Assembly: GCF_900215355.1 (NCBI RefSeq)
Contig: NZ_OBEA01000005.1
Location: 248,001-312,000, forward strand
Reading direction: 5' to 3'
DNA length: 64,000 bases
From: Pseudooceanicola antarcticus
Lineage (GTDB): Bacteria > Pseudomonadota > Alphaproteobacteria > Rhodobacterales > Rhodobacteraceae
A program made the position numbers and the translations under genes. Position 1 is the stretch's first letter. Each line of letters opens with the position of its first letter. Positions 1 through 64,000 of the stretch are shown here, in pieces. The notes under the pieces are model-generated. The model made no database searches, was not told the DNA's origin, and saw only the letters and a program-made list of their open reading frames with translations.

Positions 1-1726
<1,726 letters not shown>

Positions 1727-1730
<4 letters not shown>

Positions 1731-2431
1731 CCGAAACCGCAGAGGTCCCGAAGACCCTCGACGCCGCGCTGGAGGTGCTGAACGCCCATGCCGAGCCCGA
1801 GAAGGCCGATGGCATGGCCGCCTATCACAAGGTCGAGCGTCCCTACCTGGGCGTCGCCAACCCGGTGCTCAACGACCTGGCGCAGGACTGGCGCCGGGCG
1901 CTGACGCTGGATGAACGCCTGCAGCTGGCCTCTGCCCTCTGGCAGAGCAATATCCACGAGGCGCGTGTGGTGGCGGCGAAGCTGCTGACCCAGGCAAGGA
2001 TCAAGCCCTCCGACGCCGAGGCCTGGTGGCTGATCTGTTCCTGGGTGCCCGAGTTCGACGCCTGGGCGATTGCCGATCACGTCTGCATGGCGGGGCAGCG
2101 GCGGGTGATGGCGGATCTGTCGCGCCTCGACGAGATCGCCGCCTGGACCACCCACGAGCACCTCTGGACCAAGCGCGCGGCGCTGGTGATCACCCTTGGC
2201 CTGACCCGGCTGAACCATCCCGATGCGGCACAGCAGGCGGCGCGCGAAAGGGTGCTGGGATGGGCGGCAGATTACCTCTCGGATGAGCGCTGGTTCATCC
2301 AGAAGGCCGTGGCCTGGTGGCTGCGCGATCTCTCCAAGCATGACCCCGAGCGTGCGCGCGCCTTCCTCGCGGAACACGGGGAAAAGATGCGCAACTTCGC
2401 CCGCAAGGAAGCCGGTAAGTACCTGAAGTAG
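1727..2431 (+). CDS. DNA alkylation repair protein, AlkD-like HEAT-repeat family
   Basis: A 234-residue all-helical protein of the AlkD-like family. Characterised members are DNA glycosylases that excise N3/N7-alkylated purines by a HEAT-like repeat fold. Supporting features are the helical repeat pattern, the segment around SWVPEFDAWAIADHVC, Trp-rich stretches near the middle (WTTHEHLWTKRAALV) and the C-terminal RNFARKEAGKYLK. Its ATG overlaps the glmS stop codon, so translation is likely coupled. Family assignment is good. Actual glycosylase activity is inferred, since some relatives are uncharacterised. Confidence 0.85.
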
Positions 2432-2434
2432 GGC

Positions 2435-2932
2435 TCAGCCGCCGTAGATCTCGATCTCGGGCAGCGCGGTCAGCGACAGCCCGAGGTTCAGCATCGCCTG
2501 CAGCGAGAGCCGCGCGCCCTGCCCTGCAACGCCCTCCATGGGGCGCAGCTCCAGCACGACCTCGCGGCCCGTGGCAGGCACCCGCACCCGACCGGGACGC
2601 ACCGTGCCGACCAGCGGCGTCTTGACCCAGAGACCGGGCTCGGAGGCCGCGCCGAGCGAGGCCACCGAAACGCCCAGAAGCCCCGCGCCCCCCGTCATGC
2701 CACCCGAAGTCGCTTCCTGCGCGGTGCCCTGCGGCGCATCGGCCCCGTCGCGGGCGCGCGGGCGCAGCACCCAGGGCTCTCCGGTCGAGGAATAGGGCGC
2801 AGCGGTCTCGCCACTCTGCGGGCCAGCCCCGGAGGCCGCATCGGAGCGGCTGCCCTCCAGAGAGGCAAAGAGCGTGGAACCCTGGCAGCCGGCCAGGGCG
2901 GGAATCATCATCAGCGGAAGAAGAGCTTTCAT
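2435..2932 (-). CDS. Putative lipoprotein, function unknown
   Basis: A 165-residue protein with a short hydrophobic signal ending in the lipobox ALAGC (Cys at residue 16), so it is probably lipidated and exported. After a Ser/Gly/Ala-rich low-complexity part, the C-terminal half (from about residue 85) has regular hydrophobic strands such as GLWVKTPLVGTVRPGRVRV and a terminal LPEIEIYGG. I do not recognise a named domain. It is convergent with the AlkD-like gene (3 bp between stops) and divergent from moaA across 84 bp, which must hold both promoters. Role and outer- versus inner-membrane sorting are unknown. Confidence 0.7.
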   Translation of the reverse strand: MKALLPLMMIPALAGCQGSTLFASLEGSRSDAASGAGPQSGETAAPYSSTGEPWVLRPRARDGADAPQGTAQEATSGGMTGGAGLLGVSVASLGAASEPGLWVKTPLVGTVRPGRVRVPATGREVVLELRPMEGVAGQGARLSLQAMLNLGLSLTALPEIEIYGG

Positions 2933-3016
2933 CCGGGCAGCCTATCCCAGGTACGCGCCGGTGCAATCGCGGAAAGATCACTTGTCGGCAGGTCCCCGCG
3001 CGCCTAGTTTCCCAAC

Positions 3017-4024
3017 ATGACACAGCCTCTCGTCGATCCCTTCCAGCGCGCCATCACCTACCTGCGCGTCTCGGTCACCGACCGCTGCGATTTTCGCTGC
3101 GTCTATTGCATGGCCGAGAACATGACCTTCCTGCCCAAGAAGGAGCTTCTGACGCTGGAAGAGCTGGACCGCATGTGTTCGACCTTCGTGCGCCTCGGGG
3201 TGCGGAAGCTGCGCATCACCGGCGGCGAGCCGCTGGTGCGGCGCGATATCATGACCTTCTTCCGCTCGATGTCCCGGCACCTGGACAGCGGCGCGCTTGA
3301 GGAGCTGACGCTGACCACCAATGGCAGCCAGCTGGAACGCTTCGCCGCTGATCTCTACGCCGCCGGCGTGCGGCGGGTGAACGTGTCGCTCGACACCCTC
3401 GACGAAGAGAAATTCGCCCGCGTCACCCGCTGGGGGCGCCTGCCCCAGGTGCTGCGTGGCCTCGATGCGGCGCAGGCGGCGGGGCTGAAGGTGAAGCTGA
3501 ACGCGGTGGCGTTGAAGGGGTTCAACGAGGACGAGGTCGAGACCCTGACCCGTTTCTGCGCGACGCGCGGCATGGACCTGACCTGGATCGAGGTCATGCC
3601 CATGGGCGACCTCGGCAACGAGGACCGGGTGGGCCAGTACTGGTCGATGAAGGACCTGCGCGCCCGCCTGTCGGAAAGCTATACCCTGACCGATCTGCCC
3701 GAGAGCACCGGCGGCCCGGCCCGCTACGTGCGGCTGGAAGAGACCGGCCAGAAGATCGGGTTCATCACCCCGCTCAGCCATAATTTCTGCGAAAGCTGCA
3801 ACCGGGTGCGGATGACCTGCACCGGAGAGCTTTACATGTGCCTCGGACAAGAGGACATGATGGACCTACGCCCGGCCCTGCGCAATCATCCGGGCAATGA
3901 CGCCCCGCTGGAACAGGCCATCCGCCAGGCCATCGGGCTGAAACCCGAGGGCCATGATTTCGACTATTCGCGCCAGCGTGCCGACGGGCAGGTCTCGCGC
4001 CACATGAGCCATACGGGCGGCTAG
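3017..4024 (+). CDS. moaA: GTP 3',8-cyclase, molybdenum cofactor biosynthesis
   Basis: Radical-SAM enzyme of the first step of molybdenum cofactor synthesis, converting GTP to 3',8-cyclo-7,8-dihydro-GTP with MoaC as partner. Residues 24, 28 and 31 form the CxxxCxxC ligands of the SAM [4Fe-4S] cluster. A C-terminal Cys set ([19 protein letters not shown]) holds the second, substrate-binding cluster. The protein ends in Gly-Gly, the conserved activating tail of MoaA. Its 335 residues are normal for the family. kdtA follows after 4 bp, so the two unrelated functions may share a transcript. No clear Shine-Dalgarno is visible before the ATG. Confidence 0.97.
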
Positions 4025-4028
4025 GCAA

Positions 4029-5351
4029 ATGACAAATCGACGTGGCTCCACGCCCTTCTACAGGCTCTACTGCGGTCTGGCTGCTGCGGCGTCGCCACTG
4101 GCCTGGCGCCGTGTGCGCGCCAAGCTCCAGGCCGAGGGGATCGCGCCCGACCGCATGGCGGAACGCATGGGCCGGGCCACCCTGGCCCGCCCCGAGGGGC
4201 AGCTTTTCTGGTTCCATGCCGCAAGCGTCGGTGAAAGCGTCTCGGCGCTGGCCTTGATCGAGAAGGTGCTCGAGCTCAACCCCGGCGCTCATGCGCTGGT
4301 GACCACCGGCACCGCCGGCTCGGCCCAGGTGCTGGCAAAGCGCCTGCCCGAGCGCGCCCTTCATCAGTTCGCGCCGCTGGATACCGCCCGCGCCCTGCGG
4401 CGGTTCTTCCGCCACTGGCGCCCCGACGCGGGGATCTTCGTGGAAAGCGAGCTTTGGCCGCAGATGATCGTGCGCGCGCGCGCCACCGGCATGAGGCTGG
4501 CGCTGGTCAATGCGCGGCTGTCGAAGAGCTCTCTCAGGAACTGGCGGCGTTTCGGGACAACCTTCCGCTTCCTGCTCGACCAGTTCTGCCTGATCCGCAC
4601 CCAGGACGAGGCGACGCTGGAGGCCCTGCTGGAGCTCGGCGCCGACCGCAGCCGCGTGGCGCGCGGGCCCAACCTGAAGTCGATGATCTCGCCGCCCCCG
4701 GCCCCCGCCCAGGTGCTGGCCGAGCTGGCCCCGCAGTTCAACAAGCTGTTCTGGGCCGCCGCCGCTACCCACCCGGGCGAAGAGGACGCTGTGATCGAGG
4801 CCCATCTCGCGGCCCGCGAGGCCCTGGGCCGGCCCGATCTGCAACTGCTGCTGATCCCGCGCCACCCGCATCGCGCCGCCGAGATCGCGGCGATGATCCG
4901 GGACCGTGGCCTCAGCGTCTCGCAGCGCTCGCGCGGGCAGGCACCGGGGGGCGATGTCTACCTGGCCGATACGCTGGGCGAGATGGGACTCTGGTACAGC
5001 CTGTCTCCGCTGGCCTTCCTGGGCGGTTCGCTGGTGCCGGTCGGCGGCCATACCCCCTATGAGCCCGCCTGTTTCGGCACCCCGATCCTGCATGGCCCGC
5101 ATTACGAGAATTTCGCCGAGGTCTACGCCGCCTTCGACCAGAGCGGCGCCGCCCGCCAGATCGAGGATGCCGCCGAGCTGGGCCGCGAGGTCGCCAGGCT
5201 GCTGGCCGATGGCACCGAGCTTGCCCGAATGTCCGAAATCGCCCGCGGTCTGGCCGACGGACGCGGCGCGCGCATCACCCATGTGGCAGAAGAGCTTTTG
5301 CAGGCGCTCTCGTCCACCGCACCGGCCGCCGATGCCGGGCCCTTGCGGTAA
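4029..5351 (+). CDS. kdtA: 3-deoxy-D-manno-octulosonic acid (Kdo) transferase
   Basis: Adds Kdo to the lipid A precursor at the cytoplasmic face of the inner membrane, starting the LPS inner core. Recognisable family motifs are FWFHAASVGES near residue 60 (catalytic Glu region), VESELWP, NARLSKSSLRNW and GGHTPYEPACFGTPIL (usual form GGHNPLEPA). The N-terminal hydrophobic stretch (LYCGLAAAASPLAW) fits the membrane anchor. It is 440 residues, normal for WaaA/KdtA. A GT4 glycosyltransferase follows after 48 bp, consistent with an LPS or core-sugar pair. Confidence 0.93.
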   Translation: MTNRRGSTPFYRLYCGLAAAASPLAWRRVRAKLQAEGIAPDRMAERMGRATLARPEGQLFWFHAASVGESVSALALIEKVLELNPGAHALVTTGTAGSAQVLAKRLPERALHQFAPLDTARALRRFFRHWRPDAGIFVESELWPQMIVRARATGMRLALVNARLSKSSLRNWRRFGTTFRFLLDQFCLIRTQDEATLEALLELGADRSRVARGPNLKSMISPPPAPAQVLAELAPQFNKLFWAAAATHPGEEDAVIEAHLAAREALGRPDLQLLLIPRHPHRAAEIAAMIRDRGLSVSQRSRGQAPGGDVYLADTLGEMGLWYSLSPLAFLGGSLVPVGGHTPYEPACFGTPILHGPHYENFAEVYAAFDQSGAARQIEDAAELGREVARLLADGTELARMSEIARGLADGRGARITHVAEELLQALSSTAPAADAGPLR

Positions 5352-5399
5352 ACTGCGCCGGAGCCGCGCCAGATGGCAGCCGCCAAAGGAGAGGTTGAG

Positions 5400-6470
5400 A
5401 TGAACCAACCCCGCATCGCCCAGATCGACGTCATCGCGCCGAACTTCAAGAAACGCATGTCCGGGGTGACCTCGACCGTCTACCGGCTGGTGCCGCTGCA
5501 GGCGCGCAGCATGGCCATTGCCTCTGCCGGACCCTCAGTGCCCGCAGAGGTGCCCTCGGTCTCGCTCTCCGCGCTGCTGAGCATGTCGCGCAAGGGCCCC
5601 TCCGGGGCGCGGGTCTGGCATGCGCGGCGCAACAACGAGATGTTGGTGGGCATCGCCCTGAAGCGCCTGCTGCGCAAGCGGCTGAAGCTGGTGTTCACCT
5701 CTGCCGCGCAGCGCCATCACAAGCCCGCCACCAAGTGGATGCTGCGCCAGATGGATGCCGTGGTGGCCACCTCGCAGCGCTCGCAGAGCTTCCTGGAGGT
5801 GCCCTCGATCGTGCAGCACCACGGCATCGACGCCGAGCTTTTCCACCCCGCCGAAAGCCCCGAGGCCAAGGCCGCCCTGCGCCGGAAGCTGGGGCTGCCC
5901 GAGACCCAGGTGCTGGTCGGCTGCTTCGGCCGTATCCGGCCGCAGAAGGGCAATGACATCTTCATCGAGGCCATGCTGCGCCTGCTGCCCGAGCGCCCCG
6001 GCGTGACGGCGGTGATGATGGGCGGGGTCACCGACCAGTTCCGCGACTTCCACGCGGGCCTCAAGCAGCGCGTCGCGGAAGCTGGCCTCGACAAGCAGGT
6101 GCTCTTCCTGCCCGAGGACCCGAACTGGGATATCTCGCCCTGGTTCCGCGCCCTCGATCTCTATGTCGCGCCGCAACGCTGGGAGGGCTTCGGCCTCACC
6201 CCGATGGAGGCCATGTCCTGTGGCGTGCCCGTGGTCGCCACCCGCGCCGGTGCCTTCGAGGACTTCATCCCCGATGGCAAGGCCGGGCTGATCGTCGACA
6301 TCGAGGAGACCGAAGCGCTGACCCAGGCCACGGCCACGCTGCTGGATGACCCCGACAAGCGCGCCGCCTTCGCCCGCGACGCCCGCGCGCATGTGCTGCA
6401 GAGCTGCCGGATCGAGCAGGAGGCCGAGGCGCTGAACGCGCTCTACCGGCGCCTGCTGGACGCGGGCTGA
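5400..6470 (+). CDS. Glycosyltransferase family 4 (GT-B fold)
   Basis: A 356-residue GT4 enzyme that would transfer a sugar from a nucleotide-activated donor, plausibly to the LPS core given its position behind kdtA. The donor-binding domain shows GCFGRIRPQKGNDIF and the retaining-enzyme EX7E motif in EGFGLTPMEAMSCGVPVVAT. The start at 5400 is chosen because AAAGGAG at 5385-5391 lies 8 nt upstream; an earlier in-frame ATG at 5373 has no such site and would place the Shine-Dalgarno inside the gene. Acceptor and sugar cannot be read from sequence. Confidence 0.88.
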   Translation: MNQPRIAQIDVIAPNFKKRMSGVTSTVYRLVPLQARSMAIASAGPSVPAEVPSVSLSALLSMSRKGPSGARVWHARRNNEMLVGIALKRLLRKRLKLVFTSAAQRHHKPATKWMLRQMDAVVATSQRSQSFLEVPSIVQHHGIDAELFHPAESPEAKAALRRKLGLPETQVLVGCFGRIRPQKGNDIFIEAMLRLLPERPGVTAVMMGGVTDQFRDFHAGLKQRVAEAGLDKQVLFLPEDPNWDISPWFRALDLYVAPQRWEGFGLTPMEAMSCGVPVVATRAGAFEDFIPDGKAGLIVDIEETEALTQATATLLDDPDKRAAFARDARAHVLQSCRIEQEAEALNALYRRLLDAG

Positions 6471-6500
6471 CGCTAGGGTATTCTCCTATCGGGAGGCCCC

Positions 6501-6956
6501 ATGCTGAAACATTTCCACCATGTCGCGGTGATCTGCGGCGATTACGCCCGCTCGAAGGCCTTCTACACCGAGGTGCTGGGCCTGAAGATCATCGCCGAGA
6601 ACCACCGCCCCGAGCGTGACAGCTGGAAGCTGGACCTCGCCCTGCCCGGCGGCGGCCAGATCGAGCTCTTCTCCTTCCCCGAGGCCCCGCCCCGCCCGAC
6701 GCGCCCCGAAGCTCAGGGCCTGCGCCACCTCTGCTTCTCGGTCGGGGATCTCGACCGCGCGGTCGCGGAGCTCGAGGCCAAGGGCATCGCGGTCGAGCCG
6801 ATCCGCGTCGATCCCCACACCGGGGCCCGCTTCACCTTCTTCGCCGACCCCGACGGGCTGCCGCTGGAGCTCTACGAGGACCGCCCGCCGCCCTCACCCG
6901 CCGGGAAGGACGAGGGGCGCCCGAAAGCCGGACGCCCCATATCATCACCAGGCTGA
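6501..6956 (+). CDS. VOC-family (glyoxalase-fold) metalloprotein, YaeR-like
   Basis: Residues 1-125 follow the YaeR/SMU1112c-type VOC family closely. Shared signatures are HHVAVICGDYARSKAFY, RDSWKLDLAL, ELFSFPEAPPRPTRPEA, GLRHLCFSV and IRVDPHTGARFTFFADPDG with LELYE. The family is glyoxalase-I-like and probably metal binding, but its substrate is not established. E. coli YaeR ends at about this point, whereas this protein has a further 25 Pro/Gly/Arg-rich residues. The last few codons and the TGA stop fall inside an intergenic repeat (6943-6983), so the tail looks like an insertion artefact. GGGAGG lies just before the ATG. Confidence 0.88.
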   Translation: MLKHFHHVAVICGDYARSKAFYTEVLGLKIIAENHRPERDSWKLDLALPGGGQIELFSFPEAPPRPTRPEAQGLRHLCFSVGDLDRAVAELEAKGIAVEPIRVDPHTGARFTFFADPDGLPLELYEDRPPPSPAGKDEGRPKAGRPISSPG

Positions 6957-6983
6957 AAATACTCCCGCCGGAGGCCTCCCCGG
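6943..6983 (+). repeat. Intergenic repeat R1 (single unit)
   Basis: Begins CATCACCAGG and contains the core GGCTGAAAATACTCC followed by a GC-rich GGAGG stretch. The same core recurs at 17141-17223, 36864-36974, 39051-39106 and 42277-42343. Here it overlaps the 3' end of the VOC gene and sits between two convergent genes. Confidence 0.8.
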
Positions 6984-6992
6984 CAGCAGCTC

Positions 6993-8153
6993 TTAGGCCG
7001 GCATGCGCTTCTCGACGATCTCGGCCCACCAGGAACAGCCCGCGGGGATCGCCTCGTCGTTGAAGTTGTACTCGGGGTTGTGGACATCGGCGCTGTCGCC
7101 GTTGCCGACCAGGATATAGGCACCGGGGCGCTCTTCCAGCATGTAGGCGAAATCTTCGCCGCCCATGGTGATCGCCGCCTCGACGCAATCGCCCGAGACC
7201 GACTTGGCCACTTCGGCGGCGAACTCGGTCTGCTCGGGGGTGTTGACCATGGCCGGGTAGCCCGGCAGCCATTCGATTTCGGCCTTGGCGCCGAAGGCCG
7301 CGGCGGCGGAGGGCACGATGGCCTTCAGGCGCTCTTCGGCCAGCGCACGGCTTTCCTTCGACATGGTGCGGATGGTGCCGCGCAGGGTGACATGGGCCGG
7401 GATCACGTTGAAGGCGGTCGAGGAGCTCTCGAAGCTGGTCACCGAGACCACCACCTGCTCGACCGGATCGGCGTTGCGGCTGGCGATGGACTGCAGCGCG
7501 GTGACCACCTGCGAGGCGGCGACGATCGGGTCGATGGTCTGCTGCGGCTTGGCGGCGTGACCGCCACGGCCGACGACCTTGATCTCGAACTGGTCGGTGG
7601 CGGCGAAGAAGGCGCCCGAGCGGATGCCGAAGCTGCCCACGGGCATGCCAGGCCAGTTGTGCATGCCATAGACTTCCTGGATGCCGAAGCGCTCCATCAT
7701 GCCGTCGTCGCACATCTCCTTGCCGCCGCCGCCGCCTTCTTCGGCGGGCTGGAAGATGACCACGGCGGTGCCGTCGAAGTTGCGCGTCTCGGCCAGGTAC
7801 TTGGCGGCGCCCAGAAGCATCGCCGTATGGCCGTCATGGCCGCAGGCATGCATGGCGCCCGGCGTCTTCGAGGCATAGTCGAGGCCCGTCGCCTCGAGGA
7901 TCGGCAGCGCATCCATGTCGGCGCGTAGACCCAGCACCTTGCCCGAGGTATTGGTCTTGCCCTTGATCACGCCGACGACGCCGGTGCGGCCCAGGCCGGT
8001 GACGATCTCGTCGCAGCCAAACTCCTTCAGCTTCTCGGCCACCAGGGCAGAGGTCCGGTGGGTCTCGAAGAGGATCTCGGGGTTCTCGTGCAGATCGCGG
8101 CGCCAGGCGGTGATCTCTTCCTGCATCTCGGCAAGGCGGTTCTTGATAGGCAT
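6993..8153 (-). CDS. M20-family amidohydrolase (hippurate hydrolase/aminoacylase-like)
   Basis: A 386-residue di-metal M20D hydrolase that would cleave N-acyl amino acids or similar amides in the cytoplasm. Metal-site motifs are MHACGHDGHTAMLLGAA, the catalytic Glu pair in QPAEEGGGGGKEM, MHNWPG, and a C-terminal His before NPEYNFND. The lid domain is in the middle. AAGGAG lies 6 nt before the ATG. It is a tandem paralogue of the next gene upstream, with the same length and a 20-bp gap, and is last in a leftward group with argE-like and ABC ATPase genes. The true substrate is unknown. Confidence 0.9.
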   Translation of the reverse strand: MPIKNRLAEMQEEITAWRRDLHENPEILFETHRTSALVAEKLKEFGCDEIVTGLGRTGVVGVIKGKTNTSGKVLGLRADMDALPILEATGLDYASKTPGAMHACGHDGHTAMLLGAAKYLAETRNFDGTAVVIFQPAEEGGGGGKEMCDDGMMERFGIQEVYGMHNWPGMPVGSFGIRSGAFFAATDQFEIKVVGRGGHAAKPQQTIDPIVAASQVVTALQSIASRNADPVEQVVVSVTSFESSSTAFNVIPAHVTLRGTIRTMSKESRALAEERLKAIVPSAAAAFGAKAEIEWLPGYPAMVNTPEQTEFAAEVAKSVSGDCVEAAITMGGEDFAYMLEERPGAYILVGNGDSADVHNPEYNFNDEAIPAGCSWWAEIVEKRMPA

Positions 8154-8173
8154 GGTGGCTCCTTGTTTGACGA

Positions 8174-9334
8174 TCAGCGGGGCAGCGGCAGGCGGGCCTC
8201 GGCCAGCTCTGCGATCCAGCTTACCCCGTAGGGGATGACCGCGTCGTTGAATTCATACTCGGGGTGGTGCAACCCGGCGCTGTCGCCGTTGCCGACCAGG
8301 ATATAGGCGCCGGGACGACGCCGCAGCATCTCGGCGAAATCATCCGCGCCCATGACGGGCGGAAAATCGGTGGTGGCTGAAGAGACCCTGTTGCCGGCCT
8401 CGGCCGCGTATTCGACGTTCTCGGCGTGGTTGATCAGCACCGGCGGCCCCGGCAGGAAGGTGATCTCTGCCGTGACGCCATAGGCGGCAGCGGTGGCCGT
8501 CGTGACCTCTTCGATGCGGGTGCGGACCTGGTTCTGCACCTCGTCGTCATGCACCCGGTAGGTGCCCTTCAGGGTCACCACCTCGGGGATCACGTTGTAG
8601 GTGTTGGTCTCGGTCTGGAATCCGCAGATCGAGACCACGGCATTCTGGGTCGGGTCCACGTTGCGGCTGACGATGCTTTGCAGCGCGGTGACCACCTGGG
8701 CGGCGGCAAGGGTGGTGTCGATGTTGAGATTGGGCATGGCCGCATGGCCGCCCCGCCCCGTCAGCACCACGTCGAAGCGTTCCGGGGCGGCGAACTGGGG
8801 ACCGGCGCGCAGGGTGAAATCCCCCAGCGGCTTGCCGGGCCAATTGTGCATCCCGTAGACCTCGTCGATGCCGAAACGCTCGATCAGACCGTCCTCGATC
8901 ATCGCCTTCGCCCCGCCGCCGCCCTCTTCGGCGGGCTGGAAGATGAAGACGACGGAGCCGGCGAAATTGCGGGTCTCGGCCAGGTATTGCGCCGCACCGA
9001 GCAGCATCGAGGTATGGCCGTCGTGGCCGCAGGCATGCATCTTGCCGGGTACGGTCGAGGCATGCTCCAGCCCCGTGGCCTCGAGAATCGGCAGGGCGTC
9101 CATGTCGGCGCGGAAGCCGACGGCCCCGCCCTCGGCCCGGCCCTTGACCACGGCGACGACGCCGGTCTGGCCGACGCCCTCGACCACCTCGTCACAGCCG
9201 AAAGCCCGCAGCTTTTCGGCCACGAAGGCGGCAGTCTCGTGCTCCTCGAAGCGCAGCTCGGGGTGGGCATGCAGATGTCGGCGCCAGGAGGCGACCTCGG
9301 GGGCCATTTCGGCGATACGGTTGCGCAGCGGCAT
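8174..9334 (-). CDS. M20-family amidohydrolase, tandem paralogue
   Basis: Same architecture and length (386 residues) as the neighbouring hydrolase. It has MHACGHDGHTSMLLGAA, QPAEEGGGGAKAM, MHNWPG and a His-His before PEYEFND. The two copies differ mainly in the lid region, which may separate their substrates. GGAGG 8 nt upstream of the ATG lies within the end of the argE-like gene; only 3 bp separate that stop from this start, so expression is likely coupled. Probably acts on peptides or acylated amino acids imported by the adjacent transporter (inference from context). Confidence 0.9.
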   Translation of the reverse strand: MPLRNRIAEMAPEVASWRRHLHAHPELRFEEHETAAFVAEKLRAFGCDEVVEGVGQTGVVAVVKGRAEGGAVGFRADMDALPILEATGLEHASTVPGKMHACGHDGHTSMLLGAAQYLAETRNFAGSVVFIFQPAEEGGGGAKAMIEDGLIERFGIDEVYGMHNWPGKPLGDFTLRAGPQFAAPERFDVVLTGRGGHAAMPNLNIDTTLAAAQVVTALQSIVSRNVDPTQNAVVSICGFQTETNTYNVIPEVVTLKGTYRVHDDEVQNQVRTRIEEVTTATAAAYGVTAEITFLPGPPVLINHAENVEYAAEAGNRVSSATTDFPPVMGADDFAEMLRRRPGAYILVGNGDSAGLHHPEYEFNDAVIPYGVSWIAELAEARLPLPR

Positions 9335-9337
9335 GGT

Positions 9338-10522
9338 TCAGGCCTCCAGGTGGTCGAGCAGGCGGCGCATGTAGGCCTCGCCGTTCTCGAATTGCTCGAG
9401 GGTGATGAACTCGTCAGGCTGATGCGCCTGGGCGATATCGCCCGGCCCGCAGACCACCGCCGACAGCCCCTCGGCCTGGAAATAGCCCGCCTCGGTGCCA
9501 TAGCTCACCACATGAGAGCCATTGTCGCCGGTCAGCTGCCGCGCCAGTTGCTCGGCCGCACCGTCCTTTTCGGGGGCCAGGCCCTTGGCGTCGAAGAGAC
9601 GGGTCAGGGTGATCGAGGTCTCGGGACGGATCGCCTGCATCTCGGCCTCGACCCGGCGCACCTCTGCCTCGTAGGCCCTGGCGTAGCTCTCGGGGTCTTC
9701 GCCGGGCACGCAGCGGAAGGACATCAGGAAGTTGCAGGTCCTGGCGGTGATGTTATGCGCCGTCCCGCCCGAGATCATGCCCACATGGGCGTTGGTCCAG
9801 GGCGGATCGAAGAGCGCGTCCGAGCCCTGCGGCTCCTTCGCGGCATTGGCCGCGTTGACCGCATTGCCCCATTCCACCAGCTTGGCGGCCTCCATGATCG
9901 CCGAGACGCCCTTGTAGGCGATGGAGCTATGCACCTCGAAGCCGTTGACCTGGGTATCGAAGGCGATGCCTGCCTTGTGGCCAGAGACCACCTGCAGCAT
10001 CGTCGGCTCTCCGATCAGGGCCACAGCGGGCTTCGGCACATGGGGCAGCGCATCGGCGAGCAGCGGGGCCGCGCCCAGCAGGCCGATCTCCTCGTCGTAG
10101 GTGAAGGCCAGGTGCAGCGGCTTCGAGAGCTTGCGGCGGCTGGCCTCGACCAGCGCCCAGACCGCCAGCGCGTCGAAGCCCTTCATGTCGGCGCAGCCAC
10201 GGCCATAGAGCTTGCCGTCGCGCTCGGTCACCGTGAAGGGGTCCGAGGACCAGTCCTGGCCATCGATCGGCACCACGTCGGTATGGCCCGAGAGCACCAC
10301 GCCCCCCTCTTCCTCCGGTCCGGTCCAGGCCCAGAGCCCCGCCTTCGGCTGATCGGGGTGGTGATGACGGTAGCAGGTCACGCCGTGGCTTTCGAGGTAG
10401 CCCTGCACCCAGTCGATCAGTGGCAGGTTGGTATCGCGGCTGACGGTGGGGAAGGAAACCAGCGTTTCCAGGATCTGGCGCGGAGAAAGGATCTCGGGGG
10501 CAGCAGACGAACGGGGCGTCAT
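9338..10522 (-). CDS. argE: Acetylornithine deacetylase / ArgE-type M20 peptidase
   Basis: A 394-residue M20A hydrolase. Metal and catalytic signatures are LSGHTDVVP, GRGCADMKGFDALAVWAL, TYDEEIGLLGAAPL and a Glu/Cys-rich C-terminus (GTEAGYFQAEGLSAVVCGPG). This is the ArgE pattern, with N-acetylornithine deacetylation to ornithine as the named reaction. The peptide-transport context means a dipeptidase-like role is also possible. I start at 10522, where AGGAAAG lies upstream; a longer reading from 10606 adds 28 low-complexity residues. A 99-bp gap separates it from the ABC ATPase gene upstream. Confidence 0.87.
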   Translation of the reverse strand: MTPRSSAAPEILSPRQILETLVSFPTVSRDTNLPLIDWVQGYLESHGVTCYRHHHPDQPKAGLWAWTGPEEEGGVVLSGHTDVVPIDGQDWSSDPFTVTERDGKLYGRGCADMKGFDALAVWALVEASRRKLSKPLHLAFTYDEEIGLLGAAPLLADALPHVPKPAVALIGEPTMLQVVSGHKAGIAFDTQVNGFEVHSSIAYKGVSAIMEAAKLVEWGNAVNAANAAKEPQGSDALFDPPWTNAHVGMISGGTAHNITARTCNFLMSFRCVPGEDPESYARAYEAEVRRVEAEMQAIRPETSITLTRLFDAKGLAPEKDGAAEQLARQLTGDNGSHVVSYGTEAGYFQAEGLSAVVCGPGDIAQAHQPDEFITLEQFENGEAYMRRLLDHLEA

Positions 10523-10621
10523 AGGGGGGTCTTTCCTGCCGCGCGAAGCGTCGCGCGGATCGAGTTGCAAGGGATGGGGCGGCGCGGCAGAGTCGCGCGC
10601 GCCCATGGGTCGCTTGATTGA

Positions 10622-12457
10622 TCAGTAGCCGCTGTCGGTGGTCAGCACAAAGTGATCCTCGCCCACCTTCTCGTAGACCGAGGGCTCGGGCTGGTAGTCC
10701 AGGTCATGGATCGGCGAGGGGATCGGCTTGAAGTTCAGCTCGTGCTCGGACTTGCGCCGGGTCGGGTCGGCAATCGGCACGGCCTTCATCAGCGCCTTGG
10801 TATAGGGGTGCTGGGGGTTCTCGAAGACCGCCTGACGGCTGCCGATCTCGACGATACGGCCCAGGTACATGACGCCGACGCGGTGGCTGACGCGTTCGAC
10901 GACGGCCATGTCGTGGCTGATGAAGAGGAACGACAGGCCCAGGTCGGCCTGCAGCTCCATCATCAGGTTCACCACCTGCGCCTGCACCGAGACATCCAGC
11001 GCCGACACGGCTTCATCCGCGACGATCAGCTTGGGGTTCAGCGCCAGGGCACGGGCGATGGCCACGCGCTGGCGCTGGCCGCCGGACAGCTCGTGCGGGT
11101 AGCGGCGCATGAAGCTGCGCGGCAGTTCGACCCGATCGAAGAGCATCTCGACACGCTCCTGCATCGCCCTGCCCTTCAGCGTGCCGAAGTTGCGCATCGG
11201 CTCGGCCACCTGGTCCGAAAGCTGCATCTGCGGGTTCAGCGAGGCGAAGGGATCCTGGAAGATCATCTGCATGTCGAGCCGCGCGCGGCGCAGGTCGCGG
11301 TCGTTCAGCGCCATGATGTCCTTGTTGTCCAGAAGGATCGCGCCCTCCTGCGGCTCGACCAGGCGCAGCACCGAGCGGCCCGTGGTCGACTTGCCGCAAC
11401 CGGATTCGCCCACCAGGGACAGGGTCTGGCCCTTGAAGATGTCGAAGGAGACATCCTCGACCGCATGGACATTGGCCACGGTGCGGCGCATCACGCCGCC
11501 CTTCACCGGGAAGCGCGTGGTCAGGTTCTTGACCGAGAGCAGCACCTCGTCGGTGCCGGGGATCGGCTCGATCTTCTGGCCGTCGACCCCGAAGAGCTTC
11601 ATCGGCTCGGGCAGCGGCTTGCCGGTCATCTCGCCCAGCTTGGGCACGGCCGCCAGCAGGGCCTTTGTGTAATCGTGTTGCGGGGCGGTGAAGATCTGCT
11701 CGACCGGGCCCTCTTCCACCTTGTTGCCGCGGAACATGACCACCACGCGGTCGGCCATCTGGGCGACCACGGCCATGTCGTGGGTGATGAACATCACCGC
11801 GGTGCCGGTCTCGCGCTTCAGACGGTCCATCAGGGCCAGGATCTCGGCCTGGATGGTCACGTCGAGCGCGGTGGTGGGTTCATCGGCGATCAGCAGGCGC
11901 GGCTCGCAGGCCAGGGCCATGGCGATCACGACGCGCTGGCGCATGCCGCCGGACAGCTCGTGCGGGTATTGCTTGATGCGGCGCTCGGGTTCGGGGATTC
12001 GCACTTCGCGCAGCAGCTCGACCGCGCGAGCCATGGCCTGCTTGCGGCTCATCCCCTTGTGCAGCACCAACCCTTCCGAGAGCTGGCGGCCGATGGTGAA
12101 GACCGGATTGAGCGCCGTCATCGGCTCCTGGAAGATCATTCCGATCTCGTTTCCGCGGATGGTGCGCATCAGCCCCTGCTCCGCCGTGGCGAGGTCCAGC
12201 TCTTTTCCGTCCTTTCGATCAAAAATTAGGCGGCCGCCGGCGATTTTTCCGCCGCCGAATTCCACCAGGCGCATCAGCGAGAGGGAAGAAACCGACTTGC
12301 CGGAGCCGGATTCGCCCACCACGCAGACCGTCTCGCCCGGGTTGATCTGGAACGAGACATCCTCGACCCCGATGACCGGACCGTCCTTAGTCTCGAAGGA
12401 AACACGCAGATTCTCGATGCGTGCAATGGGTGCGGCGGAACCGTCGGTATCAAGCAT
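10622..12457 (-). CDS. Double ATP-binding protein of a dipeptide/oligopeptide ABC transporter
   Basis: A 611-residue fusion of two ABC ATPases, the DppD+DppF or GsiA arrangement. The first half has Walker A GESGSGKS and signature LSGGMRQRV; the second has GESGCGKS and LSGGQRQRV. Each half carries the oligopeptide-transporter C-terminal extension (PHDYTKALLAAVP-like; PQHPYTKALMKAVP). It would energise the two permeases encoded divergently at 14587-16567. It is the first gene of the leftward group that continues into the three M20 hydrolases, so import and hydrolysis are likely co-expressed. The divergent region 12458-12729 separates it from the binding protein. Confidence 0.94.
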   Translation of the reverse strand: MLDTDGSAAPIARIENLRVSFETKDGPVIGVEDVSFQINPGETVCVVGESGSGKSVSSLSLMRLVEFGGGKIAGGRLIFDRKDGKELDLATAEQGLMRTIRGNEIGMIFQEPMTALNPVFTIGRQLSEGLVLHKGMSRKQAMARAVELLREVRIPEPERRIKQYPHELSGGMRQRVVIAMALACEPRLLIADEPTTALDVTIQAEILALMDRLKRETGTAVMFITHDMAVVAQMADRVVVMFRGNKVEEGPVEQIFTAPQHDYTKALLAAVPKLGEMTGKPLPEPMKLFGVDGQKIEPIPGTDEVLLSVKNLTTRFPVKGGVMRRTVANVHAVEDVSFDIFKGQTLSLVGESGCGKSTTGRSVLRLVEPQEGAILLDNKDIMALNDRDLRRARLDMQMIFQDPFASLNPQMQLSDQVAEPMRNFGTLKGRAMQERVEMLFDRVELPRSFMRRYPHELSGGQRQRVAIARALALNPKLIVADEAVSALDVSVQAQVVNLMMELQADLGLSFLFISHDMAVVERVSHRVGVMYLGRIVEIGSRQAVFENPQHPYTKALMKAVPIADPTRRKSEHELNFKPIPSPIHDLDYQPEPSVYEKVGEDHFVLTTDSGY

Positions 12458-12729
12458 GGGAAGCCCTGTGAGAGGAGTGACCCCGGAACGCTACAGAGCG
12501 ACGGCGAAGCTTGTCAAACCGCGTCTCGACCTCCCCCTGCGTCAGCTGCCTTCCCCTACGGCCACCATGTGGAGAGGGTTGCTTTTTGATCGAATCCGAT
12601 TTTCGATACCCTCATCCTCGGGTGGGTGCTCAGCGCCCGGCAGCTTTTCGAGCCGCCGGGCGCTCTGAGTATCCCTCGGGTCAACGATCGGATCTGCAAG
12701 ATCCGGCACTGTTCAACTGGGAGATACCA
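12458..12729. promoter_or_regulatory. Divergent control region of the peptide transport locus
   Basis: The 272 bp between the leftward ATPase gene and the rightward binding-protein gene hold three inverted repeats. ATCGAA/TTCGAT lies at 12589-12607 with a 7-nt spacer. A 10-bp perfect stem, AGCGCCCGGC/GCCGGGCGCT, lies at 12632-12664. CGGATCT/AGATCCG lies at 12689-12705 with a 3-nt spacer, about 25 bp before the ATG at 12730. The first could be an operator and the other two may be leader RNA structures. No convincing -35/-10 pair was identified. Confidence 0.6.
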
Positions 12730-14436
12730 ATGAACCTCAGATCAGCTCTGCTGGGTGCAGCCGCCTTTGCGGCCTTGGCACCGGCAGCCATGGCCGAGCG
12801 CGGCAGCGACGGCCATGTCAACATCATCTATTGGCAGGCGCCCTCGATCCTGAACCCGTACCTCTCGGGCGGCACCAAGGACATCGAATCGTCCTCGATG
12901 ATCATCGAACCCCTCGGTCGCTTCGACCAGGACGGCGCGTTGGTGCCCTTCCTGGCCTCCGAGATCCCCACCGTCGAGAACGGCGGCGTCTCCGAAGACC
13001 TGACCACCATCACCTGGACCCTCAAGGAAGGTCTGCTGTGGTCGGACGGCACCCCGCTGACCTCCGAGGACGTGGTCTTCACCGCCGAGTACTGCATGCA
13101 TCCCGAAGGCGGCTGTGCGCAGCTGTCGAAGTTCGATGCGGTGGAAAGCGTGGAAGCCATTGACGACCTGACCATCCAGGTCAACTTCAAGGCCCCGCAG
13201 CCGAACCCCTACCTGCCCTTCATGGGTGGCCAGTCGCCGATCCTGCAGAAGGCGCAGTTCGCCGAGTGCCTCGGCGCCGCGGCCTCGACCTGCACCGAGC
13301 AGAACTTCAACCCGATCGGCACCGGCCCCTTCGTGGTCGACGAATTCAAGCCGAACGACGTGATCTCCATGTCGGCCAACCCCAACTATCGGGACCCTGC
13401 GAAGCCCGCCTTCGCCACCGTCACCTTCAAGGGCGGCGGCGACGCGGCCTCTGCCGGCCGTGCCGTGCTGGAAACCGGCGAGTTCGATTACGCCTGGAAC
13501 CTGCAGCTGGCCCCCGAAGTCATCGAAGAGATGGAAAAGGGCGGCAAGGGTCAGACCGTTGCAGCCTTCGGCACCCTGGTCGAGCGTCTGGAAATGAACC
13601 TGACCGATCCGTCCTCGGATCTGCCGGCCGACATCCGCGCCACCCGCGAAGCGCCGCACCCCATCCTGTCGGATGTTCGCGTCCGCAAGGCCCTGTCCAT
13701 GGCCATCGACCGCGAGCTGCTGGTTGAAATCGGCTACGGCCAGGCGGGTCGCCCGACCTGTAACCTGGTGCCGGCGCCCGCGCGCTACGCATCGCCCAAC
13801 ACCGATTGCATCGGCCAGGACCTGGAAGGTGCCATGGCGCTGCTGGAAGAAGCCGGCTGGACCGACACCGATGGTGACGGCATCCGCGACAAGGACGGCA
13901 TGAAGCTGTCCCTGCTCTACCAGACCTCGACCAACGCCGTGCGTCAGAACTTCCAGGATGCCATCAAGGCATGGTGGGGCATGATCGGTGTCGAAACCGA
14001 GCTGCGCAACATCTCCGGCTCGGTGTTCTTCGGCGGTGACGCGGGTTCGCCCGACACCTTCCAGAAGTTCTACGCGGACGTCGAAATGTACGCCAACAAC
14101 TTCGATGGCACCGACCCGCAGGCCTACCTGTCCATGTACCGCTGCGGCAACGAGCCGAAGCCGTCCAGCCAGTGGCAGGGTGAGAACATCAACCGCTTCT
14201 GCGATCCGGAATATGACGCCCTGCTCGACGAGCTGGCCAAGACCGGTGAGCTGGAGAAGCGCGGTGAGATCGCCATCCGCCTGAACGAGATGCTGACCAA
14301 GGACACCTACACCATCGTTCCCCTCGTGGACCGTGGCCGTGTCTCGGCACACTCCAACACCCTCGGCGGCGTTGTCCTGAACACCTGGGACTCCGAGCTG
14401 TGGAACGTGGCCGACTGGTACCGTATCGAGGAGTAA
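12730..14436 (+). CDS. Periplasmic peptide-binding protein (SBP family 5) of ABC transporter
   Basis: A 568-residue solute-binding protein starting with a Sec signal peptide (LRSALLGAAAFAALAPAAMA, cleavage expected after AMA). The mature part follows the DppA/OppA plan: YWQAPSILNPYLSGGTKD near the N-terminus, LTTITWTLKEGLLWSDGTPL, GTGPFVVDEFKPND, and an Asp-rich loop DTDGDGIRDKDG. It delivers peptides or related ligands to the permeases just downstream. The start at 12730 has GGGAGA upstream and begins the signal peptide. A strong hairpin after the stop probably lets it be expressed above the permeases. Confidence 0.95.
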   Translation: MNLRSALLGAAAFAALAPAAMAERGSDGHVNIIYWQAPSILNPYLSGGTKDIESSSMIIEPLGRFDQDGALVPFLASEIPTVENGGVSEDLTTITWTLKEGLLWSDGTPLTSEDVVFTAEYCMHPEGGCAQLSKFDAVESVEAIDDLTIQVNFKAPQPNPYLPFMGGQSPILQKAQFAECLGAAASTCTEQNFNPIGTGPFVVDEFKPNDVISMSANPNYRDPAKPAFATVTFKGGGDAASAGRAVLETGEFDYAWNLQLAPEVIEEMEKGGKGQTVAAFGTLVERLEMNLTDPSSDLPADIRATREAPHPILSDVRVRKALSMAIDRELLVEIGYGQAGRPTCNLVPAPARYASPNTDCIGQDLEGAMALLEEAGWTDTDGDGIRDKDGMKLSLLYQTSTNAVRQNFQDAIKAWWGMIGVETELRNISGSVFFGGDAGSPDTFQKFYADVEMYANNFDGTDPQAYLSMYRCGNEPKPSSQWQGENINRFCDPEYDALLDELAKTGELEKRGEIAIRLNEMLTKDTYTIVPLVDRGRVSAHSNTLGGVVLNTWDSELWNVADWYRIEE

Positions 14437-14444
14437 TCCTTACA

Positions 14445-14473
14445 GGGGGGCTCCGGCATCTGCCGGGGCCCCC
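14445..14473 (+). other. Strong hairpin between binding-protein and permease genes
   Basis: A stem of about 13 bp with one G-U pair and a tiny loop starts 9 nt after the stop of the binding-protein gene. There is no U-run, so it is more likely an mRNA 3'-stabilising or partial-termination structure than a full terminator. Such hairpins commonly lift binding-protein levels above those of the permeases. Confidence 0.65.
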
Positions 14474-14586
14474 TCCCCCCGCGCCTGACCGCGCCGGTCC
14501 CGAACCAGCCAGACCACCGGGGTAGGACCGCCGGATGATCTTGCACCGGGACGGCAGGGAAAGCGCCTCAGACGCTCGGACCCTCC

Positions 14587-15609
14587 ATGCTGACTTTTAC
14601 CCTTCGACGATTGCTGATCGCGATCCCGACCCTGCTTGCCAGTGCAATCGTGATCTTCGCGCTGCTGCAGCTCGCCCCCGGTGACCCGATGGCCAACGTG
14701 CCACTGACGGTTCCGCCCGAGGTGAAGCAGAAGATGCGCGAGGCCCTGGGCCTTGGCGAGCCCGTCCACATCCAGTTCTGGAAATGGCTGGTCCAGTTCT
14801 TCTGGATCGAACCTCAGGTCCTGATCGACAATATCTTCGGCACCTCCTTCGCGGAAGGAAAGCTGCGCGTGCTCTCCTGGCAGACCCGGTCGCCGGTGAT
14901 GGACATCGTGATGCAGCGGATGCCGCAGACCCTGTGGGTCGTGGGCACCTCCTACCTGGTGGGCATCATCATCGCCCTGCCGATCGGCATCTACTCGGCC
15001 TACCGGCAGTATTCGGTCTTCGACCAGGCCGGTACCTTCATCTCGATGGTCGGCTACTCGGTCCCCACCTTCTTCACCGGCGTGCTGCTGATCGTGATCT
15101 TCTCGGTCAACATGCCGCGCGAGAGCTTCTTCTGGTTCCCCTCGATCTACGACACCACCCACCAGGTCGACAGTTGGTCCGCCTTCGGCTTCCAGGTGCG
15201 GCAGATGTTCCTGCCGGTGATGGTGCTGGCGCTCTACAACGCCGCCCAGATCTCGCGCTTCATGCGGGCCTCGATGCTGGACAACCTGAATCAGGATTAC
15301 GTCCGCACCGCCCGCGCCAAGGGCCTGGGCGAGAGCATCGTGGTCATGGTCCATGTGCTCAGGAACTCGCTGATCCCCGTCGTCACCGTGATCGCGCTCG
15401 GCGTGCCGCAGGTCTTCGGCGGTGCCATCATCACCGAGCAGGTCTTCAAGGTGAACGGCCTTGGCCACCTGCTGATCGGCGCCATCGAGGCCAACGACCT
15501 GCCCATGGTGCAGACGCTGACCTTCATCTTTGCCGTGCTCATCGTGCTCTTCAACCTGATTGCCGACGTGCTCTACGGCATCCTCGACCCGCGGATTCGC
15601 TATGACTGA
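14587..15609 (+). CDS. ABC transporter permease, DppB/OppB type
   Basis: A 340-residue inner-membrane permease with about six transmembrane helices, the first at residues 9-28 (LLIAIPTLLASAIVIFALLQ). The long periplasmic region after helix 1 and the coupling-loop EAA motif (DYVRTARAKGLGESIVVMVH) are typical of the DppB family. It pairs with the DppC-type permease, whose start overlaps this stop by 8 bp, and with the double ATPase encoded divergently. The 150 bp upstream hold the hairpin described above. Confidence 0.94.
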   Translation: MLTFTLRRLLIAIPTLLASAIVIFALLQLAPGDPMANVPLTVPPEVKQKMREALGLGEPVHIQFWKWLVQFFWIEPQVLIDNIFGTSFAEGKLRVLSWQTRSPVMDIVMQRMPQTLWVVGTSYLVGIIIALPIGIYSAYRQYSVFDQAGTFISMVGYSVPTFFTGVLLIVIFSVNMPRESFFWFPSIYDTTHQVDSWSAFGFQVRQMFLPVMVLALYNAAQISRFMRASMLDNLNQDYVRTARAKGLGESIVVMVHVLRNSLIPVVTVIALGVPQVFGGAIITEQVFKVNGLGHLLIGAIEANDLPMVQTLTFIFAVLIVLFNLIADVLYGILDPRIRYD

Positions 15610-16567
15610 TGACCTGAACGAAACCGTCCCCGCAACCGGAGGCGCCACCCAGGCCGGAGGCGTCCTCGCGGCGCCCCTGCCCTCGACGCCGCCGCGCAGC
15701 CAGTGGCACGAAGTCTGGACCCAGTTCCGCCAGCACAAAGGCGCCATGATGGGAGGCATCGTCTTCCTGGTGATCGTGCTGGGCGTGGTGCTGGGCCCCT
15801 GGCTCTGGCCGCTCGACCCTGCCGGCATCGACTTCCGGGCCCGCAACGACGGCCCCTCGCTGGCCCATCCCTTCGGCACCGACCAGCTGGGTCGGGACAT
15901 GCTGGCGCGGATGATCGACGGCGGGCGGGTCTCGCTGTCGGTGGGCATCACCGCGATGCTGCTGGCGCTGGTGCTCGGAACCCTGGTCGGCGTGCTGGCA
16001 GGCTACTTCAAGCGGCTGGACAATGCGCTGATGCGCCTGACCGACCTCTTCCTGGCCCTGCCCCTGCTGCCGCTGCTGCTGGTCATGGTGCTGCTCTTCC
16101 GCGAGCCGCTGGCCAAGGCCTTCGGCATCGAGACCGGGATCTTCATCCTGATGGTCACCGCCATCGGCATCACCTCGTGGATGCCGACGGCGCGGATCGT
16201 GCGCGGCGACGTGCTGGCCCTGAAGGAGCGCGAGTTCGTCCTGGCCGCTCGCTCCATCGGCACCACCAACACGCTGATGATCGCCCGGCACATCCTGCCC
16301 AACGTGATCTCGCCTATCGTGGTCTCGGCCACCCTCGGCATCGCCAATGCGATCATCACCGAGTCGGCGCTGTCCTTCCTGGGCCTGGGCTTCCCGCCGG
16401 ACTTCCCCACCTGGGGCCGGCTGCTCTTCGACGCGGTGGACTACATGCAGCAGAACCCCGAGCGCGTGGTCATGCCCGGTATCGCCATCTCGCTGACCGT
16501 GCTCTCGGTCAACTACCTGGGCGACGGCCTGCGCGATGCGCTCGACCCGCGCATCCGCGGCCGCTGA
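15602..16567 (+). CDS. ABC transporter permease, DppC/OppC type
   Basis: A 321-residue second permease. A Pro/Ala-rich cytosolic N-terminus of about 40 residues precedes the first helix (GGIVFLVIVLGVVLGPWLWP). Then come the family-typical HPFGTDQLGRDMLARMIDGGR and the EAA coupling motif (EREFVLAARSIGTTNTLMIAR). The start at 15602 is inside the previous gene's end (ATGACTGA, 8-bp overlap), implying translational coupling. A perfect intrinsic terminator follows 25 bp after the stop, closing this transcription unit. Confidence 0.94.
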   Translation: MTDDLNETVPATGGATQAGGVLAAPLPSTPPRSQWHEVWTQFRQHKGAMMGGIVFLVIVLGVVLGPWLWPLDPAGIDFRARNDGPSLAHPFGTDQLGRDMLARMIDGGRVSLSVGITAMLLALVLGTLVGVLAGYFKRLDNALMRLTDLFLALPLLPLLLVMVLLFREPLAKAFGIETGIFILMVTAIGITSWMPTARIVRGDVLALKEREFVLAARSIGTTNTLMIARHILPNVISPIVVSATLGIANAIITESALSFLGLGFPPDFPTWGRLLFDAVDYMQQNPERVVMPGIAISLTVLSVNYLGDGLRDALDPRIRGR

Positions 16568-16591
16568 GCCCGGCTCCTGACGCAAAGCAGA

Positions 16592-16626
16592 ACGCCCCGG
16601 CCTCACCGCCGGGGCGTCTTGCTTTC
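16592..16626 (+). terminator. Intrinsic terminator of the peptide permease operon
   Basis: A 10-bp perfect stem (ACGCCCCGGC / GCCGGGGCGT) with a 6-nt loop, followed by CTTGCTTT. It lies between the DppC-type gene and the convergent PaaI-like gene, whose stop codon overlaps the tail. Confidence 0.88.
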
Positions 16627-17038
16627 AGCCCTTGCGCTGCGGCCGCTTCGCTATCGTCCCCTGGGCGGCGGCGACGATCTTCTCCTCGCCGTCCTTCACC
16701 GCGAAGATATCGCAACGACAGACCGCCTGTGTCGCGCCATGGGACATCACCTGCCCCCGCGCCACCAGCCGCTCGCCGATCCCGGGGCGCAGGAAGTTGA
16801 TCTTCCACTCCAGCGTCAGCACATCCTGCAGCACCGAGCCCCCGGCAAAGGTCAGCGCCATGTCCGCCAGGGTCGAGGTCACGCCCCCATGCACGAAGCC
16901 ATTGTGCTGCTTGTGACGCTCCTCGATCTCGAGCACCAGTTCGCAGAAGCCAGCCTCGAACCGGGCGATCTCGACGCCCACGAGCTTCGAGAATGGCTGC
17001 CCATCCAGGATGGACTGCCCGAAGGGTTTCAGATCCAT
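16625..17038 (-). CDS. PaaI-family hotdog thioesterase
   Basis: A 137-residue single hotdog domain. The signature HNGFVHGGVTSTLADMALTFAGG corresponds to the PaaI-type active-site helix, and the rest alternates strand-like segments (LTLEWKINFLRPGIGERLVARG). Members hydrolyse acyl- or aryl-CoA thioesters. The specific substrate here is unknown, and no phenylacetate genes are nearby. It stands alone between a terminator and an intergenic repeat. Length is normal for the family. Confidence 0.85.
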   Translation of the reverse strand: MDLKPFGQSILDGQPFSKLVGVEIARFEAGFCELVLEIEERHKQHNGFVHGGVTSTLADMALTFAGGSVLQDVLTLEWKINFLRPGIGERLVARGQVMSHGATQAVCRCDIFAVKDGEEKIVAAAQGTIAKRPQRKG

Positions 17039-17140
17039 GTCGTTCCTCCCAGTGATCCTTGCCCCACCCTGCCCCTGCGCGCGCCCCTGTCCACCGGAAC
17101 GCCACGTCCCGAAGCCTGCGCATCTTGCGGGTCGTGGGAG

Positions 17141-17223
17141 CCTCCGGCGGCAGTATTTTGGGCCATCGGATGGATGCAGCGTGCCCTTGTCCCATCCGAT
17201 GGCTGAAAATACTGCGGGGGGAG
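17141..17223. repeat. Intergenic repeat R2 (two units in inverted orientation)
   Basis: The left arm (17141-17173) and right arm (17192-17223) are near inverted copies. The left reads CCTCCGGCGGCAGTATTTTG then GGCCATCGGATGG; the right reads CCATCCGATGGCTGAAAATA then CTGCGGGGGG. The pair could form one long stem with an 18-nt loop. A separate GGGGGGC/GCCCCCC hairpin follows at about 17236-17252. The core AAAATACTGC matches repeats R1, R3, R4 and R5. Confidence 0.85.
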
Positions 17224-17270
17224 CGCGGCACGCGCGGGGGGCAGCGCCCCCCTCCCCCCTCTACGTCCCA

Positions 17271-17303
17271 GCAAAAAGGGCGGCGCCCAAGCACCGCCCT
17301 TTC
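17271..17303 (-). terminator. Intrinsic terminator of pntAB
   Basis: Read leftward, a 9-bp perfect stem (AAAGGGCGG / CCGCCCTTT, 10-nt loop) is followed by TTTTTGC. It begins 23 bp after the pntB stop. Confidence 0.9.
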
Positions 17304-17325
17304 CAATCGTCCAGTCCCGCGAAGA

Positions 17326-18744
17326 TCAGATCTTGGCCAGGAGATCCCCGATGCTCTGCTTGGCATCGCCGTAGTACATGCGGGTGTTGTCCTTGTAGAA
17401 CAGCGGGTTCTCGATACCCGAGTAGCCCGTGCCCTGGCCGCGCTTCGACACGAAGACCTGCTTGGCTTTCCAGACCTCCAGCACCGGCATGCCGGCGATC
17501 GGAGAGTTCGGGTCTTCCTGCGCCGCCGGGTTCACGATGTCGTTCGAGCCGATGACGATCACGACGTCCGTTTCCGGGAAGTCGTCGTTGATCTCGTCCA
17601 TCTCGAGCACGATGTCGTAGGGCACCTTGGCCTCGGCCAGCAGCACGTTCATGTGACCCGGCAGGCGGCCCGCGACGGGGTGGATGGCGAAACGCACTTC
17701 CTTGCCCTTCTCGCGCAGCTTGCGGGTCAGCTCGGCCACGTTCTGCTGGGCCTGCGCCACGGCCATGCCGTAGCCCGGCACGATGACGACGCTGTCCGCG
17801 TCCTCGAGCGCCTGGGCCACGCCGTCGACGTCGATGGGCTTCTGCTCGCCCTCGACTTCCATCGCCGGGCCCGTGGTGCCGCCGAAGCCGCCCAGGATCA
17901 CCGAGACGAAGGAACGGTTCATCGCCTTGCACATGATGTAGCTGAGGATCGCCCCCGAGGAGCCGACCAGGGCACCTACGACGATCAGCAGATCGTTCGA
18001 CAGCGAGAAGCCGATGGCCGCAGCTGCCCAGCCCGAATAGGAGTTCAGCATCGAGACCACCACGGGCATGTCGGCGCCGCCGATGCCCATGATCAGGTGG
18101 TAGCCGATGAAGAGCGCCGCCAGCGTCATCAGCAGCAGCGGGAAGGTGCCGCCGGTGCTCATGTACCACACCAGGCAGATGACCGAGATCCCCGCCGCGG
18201 TGATGTTCAGCACATGGCCGCCGGGCAGTTTCTCTGCCTTCGAGGTCAGCTTGCCGGCGAGCTTGCCGTAGGCCACCACCGAGCCGGTGAAGGTCACCGC
18301 ACCGATGAAGACGCCGAGGAACAGCTCGACCGAGAGGATGCCCAGCTCGACCGCGTCCTTGTGCGCCACGAGGTCGGCGAAGACGCCCTTGGGTTCGGCA
18401 CCGCCCGCCAGCACCGCCATGGTGATATGGGCGTTGTAGCCGACGAAGACCGCCGCCAGGCCGACGAGGCTGTGCATGGCTGCCACCAGCTGCGGCATCT
18501 CGGTCATCTCGACCTTCTTGGCCACGTACCAGCCGATGATGCCGCCGCCCGCGATCAGGATCGCCGACAGAAGCCAGAAGCCCGAACCAGGCCCGATGAG
18601 CGTGGCAAGGACCGCGAGGCCCATGCCGACAATGCCGTACCAGACCGCCCGCTTGGCGCTTTCCTGACCGGAAAGCCCGCCGAGCGAGAGGATGAAGAGA
18701 ACAGCCGCGACCACATAGGCCGCCGTGGTAAATCCGAAGTCCAT
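17326..18744 (-). CDS. pntB: NAD(P) transhydrogenase subunit beta
   Basis: The beta subunit of the proton-translocating transhydrogenase, which makes NADPH from NADH at the cost of proton-motive force. The N-terminal part has about nine membrane helices (e.g. [19 protein letters not shown]). The C-terminal domain III binds NADP(H), with [13 protein letters not shown] near residue 315 and [14 protein letters not shown] near 410. It is 472 residues, close to the E. coli protein. It lies 13 bp behind pntA in one operon that ends at an intrinsic terminator. Confidence 0.97.
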
Positions 18745-18757
18745 CTCTGCGCTCTCC

Positions 18758-20332
18758 TTAGGATTTCTGGAACATGGCGAGCATGCGCCGGGTCACGAGG
18801 AAGCCGCCGAAGATGTTGATCCCGGCCATGAAGACCGAAAGCGCGGCGAGCAGGATCACCAAGAAGGAGCCCGAGCCGATCTGCATCAGGGCGCCGAGGA
18901 TGATGATCGACGAGATTGCATTGGTCACCGCCATCAGCGGCGTGTGCAGCGAATGCGCCACGCCCCAGATCACCTGGAAGCCGACGAAGACCGACAGGAC
19001 GAAGACGATGAAGTGCTGCATGAAGCTCGAGGGCGCGATCAGGCCCACGCCGAGGATCAGCGCGGCCATCACGGCCAGCAGGGTCACCTGGTTGCGGGTC
19101 TGCTTCTTGAAGGCGGCCACTTCCTGGGCGCGCTTCTCTTCCGGCGTCAGCTCGGGCGCCTTCGGCTTGGGCTTCTGCGCCGCGATGGCCTGGACCTTCA
19201 GCGGCGGCGGCGGGAAGGTGATCTCACCGGCACGGGTCACCGTGGCCGAGCGGATCACGTCGTCTTCCATGTCGTGGTTGACCACGCCGTCCTTCTCGGG
19301 CGTCAGATCCGCCATCAGGTGACGGATGTTGGTCGCATAGAGCGAGGAGGCCTGGGTGGCCATGCGCGAGGGGAAGTCGGTGTAGCCGACGATGGTCACG
19401 CCATTCTCGGTCACGACCTTTTCATCCGCCACGGTGCCCTCGGCGTTGCCGCCCTTCTCTGCCGCCAGGTCGACGATGACCGAACCCGGCTTCATCGAGG
19501 CGATCATGTCTTTCAGCCAGAGCTTCGGGGCCTCGCGGTTGGGGATCAGCGCCGTGGTGATGACGATGTCGATATCCGGGGCGATCTCGCGGAACTTGGC
19601 CAGTTGCGCCTCGCGGAACTCGGGGCTGGAGACAGCCGCATAGCCGCCGGTAGCGGCGCCGTCCTGCTGCTCTTCCTCGAAGTCCAGGTAGACGAACTCG
19701 GCGCCCATGCTCTCGACCTGCTCGGCCACTTCGGGGCGCACGTCGAAGGCATAGGTGATGGCGCCCAGCGAGGTCGAGGTGCCGATGGCGGCAAGACCCG
19801 CGACGCCGGCACCGATGACCAGCACCTTGGCCGGGGGCACCTTGCCCGCGGCGGTGATCTGGCCGGTGAAGAAGCGGCCGAAGTTGTTGCCCGCCTCGAT
19901 CACGGCGCGGTAGCCGGCGATATTGGCCATCGAGGACAGCGCGTCCATCTTCTGGGCGCGGGAAATACGCGGCACCATCTCCATGGCGACGGCGGTGGCA
20001 CCCTGGCCCTTGATACGGTCGAGCAGCTCGGCGTTGCCGCCCGGATTGAGGAAGGAGATCAGCGTCTGGCCGTCACGCAGCAGGGCCACCTCCTCCTCGG
20101 AAGGCTGGCGCACCTTGGCCACGATATCGGCGGCCTCGTAGAGCTCTTCCGCGGTCTCCAGCACGGTGACGCCCGCAGCCGTATAGGCCGCGTCGATGAA
20201 GCCGGCCTTCAGGCCCGCGCCGCTCTGGATCAGGCATTCATGCCCCAGTTTCTGCAATTGCTGGGCCGAGTCCGGGGTCATTGCGACCCGCGCCTCTCCC
20301 TCGAACACTTCGCTCGGCGTTCCGATCTTCAC
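18758..20332 (-). CDS. pntA: NAD(P) transhydrogenase subunit alpha
   Basis: The alpha subunit carries domain I, which binds NAD(H) ([22 protein letters not shown]), and a C-terminal membrane part of about four helices ([45 protein letters not shown]-type end). At 524 residues it is a single-chain alpha like E. coli PntA, not the split PntAA/PntAB form of some alphaproteobacteria. I choose the GTG at 20332, preceded by GGGGGA about 8 nt upstream and giving the usual [16 protein letters not shown] start; an upstream in-frame start at 20356 is less likely. Two dyads lie in its leader. Confidence 0.95.
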
Positions 20333-20374
20333 CTGTGTCGTCCCCCTTCTGAGCACGGCGTGGAAGGTCTTTTT

Positions 20375-20423
20375 CCGGAATTTTCCGGCGTCGACCTGAT
20401 GTTAGCGCGCAACATTGTTGCGC
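20375..20423 (-). promoter_or_regulatory. Two operator-like palindromes upstream of pntA
   Basis: GCGCAACA-T-TGTTGCGC at 20407-20423 is a perfect 17-bp palindrome. CCGGAA-TT-TTCCGG at 20375-20388 is a second perfect dyad. Read leftward, the first sits between a possible -35 (TTGCGC) and -10 (TAACAT) about 15 bp apart, which suits a repressor site. The regulator is unknown and the promoter call is tentative. Confidence 0.5.
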
Positions 20424-20617
20424 AATGACTGGGCAGGGTTTGCCCGTAATATCGGGTCCTGTCAAACAGTCCCTCCGGCGGGGGAGCCTAAGGCATTTGC
20501 CGCCGTCGGCAAGGTCGTCCTCTGCATCGCTGCCATGCAACCGGCCAACAGCCCCTGCCCGACCGCCCGCCTCGCTGCTTGATCCCCGCGCGGACGCGGC
20601 CTAGGGTTAATCCGATA

Positions 20618-20636
20618 TGCGGAACACTATTCCGCA
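20618..20636 (+). promoter_or_regulatory. Operator-like dyad in front of the SDR gene
   Basis: TGCGGAA-CACTA-TTCCGCA is a perfect 7-bp inverted repeat with a 5-nt spacer ending 14 bp before the ATG and just before GGAGG. The GGAA/TTCC geometry resembles sites of IclR-type regulators, but no regulator gene is adjacent. Binding here would block transcription or initiation. Confidence 0.55.
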
Positions 20637-20650
20637 AATGGGAGGATAAC

Positions 20651-21403
20651 ATGGATCTGCATGGCAAACACGCCCTGGTTACGGGGGGCGGTACGGGGAT
20701 CGGTCTGGCCATCGCCCGCGCTCTTGCCGAGAAGGGGGCCGAGGTGACGATCACCGGGCGCCGGCTCGAGGTGCTCGCGGAGGTCGCGGGACCGGGGCTC
20801 CACCCGGCGGTGATGGATGTGACCAGCGAGAGCCAGGTGCGCTCGGTCACCGCCGAGGCCGTGGCCGCGCGGGGCCCGGTGCAGATCTGCGTCGCCAATG
20901 CGGGCATCGCGGAGGGGCGCAAGCTGCACAAGACCTCTGCCGAGTTCTGGCGCAAGATCATGGCCACCAACCTCGACGGATGTTTCTACACGGTACGCGA
21001 GAGCCTCAACTCGATGCTGGAGACCGACTGGGGGCGGGTCATCGCGATTTCCTCCATCGCAGGATTGCGCGGGGCGGCAGGGGCCGGAGCCTACGCGGCC
21101 TCGAAACACGGGGTGATCGGGATGATGCGCAGCTTCTCTGAGGATTTCATGGGTCAGCCCTATACGTTCAACTCGATCTGTCCGGGCTACGTCGACACCC
21201 CCATCGTCAGCCGCAACACCGAGGCGATCAAGGAGCGCACCGGGGTCAGCGCTGAAGAGGCGCAGGCGATGATGGTGAAGCTGAACCGGCACAAGCGGCT
21301 GATCACGCCCGAAGAGGTTGCCGCGGCGGCGCTGTGGCTCTGCGATCCGCTGAGCAGCAGCACCAATGGCACCGAAGTGCGGATCGCCGGCGGACAGCTT
21401 TGA
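20651..21403 (+). CDS. Short-chain dehydrogenase/reductase (SDR)
   Basis: A 250-residue classical SDR. It has the nucleotide-binding TGGGTGIG at 10-17, NAG, the catalytic Ser in ISSIAG and YAASK with the catalytic Tyr and Lys. PGYVDTPI follows, as usual. It would interconvert a hydroxyl and a keto group with NAD(P); 3-hydroxyacyl/3-hydroxybutyrate-type substrates are common in this subgroup but cannot be fixed from sequence. The start at 20651 follows GGAGG. It is divergent from pntA and has its own operator-like dyad. Confidence 0.9.
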   Translation: MDLHGKHALVTGGGTGIGLAIARALAEKGAEVTITGRRLEVLAEVAGPGLHPAVMDVTSESQVRSVTAEAVAARGPVQICVANAGIAEGRKLHKTSAEFWRKIMATNLDGCFYTVRESLNSMLETDWGRVIAISSIAGLRGAAGAGAYAASKHGVIGMMRSFSEDFMGQPYTFNSICPGYVDTPIVSRNTEAIKERTGVSAEEAQAMMVKLNRHKRLITPEEVAAAALWLCDPLSSSTNGTEVRIAGGQL

Positions 21404-21413
21404 GGCAGGTGGC

Positions 21414-21431
21414 GGCGGGGTGAACCCCGCC
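21414..21431. repeat. GC-rich 3'-end palindrome (P1)
   Basis: GGCGGGG-TGAA-CCCCGCC lies 11 bp after the SDR stop. The same type of palindrome occurs after gatB (28597-28614; a relative forms the gatB terminator at 28650) and after the flavoprotein gene (63338-63355). No U-run follows. Confidence 0.6.
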
Positions 21432-21460
21432 TCCCCTCTACATTCCGTGCGAAGGTCAGG

Positions 21461-22240
21461 TCAGGCGCTGCGCAGCACTGGGAAGGCGTTGCGGCCAGAG
21501 GCCCAGGCCCGTGCCGCCTGGCCCAGCCCCTCGAAGAGCGGGCGCGAGACGGGATCATTGGCGGCGTTGTATTCCGGGTGCCATTGCACCGCCAGCGTGA
21601 AGCCCGAAGCGCCGTCGACATAGGCCGCCTCGGGCGTGCCGTCGGGCGCATGGCCGTCGATGACGAAGCGCTTGCCGGGGGTCACCACCCCCTGCCCGTG
21701 CAGGGTGTTGGTCATCACCTCGGACGCGCCCATGATGCGATGGAACACCCCGTCCTCGGTGAAGGTCACCTTGTGGCGCAGGGCGAATTTCTCTTCCAGC
21801 GTACCGTCCGGGGGCATGCGGTGGTTCATCCGCCCCGGCAGATCGCGGATCTCGGGGTGCAGGGTCGAGCCCATGGCCACCGCGACCTCCTGGAAGCCAC
21901 GGCAGATGCCCAGGAAGGGCTGGCCGCGCTCGACGCAGGCCCGGACAAGCGGCAGGGTGATCGCATCGCGGGCACGGTCGAAGGCGCCGTGCGCCTCGCT
22001 CTCTTCCTCGCCGTATTCGGACGGGTGGACGTTGGGCCGCCCGCCGGTCAGCACGAAGCCGTCATAGCTTTCCAGCAGTTCCTCGACCGAAACCAGCCGG
22101 GGGTCCGAAGGGATCAGCGCCGGCATGCAATCGCTGACCTCGGACACCGCCTCGCAGTTCATCACGCCCCCCGCATGGGTGCGGTAGGAGCCGTCGATGA
22201 CGTGTAGGTTGGTAATGATGCCGATACGGGGTCTGGTCAT
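21461..22240 (-). CDS. Gamma-glutamyl-gamma-aminobutyrate hydrolase, PuuD-like (peptidase C26)
   Basis: A 259-residue class I glutamine-amidotransferase-like hydrolase. The nucleophile elbow FLGICRGFQEV places the catalytic Cys at residue 113, and VQWHPEYN gives His221 and Glu223. FVLTGGRPNVHPSEYG matches the family. PuuD releases GABA from gamma-glutamyl-GABA in putrescine catabolism. No other puu genes are visible, so the substrate could be another gamma-glutamyl amide. It is convergent with the SDR gene. Confidence 0.88.
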   Translation of the reverse strand: MTRPRIGIITNLHVIDGSYRTHAGGVMNCEAVSEVSDCMPALIPSDPRLVSVEELLESYDGFVLTGGRPNVHPSEYGEEESEAHGAFDRARDAITLPLVRACVERGQPFLGICRGFQEVAVAMGSTLHPEIRDLPGRMNHRMPPDGTLEEKFALRHKVTFTEDGVFHRIMGASEVMTNTLHGQGVVTPGKRFVIDGHAPDGTPEAAYVDGASGFTLAVQWHPEYNAANDPVSRPLFEGLGQAARAWASGRNAFPVLRSA

Positions 22241-22408
22241 GTCACGCCTCTTGGTACGCAGGCCAATCTACTACCGCACCTTCCCGAAGAAAACGGAAAT
22301 TCCTGTGCGGAGGCGCACCCCCGGCCTTCAGCGCTTCGGAAAGCGGCAGAAGAGAGGGCCGACCGGGTAGACCGGACCAACGGCAAGAGAGGCCGACCGG
22401 GCGCCGGA

Positions 22409-22594
22409 TCAGTCCGCCGTGGCGCTGGCCGGTGCCGTGGCAGCCGTCCCTGCGGGCGGTGTCTCGCCGTCGGTGCCCTGCAGCATGATGGCAAAGAGCA
22501 TGCCAAGCCCGAAGGCCACGGCCAGGGCGATGCCCCAGACGGCCGGGCGGTGGCGGCGCTTTTCGCGGGTCAGGTTGGTATCGGGTGCGGACAT
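22409..22594 (-). CDS. Small single-pass membrane protein, unknown function
   Basis: A 61-residue protein: a charged N-terminus (TREKRRHRP), one transmembrane helix at about residues 18-38 (AVWGIALAVAFGLGMLFAIM) and a Pro/Ala/Thr-rich tail outside. GGAGG sits 5 nt before the ATG, which supports it as a real gene. It is divergent from pepN across 134 bp. No domain was recognised. Confidence 0.65.
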   Translation of the reverse strand: MSAPDTNLTREKRRHRPAVWGIALAVAFGLGMLFAIMLQGTDGETPPAGTAATAPASATAD

Positions 22595-22728
22595 GGGGGC
22601 CTCCGTCGCTTCTTTGGGTCTTCTGGCTCAACGCGACGCCAGCGCCGCGCGTTCCACGTCCGGCCCTTGCAATCCGCGCGCCGGGGGGCAACATCGCAGG
22701 CAACCACTGATGCGAAAGGAAGAGCCCC

Positions 22729-25293
22729 ATGAAGGACGCCGCCCCCGGAACCACCGGCGAGACCATCTACCTTGCCGACTACACGCCCTTCGGCTGGACC
22801 GTCGAGGATGTCCACCTGACCTTCCGCCTGGCCCCCGAGAGCACGCGGGTGATCTCGAAGATCCGCTTCGTGCCCAACCCCGAGGCCAGCCAGGAGCGTT
22901 TCTTCCTGCACGGCGAAGAGCTGACCTTGGTCAGCGCGAAGATCGACGGCCAGAGCGTCTCGCCCGAGATCACCGAGCAGGGCCTGACCTGCGCCGTGCC
23001 CAAAGGCGCCTTCACCTGGGAAGCCGAGGTCGAGATCGCGCCGGCGAAGAACTTTGCGCTGGAAGGGCTCTACATGTCGAACGGCATGTATTGCACCCAG
23101 TGCGAGGCCGAGGGCTTCCGCAAGATCACCTATTACCCCGACCGCCCCGACGTGATGTCGGTCTTCACCGTCCGCATCGAGGGCGACGAGCCGGTGAAGC
23201 TGTCGAACGGCAACCCCGTGGCCTCGGGCGAAGGCTTCGCCGAATGGCATGACCCCTGGCCCAAGCCCGCCTATCTCTTCGCCCTGGTGGCCGGAGAGCT
23301 GGTGGCCCACCCCGACCGCTTCACCACCCGCTCGGGCAAGGATGTCGAGCTGAACATCTACGTCCGCCCCGGCGACGAGGACAAATGCGCCTTCGGCATG
23401 GAGGCGCTGAAGAAGTCGATGAAGTGGGATGAAGACGTCTATGGCCGCGAATACGACCTGGATATCTTCAACATCGTCGCCGTCGATGACTTCAACATGG
23501 GCGCGATGGAGAACAAGGGGCTGAACATCTTCAACTCCTCCTGCGTGCTGGCCTCGCCCGAAACCAGCACGGACGCCAACTTCGAGCGCATCGAGGCGAT
23601 CATCGCGCATGAGTACTTCCACAACTGGACCGGCAACCGCATCACCTGCCGCGACTGGTTCCAGCTCTGCCTGAAGGAGGGTCTGACGGTCTTCCGCGAC
23701 GCCTCCTTCACCGCTGACATGCGCTCCGAGCCGGTGAAGCGGATCTCGGACGTGATCGACCTGCGCGCGCGCCAGTTCCGCGAGGACAACGGCCCCCTGG
23801 CGCACCCGGTCCGCCCCGAGAGCTTCCAGGAGATCAACAACTTCTACACCGCCACCGTCTACGAGAAGGGCGCCGAGGTGATCGGCATGCTGAAGCGGCT
23901 TGTCGGGGACGAGGCCTATGCCAAGGCGCTGGATCTCTACTTCGACCGTCACGACGGCGATGCGGCCACCATCGAGGACTGGCTGAAGGTCTTCGAGGAC
24001 GCCACGGGCCGCGACCTGACCCAGTTCAAGCGCTGGTACTCCCAGGCCGGCACCCCGCGCCTGCGGGTGAGCGAGTCCTGGGACGATGGCACCTTCACCC
24101 TGACCTTCCGCCAGGAAACGCCCCCCACCCCCGGCCAGCCCACCAAGCTGCCGCAGGTGCTGCCCATTGCCGTGGGTCTCATCGGCCCCAATGGCGACGA
24201 GGTGCAGGAAACCACCCTGCTGGAGATGACCGAGGCCGAACAGAGCTTCTCCTTCTCGGGTCTCGGCGCGCGCCCCGTGCCGTCGATCCTGCGCGGCTTC
24301 TCGGCGCCGGTGGTGCTGCAGCACGAGACCGACACCGAGACGCGGGCCTTCCTGCTGGCCCATGACACCGATCCCTACAATCGTTGGGAAGCGGGCCGCA
24401 GCCTGGCCAAGCAGGCGCTGCTCAGGATGATCACCGAGGGCGCCGAGCCCGATCCGGCCTACCTGGGCGCGCTGCAGACCGTGATCACCGACGAGACCCT
24501 GGACCCGGCCTTCCGCGCCCTCACCCTGGCCCTGCCCTCCGAGGACGACCTGGCCCAGACCCTGCACGAGGGCGGCACCACCCCCGATCCGCAGCTGATC
24601 TGGGAAAAGCGCGAGGAGATGCGCGAGGCCATGGCGCGCTGGATGCCCGACCAGTTGGCGACGCTCTACCGTGTCCACCAGGTGCCCGGCGAATATCGTC
24701 CCGACGCAGAGCCCGCGGCGGCCCGTGCCCTGGCCAATACCGCGCTCGGCCTGCTGACCCGCCTCGACGGCGGCGAGGCGGCGCGCGCGCAATACGCCAG
24801 CGCCGACAACATGACGCAGCAGCTGGCCGCGCTCACCGCGCTGCTTTCCATCGGCGCGGCCGAGACCGAGCTTGCCGCCTTCTACGAGCAGTGGAAGGAG
24901 GACCGCCTGGTGATCGACAAGTGGTTCTCGATGCAGGTGGCCTTCGCCCGCCCCGAAGAGACCGCCGACGTGGCCGCCGCGCTGGTTGCGCATCCCGATT
25001 TCGACATGAAGAACCCCAACCGCTTCCGGGCGGTCTTCGGGGCGCTGTCGATGAGCCAGGCGGGCTTCCACGCGCCCTCGGGCAAGGGCTATGCGCTGCT
25101 GGCCGACTGGCTGATCAAGCTCGATGCGCTGAACCCGCAGACCACCGCCCGCATGTGCGCCGCCTTCCAGACCTGGAAGCGCTTCGACGCCGGTCGCCAG
25201 GCGCTGATCAAGGCGGAACTGGAGCGGATCGCGGCGCGCGAGGGCCTCAGCCGGGATGTTTCCGAAATGGTGACCCGTATCCTGAACCACTGA
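22729..25293 (+). CDS. pepN: Aminopeptidase N (M1 family)
   Basis: A cytoplasmic zinc aminopeptidase that removes N-terminal residues from peptides. The exopeptidase motif MGAMENKGLNIF is followed by the zinc site HEYFH at residues 294-298 with the third ligand Glu317 (HEXXH-X18-E). At 854 residues it is close to the usual 850-880. N- and C-terminal domains follow the E. coli PepN plan. AGGAAGAG precedes the ATG. It is a natural partner to the peptide import locus, though 6 kb away and not in the same operon. A long antisense open frame across it is a composition artefact. Confidence 0.97.
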   Translation: MKDAAPGTTGETIYLADYTPFGWTVEDVHLTFRLAPESTRVISKIRFVPNPEASQERFFLHGEELTLVSAKIDGQSVSPEITEQGLTCAVPKGAFTWEAEVEIAPAKNFALEGLYMSNGMYCTQCEAEGFRKITYYPDRPDVMSVFTVRIEGDEPVKLSNGNPVASGEGFAEWHDPWPKPAYLFALVAGELVAHPDRFTTRSGKDVELNIYVRPGDEDKCAFGMEALKKSMKWDEDVYGREYDLDIFNIVAVDDFNMGAMENKGLNIFNSSCVLASPETSTDANFERIEAIIAHEYFHNWTGNRITCRDWFQLCLKEGLTVFRDASFTADMRSEPVKRISDVIDLRARQFREDNGPLAHPVRPESFQEINNFYTATVYEKGAEVIGMLKRLVGDEAYAKALDLYFDRHDGDAATIEDWLKVFEDATGRDLTQFKRWYSQAGTPRLRVSESWDDGTFTLTFRQETPPTPGQPTKLPQVLPIAVGLIGPNGDEVQETTLLEMTEAEQSFSFSGLGARPVPSILRGFSAPVVLQHETDTETRAFLLAHDTDPYNRWEAGRSLAKQALLRMITEGAEPDPAYLGALQTVITDETLDPAFRALTLALPSEDDLAQTLHEGGTTPDPQLIWEKREEMREAMARWMPDQLATLYRVHQVPGEYRPDAEPAAARALANTALGLLTRLDGGEAARAQYASADNMTQQLAALTALLSIGAAETELAAFYEQWKEDRLVIDKWFSMQVAFARPEETADVAAALVAHPDFDMKNPNRFRAVFGALSMSQAGFHAPSGKGYALLADWLIKLDALNPQTTARMCAAFQTWKRFDAGRQALIKAELERIAAREGLSRDVSEMVTRILNH

Positions 25294-25315
25294 TAAAGGC
25301 CTGAATATGCAAAGC

Positions 25316-25344
25316 TTTCCCGGCGTCAGAGCGGCGCCGGGAAA
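25316..25344 (+). terminator. Hairpin after pepN
   Basis: TTTCCCGGCG / CGCCGGGAAA is a 10-bp perfect stem with a 9-nt loop starting 23 bp after the pepN stop. There is no U-tract, so it may be a rho-independent-like end or a processing/stability structure. Confidence 0.5.
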
Positions 25345-25471
25345 CAACGCCAAGAGTTTCTGGCGAATGTTAACGAAGTGACGACGGTTTAACGTCATAT
25401 CTCCCTTGAGGTGCCACGTTTCGGCCCAAATGCCCCAGCAGAAGATGGGGCAGCAAGTAGCGGAGATAGAC

Positions 25472-26758
25472 ATGCGCGGTCTGAGCCAGATACCCGGATT
25501 CCGAAGCCTGTTCGGCCCTGCGGCCCCCCATCCGGGCGCCACGGCCGACGAGGGGCTGATCGGCTCTGTGACCGGGCTGCCCGATGGCGGGCGACAGATC
25601 CGCATCCGCTCCGCCGCCCAGGCCCGTGCCGAGCTGAAGCGCCCCGACGACGGCCCGACCGAGCAGCGCCGCCTGCTGCCGATCCGCCACGCCACCCGCG
25701 AACAGGGCACCTTCCGCGCCTATTTCCAGAAGGGCCGCACCCTGGTCCGCCAGGATCGCTGGGACCTGCTGGCCCGGCTGATCCGTGAAACCGACCGCCT
25801 GCGCGAGACCTCTCCGGCGGGCGTCCGCATGGCAGAGGTGCTGGCGGCGGGCGCACGCTCGGACATGGTCTCTTCCGCGCGCAAGGCGATCCACTGCGGG
25901 GCAGAGCCCTCGGGCGCCTGGCTGACCGATCTCGACGCGGCCGCTGCCGAAGGCGGCTGGCCCGAGGCGGTGACCGTGGCGCGGCTGCACATGGACCTGG
26001 CCTGGCTCTACCACGGCGATCTGCCGCCGGTGGCGCAGCCCAGGACCCCGCATCCCGAATTCATCCGCCACTTTGAACGCGCGGCGCAGCTGCTGGACGG
26101 CTACAGCCCCATCGAAGAGGCCAGCCCGATGCTGGCCGAGGCACGCATCGCGCTGCTGGCCAATGACCCCGCCGCGCCCGCGCGGATGCGCGACGATTTC
26201 GAGGACCTGATCGACCTCGACCCTGCCAACCCCGGCCCGCTGCGCAACTTCGGCCTCTACATGCTGCCGCGCTGGTTCGGCAGCGATGCCGAGGCGATCG
26301 GCGATGCCGCCGCCCAGACCGCGGACCGGCTGGCCGATATCTGGGGCGACGGCGCCTATAGCTGGATCTGGCTCGACGCCCTCTCGACCGAGGCCGAGAC
26401 CGCCGCCCATTGCGATGCCGCCCGCTTCCGCCGGGGGCTCTTCGACATCCTCGAGCGCCGCCCCGGACAGGAGGTGGCGAACCTGTTGGCCGGGTTCTGC
26501 GCCCTGGCCATGGCGCCGGGCCGCGCGCCCGCCCGCCTTACGCCCGAGGCGCGCGCGACGCGAGAACTGCTCCATGCCGCCGCCGGGCCGATCATCGAGC
26601 ACCACATGACCGAGATCCGCCCCGAGATCTGGCTGCGCGGCGCCCGCCCCGCCCTCGCCCTGCCAGAAGAACAGGTAAGCCCCGCCGATCTCGCCGCCGA
26701 CGCCGCGCAGATCGCCGCCATCGTCAAGGCACGGCGCTCGGGCGCGCTGCGTCACTGA
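25472..26758 (+). CDS. Conserved-looking hypothetical protein, mostly helical
   Basis: A 428-residue soluble protein with no signal peptide or transmembrane helix. It is rich in Ala, Arg and Leu and looks helical throughout, with segments such as RQDRWDLLARLIRETDRLRE and MLAEARIALLANDPAAPARM reminiscent of TPR-like scaffolds but without a clean repeat. SPEADLAADAAQI-type Ala-rich helices end it. The start at 25472 is chosen because GGAG lies 6 nt upstream; in-frame starts exist further left without such support. I do not recognise a function. It stands between pepN and gatB with 178- and 316-bp gaps. Confidence 0.7.
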   Translation: MRGLSQIPGFRSLFGPAAPHPGATADEGLIGSVTGLPDGGRQIRIRSAAQARAELKRPDDGPTEQRRLLPIRHATREQGTFRAYFQKGRTLVRQDRWDLLARLIRETDRLRETSPAGVRMAEVLAAGARSDMVSSARKAIHCGAEPSGAWLTDLDAAAAEGGWPEAVTVARLHMDLAWLYHGDLPPVAQPRTPHPEFIRHFERAAQLLDGYSPIEEASPMLAEARIALLANDPAAPARMRDDFEDLIDLDPANPGPLRNFGLYMLPRWFGSDAEAIGDAAAQTADRLADIWGDGAYSWIWLDALSTEAETAAHCDAARFRRGLFDILERRPGQEVANLLAGFCALAMAPGRAPARLTPEARATRELLHAAAGPIIEHHMTEIRPEIWLRGARPALALPEEQVSPADLAADAAQIAAIVKARRSGALRH

Positions 26759-27074
26759 CGAGAGACGAAAGCGCCGGGGCTCCAGAGCGCCGGCAGTCTC
26801 GCGGTCCGGTGCCCCGGATCGGCACCTCTGCGCCGGGCGCTGCGGCCCCGACCGCATGGGTCGGACGCCCCTGCCACCGCGCCTCCGGGACGGGCCTCGC
26901 CCCGGCGCCTGCCCCAACCCCCGTACCACGCGGGCCCGCATCGCCCGAAGCGATGCCACCGCACCGGGCTCGGCTTTCTGAAAGCTCCGGCGCAAAGCGG
27001 CGCAGAGGCCCCTTGCCCCCCTTCGCGCCCTGTCCTAGAACCCGTGATCAAGCCAATCCCGGAAAGGACGGACC
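26759..27074. other. Intergenic region before gatB
   Basis: These 316 bp are very GC-rich and low in complexity. I see no convincing gene, RNA or repeat. It presumably carries the gatB promoter near its right end, where GGAAAGGACGG lies just before the gatB ATG. Confidence 0.5.
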
Positions 27075-28589
27075 ATGCTGGACCTCACCTACGAGACCCC
27101 GAAGCCCAAGGTCATTGCGGGCGCGCAACATGACTGGGAGCTGGTCATCGGCATGGAGGTCCATGCCCAGGTCGCATCCAACGCGAAGCTCTTCTCCGGC
27201 GGTTCGACCAAATTCGGCGCCGAGCCCAACTCGAACGTCGCCTTCGTCGACGCGGCCATGCCCGGCATGCTGCCCGTCATCAACGAGTATTGCGTGGCGC
27301 AGGCGGTGCGCACCGGGCTGGGCCTGAAGGCGCAGATCAACCTCTTCTCGGCCTTCGACCGCAAGAACTACTTCTATCCCGACCTGCCGCAGGGCTACCA
27401 GATTTCCCAGCTCTACCACCCCATCGTGGGCGAGGGCGAAATCCTTGTCGACATGGGCCCCGGCGTCGCGCGCCTGGTGCGGGTCGAGCGCATCCACCTG
27501 GAACAGGACGCGGGCAAGTCGATCCACGACATGGACCCGAACATGTCCTTCGTCGACCTGAACCGGACCGGCGTCGCGCTGATGGAGATCGTCTCGCGCC
27601 CCGACATCCGTGGCCCCGAAGAGGCTGCCGCCTATGTCACCAAGCTGCGCCAGATCCTGCGCTACCTGGGCACCTGCGACGGCAACATGCAGAACGGCAA
27701 CCTGCGCGCCGACGTCAACGTCTCGGTCTGCCGTCCGGGCCAGTACGAGAAGTACATGGAAACGCAGGATTTCAGCCACCTGGGCACGCGCTGCGAGATC
27801 AAGAACATGAACTCGATGCGCTTCATCCAGCAGGCCATCGACTACGAGGCGAAGCGCCAGATCCAGATCCTGGAATCCGGCGGCACCATCGACCAGGAGA
27901 CCCGTCTCTACGATCCCGACAAGGGCGAGACGCGCTCGATGCGGTCGAAGGAAGAGGCACACGACTACCGCTATTTCCCCGACCCCGACCTGCTGCCGCT
28001 GGAAATCGAACAGGCCTGGGTCGACGATATCGCGGCCTCCCTGCCCGAGCTGCCGGACGAGAAGAAGGCCCGCTTCGTCAAGGACTTCGGCCTGTCGGAG
28101 TACGACGCCTCGGTGCTGACCGCAGAGGTGGTGAACGCCGCCTTCTTCGAAGAGGTCGTGTCGCGCTGCGAGGATGGCAAGCTGGCCGCCAACTGGGTCA
28201 TCAACGAGCTCTTCGGTCGCCTGAAGAAGGACGACCTGGACATCACCGACAGCCCCGTAAGCCCCGAGCAGCTTGCCGAGATCATCACCCTGATCAAGAA
28301 GGGCGACATCTCTGGCAAGATCGCCAAGGACGTCTTCGAGATCACCTTCACCGAGGGCGGCAGCCCGGCGGCGATCGTCGAAGAGAAGGGCCTGAAGCAG
28401 GTCACCGACACCGGCGCCATCGAGGCGGCGGTCGACGAGGTGATCGCGGCGAACCCGCAGCAGGTGGAAAAGGCCAAGCAGAACCCGAAACTGGCAGGCT
28501 GGTTCGTCGGACAGGTCATGAAGGCCACCGGCGGCAAGGCCAACCCCAAGGCGGTGAACGAGCTGGTGGCGGCGAAGCTGGGGCTCTGA
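27075..28589 (+). CDS. gatB: Asp-tRNA(Asn)/Glu-tRNA(Gln) amidotransferase subunit B
   Basis: The kinase/transamidase subunit of GatCAB, which converts Glu-tRNA(Gln) or Asp-tRNA(Asn) to the amidated forms in organisms lacking the matching synthetase. The N-terminal signature [20 protein letters not shown] is followed by [24 protein letters not shown] and the GatB/YqeY C-terminal helical domain. At 504 residues it is a normal length. gatA and gatC are not in the window. GGAAAGGA lies just upstream; a hairpin terminator follows. Confidence 0.97.
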
Positions 28590-28596
28590 GGGGCGC

Positions 28597-28614
28597 GGCG
28601 GGATAGATCCCGCC
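28597..28614. repeat. GC-rich 3'-end palindrome (P2)
   Basis: GGCGGGAT-AG-ATCCCGCC, 7 bp after the gatB stop, is followed by CTAG. It is related to P1 (21414) and P3 (63338). Confidence 0.55.
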
Positions 28615-28649
28615 CTAGGGCCGCTGCGCCGGTCCGATCCGAGATTTGA

Positions 28650-28684
28650 AAAGGGCGGGGTCAGACCCCGCCCTTTGTCTTTGC
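28650..28684 (+). terminator. Intrinsic terminator of gatB
   Basis: AAAGGGCGGGG / CCCCGCCCTTT forms an 11-bp stem with the 5-nt loop TCAGA, followed by GTCTTTGC. Confidence 0.88.
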
Positions 28685-28789
28685 AGCCCCGCGCGCGCTG
28701 CCTGACGGCCCCGCTGCGGGAGGCGCAATTTCTTGACAGGGCCCCCTCACGGTGTTGCGCTTGCCCGCGTGAACGCATGGAGGGAAGTC

Positions 28790-29107
28790 ATGGCACCGCA
28801 TTACACGGCCCCCCTCGGGGGCGCAGTCACCCAGGCCTTCGACATCTGGTCGCATTGGTTCGAGAACGTCGGACAGATGGGCCTGATCAACGTCAATCTG
28901 GGACGCACCGCGAAACCAGAGCTCGAGAAGCGCATCCTGCAGGAGGTGGGCAGCTACGGGCGGCAGATCGGGCGGATCTCGGAGGCGCTGGAGGTGCTGA
29001 TTGATCAGGCCGACCTTGACCGCACCAAGCTGAGCGATGCGCAGATCGCGGCCCTGCACGACTTCCGCGAGATGGTGCAGGCGGTGGAGCGCTGCAAGAA
29101 CGCCTAG
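28790..29107 (+). CDS. Small hypothetical helical protein
   Basis: A 105-residue protein, helical throughout after about residue 15 (FDIWSHWFENVGQMGLINVN; LEKRILQEVGSYGRQIGRIS). The amphipathic pattern is phasin-like, but I cannot claim that family. The ATG at 28790 has GGAGGGAAG just upstream. A TTGACA (28733-28738) fits a -35 box, though no good -10 follows at the right distance. It stands alone between the gatB terminator and the convergent J-domain gene. Confidence 0.65.
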   Translation: MAPHYTAPLGGAVTQAFDIWSHWFENVGQMGLINVNLGRTAKPELEKRILQEVGSYGRQIGRISEALEVLIDQADLDRTKLSDAQIAALHDFREMVQAVERCKNA

Positions 29108-29210
29108 CCCGCACCAGCCAGGGCGCAGAGAGCGAGGGCCGTGACCTGCGGCCCCCTGCTCATCCCAGATACCCGTCCATTCAGCCTGAGCTGACGTGCC
29201 CCCCCGGCGC

Positions 29211-29843
29211 TTACTTGAAGCTGCGGCTGTCCTTGATTTGGTCCCACGCCCAGACGACCTGTTGCAGCTGGTCCTCCTGGCTGCGGTCGCCGCCGTTGAT
29301 ATCCGGGTGCAGCACCTTGATCAGCGCCTTGTAGGCCTTGCGGATCTCGGCCTTGGACCAGGTGTCCTTGGCCTCGAGGATCTCGATGGCCTTGCGCTCG
29401 GTCGGCGGCAGGCGACGGGTGGCACCGCCGGGATTGGCGTTGCGGCCGGGGTTCTGCGTCGCATTGGCCCCCAGCACCTGATGCGGGTCCTCGATGCCCA
29501 GACGGGCCCAGGCGCGCGCCTCGGGGTCGCCAAGGGGCTTGGTCTTGCGCTCCCAGACCTTGTCGTCGGACATCTGGGCGTTCATCTCGGCCTCGGTCTT
29601 GCCGTCGAAGAAGCTCCACTTCTGGTTGTACTCGCGGATGTGTTCCTTGCAGAACCAGAAATAATCGTCCAGCACGTCCGGAGCTTTCGGGGCGCGGTAC
29701 TTGCCGGGTTCTTGGCAGCCCTCGTGCTCGCAGACGCGGGTCGAGGTTTCCGATGCCCCGGACATGCCGCGACGTCCTCTGTTCTGCTTCTTCTTGGCAG
29801 AAGAGATGGACATGTCGAAACCGAAGGGATCAGATTTGGGCAT
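29211..29843 (-). CDS. J-domain protein with Cys-rich N-terminal half
   Basis: A 210-residue DnaJ-like co-chaperone. The J domain is at the C-terminus (about 150-205) with the HPD tripeptide at 179-181 that stimulates DnaK ATPase. The N-terminal half carries CEHEGCQEPGKYRAP and FWFCKEHIREYN, giving C38, C43, C65 and H68, a possible zinc site. There is no Gly/Phe or DnaJ zinc-finger region, so it is a specialised (class C) J protein. It is divergent from bolA across 92 bp. Confidence 0.88.
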   Translation of the reverse strand: MPKSDPFGFDMSISSAKKKQNRGRRGMSGASETSTRVCEHEGCQEPGKYRAPKAPDVLDDYFWFCKEHIREYNQKWSFFDGKTEAEMNAQMSDDKVWERKTKPLGDPEARAWARLGIEDPHQVLGANATQNPGRNANPGGATRRLPPTERKAIEILEAKDTWSKAEIRKAYKALIKVLHPDINGGDRSQEDQLQQVVWAWDQIKDSRSFK

Positions 29844-29935
29844 GGGGGCGGCCTCCTTGGTCGTGGGGCATTTCCGAGTCAGGCGCTGAAGTCTAGACTA
29901 AGTGGCGGCAGATTGAAGAGGCGACAGGAGAAAAA

Positions 29936-30187
29936 ATGTCCCGAACGGCAGAGATCCGCGAGCGGCTGCAGGCCGCTTTCGCACCCGAAGCGCTGGAAGT
30001 GATCGACGACAGCGAAAGACACCGTGGCCATGCGGGTTTCCAGGAGGGCGGCGAAAGCCACTTCATCGTCCGCATGCAGGCCTCGTCCCAGGCCGGTCAG
30101 AGCCGGGTGGCACGCCACCGCGCGGTGCATGACGCCCTTGGCCCCCTGATGGGCCAGATCCACGCGCTGTCGCTGGAGCTCAGCTGA
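29936..30187 (+). CDS. BolA-family protein
   Basis: An 83-residue BolA domain (class II KH-like fold). It has the family signature DDSERHRGHAG with the conserved HxGH-type residues, SHFIVRM and RHRAVHDALGPLMGQ, followed by IHALSLEL. BolA proteins pair with monothiol glutaredoxins in iron-sulfur handling, and some bind DNA. No glutaredoxin gene is adjacent. The gene is divergent from the J-domain protein. GGAG precedes the ATG. Confidence 0.92.
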   Translation: MSRTAEIRERLQAAFAPEALEVIDDSERHRGHAGFQEGGESHFIVRMQASSQAGQSRVARHRAVHDALGPLMGQIHALSLELS

Positions 30188-30189
30188 GC

Positions 30190-30687
30190 CTAGTCGCGCT
30201 TCTCTTCCGAGGCCTCGGTCGAGGTCTCGGCAGAGGTCTCCGCGGTTTCGGAGGGGGCCTCTTCCGCGGCCCCTTTCAGCGCCTCGTGCTGGAACAGCGG
30301 CTCTTCGCGGTTTTTCTCGGCGCGCGAGGTGCGAGCCATGATCACATCCATCAGCCTGCCCGCGCCGGATCCCAGGCGCTTTGCCAGTCCCGGCTTCGCC
30401 GGCGCATAGCCAGAGGAGCTGCGGGCGGGGGCCTCGAGCAGCGGGGTCACCTCCTCCTCGGGGGCGTTTTCCGGATCGCGGCGGAAGATCAGCAGGTTGT
30501 GATAGGTGGTCGACCGGCGGCGCGCGGTTTCGGGCAGCATCTCGGCGCGGCAGTATTCCCAGCCCGAGGCGGCCATGTGGTTGATCACGTCTTCGATGGT
30601 GCGGGCGAACTTCGCCTCCGCGCCCTTCACGCCCCGCTGGCGCCCTGCCCGGTCCGGTGCCGGTACGACCCTGTATTCCCAGTTCAT
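30190..30687 (-). CDS. DUF4177-like protein with acidic tail
   Basis: A 165-residue protein. Residues 1-75 (MNWEYRVVPAP; INHMAASGWEYCRAEML; TYHNLLIFRRD) match the pattern of DUF4177 domains, small alpha/beta domains of unknown role. The rest is Pro/Ala-rich and ends in a Glu/Thr/Ser tract (SETAETSAETSTEASEE). The start at 30687 overlaps the stop of the thioesterase gene as ATGA, so translation is coupled; an earlier in-frame start at 30717 would lie inside that gene. It is the last gene of the leftward group. Confidence 0.72.
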   Translation of the reverse strand: MNWEYRVVPAPDRAGRQRGVKGAEAKFARTIEDVINHMAASGWEYCRAEMLPETARRRSTTYHNLLIFRRDPENAPEEEVTPLLEAPARSSSGYAPAKPGLAKRLGSGAGRLMDVIMARTSRAEKNREEPLFQHEALKGAAEEAPSETAETSAETSTEASEEKRD

Positions 30688-31148
30688 TTCCGCAGTCCCA
30701 TCGGTTTGCCCACCCAATCGGGTATCGGCTCCTTCTGGTGCTCCGCCAGGGCCGCGTCAAGCTTGGCCTTCACCGCCTCCGGGTAAGAGGCCACCTTCGG
30801 CCCCGTCTGATCCACATGCAGGCTGATCCCCTCGCCGGTGGCGGCCACCCAGCCGTCCTCGTGGATCAGCTCCTGCGCATAATGGAAGGCCTTGGGCCCC
30901 ACCTCCAGCAGCCGCATCGAGGCGCGCAGCTTTGCGCCCTCATGCACCTCCTGCAGGTAGCGGATGCGGAACTCGGCCGTATAGGTCGTGTTGCCGGTGT
31001 CGCGCAGGTAGGCCTCGCCCATCCCCATGTCCTCGCAGAAGGGATCCGAGCCGAGGTCGAAGAGCACCCCGTAATAGGCCATGTTGAGATGGCCGTTGTA
31101 GTCGATCCACTCGGGTCGGACGATCATTTCGGGGCTGAGATAGGGCAT
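30684..31148 (-). CDS. 4HBT-type acyl-CoA thioesterase
   Basis: A 154-residue hotdog protein with the 4-hydroxybenzoyl-CoA thioesterase motif WIDYNGHLNMAYYGVLFDLG, in which the Asp/Asn region is the catalytic centre. FRIRYLQEVHEGAKLRASMRL forms the central strands. It would hydrolyse an acyl-CoA or similar thioester (substrate unknown). AGGAG precedes the ATG at 31148. It lies 53 bp behind the TPR gene and is coupled to the DUF4177-like gene. Confidence 0.87.
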   Translation of the reverse strand: MPYLSPEMIVRPEWIDYNGHLNMAYYGVLFDLGSDPFCEDMGMGEAYLRDTGNTTYTAEFRIRYLQEVHEGAKLRASMRLLEVGPKAFHYAQELIHEDGWVAATGEGISLHVDQTGPKVASYPEAVKAKLDAALAEHQKEPIPDWVGKPMGLRK

Positions 31149-31201
31149 GCGGTCTCCTCTGGTCGTTGGGAAAGGTAGCAGAGGGGGGAGTAAGGGCAAG
31201 G

Positions 31202-33163
31202 TCAGAGGCGGGAGAGGATGTAGGTGCGGAGTTCGGTGGCTTTGTCGTGGTAGAAGGGGGTGTCTTCGGGGGTGTAGACTTCGAGGGCGGCGTCGACGTG
31301 GGAGAGAGCGGTACGGAGGTGCGCGGCGGAGGTTTCGCCTTCGGTTTTCTCTGAGAGGGTGAGTTCTGCAAGCGCCATATTCTCCTGCGTCTGCGCCCAT
31401 AGAAATGGCACCGTCTCACGGGTCCGGGCCTCCAGCGCTGCGCGATAGGCGGCGATAGCCTCTTCCAGACGCGCCGTGCCGCTTTCGCGCGCACCGAGGT
31501 TCCGGAGCGCAACGCCCAGATTGTTCTGCGTCGCGGCCCAATCGAGCGGCACCGTCTCGCGGGTCCGGACCTCCAGCGCCGCGCGATAGGCCACGACCGC
31601 CTCTTCCAGACGCGCCGTGCCGCTTTCGCGCGCGCCGAGGGTCCAGAGCGCAGCGCCCAGATTGTTCTGCGTCGCGGCCCAATCGAGCGGCACCGTCTCG
31701 CGCGGCAGTACCTCCAGCGCCGCGCGATAGGCCGCGACTGCCTCTTCCAAACGCGTCGTGCCGCTTTCGCGCGCGCCGAGATCCCGGAGCGCGGTGCCCA
31801 GATTGTTCTGAGTCCCTGCCCAATCGAGCGGCACCGTCTCGCGCGGCAGTACCTCCAGCGCCGCGCGACAGGCTGCGACTGCCTCTTCCAGACGCGCCGT
31901 GCCGCTTTGGCGCGCGCCGAGACCCCGGAGCGCGGTGCCCAGATTGTTCTGCGCATTGGCCCAATCGAGCGGCACCGTCTCGCGGGTCCGGATCTCCAGC
32001 GCCGCGCGATAGGCGGCGACCGCCTCTTCCATACGCGCCGTGCCGCTTTCGCGCGCGCCGAGATCCGAGAGCGCATTGCCGAAGTCGTTTTGAGCGGTGG
32101 CTTGCTTCGCCGGGGTGTCAGCCAACTGGAGGCAGGCCTCGGCGAGGGCGATGGAGACTTCGAGGTCGAAGTTCAGGCCAAGGTCGCGGCCACGTTCGTA
32201 CCACGTCCTTCTGACGCTGCGCAAAGCCTCGAACCGGGCGCTGCTTTCGGGCACCTCGATCTCCAACTTCTCCAGCTCGCAGTTCACCGCATCCTCGACG
32301 GAGCGGGCCAGCACGGCCTGGGCGATGCCCTTGTCCAGCAGGGCGACCAGCGCGGCCTTTTCCTCGGCTAACTTCTCGCGCCGGGCTTCGCGGGCGCGGC
32401 GGAGGACGGCCATGCCCTCTTCCAGCTTGTCCTCGTCGTTCAGCCGGTCGACCTCGGCCATGATCTGGGCGATCTCGGCGTCCAGATTGGCGCCGGGGGA
32501 GCGTTGCGAGGCGACTTCGAGGGCGCGTTCGAGACCGCGACAGGCCGAGATGAAGTCCTCTGCGCCGCCCGCGTAGCGACGGGCGAGACCAAGGACGAGC
32601 TCGTGGGATAGCGCCAGTTCCGCAGCCTTGTCGGCGGTCTGGGCCACAAGCTTCTCGATCCGGTCGTTGAGGGCCTGAAAGTGCTGCAGCACCGCATCCT
32701 GAAACGCCGCCTCCATCAGCTTCGCCTGCTCGGGGTCCTGCAGCAGGAGCCGCATGATTGGCAGCATCACGCGTGTGAAGTCCGATTGCAGCAGGCCCGG
32801 TTGCAGCGCCGGGTCGGCGCCGGGCTGGTTCAGCTTGGCCAGCATCGCCGCGATGACGGCGCGCGGCTCGCGGTTGGCCTCCATGATGTCCTTGGCGCTC
32901 GGCAGGCCCTTGTCGATCATCTGCGGGATGAGCGCCCGATGCGCTTCCGGCAGGTGCTGGTCAGCCAGGGCGTCGGTCAGACGAGAGGCGATCTCGTCGC
33001 GCAGGGGCTTCGCTGCGGCGGGCAGACGCCGGGACAACTCACGCGCGGAGAGGCCCGCCGTGATGACCGCGCCGGTCCCCGCCACCAGCCCGGTTGCAGT
33101 GGACAGGCCTGCGGCGCAGACCAGCAGGTTCGCTCCGTGCAGCACTTTTTCGGTATATGGCAT
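31202..33163 (-). CDS. TPR protein with six 47-residue repeats and an unknown N-terminal region
   Basis: A 653-residue protein. Residues 10-40 are hydrophobic (LLVCAAGLSTATGLVAGTGA) and may insert in or touch a membrane. Residues 41-340 are helical, charged in 225-275, with no domain I recognise. From residue 356 six units start at Q358, 405, 452, 499, 546 and 593, a strict 47-residue period (e.g. TQNNLGTALRDLGARESG then RLEEAVAAYRAALEV). TPRs bind protein partners. The 141-bp DNA units are near identical, so the array is young or homogenised. The last ~60 codons favour GAA, AAA and CTC, unlike the rest. It is co-directional with the sigma/anti-sigma pair. Confidence 0.8.
   Translation of the reverse strand: MPYTEKVLHGANLLVCAAGLSTATGLVAGTGAVITAGLSARELSRRLPAAAKPLRDEIASRLTDALADQHLPEAHRALIPQMIDKGLPSAKDIMEANREPRAVIAAMLAKLNQPGADPALQPGLLQSDFTRVMLPIMRLLLQDPEQAKLMEAAFQDAVLQHFQALNDRIEKLVAQTADKAAELALSHELVLGLARRYAGGAEDFISACRGLERALEVASQRSPGANLDAEIAQIMAEVDRLNDEDKLEEGMAVLRRAREARREKLAEEKAALVALLDKGIAQAVLARSVEDAVNCELEKLEIEVPESSARFEALRSVRRTWYERGRDLGLNFDLEVSIALAEACLQLADTPAKQATAQNDFGNALSDLGARESGTARMEEAVAAYRAALEIRTRETVPLDWANAQNNLGTALRGLGARQSGTARLEEAVAACRAALEVLPRETVPLDWAGTQNNLGTALRDLGARESGTTRLEEAVAAYRAALEVLPRETVPLDWAATQNNLGAALWTLGARESGTARLEEAVVAYRAALEVRTRETVPLDWAATQNNLGVALRNLGARESGTARLEEAIAAYRAALEARTRETVPFLWAQTQENMALAELTLSEKTEGETSAAHLRTALSHVDAALEVYTPEDTPFYHDKATELRTYILSRL
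31400..32090 (-). repeat. Tandem 141-bp coding repeats
   Basis: About five near-identical units encode the TPR array. The marker CAGATTGTTCTG recurs at about 31518, 31658, 31799 and 31940. They are in frame and coding, so this is a minisatellite-like array rather than a CRISPR. Confidence 0.85.
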
Positions 33164-33262
33164 CCCGTCCCCCTGATCCCCTTCCGCGTCAGGCTAGGCG
33201 GCGGCTCGCGCTCGGGCAAGGTCCCTGCCCGACCCTTTGCGCCATCCGGGACCGGATGCGCG

Positions 33263-33991
33263 CTATTCCGGCAGCACCCTCAGCTCCGCCTCGGCCAGTG
33301 TCGGCCCCTGCGGCTGGGTCAGGACGCCGCCCAGGGGCTCTAGCGTCACGGCGATCGTGGCTCCGGGGGCCAGGGCCGCGACGGGGGCTGGCAGGTCGAG
33401 GCGCTGCTCGGTCTCGCCCTCGGGCCAGAGCAGCAGCGGGATCACCGCGTCACCGGCCAGCAGCCAAAGCTGGTGGCCAGCCCCCTGGGGCGCGGACGGG
33501 CCGTCGCGGGTCAGGATGAGGCGGGCGGTGTCGGGGTTGAAACGGATCAGGTAGCCGGTCTCACCCGCCGGACCGGCGGCCTCGAGCCGGGCCTCGTAGC
33601 CGGGCGAGAGCGGCGTCTCCATCAGCCCGTATTCCCAGGCCAGGAAGGCCAGGGCAACGGCGGTGGCGGTGCCGATGACCAGCTCTCCGATGCCCAGGGA
33701 CGCGATAAAGCCGCGCAGCCCGCGCGGCGCGATATCATCGGCGCGGAGCCGGTCCAGCAGGGCACGGCGCAGGCGGTCCGAGGCCGGCAGTTCCTCCAGC
33801 GCCTCGGCCATGGCGGCGGGATCGCCTGCCCAGTCCTCGACCAGCTGCGCCAGGGCGGGGGCCTCGGCGAGACGGGTCAGGAAGGCCGCGCGATCCTCGG
33901 GCGAGAGCAGATCGAGCAGGTATTCGGCGGCGCCTATCTGCTCTGCCTGGCTCAACTCGAGGGTCTCGGGCATGTCGGGCCTCGGGCTCAT
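33263..33991 (-). CDS. Anti-sigma factor, RskA-like
   Basis: A 242-residue protein. The N-terminal cytosolic part (QAEQIGAAEYLLDLLSPEDR; LVEDWAGDPAAMAEALEELP) resembles the sigma-binding region of RskA-type anti-sigma factors. A transmembrane helix follows at about 97-118 (GELVIGTATAVALAFLAWEYG). The C-terminal periplasmic RskA domain has GAGHQLWLLAGDAVIPL and ATIAVTLEPLGGV. The start at 33991 overlaps the sigma stop as ATGA and has AAGGAG upstream, so it is coupled to the sigma gene. It would hold the sigma factor inactive at the membrane. A CATCCGG/CCGGATG hairpin (33243-33258) follows its stop. Confidence 0.85.
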   Translation of the reverse strand: MSPRPDMPETLELSQAEQIGAAEYLLDLLSPEDRAAFLTRLAEAPALAQLVEDWAGDPAAMAEALEELPASDRLRRALLDRLRADDIAPRGLRGFIASLGIGELVIGTATAVALAFLAWEYGLMETPLSPGYEARLEAAGPAGETGYLIRFNPDTARLILTRDGPSAPQGAGHQLWLLAGDAVIPLLLWPEGETEQRLDLPAPVAALAPGATIAVTLEPLGGVLTQPQGPTLAEAELRVLPE

Positions 33992-34530
33992 CGCGTCAGG
34001 CACTCCTTCAGCTTCAGCAGGCTGCGGCGCAGCCAGGTCCGCATGGTGTTCAGCGGCACCTCGTATTTCTCGGCAAGCTCCTGGTATGAATAGCCCATCA
34101 GGTAGGCGCCCTTGACCGCCTCGGCGCGGTCGACCTCCAGCTCTTCAAGGCAGGCCAGCAGGCGGGCGCGCTCTCCCGAGGCGATGGCCTCGGCCTCGGG
34201 ACCGGGCTGCGGAGAGGGTAGCTCCTCGGCCTCGGAAAGATCGGTGCCGCGTACCTTGCGGGCGCGCAGTCGGTCGATGGCGGTATTGCGGGAAACGGTG
34301 ATCAGCCAGGTCATCGGCGAGAAGCCGGTGGCGCGATAGCGCTCGGCATTGCGCCAGATCTTGACGAAGGTGTCCTGCAGCGCCTCTTCGGCCTCGGCCC
34401 GGCTGCCCAGGATACGCAGCCCCACGCCGAAGAGCTTGGCCGAGGTCAGCTGGTAAAGGCGCTGGAACGCGGCGCGATCGCCCGCGGCCACCTGCGCGAT
34501 CAGATCCTCGATTTCCTCAAGCGTCGCCAT
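33988..34530 (-). CDS. ECF-type RNA polymerase sigma factor
   Basis: A 180-residue sigma-70 protein of the extracytoplasmic-function group, with only regions 2 and 4. Region 2 shows [37 protein letters not shown] and [20 protein letters not shown]. Region 4 has the [23 protein letters not shown]. It is paired by an ATGA overlap with its anti-sigma factor. The stimulus is unknown. It is divergent from cobS; I found no clear ECF-type GGAAC promoter in front of it, so autoregulation is untested. Confidence 0.92.
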
Positions 34531-34708
34531 GGCGCCCCTTCACGTCCCGCGTCATTTTCGGCCCGCTCCCGGAGATCTTCGACGCCGCTTCTTCCTGCCC
34601 CGCCGGGGCAGTCGTTTTTGCCCTTTCCCTCGCCGTGCGCTTCGATATGGTGCATCGGAACGCCGCAGCTTGCTGCGGTTGCGAATAGACAGGAAGGACG
34701 TACCGACC

Positions 34709-35692
34709 ATGGCCGAGGGATCGCTCGATAGCAACGCCAAACCGACCGAGGAAATCTCCGTACGCGAGACCTTCGGCATCGACACGGACATGGTGGTCAA
34801 GGGCTTCGAGGAACGTTCGGACCGCGTGCCCGAGGTGGACAGCACCTACCGTTTCGACCCCGATACCACGCTGGCGATCCTGGCAGGCTTCAGCCACAAC
34901 CGCCGGGTCATGGTGCAGGGCTACCACGGCACGGGCAAGTCGACCCATATCGAACAGGTCGCGGCGCGGCTGAACTGGCCGACCGTGCGCGTCAACCTGG
35001 ACAGCCACATCAGCCGGATCGACCTGATCGGCAAGGATGCGATCAAGCTGAAGGACGGCAAGCAGGTCACCGAGTTCCACGAGGGCATCCTGCCCTGGGC
35101 CCTGCGCAACCCCGCCGCCATCGTCTTCGACGAATATGACGCCGGTCGCGCCGACGTGATGTTCGTCATCCAGCGTGTGCTGGAGACCGACGGCAAGCTG
35201 ACCCTGCTCGACCAGAACGAGGTCATCACGCCGAACAAGTTCTTCCGCATCTTCGCCACCTCGAACACGGTGGGCCTGGGCGACACGACCGGCCTCTACC
35301 ACGGCACCCAGCAGATCAACCAGGCACAGATGGACCGCTGGTCCCTCGTCGCCACGCTGAACTACCTCAGCCATGACGCGGAAGCCGCGATCGTGCTGTC
35401 GAAGGCGCCGCATTACAACACCGAGAAGGGCCGCCGGACCATCAGCCAGATGGTGACCCTGGCCGGCCTCACCCGCACCGCCTTCATGAACGGCGACCTC
35501 TCGACGGTGATGTCGCCGCGGACGCTGATCAACTGGGCCCAGAACGCCGAGATCTTCCGCAACACCGGCTATGCCTTCCGCCTGACCTTCCTCAACAAGT
35601 GCGACGAGCTCGAGCGCCAGACCGTGGCCGAGTTCTACCAGCGCTGTTTCGACGAGGAACTGCCGGAAAGCGCCGCCTCCGCCGCGAGCTGA
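34709..35692 (+). CDS. cobS: Aerobic cobaltochelatase subunit CobS
   Basis: The AAA+ ATPase subunit of the CobNST chelatase, which inserts cobalt into hydrogenobyrinic acid diamide in the aerobic B12 pathway. Walker A is GYHGTGKST at 71-79; Walker B lies in [10 protein letters not shown]. At 327 residues it has the usual length. The start at 34709 has AGGAAGG upstream, whereas the open frame extends leftward with low-complexity Arg-rich residues and no support. A dyad CCGCAGC/GCTGCGG (34663-34678) lies in its leader. Its partner cobT is 1.35 kb downstream. Confidence 0.95.
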
Positions 35693-35695
35693 CCC

Positions 35696-36373
35696 ATGCA
35701 TCTCGGCCTGATCGGTGGCATCGGCGTGGCGGCAAGCCTGGTCTACTACCAGCGCCTCGCCGCCCGTGTCACCGAACGGGGCGGGACGCTGCGGATGACC
35801 CTGGTCCATGCGGATATCCAGGAGCTCATCGCCAACAACCTCGCCTGGAACACCCAGGCCCAGGCTGAAAGCTACGCCCGCCATATCGAGACGCTGCGCG
35901 CCGCCGGTTGCGACTGCGCGGTCATCACCTCGATCGGCGGGCATTTCTGTTTCCCCGAGACCGAGGCCCTGTCCTCCCTCCCCCTCGTCAGCGCCATCGC
36001 CCCGCTGGATCAGCATTTCGCCCGCCAGGGTCTGAAGCGCGTCGGTCTTCTGGGCACCGCCAACGTGATGCGCACCCGCCTCTTCGGCCAGATGAAGCAA
36101 ACCGAGGCCGTGGCCCCCGACGGCGATCTGGACGCCATCGGCAAGCTCTACCAGGACATCGCGGTGACCGGGTTCTGCACCGGGGACCAGCGGGCCGCGT
36201 TCTTCGAGCTGGGCCGCAGGATGGTCGAGGACCAGGGCGCCGAGGCGGTGATCCTGGCCGGCACCGACCTCAACCTCGCCTTCGACCGCGATGCGGGCTA
36301 CCCGGTGGTCGATGCGCTGGATATCCACGTGGATCTGCTGGCGGATCTGGCGACGGGCCGCGCCAGCCTCTGA
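35696..36373 (+). CDS. Asp/Glu racemase-fold protein lacking the catalytic cysteines
   Basis: A 225-residue protein of the aspartate/glutamate racemase superfamily: MHLGLIGGIGVAASLVYYQR at the N-terminus, VGLLGTANVMRTRLF in the middle and AVILAGTDLNL near the C-terminus. Active racemases need two Cys, in ACNT-type and GCTE-type motifs. The equivalent positions here read ITSIGGH (Ser79) and LAGTD (Gly189), so two-base Cys racemisation is not expected. It starts 3 bp after cobS and so shares its transcript. Possible roles are a hydrolase, an isomerase of different chemistry, or a non-catalytic protein. Confidence 0.8.
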   Translation: MHLGLIGGIGVAASLVYYQRLAARVTERGGTLRMTLVHADIQELIANNLAWNTQAQAESYARHIETLRAAGCDCAVITSIGGHFCFPETEALSSLPLVSAIAPLDQHFARQGLKRVGLLGTANVMRTRLFGQMKQTEAVAPDGDLDAIGKLYQDIAVTGFCTGDQRAAFFELGRRMVEDQGAEAVILAGTDLNLAFDRDAGYPVVDALDIHVDLLADLATGRASL

Positions 36374-36455
36374 GCCGGTCGATCCGCGCCTCAACCTTTT
36401 CTGAAAGCCTTTCTGCCTAACCTCCAGGTGACGTTTCATCCGGGAGGGGTGACAG

Positions 36456-36839
36456 ATGTCTGCAAGAACCGGCCTCATGATGACCCTGCTGGCGCTCACC
36501 TGTGCACCGGGCAGCCCCGGCGCGGCCCCGGTCTCGGCCGATCCGGCCCGGCTTTTCGCCCGCTGCGCCGGGCGGCTGATGGCCGAGGTCGAGCATCACT
36601 GGCTGCTGTCGACCGATCCCGCCCGCGCCGAAGCGGCCCTGCAGGACATGAAGGACCTGCTCGCCGCGCTCCCCAGGGCCGAGACCCGCCGCCTCCTGAC
36701 CCTGCGCACCGAGGCTCGGGCCGCGCAACGCGCCCTGCTGGACACCGCCCGCTTCTCAGGCAATGCCGAGAAGGCCGCCCGCGCCGGTCTGATGGCAGAG
36801 ACATTGCTGGGCCAATGTCGCGCCCTGCTTCTGCGCTAG
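36456..36839 (+). CDS. Secreted hypothetical protein
   Basis: A 127-residue protein with a short signal peptide ([20 protein letters not shown]) and a mature region that is almost all helix ([36 protein letters not shown]). Two cysteines, in ARCAGR and GQCRALL, could pair in the periplasm. GGGAGGGG lies upstream of the ATG. It falls between the cobS/racemase unit and cobT and is followed by repeat R3. No family recognised. Confidence 0.65.
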
Positions 36840-36863
36840 GGGCCCCGCGGCAAGTCTCGGATG

Positions 36864-36974
36864 CCTCCGGCGGCAGTATTTATGGCCGTCGGATGAAGGC
36901 AGGGCCTCTTCTTCCTATCCGATGGCCAAAAATACTGCGGGGGAATCCGCATGGCGGATGGGGGCAGAGCCCCC
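36864..36974. repeat. Intergenic repeat R3 (inverted pair plus hairpin)
   Basis: The left unit (36864-36895) and right unit (36916-36943) form an inverted pair with the same core as R2 (CAGTATTT.TGGCC.TCGGATG versus TATCCGATGGCCAAAAATAC). A GGGGGC-AGA-GCCCCC hairpin at 36960-36974 ends the element. It lies in the 5' region of cobT. Confidence 0.85.
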
Positions 36975-37045
36975 TCTCCGTGCTTCGACAAGCCGCGCTG
37001 CGCTTCCCGCTTGCGAGCGCCCCGGCCAAGTGCTTTATCTTCCCC

Positions 37046-38920
37046 ATGAGCAAGTCCAGCGACAATCCCGCCGATCCGTTCAAGAAGGCCCTGGCCGAGG
37101 CCACCAAGGTCATGGCCGACGACTCGGACCTGAACGTGCAATACAGCGTCGACCCCTCGGGCAAGAGCGGCGACCAGATGCGCCTGCCGCAGATCTCGCG
37201 CCGTCTCAGCAAGGACGAGGTCCTGCTGGCGCGCGGCACCGCCGATGCGCTGGCCCTGCACCACCGCTATCACGACGCCTCGACCTACGGGAAATACCAG
37301 CCCGAGGGCCAGATGGCGCGCGAGCTCTTCGAGGCCATGGAGACCGCCCGCTGCGAGGCCATGGGCGCCCGCGACATGCCGGGCACCGCGGGCAATATCG
37401 ACCACAAGATCGGCGCCGAGGCGCGCCGCATGGGCTATGACGGCATCAAGGACCGGGCCTCTGCCCCGCTGCCCGCCGCCGCGGGCTACCTGATCCGTCA
37501 CCTGGCCACCGGCCGCGACATGCCCGCCGGGGCCGAGAATGTCATGGAGCTCTGGCGCGATTTCATGGAAGAGCGCGCCGGCGACACGCTGGAAAACCTC
37601 GGCGACAAGCTCTCGGACCCCCAGGCCTTCGCCCGTTTCGCCCGCCGCATGATCGAGGACCTGGGCTATGGCGATCAGCTGGGCGATGACCCGGATGCCG
37701 AGGATGACGAGGCCCAGGACGACGCCGAGGAGGCCCAGGAGGACGAGCAGGACCCCGACTCGACCGGCGAGGACGACAGTGAAGAGCAGCCCGAGGCCTC
37801 TCCCGAGCAGAGCCAGGAAGACCAGCAGGACAGCTCCGAGGCCGAGGTCAGCGCTGACGAGATGGCCGACCAGGAGGCCGGCGAAGAGGCCGAGATGCCC
37901 GAGGGCGAGGCCCCGCAGGAGCCCCCCGCCCCCGCGCCGGTCAGCGACGCCGATCCGAATTACGTCATCTATTCCGACGCCTACGACGAGGAGATCTCGG
38001 CCGAGGACCTCGCCGATCCGGCCGAGCTGGAGCGCCTGCGCGCCTATCTCGATCAGCAGCTCGACCCGCTGAAGGGCGCCGTCGGACGGCTGGCCAACAA
38101 GCTGCAGCGCCGCCTGCAGGCCCAGCAGAACCGCTCCTGGGAATTCGACAAGGAAGAGGGCGTGCTGGATGCGGGCCGCCTGGCCCGCGTCGTGGCCAAC
38201 CCGACCACGCCGCTGTCCTTCAAGGTCGAGAAAGACATGGAGTTCCGCGACACCGTGGTGACCCTGCTGATCGACAACTCCGGCTCGATGCGTGGCCGTC
38301 CCATCTCGATCGCGGCGATCTGCGCCGACGTGCTGGCCCGCACGTTGGAACGCTGCTCGGTCAAGGTCGAGATCCTGGGCTTCACCACCCGCGCCTGGAA
38401 GGGCGGGCAATCGCGCGAGAAGTGGCTGGCCGATGGCCGCCCGCAGCAGCCGGGCCGCCTGAACGACCTGCGCCATATCATCTACAAGCAGGCCGATGCC
38501 CCCTGGCGCCGCTCGCGCGACAACCTCGGCCTGATGATGAAGGAAGGCCTGCTGAAGGAAAACATCGACGGCGAGGCCCTGGAGTGGGCGCACCGCCGCA
38601 TGGTGGGCCGCCGCGAGGCGCGCCGCATCCTGATGGTGATCTCCGACGGCGCGCCCGTCGACGATTCGACGCTCTCGGTGAACCCCGCCAACTTCCTGGA
38701 AAAGCACCTGCGCGACGTGATCGCCATGATCGAGAAGCGCAAGGCGGTCGAGCTGATTGCCATCGGCATCGGCCACGATGTGACCCGCTACTACCAGCGC
38801 GCCGTCACCATCACCGATGTCGACCAGCTGGCCGGTGCGATGACCGAGCAACTGGCCTCGCTCTTCGACAACGACCCGCGGGCCCGCGCCCGCATGGTCG
38901 GGATCAAGCGCGCGGGCTGA
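37046..38920 (+). CDS. cobT: Aerobic cobaltochelatase subunit CobT
   Basis: The von Willebrand A subunit of CobNST. With CobS it forms the ATP-driven ring that assists CobN. A very acidic Asp/Glu/Gln/Ser segment (about residues 210-310) joins the N-terminal region to the vWA domain, whose MIDAS metal site is DNSGS at 410-414. At 624 residues it is typical. The start at 37046 opens [20 protein letters not shown]. Leftward in-frame sequence runs through repeat R3 and is not coding. A perfect terminator follows. Confidence 0.95.
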
Positions 38921-38947
38921 CACGGGGCCCGACCGACACGACACGGC

Positions 38948-38980
38948 AAAGCCGGGGCCAGGGCCCCGGCTTTCTTCTTC
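38948..38980 (+). terminator. Intrinsic terminator of cobT
   Basis: AAAGCCGGGGCC / GGCCCCGGCTTT forms a 12-bp stem, followed by CTTCTTC, 27 bp after the cobT stop. Confidence 0.88.
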
Positions 38981-39012
38981 GCCGCCCGCATCCTCTCGGA
39001 CCGTGCCAATTT

Positions 39013-39051
39013 GAGCACTTCCGGCCCGGTTGAGTGCTGAGCGAAGTGCTC
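39013..39051. other. Inverted repeat next to R4
   Basis: GAGCACTTC at 39013-39021 and GAAGTGCTC at 39043-39051 are perfect 9-bp arms around a 21-nt centre. The right arm abuts the first base of repeat R4. It may be a separate hairpin or part of the longer mobile-repeat unit. Confidence 0.55.
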
Positions 39052-39106
39052 ATCACCAGGCTGGAAATACTCCGGGGGGAGCCGCAGGCGGGGGGCAGAG
39101 CCCCCC
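39051..39106 (+). repeat. Intergenic repeat R4 (single unit plus hairpin)
   Basis: CATCACCAGGCTGGAAATAC then TCCGGGGGG, followed after ~11 bp by the hairpin GGGGGGC-AGA-GCCCCCC (39090-39106). Same head and core as R1 and R5. Confidence 0.85.
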
Positions 39107-39212
39107 TCTCTCTCTCGACATCCCTCGCAGGGGCCGCTCCTTCGCAGACCCATACGGTTTCTTAACCAGGCCAGGGCCAAGCTCCCCGCAGGCCCGCCCG
39201 GAGGAGTTGCCG

Positions 39213-39920
39213 ATGTCCCGATCCACTGCCTTGCAATCCAGCCTGCCGCAGCCAGACACGCCGTCGGAAAGCAACTTCGCCGCCGCGCGCCAGTTCGTCG
39301 CCCATGGTCGGCGCAAGCAGGCCGAGGAGGGCCGCGAGAGCATCTCGGGACCCGGCTCCGGTCTGGAGGCGGCGCAGCCAACCATGAAGCTGCTGGACCG
39401 TGTGCTGGAAGAGCGCCAGATCCGCTCGATCCTGGACCTGGGATGCGGCGATTGGAACTGGATGCGCCACATGGGGCTGGCGGAGCGAAAGATCTCCTAT
39501 CGCGGCTGGGATGCCGACCCGGACCTGATCGCAAGCCTGACCCGCGCCTACGGAGAGGGCGCCCGCATCCGCTTCGAGATGCGCGACCTGACGAGCGAGC
39601 TCTTGCCGCCCCATGACCTGGTGATCATCCGCGACGTGCTGTTCCATCTGCCCCACGAGATGGCGCAGCGGGTGATCACCCGCATCCGCAATGCCAGCCG
39701 CTACATGATCGCCACCAGCTTCTTCTGCCAGGGGCAGAACCCTTCCTGGGGCGATTGCGCCCCGGTCGAGATCGAGGGCTGGGGTTTCTATACCATCGAC
39801 CTCTGCGCCCCGCCCTTCTCGCTCACCCCCTTCCTCGCCGAGGCGCTGAGAGAGCCGCTCTGCACGATCCGCGGCAAGCCCCGCTACGTCTGCCTGTTCG
39901 ATTTCGGCTCGAAACCCTGA
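39213..39920 (+). CDS. Class I SAM-dependent methyltransferase
   Basis: A 235-residue Rossmann-fold methyltransferase. Motif I is ILDLGCGDWNWM at about 73-84. YRGWDADPDLIASL carries the acidic residue that binds the SAM ribose, and VIIRDVLFHLPHEM is motif IV. There is no membrane segment. GGAGGAG lies 7 nt before the ATG at 39213. The substrate is not predictable; the fold segment around PCAPVEIEGW does not point to a known subfamily. It stands behind repeat R4 and 72 bp before pepP. Confidence 0.85.
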   Translation: MSRSTALQSSLPQPDTPSESNFAAARQFVAHGRRKQAEEGRESISGPGSGLEAAQPTMKLLDRVLEERQIRSILDLGCGDWNWMRHMGLAERKISYRGWDADPDLIASLTRAYGEGARIRFEMRDLTSELLPPHDLVIIRDVLFHLPHEMAQRVITRIRNASRYMIATSFFCQGQNPSWGDCAPVEIEGWGFYTIDLCAPPFSLTPFLAEALREPLCTIRGKPRYVCLFDFGSKP

Positions 39921-39992
39921 GCCGGGGGGATTAGGTTGCGCCCTGATCGGCCCTCCGACCCGACCTGGGTCGCGGCAAGAAAGGGGACAGCC

Positions 39993-41804
39993 ATGTACCA
40001 GACCTTCGAGACGCCTTCGAGCCCGGACCAGGGCCCGCCCCGCCTTGCCGCCCTGCGCGAGACCCTCGCGGACCTCGGCGTCGATGCCTTCCTGGTGCCC
40101 CGCGCCGATGCCCACCAGGGCGAATATGTTGCCCCGCGCGACGACCGCCTGGCCTGGCTGACCGGTTTCACCGGCTCTGCCGGGCAATGCCTGGTCACGG
40201 CCTCCCGCGCGGCCGTCTTCGCCGATGGCCGCTACACGGTGCAGGTCCGCGAACAGGTGGCCCCGGCCTTCGAGAAGATCGACTGGCCCGCCACCATGCC
40301 CGCCACCTGGTTGCGGGACGCCCTGCCCGAGGGCGGTGTCCTGGCCTATGACCCCTGGCTGCATGCCAAGGGCGAGATCGAGCGACTGGAAGCGGGCCTT
40401 GCAGGGTCGGGCATCACGCTCCGCCCGCTCGAGGCCAACCCGATCGACGCGATCTGGCCCGATCAGCCCGCCCCGCCCCAGGCCCCCATCGTGCCGCAAC
40501 CGCTGGAGTTCGCCGGAGAGCCGCACGCGCAGAAATGCGCCCGCCTCGGCGCCGCCCTCGCCGCCGCCGGAGAGGCCGCCGCGGTGCTGACCCTGCCCGA
40601 TTCCATCGCCTGGCTCTTGAACATCCGCGGCAGCGACATCCCCCGCAACCCGGTCCCCCATGCCTTCGCCGTGCTCTTCGCCCACGGCCAGGTGGCGCTC
40701 TTTGCCGATGACGCGAAATGCGACGACGTGCTGCTGGATCACCTGGGCCCCACGGTGAACATCGAGAGCCCCGAAGCCTTCGGCCCGACGCTTGAAGTGA
40801 TCGCCAGAGAGGCCAAGGGCCCGATCCGGCTGGATCGCGGCACCTGTCCGCTCTGGGTCGCGGCGCGTCTTGCAGAGGCACGAATCTCCTGGGGAGAGGA
40901 CCCCTGCATCCTGCCCAAGGCCTGCAAGAACCCCGCCGAGCTGCAAGGCATGCGCGACGCCCATATCCGCGACGCCGTGGCCATGTGCCGCTTCCTGGCC
41001 TGGTTCGATGCCGCCAACCAGCAGAGCCTGAGCGAGATCGACCTGGTCACCCGGCTCGAGATCATGCGCCGCGAGACCAACCAGCTGATGGAGATCTCCT
41101 TCGACACCATTGCCGGGGCCGGCCCCCATGGCGCCCTGCCCCACTACCGGGTCAGCACCGACAGCAACGCCCGGCTCGAGGACGGCCAGCTGGTGGTGCT
41201 CGACAGCGGCGGCCAGTACCTGGACGGCACCACCGATATCACCCGCACCCTTCTGGTCGGCACCGATTCAGGGCCCGAAGAGAAGGCCGCCTTCACCCGC
41301 GTACTGCAGGGCATGATCGCCATTTCGCGCCTGCGCTTCCCGCAGGGGCTGTCCGGTCAGCACCTGGATGCCCTGGCACGCTACCCGCTGTGGCTGGCCG
41401 GGCAGGATTACGACCACGGCACCGGCCATGGGGTCGGCGCCTATCTCTGCGTCCACGAGGGTCCGCAGCGCCTGAGCCGGGTCTCGGACATCGCCCTGCG
41501 TCCCGGCATGATCCTGTCGAACGAGCCCGGCTACTACCGCGAGGGCGCCTTCGGCATCCGGATCGAGAACCTCATCGTGGTCGAACCCGCCGCCGAGCTG
41601 GCCGGGGCCGACGCCCGCAGCATGCTGTCTTTCGAGACCCTCACCTGGGTGCCGATCGAGCGGCGCTTGATCGACGCGGCGGCTCTTTCGGCCGCCGAGA
41701 TCGCCTGGGTGAATGATTACCATGCCGAGGTGCGCGCCCGAATTCGTCCATTACTGGACGAACCGACCGCTTTGTGGTTGGATCAGGCAACTGAGCCTCT
41801 CTGA
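39993..41804 (+). CDS. pepP: Aminopeptidase P (Xaa-Pro aminopeptidase, M24B)
   Basis: A 603-residue metallopeptidase that releases the N-terminal residue before Pro. The length and layout, with two creatinase-N domains before a C-terminal pita-bread catalytic domain, match the larger APP1-like type. Metal ligands lie in VVLDSGGQYLDGTTDITRTL (two Asp), DHGTGHGVGAYLCVHEGP (His), SNEPGYYREG (Glu) and RIENLIVV (Glu). The start at 39993 has AAGGGG upstream. Together with pepN it would recycle peptides taken up by the transporter. Confidence 0.94.
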   Translation: MYQTFETPSSPDQGPPRLAALRETLADLGVDAFLVPRADAHQGEYVAPRDDRLAWLTGFTGSAGQCLVTASRAAVFADGRYTVQVREQVAPAFEKIDWPATMPATWLRDALPEGGVLAYDPWLHAKGEIERLEAGLAGSGITLRPLEANPIDAIWPDQPAPPQAPIVPQPLEFAGEPHAQKCARLGAALAAAGEAAAVLTLPDSIAWLLNIRGSDIPRNPVPHAFAVLFAHGQVALFADDAKCDDVLLDHLGPTVNIESPEAFGPTLEVIAREAKGPIRLDRGTCPLWVAARLAEARISWGEDPCILPKACKNPAELQGMRDAHIRDAVAMCRFLAWFDAANQQSLSEIDLVTRLEIMRRETNQLMEISFDTIAGAGPHGALPHYRVSTDSNARLEDGQLVVLDSGGQYLDGTTDITRTLLVGTDSGPEEKAAFTRVLQGMIAISRLRFPQGLSGQHLDALARYPLWLAGQDYDHGTGHGVGAYLCVHEGPQRLSRVSDIALRPGMILSNEPGYYREGAFGIRIENLIVVEPAAELAGADARSMLSFETLTWVPIERRLIDAAALSAAEIAWVNDYHAEVRARIRPLLDEPTALWLDQATEPL

Positions 41805-41885
41805 GAGCCCGGTCCGCCCGGCTGCGCGACATGCGCATGTTACATGGGCGCGGCAGGGAGAGGTGGCCTGAACGGGGGAAACGAC

Positions 41886-42227
41886 ATGACAGAGATGAGC
41901 ATCCGTGCTGCGGCAGGGATATGGACAGTGCGCGCCGGTGGCGCAGTTCTGGTGGAAAGCCGCAATGCGCTGGTTCTGAGCGAGGCGGGCCACACCGACG
42001 TGATCTATTTCCCGCGTGAAGATATCGCCATGGCCTTCCTCGACCGCACGGATCACGCCACCTCCTGCCCGAAGAAGGGCGAGGCGAACTATTTCTCCAT
42101 CGTGACCAAGAGCCAGACCCTGCAGAACGCGGCCTGGAGCTATGAGGCCCCCCTGCCCGGTGCGGAACCCATTGCCGGCCACATCGCCTTCTATGCCACG
42201 GACTTCGTGACCATCGAGCAGATCTGA
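41886..42227 (+). CDS. DUF427-domain protein
   Basis: A 113-residue protein with the DUF427 pattern: TVRAGGAVLVESRNALVLSE, DVIYFPREDIAMAFL, the conserved TSCPKKGEANYFSI and PIAGHIAFYATDF. The domain is a small all-beta fold, common as a stand-alone protein in alphaproteobacteria and of unknown function. The start at 41886 gives the usual length; the leftward in-frame extension is Gly-rich. It is single, with repeat R5 downstream. Confidence 0.85.
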   Translation: MTEMSIRAAAGIWTVRAGGAVLVESRNALVLSEAGHTDVIYFPREDIAMAFLDRTDHATSCPKKGEANYFSIVTKSQTLQNAAWSYEAPLPGAEPIAGHIAFYATDFVTIEQI

Positions 42228-42276
42228 GCCCAATATCGGGGGCGCGTGCCGGGGCGCGCCTGCCGAAACGCTGGGC

Positions 42277-42343
42277 GGGGGCTCTGCCCCCCTTGAGCCC
42301 TGCCGGGCTCAATTCCCCCCGGAGTACTTTCAGCCTGGTGATG
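42277..42343 (-). repeat. Intergenic repeat R5 (single unit plus hairpin)
   Basis: Read leftward: CATCACCAGGCTGAAAGTAC then TCCGGGGGG, a second GC-rich palindrome (GAGCCC/GGGCTC), then GGGGGGCAGAGCCCC. It matches R4 in reverse orientation, with AAAG for AAAA in the core. Confidence 0.85.
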
Positions 42344-42496
42344 CGCGGGACGCGGGTGCGCCCTGCTTCGACTGGCCGCGCCCTGGGGGCCGGTGTTGCC
42401 GGGCCTGTGGGTCTGGCGCAACTGCTGTTGCCGGGCGCCGGGGCGCAGCCCCCGCCTTCGGAGGGGCTCGATGCCCCTTTGAAGGCGCCCCCGCTT

Positions 42497-44182
42497 TCAG
42501 CCGTGCTCTTCGCTGGCCGTGGCGGCCAGGGCGCGGTTGTAGATCCGCAGCGCATCCACGTGGAAGAGCGCGCCCAGAAGCTCGGGCGGACGGGTGGCAT
42601 CGGTCAGGGCGACCACCGGCAGGAAGGGCTCGAGGCTGCGCTCGAAATCGGGGAAGGCATCTTCCAGCGTCGCCGAGGCATCGAGGTAGAGACCCTGTTC
42701 GATCAGCTCCCAGCAGCGGTCCTCGGGGGCGGCCGTCTCGGCCTCCGTCGGGCGCATCACCTCACGAACGCGGAACATCCCCAGCAGGTATTGCTGCGGT
42801 CCCGCCGCCAGCCGTGTGCCGCGCCGCTCGAGCTGGGTCAGGAAGAACGAGCGATTGACCAGCCGCGACCCGATGGCCGTCGAGATCGACACCGTCACCA
42901 TGACGCCGAGCGCCGTGGTCCAGTCGCCGGTCAGCTCGAAGACGATCAGCGTGGTCGAGATCGGCGCGCCGAGCACCGCCGCCGCCACCCCGCCCATGCC
43001 CGCCAGGGCATAGAGCTGCGGGCTGCCCGACTGCTCGGGGAAGACGCTGGTGGCGACGATGCCGAAGGCCAGCCCGGTCAGCGCGCCCATCATCATCGAC
43101 GGAGAGAAGACCCCGCCCCCCATGCGCCCGCCCACGGTCACCGCCGTGGCGGTGGCCTTGAGCACCGCGAAGATGACCGCCTCGCGCAGCAGCAGCCCAC
43201 CCGAGAGCGCCTTCAGCGTGGTCTCGTAGCCGACACCGATGATATGCGGGAACCAGATTGCAAGGCCGCCCAGCAGGCCGCCGGCCACCATGGGGCGCAG
43301 CACCTGGGGGATGGCGAAACGCCGTTGCCAGCGGGTGGCCAGGGTCTCGGACAGGAAGATGCCGCGCATGAAGGCACCGGCCACCACGCCGCAGAGCGCG
43401 CCCAGAAGCAGGAAGGCCGGAAGCTCTTCGTAGAAGACCAGGATCGAGCCCTCGGGCAGCAGGTACTCGGCGCCATCGCCGAATTGCAGCCGGCTGATCA
43501 CCGCGCCGGCCACGGCGGCGATGGTGATCGGGGCAAAGGCATGCAGGGCGAAGTGGCGCAGCACCACCTCCATGGCGAAGAGCGCGCCGGCGATCGGCGC
43601 GTTGAACGAGGCCGAGACCGCTGCCGCCACCGCGCAGCCCAGCAGGTCGCGCCCGGTGATACCATCGGCGCGCATGCGCTTCAGCACCCAGCTCGACAGC
43701 ACCGCCGCCAGGTGGACCACCGGCCCCTCGCGCCCCGAAGAGCCGCCGGTGCCCAGGGTGATCAGCGAGGCCGCCGCCGAGGCAAGACCCGCGCGCCCCT
43801 CGACCCGGCCCTCGTGCAGCGCCGCGCCCTCGATCACGTCGGAGACCGAGCGCACCCGACCGTCGGGGGTGAAATACTTCAGGATGATGCCGACGATCAG
43901 GCCACCTACCACGGGCACCAGCAGAACCAGGTACCAGGGCAGCCCGCCCGCGAAGGAGTGCAGGCTGTAGACGTCCTCTGCCCCGTAGGCCAGCTTCTGC
44001 AGCAGGGCGATGCCGTGCCGGAAGGCCGAGGCCGCCGCGCCGCCCGCGATACCGATGCCGAGGGCGATCAGCCAGAAGAGGACCTGGTTCGGCCCCTTCC
44101 TTCGCATGGCGGACAGGGCCCGCACCGCCCCGCCGGCAAGCGCGCTCAGCCCCCGCGGGGGCGCATCTGGCTGAGGGCTCAT
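42497..44182 (-). CDS. CLC-family chloride channel/antiporter with C-terminal extension
   Basis: A 561-residue membrane protein with the CLC signatures: GTGGSSGREGPVVHLAA (Glu152 is the gating glutamate of the GREGP motif), AAAVSASFNAPIAGALFAMEV, and GGRMGGGVFSPSMMMG. The presence of the gating Glu suggests a chloride/proton exchanger, but this is not diagnostic. Residues ~455-561 form a cytosolic tail (VREVMRPTEAETAAPEDRCW; DASATLEDAFPDFERS; VVALTDATRPPELLGALFHV) resembling a degenerate CBS pair. It is divergent from the regulator at 44400 across 217 bp. Confidence 0.93.
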   Translation of the reverse strand: MSPQPDAPPRGLSALAGGAVRALSAMRRKGPNQVLFWLIALGIGIAGGAAASAFRHGIALLQKLAYGAEDVYSLHSFAGGLPWYLVLLVPVVGGLIVGIILKYFTPDGRVRSVSDVIEGAALHEGRVEGRAGLASAAASLITLGTGGSSGREGPVVHLAAVLSSWVLKRMRADGITGRDLLGCAVAAAVSASFNAPIAGALFAMEVVLRHFALHAFAPITIAAVAGAVISRLQFGDGAEYLLPEGSILVFYEELPAFLLLGALCGVVAGAFMRGIFLSETLATRWQRRFAIPQVLRPMVAGGLLGGLAIWFPHIIGVGYETTLKALSGGLLLREAVIFAVLKATATAVTVGGRMGGGVFSPSMMMGALTGLAFGIVATSVFPEQSGSPQLYALAGMGGVAAAVLGAPISTTLIVFELTGDWTTALGVMVTVSISTAIGSRLVNRSFFLTQLERRGTRLAAGPQQYLLGMFRVREVMRPTEAETAAPEDRCWELIEQGLYLDASATLEDAFPDFERSLEPFLPVVALTDATRPPELLGALFHVDALRIYNRALAATASEEHG

Positions 44183-44399
44183 CTCGGGTCTGCCTCCTAC
44201 GCCGTCCCGGCCTTTCGAGCCGGTGTTGCAAGCCTTCTAGGACAAAGCGCAGGGCAAAAAAAGCCCTGCCATGTCGATGGTTTGGCGGATCGTGCCGCCC
44301 TGGGCCGCGGGCTACGACCATCTGGCCGGTTGCGAGGCAAAGGCAGATCGGCTGAGATCGGGCAAGGCAATCCGGCATATTACCGATGGAGGAACGCCC

Positions 44400-46643
44400 G
44401 TGGCGTATTCCTGGAGACCGCAGGACGCCGGCACCGAGGCCCATGGGGCGACAGACACCCCAGGCACTGCGGACAGGCTACATGACGATGTGATCGGCCG
44501 GCTTTACGATGTCGCCCTTGATCCCCTGCGGCTGGCAGACCTGCTGGATGACTGGGAGCATCTGAACCGCCCCCTGCGCCGGGCTCTCGACCGGGCCATG
44601 GCCGGCGGAGAAGACGCCTCTGGCCATCCCGACGGCGATTTCGGCTCGCTCCCCGACAGTCCCCGCGACGCGGAGACCCTAGCCAGCCCGGACGCCACCT
44701 TGCGGCAGGAGATGCGGCGCGGCGGGGCGCTTGATTTCACCGATCATTTCCAGCGCGTGACGCGGCTGCTCGAGCAGACCAGCGCCGCCCATGTGCTGCG
44801 CCCCGAAGAGACCGAGTTGCGCCGTTTCGCCCGCACCGCCGCCTTCGCCGTGGGGTCCGATCTGCGGCTCTCGGCGGCCAACGAGGCCGCCCGCCACGGG
44901 CTGGGGGTGAAGCGCGGCGACCCGCTGGACAGCCTCCCGCTGGAGGTGCCGCACCTTGAAGCCCTGCGCGGCCGCCTGCGCCGCATGTTGAGCGCCGCCG
45001 CCGATCCGGTACCGGAACGCGCCCGCCGTCCCGCCGCCCGCCCCGGCGGCGAAGCGGTGCTGCGGCTGCGGCTTGCGGGCAGCGGGCAGCTCTTCCTGGC
45101 GCAGCTGGCGCTCAACCGGCCCGGCGGCGGCCGGTCGCCCTTCGTTCTGGTGGTCACCTCGCAGCTGCGCTGGCCCGAGGCGCTGACAGAGACCCTGCGC
45201 GATGCCTACAAGCTGACCCGCGCCGAGGCGCAGATCCTGCGCAGCCTCTCCGAGGCCCGCCCGCTGCGCGACATCGCCGAAGAACGCGGCCGTTCGGTCG
45301 AGACCGTGCGCGCCCAGATCAAGGCAATCCTGGCCAAGACAGAGACGCGCTCGCAGGGCGAATTGCTGCGCCTCGCGCTTTCGGTGAGCGAGCTGGTGCC
45401 CGCGCTTCCCGGCCCAGTCGGTGGCCCTATCGGCGCTCGTCCGGCGGGCGGGGACACCCCCAGGGGCCTTGTCGTGGCGGCGGCACCCGCGCCTGCCAAT
45501 CCCGCACGCAGGTCCGGAAACGCCGCCCCGATCGGGGCAACGCGTCCGCGTATGCCGTCGCAGGGCAAGCCCCTTCGGGCGCCGCATGGTCAGCCCGGCA
45601 CCCCGCTGACGGGCCGCGAGGCCACGCCGATGGTCACCATCGGGCCGCTGGCCAATGACCCCGCCCCGGCGGTGCCGACCCCTTCCGGCGGGGGCGGCTC
45701 GGGGATGGTGCGCTTCAGCCATGCCGGCGGGCTCCTGCCCCTGCGCCCCTACCGCAGCCTCAGCCGTCCCGGCGGGCGGCGCATGGAATACCTGGTGCTG
45801 GGCGATTCGCAGGGGCGCGCGATGCTCTGGACCCACGGCACCTATGGCCAGTGCCGCTGGCCCGCCGCGCTGGAGGCCCAGGTGGAGGCCCAAGGCCTCT
45901 GCCTCCTGGTGCCGATCCGCGCGGGTTTCGGCGGCTCGGACCCTGCCCCGGCGGGATGCGACCGCGCAAGGCTCGCCGCCGAGGACATGCTGGCCCTGCT
46001 GGAGCATCACCACGCCCGCCAGGTGCCGGTGCTGGCATTCGGGGACGATCTGCACAGCGCCTGCCTGCTGGCCGCCACGGCGCCCGAACGCGACTCTGCT
46101 CTGATCGGGGTCTCGTCCAGCCTGCCCATCTACCGGGCCGAGGATTACGACAGCATGGGCCGCTGGCACCGTTTCCTGCTGGGCGGGGCGCGCTACACGC
46201 CCGAGCTTTTCCCCTTCATGATGGACACCGTCAGCGCCATGGCCAAACGCATGGGCGGGCTGGAGTTCCTCGCCACGCTCTTTGCACAATCCGCCGCCGA
46301 CAGCGCCACGATTGCCCAGCCAGAGTGCCGCGCCGCGCTGCTCAGCGGCACCGAGATCGCGCTGGATGGCAGCGGGCACTTCCTGCCCGCCCTCGCCGGA
46401 GAGATCGCCGCCTCGGCCCGCGGCGACTGGCGCGCCGACCTGGAGGCGCTGAAAGGCAAGCTGCCGATCCATGTCATGCAGGGTGGCCAGAGCCTGCGCC
46501 AGCCCGCCAGCCTGCGCGCCGCCGCGCGCCGGACCTTCCCCTGGATCGCCTTCCGCGAAATCGCCGAAGGCGGAGAGCTGCTGCATCTGCAGGCGGGCGC
46601 GGAGCTGTTGGAGCTGGCCTCGGGCTTCTGCCTAAAGCGATAA
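44400..46643 (+). CDS. LuxR-type HTH regulator fused to an alpha/beta-hydrolase-like domain
   Basis: A 747-residue protein starting at a GTG with TGGAGGAA just upstream. Residues 1-260 hold an unassigned region with a PAS/GAF-like look (TAAFAVGSDLRLSAANEAAR at ~147). Residues ~262-330 form a LuxR HTH (KLTRAEAQILRSLSEARPLR; SVETVRAQIKAILAK). A Pro/Ala/Gly-rich linker (335-450) joins it to an alpha/beta-hydrolase fold (455-747) with oxyanion-type THG at 478-480. The triad looks lost. The nucleophile elbow reads FGDDLHS (Asp550), the acid position MQGGQSL (Ser698) and the His position EGGELLHL (Glu726). This suggests a ligand-binding pseudo-hydrolase controlling the HTH. No target is known. Confidence 0.8.
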   Translation: MAYSWRPQDAGTEAHGATDTPGTADRLHDDVIGRLYDVALDPLRLADLLDDWEHLNRPLRRALDRAMAGGEDASGHPDGDFGSLPDSPRDAETLASPDATLRQEMRRGGALDFTDHFQRVTRLLEQTSAAHVLRPEETELRRFARTAAFAVGSDLRLSAANEAARHGLGVKRGDPLDSLPLEVPHLEALRGRLRRMLSAAADPVPERARRPAARPGGEAVLRLRLAGSGQLFLAQLALNRPGGGRSPFVLVVTSQLRWPEALTETLRDAYKLTRAEAQILRSLSEARPLRDIAEERGRSVETVRAQIKAILAKTETRSQGELLRLALSVSELVPALPGPVGGPIGARPAGGDTPRGLVVAAAPAPANPARRSGNAAPIGATRPRMPSQGKPLRAPHGQPGTPLTGREATPMVTIGPLANDPAPAVPTPSGGGGSGMVRFSHAGGLLPLRPYRSLSRPGGRRMEYLVLGDSQGRAMLWTHGTYGQCRWPAALEAQVEAQGLCLLVPIRAGFGGSDPAPAGCDRARLAAEDMLALLEHHHARQVPVLAFGDDLHSACLLAATAPERDSALIGVSSSLPIYRAEDYDSMGRWHRFLLGGARYTPELFPFMMDTVSAMAKRMGGLEFLATLFAQSAADSATIAQPECRAALLSGTEIALDGSGHFLPALAGEIAASARGDWRADLEALKGKLPIHVMQGGQSLRQPASLRAAARRTFPWIAFREIAEGGELLHLQAGAELLELASGFCLKR

Positions 46644-46934
46644 CATTTCCTTGATCATGCAGACTTTCCCCCACTTGGGGTATGCCGCCCATCATCGCGC
46701 GTGGGATACTGACAATCGTAAGAGGTGATTAAGTGTGTGCCCCTGTGTCCCCGGCGCAGAGACCGCGTCCGGGCGGCACAGGATGGCTTTCTCGCCCTGC
46801 AAAGGCCCCGGAAAGCTGTTCCCCGCCCGGCCCGCACCGGCAGCACTTCCGGGGCCCCGTAGGGCCCGCGACAACAGGGTCTCACCCCGCCTGCCTCTGT
46901 CACTGCTTTTCAGGAATGCCCCTGACGCGCGGCC
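46644..46934. other. Intergenic region between convergent genes
   Basis: 291 bp between the 3' ends of the regulator and recN. Less GC-biased than its surroundings for the first 100 bp, with a short CCCC-ACTT-GGGG stem at 46669-46680. Open frames here are not convincing and no RNA gene was recognised. Confidence 0.4.
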
Positions 46935-48587
46935 TCAGCCCGCGTCGATCAGCTTGCGCGCGGCGGCTCGCGCCTCTTCGGTGATCGCATCGCCCGAGAT
47001 CATACGGGCCAGCTCGTCCACCCGCGCCTCTGGCGAGAGCGCCAGCACGGTCGACAGCGTGGCCTCGCCCTCGACCCGCTTGGCGACCTGCCAGTGGTGC
47101 GAGGCACGGGCCGCAACCTGCGGCGAATGGGTGACGACGAGCACCTGACCACCCTCGGCCAGCCGTGCCAGGCGTCGACCGACCGCGTCGGCGGTGGCCC
47201 CGCCGACACCGCGGTCGATCTCGTCGAAGATCATGGTGACCTGGCTGTCATCCCCCGCCAGGCAGACCTTGAGCGCCAGCAGGAAGCGCGAAAGCTCCCC
47301 GCCCGAGGCGATCTTGGCCAGCGGGCCGGAGGGTGCACCGGGGTTGGTCGCCACAGTGAAGGAAACCTCGTCGCGGCCCTCGGGGCCGGGCTCTGCGGGG
47401 CTGACCTCGGTGACGAAACGGGCGCGCTCCATCTTCAGCGGCGCAAGCTCGGCCTCCACCGCGCTGTCGAGCCGGGCGGCCGCGGCGCGGCGTGTCTCGG
47501 ACAGCCTGGCGGCAAGGCCCGCGTAGACCTCATCGGCCTCGCGCAGGGCGGCTTCCAGCCGGGCGATCTCTCCGGCGCCACCGTCGATGGCCTCCAGCCG
47601 GCCGCGCAGATCGCTGGCCAGCTCGGCCAGCGCATCGGGGGCCACATCATGCTTGCGCGCAAGGGCGCGGATGGCGAAGAGACGCTCTTCGGTGGCCTCG
47701 AGCTCCAACGGATCGAAATCGAGCGCCTCGAGGCAGCGCACCACCCCGTCTGCGGCCTCGTCGAGCTCGGCCAGCGCACGGGAGAGCGCGGCAATGGGCG
47801 CATCCAGATGGCCCTCCAGCGCCTCAGAGGCCTTCTCGAGCCAACGCATGGCGTCGCACATCGGGCCTTCGGCGCCCTCGTTGCCAAGCGCCTGATGAGC
47901 GCGCGAGACATCCTCTCGCAGCCGCTCGGCGCCCTGCATCAGACGGCGACGGCTGTCCAGATCGGCCTCTTCGCCGGGCTGCGGGTCAAGCTTGTCCAGC
48001 TCTTCCACGGAATGGCGCAGGTATTCTTCTTCCTTGGCGGCGGCGGCCAGCGCGGCGCGGGCGGCGTCCAGCTTCTTCTCGGCACCGGAGCGCGCGCGCC
48101 AGGCCTCGCGCAGCTCGGCCTTGAGGCCAGAGACGCCGGCGAACTCATCGAGGATGGCCCGGTGGCCACGCGGGTTCAGCAGGCCCCGGTCATCATGCTG
48201 GCCATGCAGCTCGACCAGGGTTTCCGACAGCGACCGCAACACCTGCCCCGAGGCGCGACGATCGTTGATCCAGGCGGTCTTGCGCCCGTCGCGCGAGTTG
48301 ATGCGGCGCAGCAGAAGCTCGTCGCCCACGGGCAGGCCCGCCTCTTCCAGCACCCGATGCGCCGGATGGCCCTCGGGCAGTTCGAAGATCGCCGTGACCT
48401 CGCCCTGCTCGGCACCTTCGCGCACCAGGTCGGCACGGCCGCGCCAGCCCAGCACGAAGCCCAGGGAATCAAGCAGGATCGACTTGCCGGCGCCGGTCTC
48501 GCCGGTCAGCACGTTCAGGCCCGGCTGGAAGTCGAGCTCCAGCCGGTCGATGATCAGCATGTCACGAATGTCCAGACCGCGCAGCAT
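46935..48587 (-). CDS. recN: DNA repair protein RecN
   Basis: An SMC-like ATPase acting in double-strand break repair and end tethering. Walker A is GETGAGKS at 29-36; the C-terminal half carries the ABC-type signature and Walker B (GELSRFLLALK; VTMIFDEIDRGVGGATADAV) with LVVTHSPQVAA. The long coiled-coil arms lie between (about 150-370). At 550 residues it has normal length. GAGGGCGG precedes the ATG. It is the last gene of the leftward cell-envelope cluster, 71 bp behind bamD. Confidence 0.97.
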   Translation of the reverse strand: MLRGLDIRDMLIIDRLELDFQPGLNVLTGETGAGKSILLDSLGFVLGWRGRADLVREGAEQGEVTAIFELPEGHPAHRVLEEAGLPVGDELLLRRINSRDGRKTAWINDRRASGQVLRSLSETLVELHGQHDDRGLLNPRGHRAILDEFAGVSGLKAELREAWRARSGAEKKLDAARAALAAAAKEEEYLRHSVEELDKLDPQPGEEADLDSRRRLMQGAERLREDVSRAHQALGNEGAEGPMCDAMRWLEKASEALEGHLDAPIAALSRALAELDEAADGVVRCLEALDFDPLELEATEERLFAIRALARKHDVAPDALAELASDLRGRLEAIDGGAGEIARLEAALREADEVYAGLAARLSETRRAAAARLDSAVEAELAPLKMERARFVTEVSPAEPGPEGRDEVSFTVATNPGAPSGPLAKIASGGELSRFLLALKVCLAGDDSQVTMIFDEIDRGVGGATADAVGRRLARLAEGGQVLVVTHSPQVAARASHHWQVAKRVEGEATLSTVLALSPEARVDELARMISGDAITEEARAAARKLIDAG

Positions 48588-48658
48588 GGCCCGCCCTCAG
48601 GCCCCGGCCTCTCCCCCGGAGCGCGAGGCGCCGGGGAAGGCGGTATGCGGGACGGCGA

Positions 48659-49507
48659 TCAAAGCCAGTCACCCTTGATGGTCTGGCGATAGAGGCTGGC
48701 TAGCCAGCCATCGCCGCGCGCACGGGGTTCGAGCCCACGCTTGGTCAGCAGCTGGTAGCTGTCCTCGTACCACTCGGTCGAGCGGAAGTTGTGCCCCAGG
48801 ATCGCAGCGGCGGTCTGCGCCTCGTCGGTCAGGCCGAGCGACAGGTAGGCCTCGACCAGCCGGTGCAGCGCTTCGGGCGTATGCGAGGTGGTCTGGAATT
48901 CCTCGACCACGGTGCGGAAACGGTTGATGGCGGCACTGAAGTGATCGCGCTTCAGGTAGTAGCGCCCGACCTCCATCTCCTTGGCGGCGAGGTGGTCGAA
49001 GGCCAGGTCGAACTTCAGGATCGCCGACTTGGCGTATTCCGACGAGGGGTAGCGCTCGATCACCTGGCGCAGGGCCTGCAGGGCCTCGAAGGTCAGGCCC
49101 TGGTCACGGCCGATCTCGTCGATCTGGTCATAATAGGACAGCGCCAGCAGGTACTGGGCGTAGGCGGCATCTTCCGTGGTCGGATAGAAGTCGATGTAGC
49201 GCTGCGCGGCGGCGCGGCTTTCATCGTAGTTGCGGGCCGAATGCTGGGCGAAGGCCTGCATGATCAGCGCCCGCTGGGCCCATTCGGAATAGGGATAAAG
49301 GCGCTCGATCTCGGCGAAATACTCCGCCGCATCCTCGAAGTTGCGCTCTTCCATCTCGTATTCGCCGCGACCGAAGATCTGCTCGGCGGTATAGGATTCC
49401 ATGCCAACGCGGCGGTCATCGAGACCCGGACCGGCACCACATGCCGCGAGAGACAGCGCCAGCAGGGCGCCCCCTGCCAGCCTCATTCGAAAAGCGCCGC
49501 TCTTCAT
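48659..49507 (-). CDS. bamD: Outer-membrane assembly lipoprotein BamD
   Basis: A 282-residue lipoprotein of the BAM complex, which inserts beta-barrel proteins into the outer membrane. The signal ends in the lipobox LAAC (lipidated Cys23). The mature part is a run of TPR-like helices (AEQIFGRGEYEMEERNFEDA; ALIMQAFAQHSARNYDESRA; AEYFAEIERLYPYSEWA). The family-typical segment RYYLKRDHFSAAINRF is present. The position between lpxC and recN is common in alphaproteobacteria. Confidence 0.95.
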   Translation of the reverse strand: MKSGAFRMRLAGGALLALSLAACGAGPGLDDRRVGMESYTAEQIFGRGEYEMEERNFEDAAEYFAEIERLYPYSEWAQRALIMQAFAQHSARNYDESRAAAQRYIDFYPTTEDAAYAQYLLALSYYDQIDEIGRDQGLTFEALQALRQVIERYPSSEYAKSAILKFDLAFDHLAAKEMEVGRYYLKRDHFSAAINRFRTVVEEFQTTSHTPEALHRLVEAYLSLGLTDEAQTAAAILGHNFRSTEWYEDSYQLLTKRGLEPRARGDGWLASLYRQTIKGDWL

Positions 49508-49708
49508 GCCTGCATCACCCCTTCAGCGTCATAGTCATGGGCAGCGCAGGGCGCCGCCGCCCCATGGTCCTAGCACAGAAAATTCCGCTGCAAAACGCCT
49601 TTACGCCCCTTGGCGGGGCAAAGCCGCCTGCCAGCGCGCGGAAGTAGAAACGCCGCCCCCGAAGAGCGGCGTCAGGTTGCCGGGAGACGATCCCGCAAGC
49701 CCCTGTCT

Positions 49709-50629
49709 TCACGCGACGGCAGGGATCTCGGCCGGGGTGACACCGACGCCCGGAAGGCGTGCCGCCGTGGCCTCGTCGCAAGACACGATGCGGTAGTTGC
49801 GGCGATCCGAGAAGAGCGCGCGCAGCAGGGTGTTGGTCAGCGAGTGACCGGCCCGGATGCCCTCGTAGCGGGCCAGGAGAGGCGCGCCGGCCAGGGCCAG
49901 GTCGCCCAGGGCGTCCAGCATCTTGTGCCGCACCGGCTCGTCCTCGTAGCGCAGACCCGAGGGAGAGAGCACCTCGGCGCCGTCGACGACGACGGCATTG
50001 TCATAGGTACCGCCCAGGGCCAGGCCATTGGCCTGCATCGCCTCGACATCGGCCTGGCGGCAGAAGGTGCGGCTGTCCGAGAGCTCGCGCACGAAGGCGC
50101 CGTTCTTGATCACCAGCTCACGGTCCTGGCGGCCGATGGCGGCGTCGGGAAAGTCGATGTGGAAGGCAATCTCGAGCTGGTCTGCGGGCAGCAGCCGGGC
50201 CACGGCCTCGCCGTTCTTCACCTCGACCGGGCGCAGCACCTGGATGGCACGGCTGGGGGCCGATTGCGCACGCAGGCCACGGGCCAGGATACCGCGCACG
50301 AAGGGCGCAGCCGAACCGTCGAGGATCGGCACTTCCGGCCCGTCGATCTCGACCAGCGCATTGGAGATGCCACAGCCGGCGATCGCCGCCATGACATGCT
50401 CGACGGTCGAGACGGAAGCGCCGGAGGTATTGACGAGGCGGGTGCAGAGGGCCGTGCGTTCAACGGCATTCCAGCGCGCAGGCAGAAGACCCTCCTCCTC
50501 GGAGAGGTCGGTTCTGCGGAACCAGATCCCGAAACCGGCCTTGGCCGGGTGGATCGTCAGAGTCGCAGGTTTGCCGGAATGCAAACCCTCGCCGGAAAAG
50601 CTTACCGGAGCCTTCATAGTCTGTTGCAC
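49709..50629 (-). CDS. lpxC: UDP-3-O-acyl-N-acetylglucosamine deacetylase
   Basis: The zinc deacetylase of the committed step of lipid A synthesis. Zinc ligands and catalytic residues are in place: Glu77-His78 in STVEHVMAA, His235 and Asp239 in RHKMLDALGD and His262 in GHSLTN, in the same spacing as E. coli LpxC. At 306 residues it is standard. I keep the GTG at 50629 because GGGG lies about 7 nt upstream; an ATG four codons later is the alternative. It follows ftsZ, which ends at a terminator, so lpxC may have its own promoter in the 265-bp gap. Confidence 0.96.
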   Translation of the reverse strand: MQQTMKAPVSFSGEGLHSGKPATLTIHPAKAGFGIWFRRTDLSEEEGLLPARWNAVERTALCTRLVNTSGASVSTVEHVMAAIAGCGISNALVEIDGPEVPILDGSAAPFVRGILARGLRAQSAPSRAIQVLRPVEVKNGEAVARLLPADQLEIAFHIDFPDAAIGRQDRELVIKNGAFVRELSDSRTFCRQADVEAMQANGLALGGTYDNAVVVDGAEVLSPSGLRYEDEPVRHKMLDALGDLALAGAPLLARYEGIRAGHSLTNTLLRALFSDRRNYRIVSCDEATAARLPGVGVTPAEIPAVA

Positions 50630-50801
50630 GTTATTACCCCAGGTGTCCCAACGGCCTGTCCCGACCGTTAACGTCTCATTAGGTAAGGGGTGGGCAAAAA
50701 GGCCTCAACTCACTCTTTGCAACGGATTGAAACATCCGCTGTAACAAGGCGCGGAATCCTGCTTTCAGCGAAACATTGTTTCAGGGAACCCTTTAAAACA
50801 A

Positions 50802-50830
50802 GGGAAAAGGCCGCCCGAGGGCGGCCTTAA
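50802..50830 (-). terminator. Intrinsic terminator after ftsZ
   Basis: Read leftward, AAGGCCGCCC / GGGCGGCCTT forms a 10-bp perfect stem with a very short loop, followed by TTTTCCC. It separates ftsZ from lpxC. Confidence 0.85.
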
Positions 50831-50894
50831 CCAAAAGATCAAATGTTGAGCTGGGCGGTAAATGTGACCGCCAGTTCCGGCAAAGAGCCCCGGA

Positions 50895-52682
<1,788 letters not shown>

Positions 52683-52849
52683 CGAATTTTCCGCCTGCTT
52701 GGCCCCTTTGCGGGGTTTTTTCTGCCTATCACGTCAAACTTTAACGCTTTCCCGCGACCTCGTCACCCCAAAATAAGCGAAAAACACCAAATCTGGCGCG
52801 TTTTCAGGGGCCGTTCGCGGTATCTTGCCGAAGGCACTTTATATTGCGT

Positions 52850-54190
52850 TTACCAGTTGTCACGGAACCAGCGTACGGCGCGTTTCAGCGAGCGTGCGGG
52901 GAACTGGTCGAGCGGCAGGTCGAAGTCCCACCACTCGTCCTGCGGGTGTGCCGCAAAGAGGCACATGCCGACCGCCGAGGCAAAGCCCGGTCCCGTCGCC
53001 GCCTGCGGCAGGCCATGCACGCGCAGCGGGCGTCCAAGGCGCACCTGCTGACCCAGGATCTTCGAGGCCAGCGCCCCCAGTCCGGGGATCTGGCTGGCGC
53101 CGCCGGTGAGCACGATCTGCTGGTTGGGCAGCGACTCGAAGCCCGCCGCATCGAGGCAGAGACGCACCTCTTCCAGGATCTCCTCGACCCGAGGACGCAT
53201 GATGCCGATCAGCTCGGCGCGGGTGCAAGAGCGGCGGTCGTGCTCGTAATCGCCGGTCTCGCCGCCGATCTCGATGCGCTCGCGGTCATCCATGCCGGTG
53301 GCGTGGACGCCGCCGTAGAAGGTCTTCAGACGCTCGGCATTGGCGAAGGGGATCTGCAGCGCCATCGAGATATCGCCGGTGACGTGATCGCCCCCCATGC
53401 GGACCGCATCGGCGTAGATCATGTGCTTCTTCATGAAGATCGACAGAGAGGTACTGCCGCCGCCCATGTCGATACAGGCCGCGCCCAGTTCCTGCTCGTC
53501 CTCGACGAGGCTGGAGATGCCCGAGACATAGGGAGAGGAGGCAATGCCCGCCAGTTCCAGGTCGCAGCGCTTGACGCAATGGGCCAGGTTCTGCACCGCC
53601 GCCGCATCGACGGTCAGCATGTGCATGTCGGTGGCCAGCGACTGGCCGATCTGGCCGCGCGGGTCCGAAAGGCCCGAACGATGGTCCAGCGCGAAGTTGA
53701 CCGGCTGGGCGTGCAGCACCTCGCGGCCCTCGCCGTAGTCGGGCAGGTCACAGGCGGCCAGCACGCGGCTGACATCCTGTTCGGTGACCAGGTCGCCTTC
53801 CACCTGAACTTCGCCCGCCAGCCCGTAGCTGCGCGGCCCCGCCCCCGAGAAACAGGCGATCACATGATCAACCCGGACCTTGGCCATCTTCTGCGCCGCC
53901 TGCAGCGCGGTGCGGATGGCGCGTTCGGTTTCGGACATGGCGTCGATCTCGCCGAAGCGGACACCGCGCGACCGGGTGGTGGCCGCACCGATGACCCGGA
54001 AGCCCGCCTGCCCCGCCAGAGAGCCCACGCCATCGCCCGGCAGGGCACCCCGGCCGGCATTGTCGAAGCGCAGGATAAGGCAGGCGATCTTCGAGGTACC
54101 CACGTCGAGCACCGCCACGACACCGCGCTGCATCGCTGCCTTGCGCATGTTGCGCATCGCCCTCTGGGATTCGTAAAGCTCCGTCATCAT
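52850..54190 (-). CDS. ftsA: Cell division protein FtsA
   Basis: The actin-like protein that anchors FtsZ to the membrane. Phosphate-binding segments of the actin fold are visible: VVAVLDVGTSKIACLILRFD, AACIDMGGGSTSLSIFMKK and IVLTGGASQIPGL. The C-terminal end (FDLPLDQFPARSLKRAVRWF) forms the amphipathic membrane-targeting helix. At 446 residues it is close to the standard. It lies 92 bp behind ftsQ and 167 bp before ftsZ. Confidence 0.97.
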   Translation of the reverse strand: MMTELYESQRAMRNMRKAAMQRGVVAVLDVGTSKIACLILRFDNAGRGALPGDGVGSLAGQAGFRVIGAATTRSRGVRFGEIDAMSETERAIRTALQAAQKMAKVRVDHVIACFSGAGPRSYGLAGEVQVEGDLVTEQDVSRVLAACDLPDYGEGREVLHAQPVNFALDHRSGLSDPRGQIGQSLATDMHMLTVDAAAVQNLAHCVKRCDLELAGIASSPYVSGISSLVEDEQELGAACIDMGGGSTSLSIFMKKHMIYADAVRMGGDHVTGDISMALQIPFANAERLKTFYGGVHATGMDDRERIEIGGETGDYEHDRRSCTRAELIGIMRPRVEEILEEVRLCLDAAGFESLPNQQIVLTGGASQIPGLGALASKILGQQVRLGRPLRVHGLPQAATGPGFASAVGMCLFAAHPQDEWWDFDLPLDQFPARSLKRAVRWFRDNW

Positions 54191-54282
54191 CTGCCGTCCG
54201 CTGCCTCTTGCCTGTCGGCTGTCTCGCCGGTTCTCGTTGCTCGTCTCGTTTTCAGGGGGCCGGCGCGCCCGGCCCCGTATCC

Positions 54283-55173
54283 CTATTTGCTGGCGTCGAT
54301 CACCAGCGAGCGAATGCGCCGCCAGTCCTTCACCGCACCCTCGCTCAGCCGCAGGGTCGGCCGGTCGGCCAGCCGCATGTCGACTGCCAGCACGTCGCGC
54401 GACATCAGCTCCTGCGCCTCGTCGAGGGCCAGCACGCGCTCCAGCGCCTGCACCGGCTTCTCTTCGGGCAGCAGGATGCGCTGATCTCGATCCAGCACCA
54501 CGTCCCAGCGACGCTCTCCGATCCGCTCGAGCCCGCGCAGCCGCGCCGCGATCGGCTCTGCGGCGGCGATGAGCGCCAGGGCCTCGGGGATCGCCGCGGG
54601 CTCTCCGGCACCTGCCAGCAGCGGCAGATCCGGACGCTCGGAGCGCCTGTGCAGGGCGCCGGTCACGGCCCCTGTCGGATCGACCAGGTCATAGCCATCG
54701 ACACCGCGCCAGATCGCCACCGGCACGCGCTCGACCACCGAGATCCGCAGCACTCCGCCATCGCGCAGCTGAAGCGCCGCCTCGGCCACCGAGGGCAGGC
54801 TCTCGACCGTGTCCTTCAGACCGGGCAGGTCGATGTGGAAGGACGAGCGCGGCAGATCCAGCTCGGCGATCTCGCGGATATCCTCTTCGGTGCCCGGCGA
54901 GGCGTTCGAGACCTCCATGCCGTAGACCATGAACTGGTCCAGGGTCTCGATATCGTTCTTCCAGCCGTGGATCATCGCGATCACGTTGTCGCGGCGCATC
55001 TCGTCGGCCATGTAAAGATGAACCGAGCCGAAGCAGACCACCGCCGGGATGACGATGCGCATGGCCAGGCGGTAGCCGGGGGTCAGCAGGAAGCGCTGCA
55101 GCCGGTAGGACCAGCGCGAGGGCGCCGGATCGGGCCGGGCGGCACGGGGGCGGGCAGGTCTCAGCGCTCGCAT
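54283..55173 (-). CDS. ftsQ: Cell division protein FtsQ
   Basis: A bitopic division protein linking early and late divisome parts. An Arg/Pro-rich cytosolic N-terminus is followed by one transmembrane helix at ~40-58 ([20 protein letters not shown]) and a periplasmic POTRA domain then beta domain ([40 protein letters not shown]). At 296 residues it is typical. Its start lies 13 bp inside the ddl gene end, so the two are coupled. Confidence 0.93.
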
Positions 55174-56081
55174 GAGGCATCCTCCACCATCCAGCGGCAG
55201 AGCTGACCAAAGCTCATCCCCTCGGCGGCGGCCTGTTCGGGCACCAGCGAGGTGGGGGTCATGCCGGGCTGGGTGTTGGTCTCGAGCAGCACGAGCCCCG
55301 CGAGGCCCTTGCTGTCGTCCCAGCGGAAATCGGTACGCGAGACACCCCGGCAGCCCAGGACCTCATGGGCCTTCAGCGCATAGGCGCGGCAGGCCTCTGT
55401 GATCTCGGCGGGCAGCTCTGCAGGGCAGACGTGATGCGACCCGCCGGGCGTGTATTTCGCCGCGTAGTCGTACCAGCCCTCGGTCACGATCTCGGTCACG
55501 CAAAGCGCCCGGTCGCCCAGCACCGAGACGGTCAGCTCGCGCCCCGGCACATAGGCCTCGACCATCAGGGTCTGCGGCATCTCGGGGGCCAGCGCGGGCG
55601 GGCGGTTGGCGCCCTCCTGCACGATATAGATACCCACCGAAGAGCCTTCGTTGTAGGGTTTGACCACGTAAGGAGGCGCCATGACATGGGCGGCCTCGAC
55701 CTCGGCGCGTTCGGCCAGCAGGCTATCCACCACCGGCAGGCCCGCGTTGCGATAGGCGGCCTTGGTGCGCTCCTTGTCCATGGCCAGCGCCGAGGACAGG
55801 ACGCCCGAATGAGTATAGGGCAGCCGCAGCCACTCCAGCAGACCCTGCACGCAGCCGTCCTCACCCCATCGACCATGGAGCGCGTTGAAAACAACATCAG
55901 GAGAGATCTCGCCAAGGCGCGCAGGAAGGTCGTCGCCCGCATCCACGGTCACGACCTGGAAACCCTCTTCCCGCAAAGCAGCTGCGCATTCACGCCCCGA
56001 TGACAACGACACCTCGCGCTCAGCCGAGGGTCCGCCCATCAGAAGTGCCACTTTCGGGTTTGCCCTGCTCGACGCACCCAT
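55161..56081 (-). CDS. ddl: D-alanine-D-alanine ligase
   Basis: An ATP-grasp enzyme making D-Ala-D-Ala for the peptidoglycan stem peptide. N-terminal signature [23 protein letters not shown]-grasp segments [19 protein letters not shown] and the C-terminal metal-binding stretch [20 protein letters not shown]. The start at 56081 has GAGG upstream and gives 306 residues, the normal length; further leftward sequence is not conserved in style. murB lies 108 bp upstream. Confidence 0.96.
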
Positions 56082-56189
56082 AAGCCTCAATGTCCCGGAC
56101 CTTTGCGGTCCTTGTTGCCGGGAATCTTCCCCGGACGCCTTGGCGCACCCATGGTCCGCCTCTGGCAAAATGCCCGCCTTTCGGCGTGA

Positions 56190-57167
56190 TTATCTGGTTT
56201 TTTCCGCGGGGTCCTGGGCGGCCTGTTCACTGTCCAAACCGGACAGCGGATCACCCACCCGCATGATTTCCCAATGTAACTCTATTCCCCGGTTTTTAAA
56301 AACCCTTTTTCGGACTTCCTCGCCCAGATCCTCCAGGTCGCGGGCCGTGGCCGCCCCGGTATTGATCATGAAGTTGGAATGCTTCTCGCTCATCTGCGCG
56401 CCACCGATGGAGAAACCGCGCAGCCCCGCCTCGTCGATCAGCTTCCAGGCCTTCAAGTCATGCACGTCATCCGCGCGCCCGGTGGAAGAGAAGCCCGCCG
56501 GGTTGCGGAAGGTCGAGCCGGCCGAGCGGTCCTTGACCGGCTGGCTGGCATCGCGCTGATCAAGCTGGGCCTGCATGCGGTCATTGAGCGCCTCCGGCTC
56601 TCCGGCCGGGCCCTCGAGCACCGCATGGGTCAGCACCCAGCCCTCGGGCAGGGCGGAATGGCGGTAAGCGAATTCCAGATCCTCGGGGCTTAGAACCACG
56701 GCGCGGCCTTCGCGGGTCACCGCATGGGCCTCAACCAGGACATCGGCCAGGTAGCTTCCATAGCAGCCGGCGTTCATCCGCACCGCCCCACCGATGGAGC
56801 CCGGAATGGTGCGCAGGAAGGTCAGGTCGACGCCGGCATCGGCGGCCTTGCGCGCCACGTGGCTGTCGGGACAGGCCGCCCCCGCGGTCACCCGGTTGCC
56901 CTCGATCTGCATGGAGTTGAACCCGCGGCCCAGCCGGATCACCACACCCCGGATACCGCCGTCGCGCACGATGAGGTTGGAGCCCACGCCCATGACGAAG
57001 ACCGGCACCTCTGCGTCGAGCTCGGCCAGGAAATGCTGCAGGTCCTCAAGATCGGCAGGCTGGAAGAGATATTCCGCCGGGCCACCCACGCGCAGCCACG
57101 TCAGCCGCGACAGGTCCCGTCCGGGGGTCAGCGCGCCCCTGATCTCGATCTCCTGCGGTTGGGCCAT
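56190..57167 (-). CDS. murB: UDP-N-acetylenolpyruvoylglucosamine reductase
   Basis: A FAD enzyme reducing UDP-GlcNAc-enolpyruvate to UDP-MurNAc. The FAD-binding domain shows [33 protein letters not shown] and [19 protein letters not shown]. The catalytic Ser and Glu lie in [11 protein letters not shown] and [11 protein letters not shown]. The layout and length (325 residues) fit the type without the long insertion of E. coli MurB. It is followed by ddl and preceded by the DUF2484 gene. Confidence 0.96.
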
Positions 57168-57311
57168 GGGGCGTTCCTGCTCTCAGCTTGCCTTGTTCTG
57201 CAGGGGAGCGCGGCGGGCCGGCAAGGGCAGCACCCCTCCCCTGCCCCCGCAGATAGCAACCGCCGCGCGGGGTCACAAGCTGTCAGGGCCAAGCGCGCGG
57301 AAAGTGGCGGG

Positions 57312-57557
57312 TCAGCCGAAGCGCGAGCGCAGCCAGCGGGTGAGGTAGATCAGCGGCCAGCGCAGGATGGACATGCCGCCGAGCAGCACGATCAGACCCG
57401 CCCAGGGGCCATGCTGCATGGTGACGTAGCCCAGGATCGGGATGCCGCAGGCGATCAGCACATAGGCGCGCGACCAATGCTGGTCCCTCGAGGGAATCAT
57501 CGCAAGGATGTTCGCCGCGATACCCCAGAGGGCCGCAAGAAGGATGGATTCGCTCAT
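57312..57557 (-). CDS. DUF2484-family small membrane protein
   Basis: An 81-residue protein with about three short hydrophobic segments (ILLAALWGIAANILAMIP; AYVLIACGIPILGYVTM; GLIVLLGGMSILRWPLIYL). This matches the DUF2484 pattern found in Rhodobacteraceae beside murB and murC; its function is unknown. GAGGAGG lies just before the ATG. Leftward in-frame sequence reaches a poly-A-like stretch and is unlikely to be coding. The conserved position suggests a role in cell-wall synthesis or division. Confidence 0.75.
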   Translation of the reverse strand: MSESILLAALWGIAANILAMIPSRDQHWSRAYVLIACGIPILGYVTMQHGPWAGLIVLLGGMSILRWPLIYLTRWLRSRFG

Positions 57558-57774
57558 CGTGCCGCCTCCTCTTTCGGGGCTCTCCTGATCGGCGACTCTC
57601 CGCCGCCCGGACCCCAATATTTTTTTATCATCTGTTGCCTGTTTGCAAGACACTACCCGCAAGAGCCTGTCCCGACAACAAAGTTCTGGTCAGATCACGA
57701 ATGAATTATCGGCAAGGCGCCGCCCCTCGTGGGGCGGGCCCGGCAGAGACGCCGCTATCGGGTCGCCTGGGGCC

Positions 57775-59175
57775 CTATTGCTTCGACAGCCGTTCGGGCA
57801 GCCGGTTCGCCCAGGCCGAGATCGTGCCCGCGCCAAGGCAGACCACCATGTCGCCGGGCTGCGCCTGTTCGCGCACCAGGCGCTCCAGCTCGTCCTCGGA
57901 AGAGACCGCGCGGGCATGTCGGTGGCCGTGGCGGATCATTCCGGCGACCAGGTCGTCTCGGGTGGCGCCGGGGATCGGCTCTTCGCCCGCGCCGTAGACC
58001 TCGGCGATGGCGACCACGTCGGCCTCGTTGAAGCAGGCGCAGAAATCCTCGAAGAGCGTATGCAGGCGCGAATAGCGATGCGGCTGATGCACGGCAATGA
58101 CCCGGCCCTCGGTCGCCTGGCGGGCAGCCTTGAGCACCGCGGCGATCTCGACCGGGTGGTGGCCGTAATCGTCGATGATGGCGACGCCGTTGACCTCGCC
58201 CACGCGGGTGAAGCGCCGGTTGACCCCACCGAAGGCGGCAAGCGCGGTGCGGATCTCGTCCGACTTCATGCCCAGGTGACGGGCCACGGCAACCGCAGAA
58301 AGCGCATTGCTGACGTTGTGGTCGCCCGGCATCGGCAGGGTGCAGCCCTCGATGACGCGATCCTCGGCCTGTAGCGCCACGTCGAAATGCGCCACGCCGG
58401 CCTTGTAGCTGAGGTTAATCGCCCGCACGTCCGCCTGGGCGTTGAACCCATAGGTCACGACACGGCGGTCGCTGATCTTGCCCACGAGGTTCTGCACCTC
58501 GGGATGATCGGTGCAGCAGACCGCGATGCCGTAAAAGGGAATGTTCGAGACGAAGTCCAGGAAGCCCTTCCTGAGCGTGTCGAAATCGCCCCAGTGGTCC
58601 ATGTGCTCGGGGTCGATATTGGTGACGATGGCGATGGTGGCGGGCAGGCGGTTGAAGGTGCCGTCGCTTTCATCCGCCTCGACCACCATCCATTCGCCCA
58701 GACCCACGCGCGCGTTGGAGCCATAGGCATGGATGATCCCGCCATTGATCACGGTGGGGTCGAACTTGCCGGCGTCCAGCAGGGTGGCAACCATGGTCGT
58801 CGTCGTGGTCTTGCCGTGCGTGCCGGCCACGGCGATGTTGGACTTGAGCCGCATCAGCTCGGCCAGCATCTCGGCCCGGCGGACGACCGGCAGGCCCTTC
58901 AGGCGCGCCTCGTCCAGCTCGGGGTTGCCGGGCTTGATGGCGGAAGAGATCACCACCACCTCGGCGCTTTCCAGGTTCTCGGCCCGCTGGCCCTCGAATA
59001 TATGCGCGCCCAGCTTCTCCAGCCGGTCGGTGATCTTCGAGCGCTTCAGATCGCTGCCCTGCACCACGTAGCCGTGGTTCAGCAGAACCTCGGCGATGCC
59101 CGACATGCCGATCCCGCCGATACCGACGAAATGGATGGGACCGACGTCTCCGGGCAGCTTGGTGGCAGCGTTCAC
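57775..59175 (-). CDS. murC: UDP-N-acetylmuramate-L-alanine ligase
   Basis: A Mur ligase adding L-Ala to UDP-MurNAc. [16 protein letters not shown] at 118-133 is the ATP-binding loop, the N-terminal [18 protein letters not shown] binds UDP-MurNAc, and [12 protein letters not shown] and [16 protein letters not shown] are typical MurC central and C-terminal segments. I start at the GTG at 59175, preceded by AGGAG with 8-nt spacing. Its start is 4 bp from the murG stop. At 466 residues it is normal. Confidence 0.96.
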
Positions 59176-59179
59176 GGTA

Positions 59180-60292
59180 TTACTCCTGATCTTTCTTCGA
59201 TTTGGCAGCCAGGTCCTCGACCATGTCGGCAAGGGTCGTGGCGGCCTCGGGCTTGCCGAGCGCAAGCGCGGCGCGGGCCATTTGCTCTGCCCCTTCGGGA
59301 TGGTCAAGCACAAGCTGGATGTTCTCGGCCAGGGTTTCCGGCGTGAACTGGCTCTCCGGCATCATGATCGCGGCACCGGCCTCGACCAGACCACGGGCAT
59401 TGGCGGTCTGCTCGTCGCGGATGGCGGCGGCCAGGGGCACCAGGATCGAGGGCCGCCCGATGACCGAGAGATCGGCGATGGTCGAGGCGCCGGCGCGGGT
59501 GATGATAAGCTGCGCCTCGGACATGCGGCGCGGCACGTCCTGGAAGAAGGGCTCGACCTCGGCGTCGATGCCCTGCTCGGCGTAGAAGGAGGCGACGCGG
59601 TCGTGGTCCTCGGGACGGGCCTGCTGGGCGATGCGGATGCGCGCCCTCGTGGCCTCGGGCAGCAGGGCGATGGCCTGGGGCACGATGTCCGACAGGATGC
59701 GCGCGCCCTGGCTGCCGCCCATGACCAGCACCGACATCGGGTAATCGCCCGGTGCGATATAGCCTGCTCCGGCGCGGTCGCGCACGGCGGCGCGGACGGG
59801 ATTGCCCACGTGGGTGCCCTCGACGCCGGAGGGCAGCTCGGTGGGCCAGGTGCCGCAGGCGATGCCATCGACACGGCGCGCGAAAGCCTGGTTCACGCGG
59901 CCCAGCACGCCGTTCTGCTCATGGATCATGCGCGGCTTCTTCAGCAGCAGCGCCGCCGCCATGGCCGGGATTGCCGGGTAGCCACCGAAGCCCACCACCG
60001 CCGCGGGGCGGTCGCGCCACATGCGGAAGCTCGCCCCCACCACGCCGGCCGCGATCTTCAGCGGCACCAGCACACGGGCCAGCACGCCGCCACGGGCGAA
60101 GGTTGCCGAAGAGAGCACCTCGATCTCGACCTCGCGGGGGAAGCCGCCCGCGTAGCGCGCGCCGCGCGCATCGGTGGCCAGCTTCACGCGCCAGCCACGA
60201 GAGAGCATCTCTTCGGCCAGGGATTGAGCGGGGAACATGTGGCCACCGGTGCCGCCGGCAGCGATGACAAGGAGAGGAGCGTCGAAGTTCAT
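59180..60292 (-). CDS. murG: UDP-GlcNAc:lipid I N-acetylglucosaminyltransferase
   Basis: A GT28 enzyme converting lipid I to lipid II at the inner membrane. The N-terminal loop [19 protein letters not shown] and the C-terminal donor motif [15 protein letters not shown] with [20 protein letters not shown] (extended Gly/Ser-rich donor region) are typical. At 370 residues it is standard. The start at 60292 is the ATG of MNFDAPLL; the much longer open frame leftward runs through ftsW in another frame and is not real. It lies 8 bp behind ftsW. Confidence 0.96.
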
Positions 60293-60300
60293 GCGTCTTT

Positions 60301-61467
60301 CTATCGTCCGCGCCCCGCCAGCAGATCGGCGATCTGGTTCTGGGGCCGGGTTCGGGTGAAGGCCAGCAGCATCCCCAGGGCCACGCCCCCCGCGATCAGC
60401 GAGGAGCCCCCGTAGGAGACGAAGGGCAGCGTCATGCCCTTGGCGGGCAGCAGGCGCACGGCGACGCCCATGTTGATCATCGCCTGAACGCCGAACATGG
60501 CCGCGAGGCCGGTGCCGGCGAGGCGGATGAAGGGATCGCGCTCTCGCATCAGCCGGGTGAAGCTGCGCAGCACCACGGTGGCATAGAGTGCGATGATGAT
60601 CGCCACCAGCACGAGGCCGTATTCCTCGGCCGCGACGGCGATGATGAAATCGGTATGGGCGTCGGGCAGCGACATCTTCACCCGGCCCTCGCCGACGCCG
60701 ACGCCGAAGAAGCCACCCTCGCGGATCGCATTGGCAGCGAAGCCCAGTTGGGTCGTCGGGTCCACGTCCTGGGCCAGGAAGCCGTCGATGCGGCGGGCGA
60801 AGTGGTCGGAGTGCTCGTAGGCCAGGGTGCCGCCCAGCACCACCAGCGCCGCCACCGAGACGAGGATCAGCATCGGCGCGCCGGCGACGAAATAGACCAC
60901 GCCCCAACCGAACAGCACCAGGCTGGCCTGGCCGAAGTCCGGTTGCAGCACCAGCATGATGACGATGGTGCACATGATGATGAAGGAATAGAGCTTGCCC
61001 GGCGGCCCGTTGATCTCTTGCGCGGCGGCCATCATCCAGGCGGCGACCACGACGAAGCAGGGCTTGATGAATTCCGAAGGCTGAAGGCTGCCGAAGCCAA
61101 GGGAGTACCAGCGCACGGCCCCCTTGCCGAAGTCGGTGCCGAAGACCGGCAGCGCCGCCAGAGCCACGAAGGCCAGCGCAAAGCCGATGGTGGCCATGCG
61201 GCGCACCATCTCGGGACGCATCATCGAGGCGCTGATCATCACCATCAGCGCCGCGCCACCGAAGGTGGCCTGCTTCCAGACGTAGTGGAAAGGCGCCTCG
61301 CCATTGCGCTCGGCCAGGGGCGGCGAGGCCGCGAAGCCCAGCAGAAGCCCGATGCCAAAGAGCCCGAGGATACAGGCGAGCGTCAACTTGTCGACGGTCC
61401 GCCACCACTTGGGAATTACAGGTTCGCCGTCCCTCAACGGGATGGCACCATATACCATCTCGGTCAT
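60301..61467 (-). CDS. ftsW: Septal peptidoglycan glycosyltransferase FtsW
   Basis: A SEDS-family polymerase of septal lipid II, acting with a division PBP. It has about ten membrane helices ([32 protein letters not shown]), the SEDS signature [18 protein letters not shown] and the conserved end [18 protein letters not shown]. At 388 residues it fits. It is the most upstream gene of the uninterrupted leftward run; the 320-bp region before it probably carries a promoter. Confidence 0.96.
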
Positions 61468-61787
61468 GATGTCCGCTCGATGCCCGGAATTTCCCGGTGC
61501 GCTATTGCCTCAACGGGTCCCTTTTGTGGAACCTCTGGTAGAAAGTCTAACCTCTTTCCCGTGATGTGACCAGCGCGAATGCGGGCCCGCCACGGGATCT
61601 TTCAACCCTGACGTGTCCCGGCGCACGCCCCCGTCCGCCCTCTCAGGGACGGATCGGCAGAGCCCACGGCAGAGCGGCAGGGAGCCAGATGATAGGGCGC
61701 GCAACGCGGCCGGCCACAAGAATTTCCAGGCGGGGGACGCAGCTCGCCCCCTGCCCCTCGCCCGGCGCGTCGGGCGGAGGCGGCCGC
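61468..61787. other. Intergenic region upstream of ftsW
   Basis: 320 bp between the ftsW start and the 3' end of the GNAT gene. The half next to ftsW is less GC-rich and may hold its promoter, but no strong -35/-10 pair was found. No gene, RNA or repeat recognised. Confidence 0.4.
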
Positions 61788-62078
61788 TCAGCGGTTCAGC
61801 ACATCCGCCCACTCGGGGTGTCGGCGGAACTGCGCCGCCGCGAAGGGGCAGAGCGGCACGATCTTCTTGCCCGCGGCCCGTGCGTCCTCGACCGCGCGGC
61901 TCACCAGTGCCAGGCCGATGCCTCGGCCCCGGAAGACATCGGGCACCCCGGTATGGTCGATGATCATCAGGCTGTGCCCGGCGCTGGAGAAGGTCATCTC
62001 GGCCAGGTTGTCGCCCTCGCGGTAGAAATAGCGCCCGCCGCTTTCGCCCTCTTCAAGGCTGATCTCCAAGTCGCTCAT
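61788..62078 (-). CDS. Small GNAT acetyltransferase (YidJ/NATD1-like)
   Basis: A 96-residue minimal GNAT domain of the type related to human NATD1. It has AEMTFSSAGHSLMIIDHTGV, the acetyl-CoA loop RGRGIGLALVSRAVEDARAA and KIVPLCPFAAAQFRRHPEW. Members bind acetyl-CoA; substrates are not established. It lies in the gap between ftsW and murD and reads leftward with them, but is divergent from the flavoprotein gene across 71 bp. Confidence 0.88.
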   Translation of the reverse strand: MSDLEISLEEGESGGRYFYREGDNLAEMTFSSAGHSLMIIDHTGVPDVFRGRGIGLALVSRAVEDARAAGKKIVPLCPFAAAQFRRHPEWADVLNR

Positions 62079-62149
62079 CTGGGGGTCCTTTCCCTGGCAC
62101 AGCTTCCCTCCGACTTGCGCACTGGCGCGCTTTCGCGCAAGGGGAGGCC

Positions 62150-63325
62150 ATGGAATTCGACACGATCATCCTTGGCGCCGGGGCCGCCGGCCTGATGTGC
62201 GCCGCCCATTGCGGCGGCCGCGTGCTGCTGGTGGATCACGCCAAGCGGGCCGGAGAGAAGATCCGCATCTCAGGCGGCGGGCGCTGCAACTTCACCAATA
62301 CCGGCACCGGGCCGGGCAACTTCCTGTCGCAGAACCCGCATTTCGCCAAGTCAGCCCTGGCGCGCTACACGCCCTGGGATTTCGTCTCGCTGGTCAGCGA
62401 GCATGGCATCGCCTGGCACGAGAAGACCCTGGGCCAGCTCTTCTGCGACGACAGCGCGAAGCAGATCGTCGCCATGCTGACCGGGCTCTGCGACAGCGCA
62501 GGCGTCAAGCTGGCGCTCGAGACCTCGGTCGAGGCGGTCCGCCATGGGCCCGAGGGCTACAGGGTCTCGCTGTCTGAACGCGGGGCTGCGCGCCAGGTCA
62601 CGGCGCGGCGGCTGGTGGTGGCGACGGGGGGCAAGTCGATCCCCAAGATGGGCGCCACAGGGCTGGCCTATGACATCGCCCGCCAGTTCGGGCTGGGCTT
62701 GACCGAGACCCGCCCCGGCCTCGTGCCCTTCACCTTCCCCGAAGGGCGCTTCTCGGCGCTCTCGGGCCTGTCGCTGCCCTCTCGGGTGACGGCCGCGCGC
62801 AGCTTCGACGAGGCGCTGCTCTTCACCCACCGTGGGCTCTCGGGACCCGCGGTGCTGCAGGCCTCCTCATACTGGCGCGAGGGAGAAGCGATCTCGGTCA
62901 ACCTCTTCCCCGGTGCCGATCCCTTCGCACGCCTCAGGCAAGCGCGCAGCGAGGCCGGGCGACGCAGCCTGACCCGCAGCCTCGACGCGCTGATGCCGGC
63001 GCGGCTGGCGGATTTCCTGGCTTCCGAATGGGGGCTGTCGGGCAATCTCGCCGATCAGTCCGACAAGGCGCTCGGCGCGCTCTGCGAGCGCCTGACCGGC
63101 TGGCAGCTGGTGCCCTCGGGCAGCGAGGGCTACCGCACGGCGGAGGTCACCCTCGGCGGGGTCGACACGGAGGGGCTCGACAGCCGCACGATGGAGGCAA
63201 AGGCGCAGAGCGGTCTGCATTTCATCGGTGAATGCGTCGATGTGACGGGCTGGCTGGGCGGCTACAACTTCCAGTGGGCCTGGGCCAGCGCCATGGCCTG
63301 CGCCGAGGCCCTCAGGGCCGGCTGA
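62150..63325 (+). CDS. HI0933-family flavoprotein (FAD-dependent oxidoreductase)
   Basis: A 391-residue protein with the N-terminal FAD dinucleotide motif ILGAGAAGLMCAAHC and the HI0933-family sequences GEKIRISGGGRCNFTNTG, VVATGGKSIPKMGATG, FTHRGLSGPAVLQASSYW and the end TGWLGGYNFQWAWASAMACA. The family is widespread and of unclear function. GAGG precedes the ATG. It is the only rightward gene between murD and ftsW and so separates murD from the rest of the cell-wall cluster. Confidence 0.9.
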   Translation: MEFDTIILGAGAAGLMCAAHCGGRVLLVDHAKRAGEKIRISGGGRCNFTNTGTGPGNFLSQNPHFAKSALARYTPWDFVSLVSEHGIAWHEKTLGQLFCDDSAKQIVAMLTGLCDSAGVKLALETSVEAVRHGPEGYRVSLSERGAARQVTARRLVVATGGKSIPKMGATGLAYDIARQFGLGLTETRPGLVPFTFPEGRFSALSGLSLPSRVTAARSFDEALLFTHRGLSGPAVLQASSYWREGEAISVNLFPGADPFARLRQARSEAGRRSLTRSLDALMPARLADFLASEWGLSGNLADQSDKALGALCERLTGWQLVPSGSEGYRTAEVTLGGVDTEGLDSRTMEAKAQSGLHFIGECVDVTGWLGGYNFQWAWASAMACAEALRAG

Positions 63326-63337
63326 GGAAGCGGCGGC

Positions 63338-63355
63338 GGCGGGGTAAGCCCCGCC
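63338..63355. repeat. GC-rich 3'-end palindrome (P3)
   Basis: GGCGGGG-TAAG-CCCCGCC, 12 bp after the flavoprotein stop, followed by CTACCGCC. Related to P1 (21414) and P2 (28597). Confidence 0.6.
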
Positions 63356-63436
63356 CTACCGCCAAAGGTGGCTTGGCACCCACCCTAGGCCTCGGGCAGG
63401 CCTCGGAAAGCTGCGTAGGGGGAAGGATATCCCACC

Positions 63437-64000
63437 TTACCCCTGCGCCTGGCCACCCAACACCGCCTCGACCTGGGCCGCGAAATCCTCTCCGCGCCGC
63501 TCGAAGCTGTCGTATTGGTCGAAACTGGCCGCAGCCGGAGCCAGCAGCACGGTTTCGCCCGGCTCGGCCTCGGCAGCCGCCCGCGCCACGGCGGTCGCCA
63601 TGTCGGTACAGACCTCGGTCTCGACCCCGGTCAGCTGCATGGCGAAATCGGCGGCCTCGCGGCCGATGACATAGGCCTTCATCACCTCGCCGGTATCGCC
63701 GAGCAGCGGCCCCAGCCCGCCTTCCTTCTGCAGCCCGCCGCAGATCCAGCGGATGCGCTTGAAGGCCCGCAGCGCCTGCTTGGCGCTGTCGACATTGGTG
63801 GCCTTGCTGTCGTTCACGAAGGTCACCCCCCCCGCCTCGGCGATCCGCTGAGAGCGATGCGGCAGCCCCCCGAAGCTGTGGAAGGCCGCCTCGATCACAC
63901 GCGGCGCAAGTCCGATGGTGCGCACCACCGCGTAGGCGGCGCAGGCGTTCTGGTGGTTATGGGCGCCGGGCAGCCCCTTCACCTCGCGCAGGTCGATCGA
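63437..64000 (-). CDS. murD: UDP-N-acetylmuramoylalanine-D-glutamate ligase, 3' part only
   Basis: The C-terminal ~188 residues of MurD, which adds D-Glu to UDP-MurNAc-L-Ala. The gene runs leftward and its 5' part lies beyond the right edge. Visible are the central-domain end [20 protein letters not shown], the C-terminal domain ligand loop [20 protein letters not shown] with the conserved DSKATN, and the [15 protein letters not shown] segment. The gene stays open through base 64000. The flavoprotein and GNAT genes separate it from ftsW. Confidence 0.95.

What the first reader, a model, noticed from the sequence alone, without database searches (positions are those of the whole stretch)
44400..46643. 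LuxR-type regulator carrying an alpha/beta-hydrolase domain with an apparently dead catalytic triad
The C-terminal ~290 residues look like an alpha/beta-hydrolase, yet the three positions expected to hold Ser, Asp and His read Asp550 (FGDDLHS), Ser698 (MQGGQSL) and Glu726 (EGGELLHL). The oxyanion-type THG is retained. An HTH at ~262-330 sits in the middle of the chain, joined by a ~115-residue Pro/Ala linker. Known precedents (gibberellin receptor GID1, and the active but signalling hydrolases D14 and RsbQ) show this fold can sense small molecules. The inference is a one-component regulator that binds an ester, lactone or acyl ligand without turning it over. An Asp nucleophile as in epoxide hydrolases is a weaker alternative, undermined by the missing His.
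Basis: partly seen in the sequence, partly recalled or inferred. Interest (0 to 1): 0.8.

Follow-up and report, generated by a model that had tools for sequence, protein, structure and literature searches.

The report
Gene regulator with dead hydrolase domain
A bacterium of the Rhodobacter group carries a DNA-binding regulator fused to an enzyme-shaped domain that lacks its catalytic residues; many relatives share the loss, so an enzyme may have been turned into a sensor.

Summary
The ORF (44400-46643, 747 aa) is real: a PAS-like region, a LuxR helix-turn-helix, a long Pro/Ala linker and a C-terminal alpha/beta-hydrolase fold. Family profiles against PDB chains confirm the fold; the window's own model is low-confidence. 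The catalytic triad is dead, but one residue was probably misassigned. Gly548 more likely sits at the nucleophile position, with Asp550 two residues on, where active enzymes have Gly; Ser698 and Glu726 replace acid and His. Deadness is a family trait: 2 of 83 aligned fused domains keep nucleophile, acid and His, against 26 of 30 stand-alone hydrolase rows. Asp550 is in 45 of 45 rows of the window's tree group and 0 of 37 outside. In this group the lid is well conserved and the elbow poorly, the reverse of two small sets of active enzymes. Best explanation: a one-component regulator whose pseudo-hydrolase reads a ligand. Ligand, targets and activity are untested. Fusions with intact triads occur in relatives.

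The parts
44388..44392 (+). ribosome-binding-site-like GGAGG before the GTG start
   Evidence: sequence; aligned stretch in L004 and L003
44400..46643 (+). gene: PAS-like region, LuxR HTH, linker, pseudo alpha/beta-hydrolase (747 aa)
44478..45164 (+). N-terminal helical and PAS-like region (residues 27-255)
   Evidence: PAS_4 in 8 of 30 and PAS in 1 of 30 A1 members; weak PAS_4 in the window protein, E 0.018; model of this part too poor to use
45183..45389 (+). LuxR-type HTH (residues 262-330)
   Evidence: GerE at 272-326; 29 of 30 A1 members
45402..45752 (+). Pro/Ala-rich linker (residues about 335-451)
   Evidence: 118 aa against a median of 24 over 82 relatives, 114 in L135; about 115 codons with a frame change in L004; dN/dS 0.50
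45753..46631 (+). alpha/beta-hydrolase fold domain (residues 452-744)
45831..45839 (+). Thr478-His479-Gly480, oxyanion-type motif; HG kept in 5 of 46 fused domains with Asp550
45918..45920 (+). Arg507, present in 83 of 83 fused domains and 8 of 30 stand-alone rows
46041..46043 (+). Gly548, most likely equivalent of the nucleophile
   Evidence: against: 86, 87
46047..46049 (+). Asp550, probably two residues after the nucleophile position; invariant in A1 (30 of 30) and in the tree group (45 of 45)
46116..46379 (+). lid (cap) region, residues 573-660, highly conserved in clade members of other genera
   Evidence: missing in the draft fragment L160
46491..46493 (+). Ser698 at the catalytic acid position
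46575..46577 (+). Glu726 at the catalytic His position
44249..44269 (.). inverted repeat (7-nt arms, 7-nt A spacer) between clcA and this gene; possible operator, unproven; also scored as a terminator-like site on the minus strand
   Evidence: partly kept in L003 and L004
42500..44182 (-). clcA-like chloride channel gene, divergent neighbour
   Evidence: Voltage_CLC E 5e-81; on this side of the regulator gene in 18 of 21 loci examined

Best explanation
A one-component transcription regulator of a family in which an alpha/beta-hydrolase was fused behind a PAS-LuxR regulator and lost catalysis. Shown by sequence: the architecture; the replaced nucleophile, acid and His; the family-wide loss of His; purifying selection on the pseudo-hydrolase; a strongly conserved lid in clade members of other genera. 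Inferred: the pocket under the lid binds a small molecule without turning it over, the change is passed to the HTH, and DNA binding changes. Candidate contacts are Arg507 (83 of 83 fused domains), Arg591 (73 of 83) and Asp634 (77 of 83), and the clade-specific Asp550. Targets are unknown; its own promoter and divergent clcA are the first to test. The confidence is for 'non-catalytic small-molecule sensor'; 'non-catalytic' alone I hold at about 0.9. It was lowered from 0.6 after one search showed a close relative's draft fragment without the lid.
For: Fold. Dead triad: Gly548, Ser698, Glu726. Family-wide: nucleophile, acid and His together in 2 of 83 fused domains against 26 of 30 stand-alone rows (the 4 control misses are 3 gapped rows and 1 acid change; one control protein is counted twice). 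His column in the 46 fused domains with Asp550: Q 32, S 6, E 4, D, L, A, I one each, H none. Conservation: lid 0.76 and elbow 0.51 in 27 clade members of other genera; 0.67 and 0.89 in 5, and 0.80 and 0.89 in 7, active orthologues. dN/dS against L004: domain 0.31, lid 0.21, HTH 0.11. One genomic place: next to clcA and, on the other side, the recN-like gene in 18 of 21 loci. Intact-triad fusions in relatives, so the domain probably came from a working hydrolase: L067, L069, L194, L197, L207, L208 (read by eye).
Against: No ligand, pocket, activity or DNA target was tested. The model has mean pLDDT 55.7 from two sequences and its lid is the worst part. In the window's own genus the contrast between lid (0.60) and elbow (0.51) is weak (15 rows), and in the sister clade too (0.60, 0.55; 17 rows). 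Between window and L004 the elbow itself is not loose (dN/dS 0.15, 18 codons). The nucleophile column drifts in the genus (G, D, S, Q, H, N). The draft fragment L160 of a close relative runs in frame from about residue 548 to about 633 and lacks the lid (deletion or assembly error unknown). Two direct profile comparisons put Asp550 on the Ser.
Confidence: 0.57

Rival explanations
1. The pseudo-hydrolase is a protein-contact or dimerisation module, as in NDRG-type non-enzymatic hydrolase folds, and any signal is sensed by the PAS-like region.
For: Whole triad replaced, as reported for NDRG3 (PMC7022630, passages). A PAS-like region is present. Two of 20 A2 members match Pfam Ndr.
Against: The lid, which covers the pocket, is strongly conserved in 27 clade members of other genera. 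Arg507 is in 83 of 83 fused domains. Ndr is not among the 12 families listed for A1.
Confidence: 0.27
2. Asp550 is a nucleophile after all and forms a covalent ester that is not released because His is missing, a natural counterpart of an engineered covalent-trap dehalogenase.
For: Direct profile comparisons align Asp550 with the Ser. Asp550 is invariant in A1 and in the tree group. Nine of the 46 fused domains with Asp550 also have Asp at the true nucleophile column. The trap analogy is recalled, not from a call.
Against: That register needs a 2-residue gap on each side. Asp550 lies 11 after a helix anchor (33 of 33 found among 46 rows) and 12 before a Pro (42 of 42 found), active nucleophiles 9 (19 of 22) and 14 (21 of 21). 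A1-A2 and A2-A5 chain without gaps through Met to Ser. The model starts the helix at Asp550. The sister clade has Met or Leu at the nucleophile column.
Confidence: 0.06
3. The domain is decaying and has no function.
For: Many positions invariant in clade members of other genera are changed in the window protein; Pfam does not recognise the domain; the fragment L160 lacks the lid; L004 changes frame in the linker.
Against: dN/dS against L004 is 0.31 for the domain and 0.21 for the lid; Arg507 and Asp550 are kept.
Confidence: 0.07

Closest known systems
Fusions in public records, e.g. Ruegeria sp. TM1040 WP_011536845.1 ('alpha/beta fold hydrolase') and Aliiroseovarius sp. M344 WP_260519347.1 ('LuxR C-terminal-related transcriptional regulator')
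   Same: LuxR HTH followed by the hydrolase fold
   Different: The Ruegeria protein keeps Asp, Asp and His; the Aliiroseovarius one has the window-type site (GSDS, DP, GQ)
GID1 gibberellin receptor
   Same: Hydrolase fold with lid, no catalytic His, thought to come from an enzyme (PMC3531792, passages)
   Different: GID1 keeps Ser and Asp to hold its ligand; here those positions are Gly548 and Ser698, and the domain is fused to an HTH
NDRG3 and NDRG2
   Same: Triad replaced in a hydrolase fold (PMC7022630, passages)
   Different: Human proteins with a blocked substrate path; Pfam Ndr is not listed for A1
RsbQ and D14/DAD2
   Same: Hydrolase folds in signalling
   Different: DAD2 keeps a full triad and is active; RsbQ's triad is recalled
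Haloalkane dehalogenases and epoxide hydrolases
   Same: Fold; profile matches to 6f9o and 5bov
   Different: In 8 of 30 stand-alone control rows an Asp sits at the column of Gly548; that these 8 are such enzymes is my reading of the GxD motif

Membership tests
LuxR (GerE) regulators | GerE-type HTH | tested here: met
   E 0.0061 in the window protein, below the curated cut-off; 29 of 30 A1 members at E<=0.01; profile A1 hits HTH response-regulator chains such as 4ldz and 7ve4
LuxR (GerE) regulators | DNA binding | not testable with these tools
   needs the protein
alpha/beta-hydrolase fold | fold | tested here: met
   the window protein alone has no Pfam match, model pLDDT 55.7
active alpha/beta-hydrolases | Ser/Asp nucleophile at the elbow | tested here: inconclusive
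   Gly548, so not met; Asp550 by the register
active alpha/beta-hydrolases | catalytic His | tested here: not met
   Glu726; His in 0 of 46 fused domains with Asp550, in 27 of 30 controls with 3 gaps
active alpha/beta-hydrolases | catalytic acid at its usual place | tested here: not met
   Ser698 in the window protein; Asp in 40 of 46
haloalkane dehalogenase / epoxide hydrolase | Asp nucleophile in GxD at the elbow | tested here: inconclusive
   most evidence puts Asp550 two residues late; searches do not
GID1-type receptors | His lost, Ser and Asp kept for ligand contact | tested here: not met
   Ser and Asp positions are Gly548 (or Asp550) and Ser698
GID1-type receptors | ligand-dependent signalling | not testable with these tools
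   needs binding assays
NDRG family | match to Pfam Ndr | tested here: not met
   not among the 12 families listed for the 30 A1 members; 2 of 20 A2 members match

The most novel reading that the evidence does not exclude
A bacterial counterpart of the plant gibberellin receptor: a family of one-component regulators in which a fused hydrolase became a receptor, while relatives of the same architecture still carry complete triads. In the window's clade the old nucleophile elbow has been rebuilt around an invariant Asp (with two or more acidic residues at 547-551 in 13 of 16 members of the genus), so the pocket may read a cationic or metal-bound ligand instead of an ester.
Probability: 0.25. Interest if true: 0.8.

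Novelty: new variant of a known kind. Interest (0 to 1): 0.6.

Why it matters
How an enzyme turns into a receptor is, to my knowledge, understood in few cases. Here one architecture holds members with full triads (Ser-Asp-His, Asp-Asp-His) and members with none, so the steps could be tested side by side. It also warns that some proteins named 'alpha/beta (fold) hydrolase' in public records carry a LuxR HTH, and two of those viewed (L209, L210) lack the catalytic His by alignment.

Tried and rejected
Considered and rejected or ranked low: Asp550 as an epoxide-hydrolase-like nucleophile (register, missing His); domain decay (dN/dS); chance resemblance to the fold (profile E-values); upstream ATG 44271 as the start (in L003 the matching upstream DNA is in another frame and the gene's own frame has a stop). 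Led nowhere: viral-contig scan with A1 found no relative; the model of the N-terminal half was too poor to use (mean pLDDT 44.3); the promoter scan found no sigma-70-like site; paper searches listed nothing on this architecture (listings only). The FAD-oxidase neighbour gives no ligand: it is absent at the window locus, and the genome has six matches to it elsewhere, the best 51% identical.

Rows dropped or counted twice; one truncated fusion, five stand-alone rows (duplicate or too short), L160, and repeated copies were left out; one control protein stayed in twice (L058 and L060) and L070 and L071 are near-identical. The 30 control rows are 26 and 4, and several are orthologues of each other. 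L004 counts among the 83 fused domains although its HTH lies in another frame; its HTH match and linker length of 137 are wrong, the true distance is about 115 codons. One search left out L004. Of the 24 rows, three repeat earlier ones. The group of 46 was picked by Asp550 itself, so its Asp550 count proves nothing; the independent counts are 30 of 30 in A1, 44 of 44 by locus list and the tree. The printed label says 26, the list held 27 rows.

Full report
What is there. The ORF 44400-46643 encodes 747 residues. GTG 44400 has GGAGG in front, and in L003 the frame has a stop shortly upstream; the upstream DNA is itself similar among window, L003 and L004, so the start is likely, not certain. 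Pfam finds in the window protein only a weak GerE HTH (272-326, E 0.0061) and a weak PAS_4 (E 0.018). The family is clearer: of 30 proteins in alignment A1 (window included), 29 match GerE, 21 Abhydrolase_1, 8 PAS_4 and 1 PAS. Profile A1 matches PDB chain 9wlv at 1.3e-17, a putative epoxide hydrolase (5bov) at 3.4e-11 and a haloalkane dehalogenase (6f9o) at 3.4e-9. A model of the domain from window plus L004 has mean pLDDT 55.7; Foldseek still finds 830 PDB chains at E<=0.001, the first with TM about 0.54 and rmsd 10. The fold is sound, the model's details are not.

Which residues stand at the triad. Acid and His positions are Ser698 and Glu726. The nucleophile is harder. Alignments to PDB enzymes (gapless at the elbow in four of the five printed, one-residue insert before it in the fifth) and to ordinary hydrolases of the same genome, L058 and L059, put the nucleophile on Gly548. 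The model ends strand 5 at residue 547 and starts the helix at 550, as expected if 548 is the elbow. Asp550 lies 11 residues after a helix anchor (33 of 33 found among 46 rows) and 12 before the next Pro (42 of 42 found), while active nucleophiles lie 9 (19 of 22) and 14 (21 of 21). Against this, direct profile-profile comparisons with seven active hydrolases put Asp550 on the Ser, with a gap of two on each side. Going through the sister clade removes the gaps: A1 to A2 places Gly548 on Met (E 4e-102) and A2 to A5 places that Met on Ser. I hold Gly548 at about 0.85. Either way the His is missing.

Family. With P0001, 56 of 295 genomes of the family match at E<=1e-10; with A2, 72 of 295 at E<=1e-40; 17 of 22 in the genus at 1e-20; 12 of 385 in the class with A1 at 1e-30; 29 of 299 in the phylum with A2 at 1e-30. 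The window's genome is counted in each, and not every match was checked for both domains. Among 83 fused domains left after removing copies, nucleophile column: G 32, D 13, M 13, L 8, S 4, others 13; acid: D 70, others 13; His column: Q 57, S 8, H 5, E 4, others 9. Nucleophile, acid and His together occur in 2 of 83 (L067, L069); in 30 stand-alone rows in 26, the misses being 3 gapped rows and one acid change. Among 24 further fused domains, three of them repeats, I read full triads in L191 (a repeat of L067), L194, L197, L207 and L208. So loss of the triad is the rule in the sample from the window's family, but not in all such fusions.

The window's clade. A tree of 82 rows puts the 45 rows with Asp at column 550 in one group (support 96, quick tree, long branches flagged, column 550 not left out of the tree) and none outside. 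L004, left out of the tree, has it too. Among these 46, His at 726 is in none and HG at 479-480 in 5. In the genus, 13 of 16 members have two or more acidic residues at 547-551. Ser698 with Glu726 is shared by L004 and the fragment L160; L135 has Asn and Glu. Arg507 is in 83 of 83 fused domains and 8 of 30 stand-alone rows.

Selection. In 27 clade members of other genera the commonest residue has mean frequency 0.76 in the lid, 0.70 in the HTH and 0.51 at the elbow; the short acid strand (12 columns) reaches 0.77. In two small sets of active orthologues the elbow (0.89) is above the lid (0.67, n 5; 0.80, n 7), but these sets are more alike overall (0.60 and 0.75 identity against 0.53). In the window's genus the contrast is weak (lid 0.60, elbow 0.51, n 15), as in the sister clade (0.60, 0.55, n 17). 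dN/dS between window and L004 is 0.31 for the domain, 0.21 for the lid, 0.15 for the elbow (18 codons), 0.11 for the HTH, 0.50 for the linker; clcA 0.22, recN 0.09. The domain is kept by selection, less tightly than the HTH. One result points the other way: the draft fragment L160, from the genome that also holds L136, runs in frame from about residue 548 to about 633, without lid or Asp550 region.

Place in the genome. The gene lies between a divergent clcA-like gene (Voltage_CLC) and convergent genes that I read from their translations as recN, bamD and lpxC (no family search was made for these). Of 21 loci (window and 20 that I chose from the clade), 18 have it between the clcA and recN homologues. 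In 9 of those 18 a gene of one cluster lies directly upstream on the same strand; its four scanned members are FAD-linked oxidases. It is absent here.

How it may work. Shown: architecture, replaced triad, family-wide loss, selection. Inferred: a ligand under the lid, transmission to the HTH, control of its own gene or clcA. No call bears on the ligand. A protein-contact role, as for NDRG proteins (PMC7022630, passages), is the main rival. GID1 (PMC3531792, passages) is the closest in working principle but keeps Ser and Asp.

Novelty. Searches of the held papers for this architecture listed nothing relevant; papers outside the library were not seen. Public plasmid records hold 37 matches to a sister-clade member; of the 15 rows listed, 13 are named alpha/beta (fold) hydrolase and 2 'LuxR C-terminal-related transcriptional regulator'. 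The parts are known; their combination with family-wide loss of the triad I did not find described. I rate it a new variant of a known kind.

Noticed in passing
L166, L167, L169, L171, L172, L174, L176, L177, L179: A gene of one cluster lies directly upstream of the regulator on the same strand in 9 of 18 syntenic loci; its four scanned members (L166, L167, L171, L174) are FAD-linked oxidases. Absent in the window.
   Followed up: partly
window 44237-44269: CTTCTAGGACAAAG and an inverted repeat around an A run lie in the intergenic regions of window, L003 and L004; the first also in L163. Its core TAGGACAAA has no exact match in 18 other loci, L165-L182.
   Followed up: partly
L160 1-582: In a draft genome of the same genus the domain runs in frame from about residue 548 to about 633 of the window protein, without the lid. 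Deletion or assembly error unknown.
   Followed up: partly
L004 about 7068-7101: The reading frame changes inside the linker, so HTH and hydrolase parts lie in two frames in this metagenome-assembled genome; real or assembly error unknown.
   Followed up: partly
L208, L210, L212: Distant fused relatives on plasmids lie near divergent VWA-domain and hypothetical genes in 3 of 5 regions viewed, and near a Hint-domain gene in L211: possible targets in other clades.
   Followed up: no
L055 (own genome): A 625-aa open frame with a similar architecture has Ser and Asp but Arg at the His position.
   Followed up: no
L064/L074: Two fused regulators in tandem in one genome (G416).
   Followed up: no
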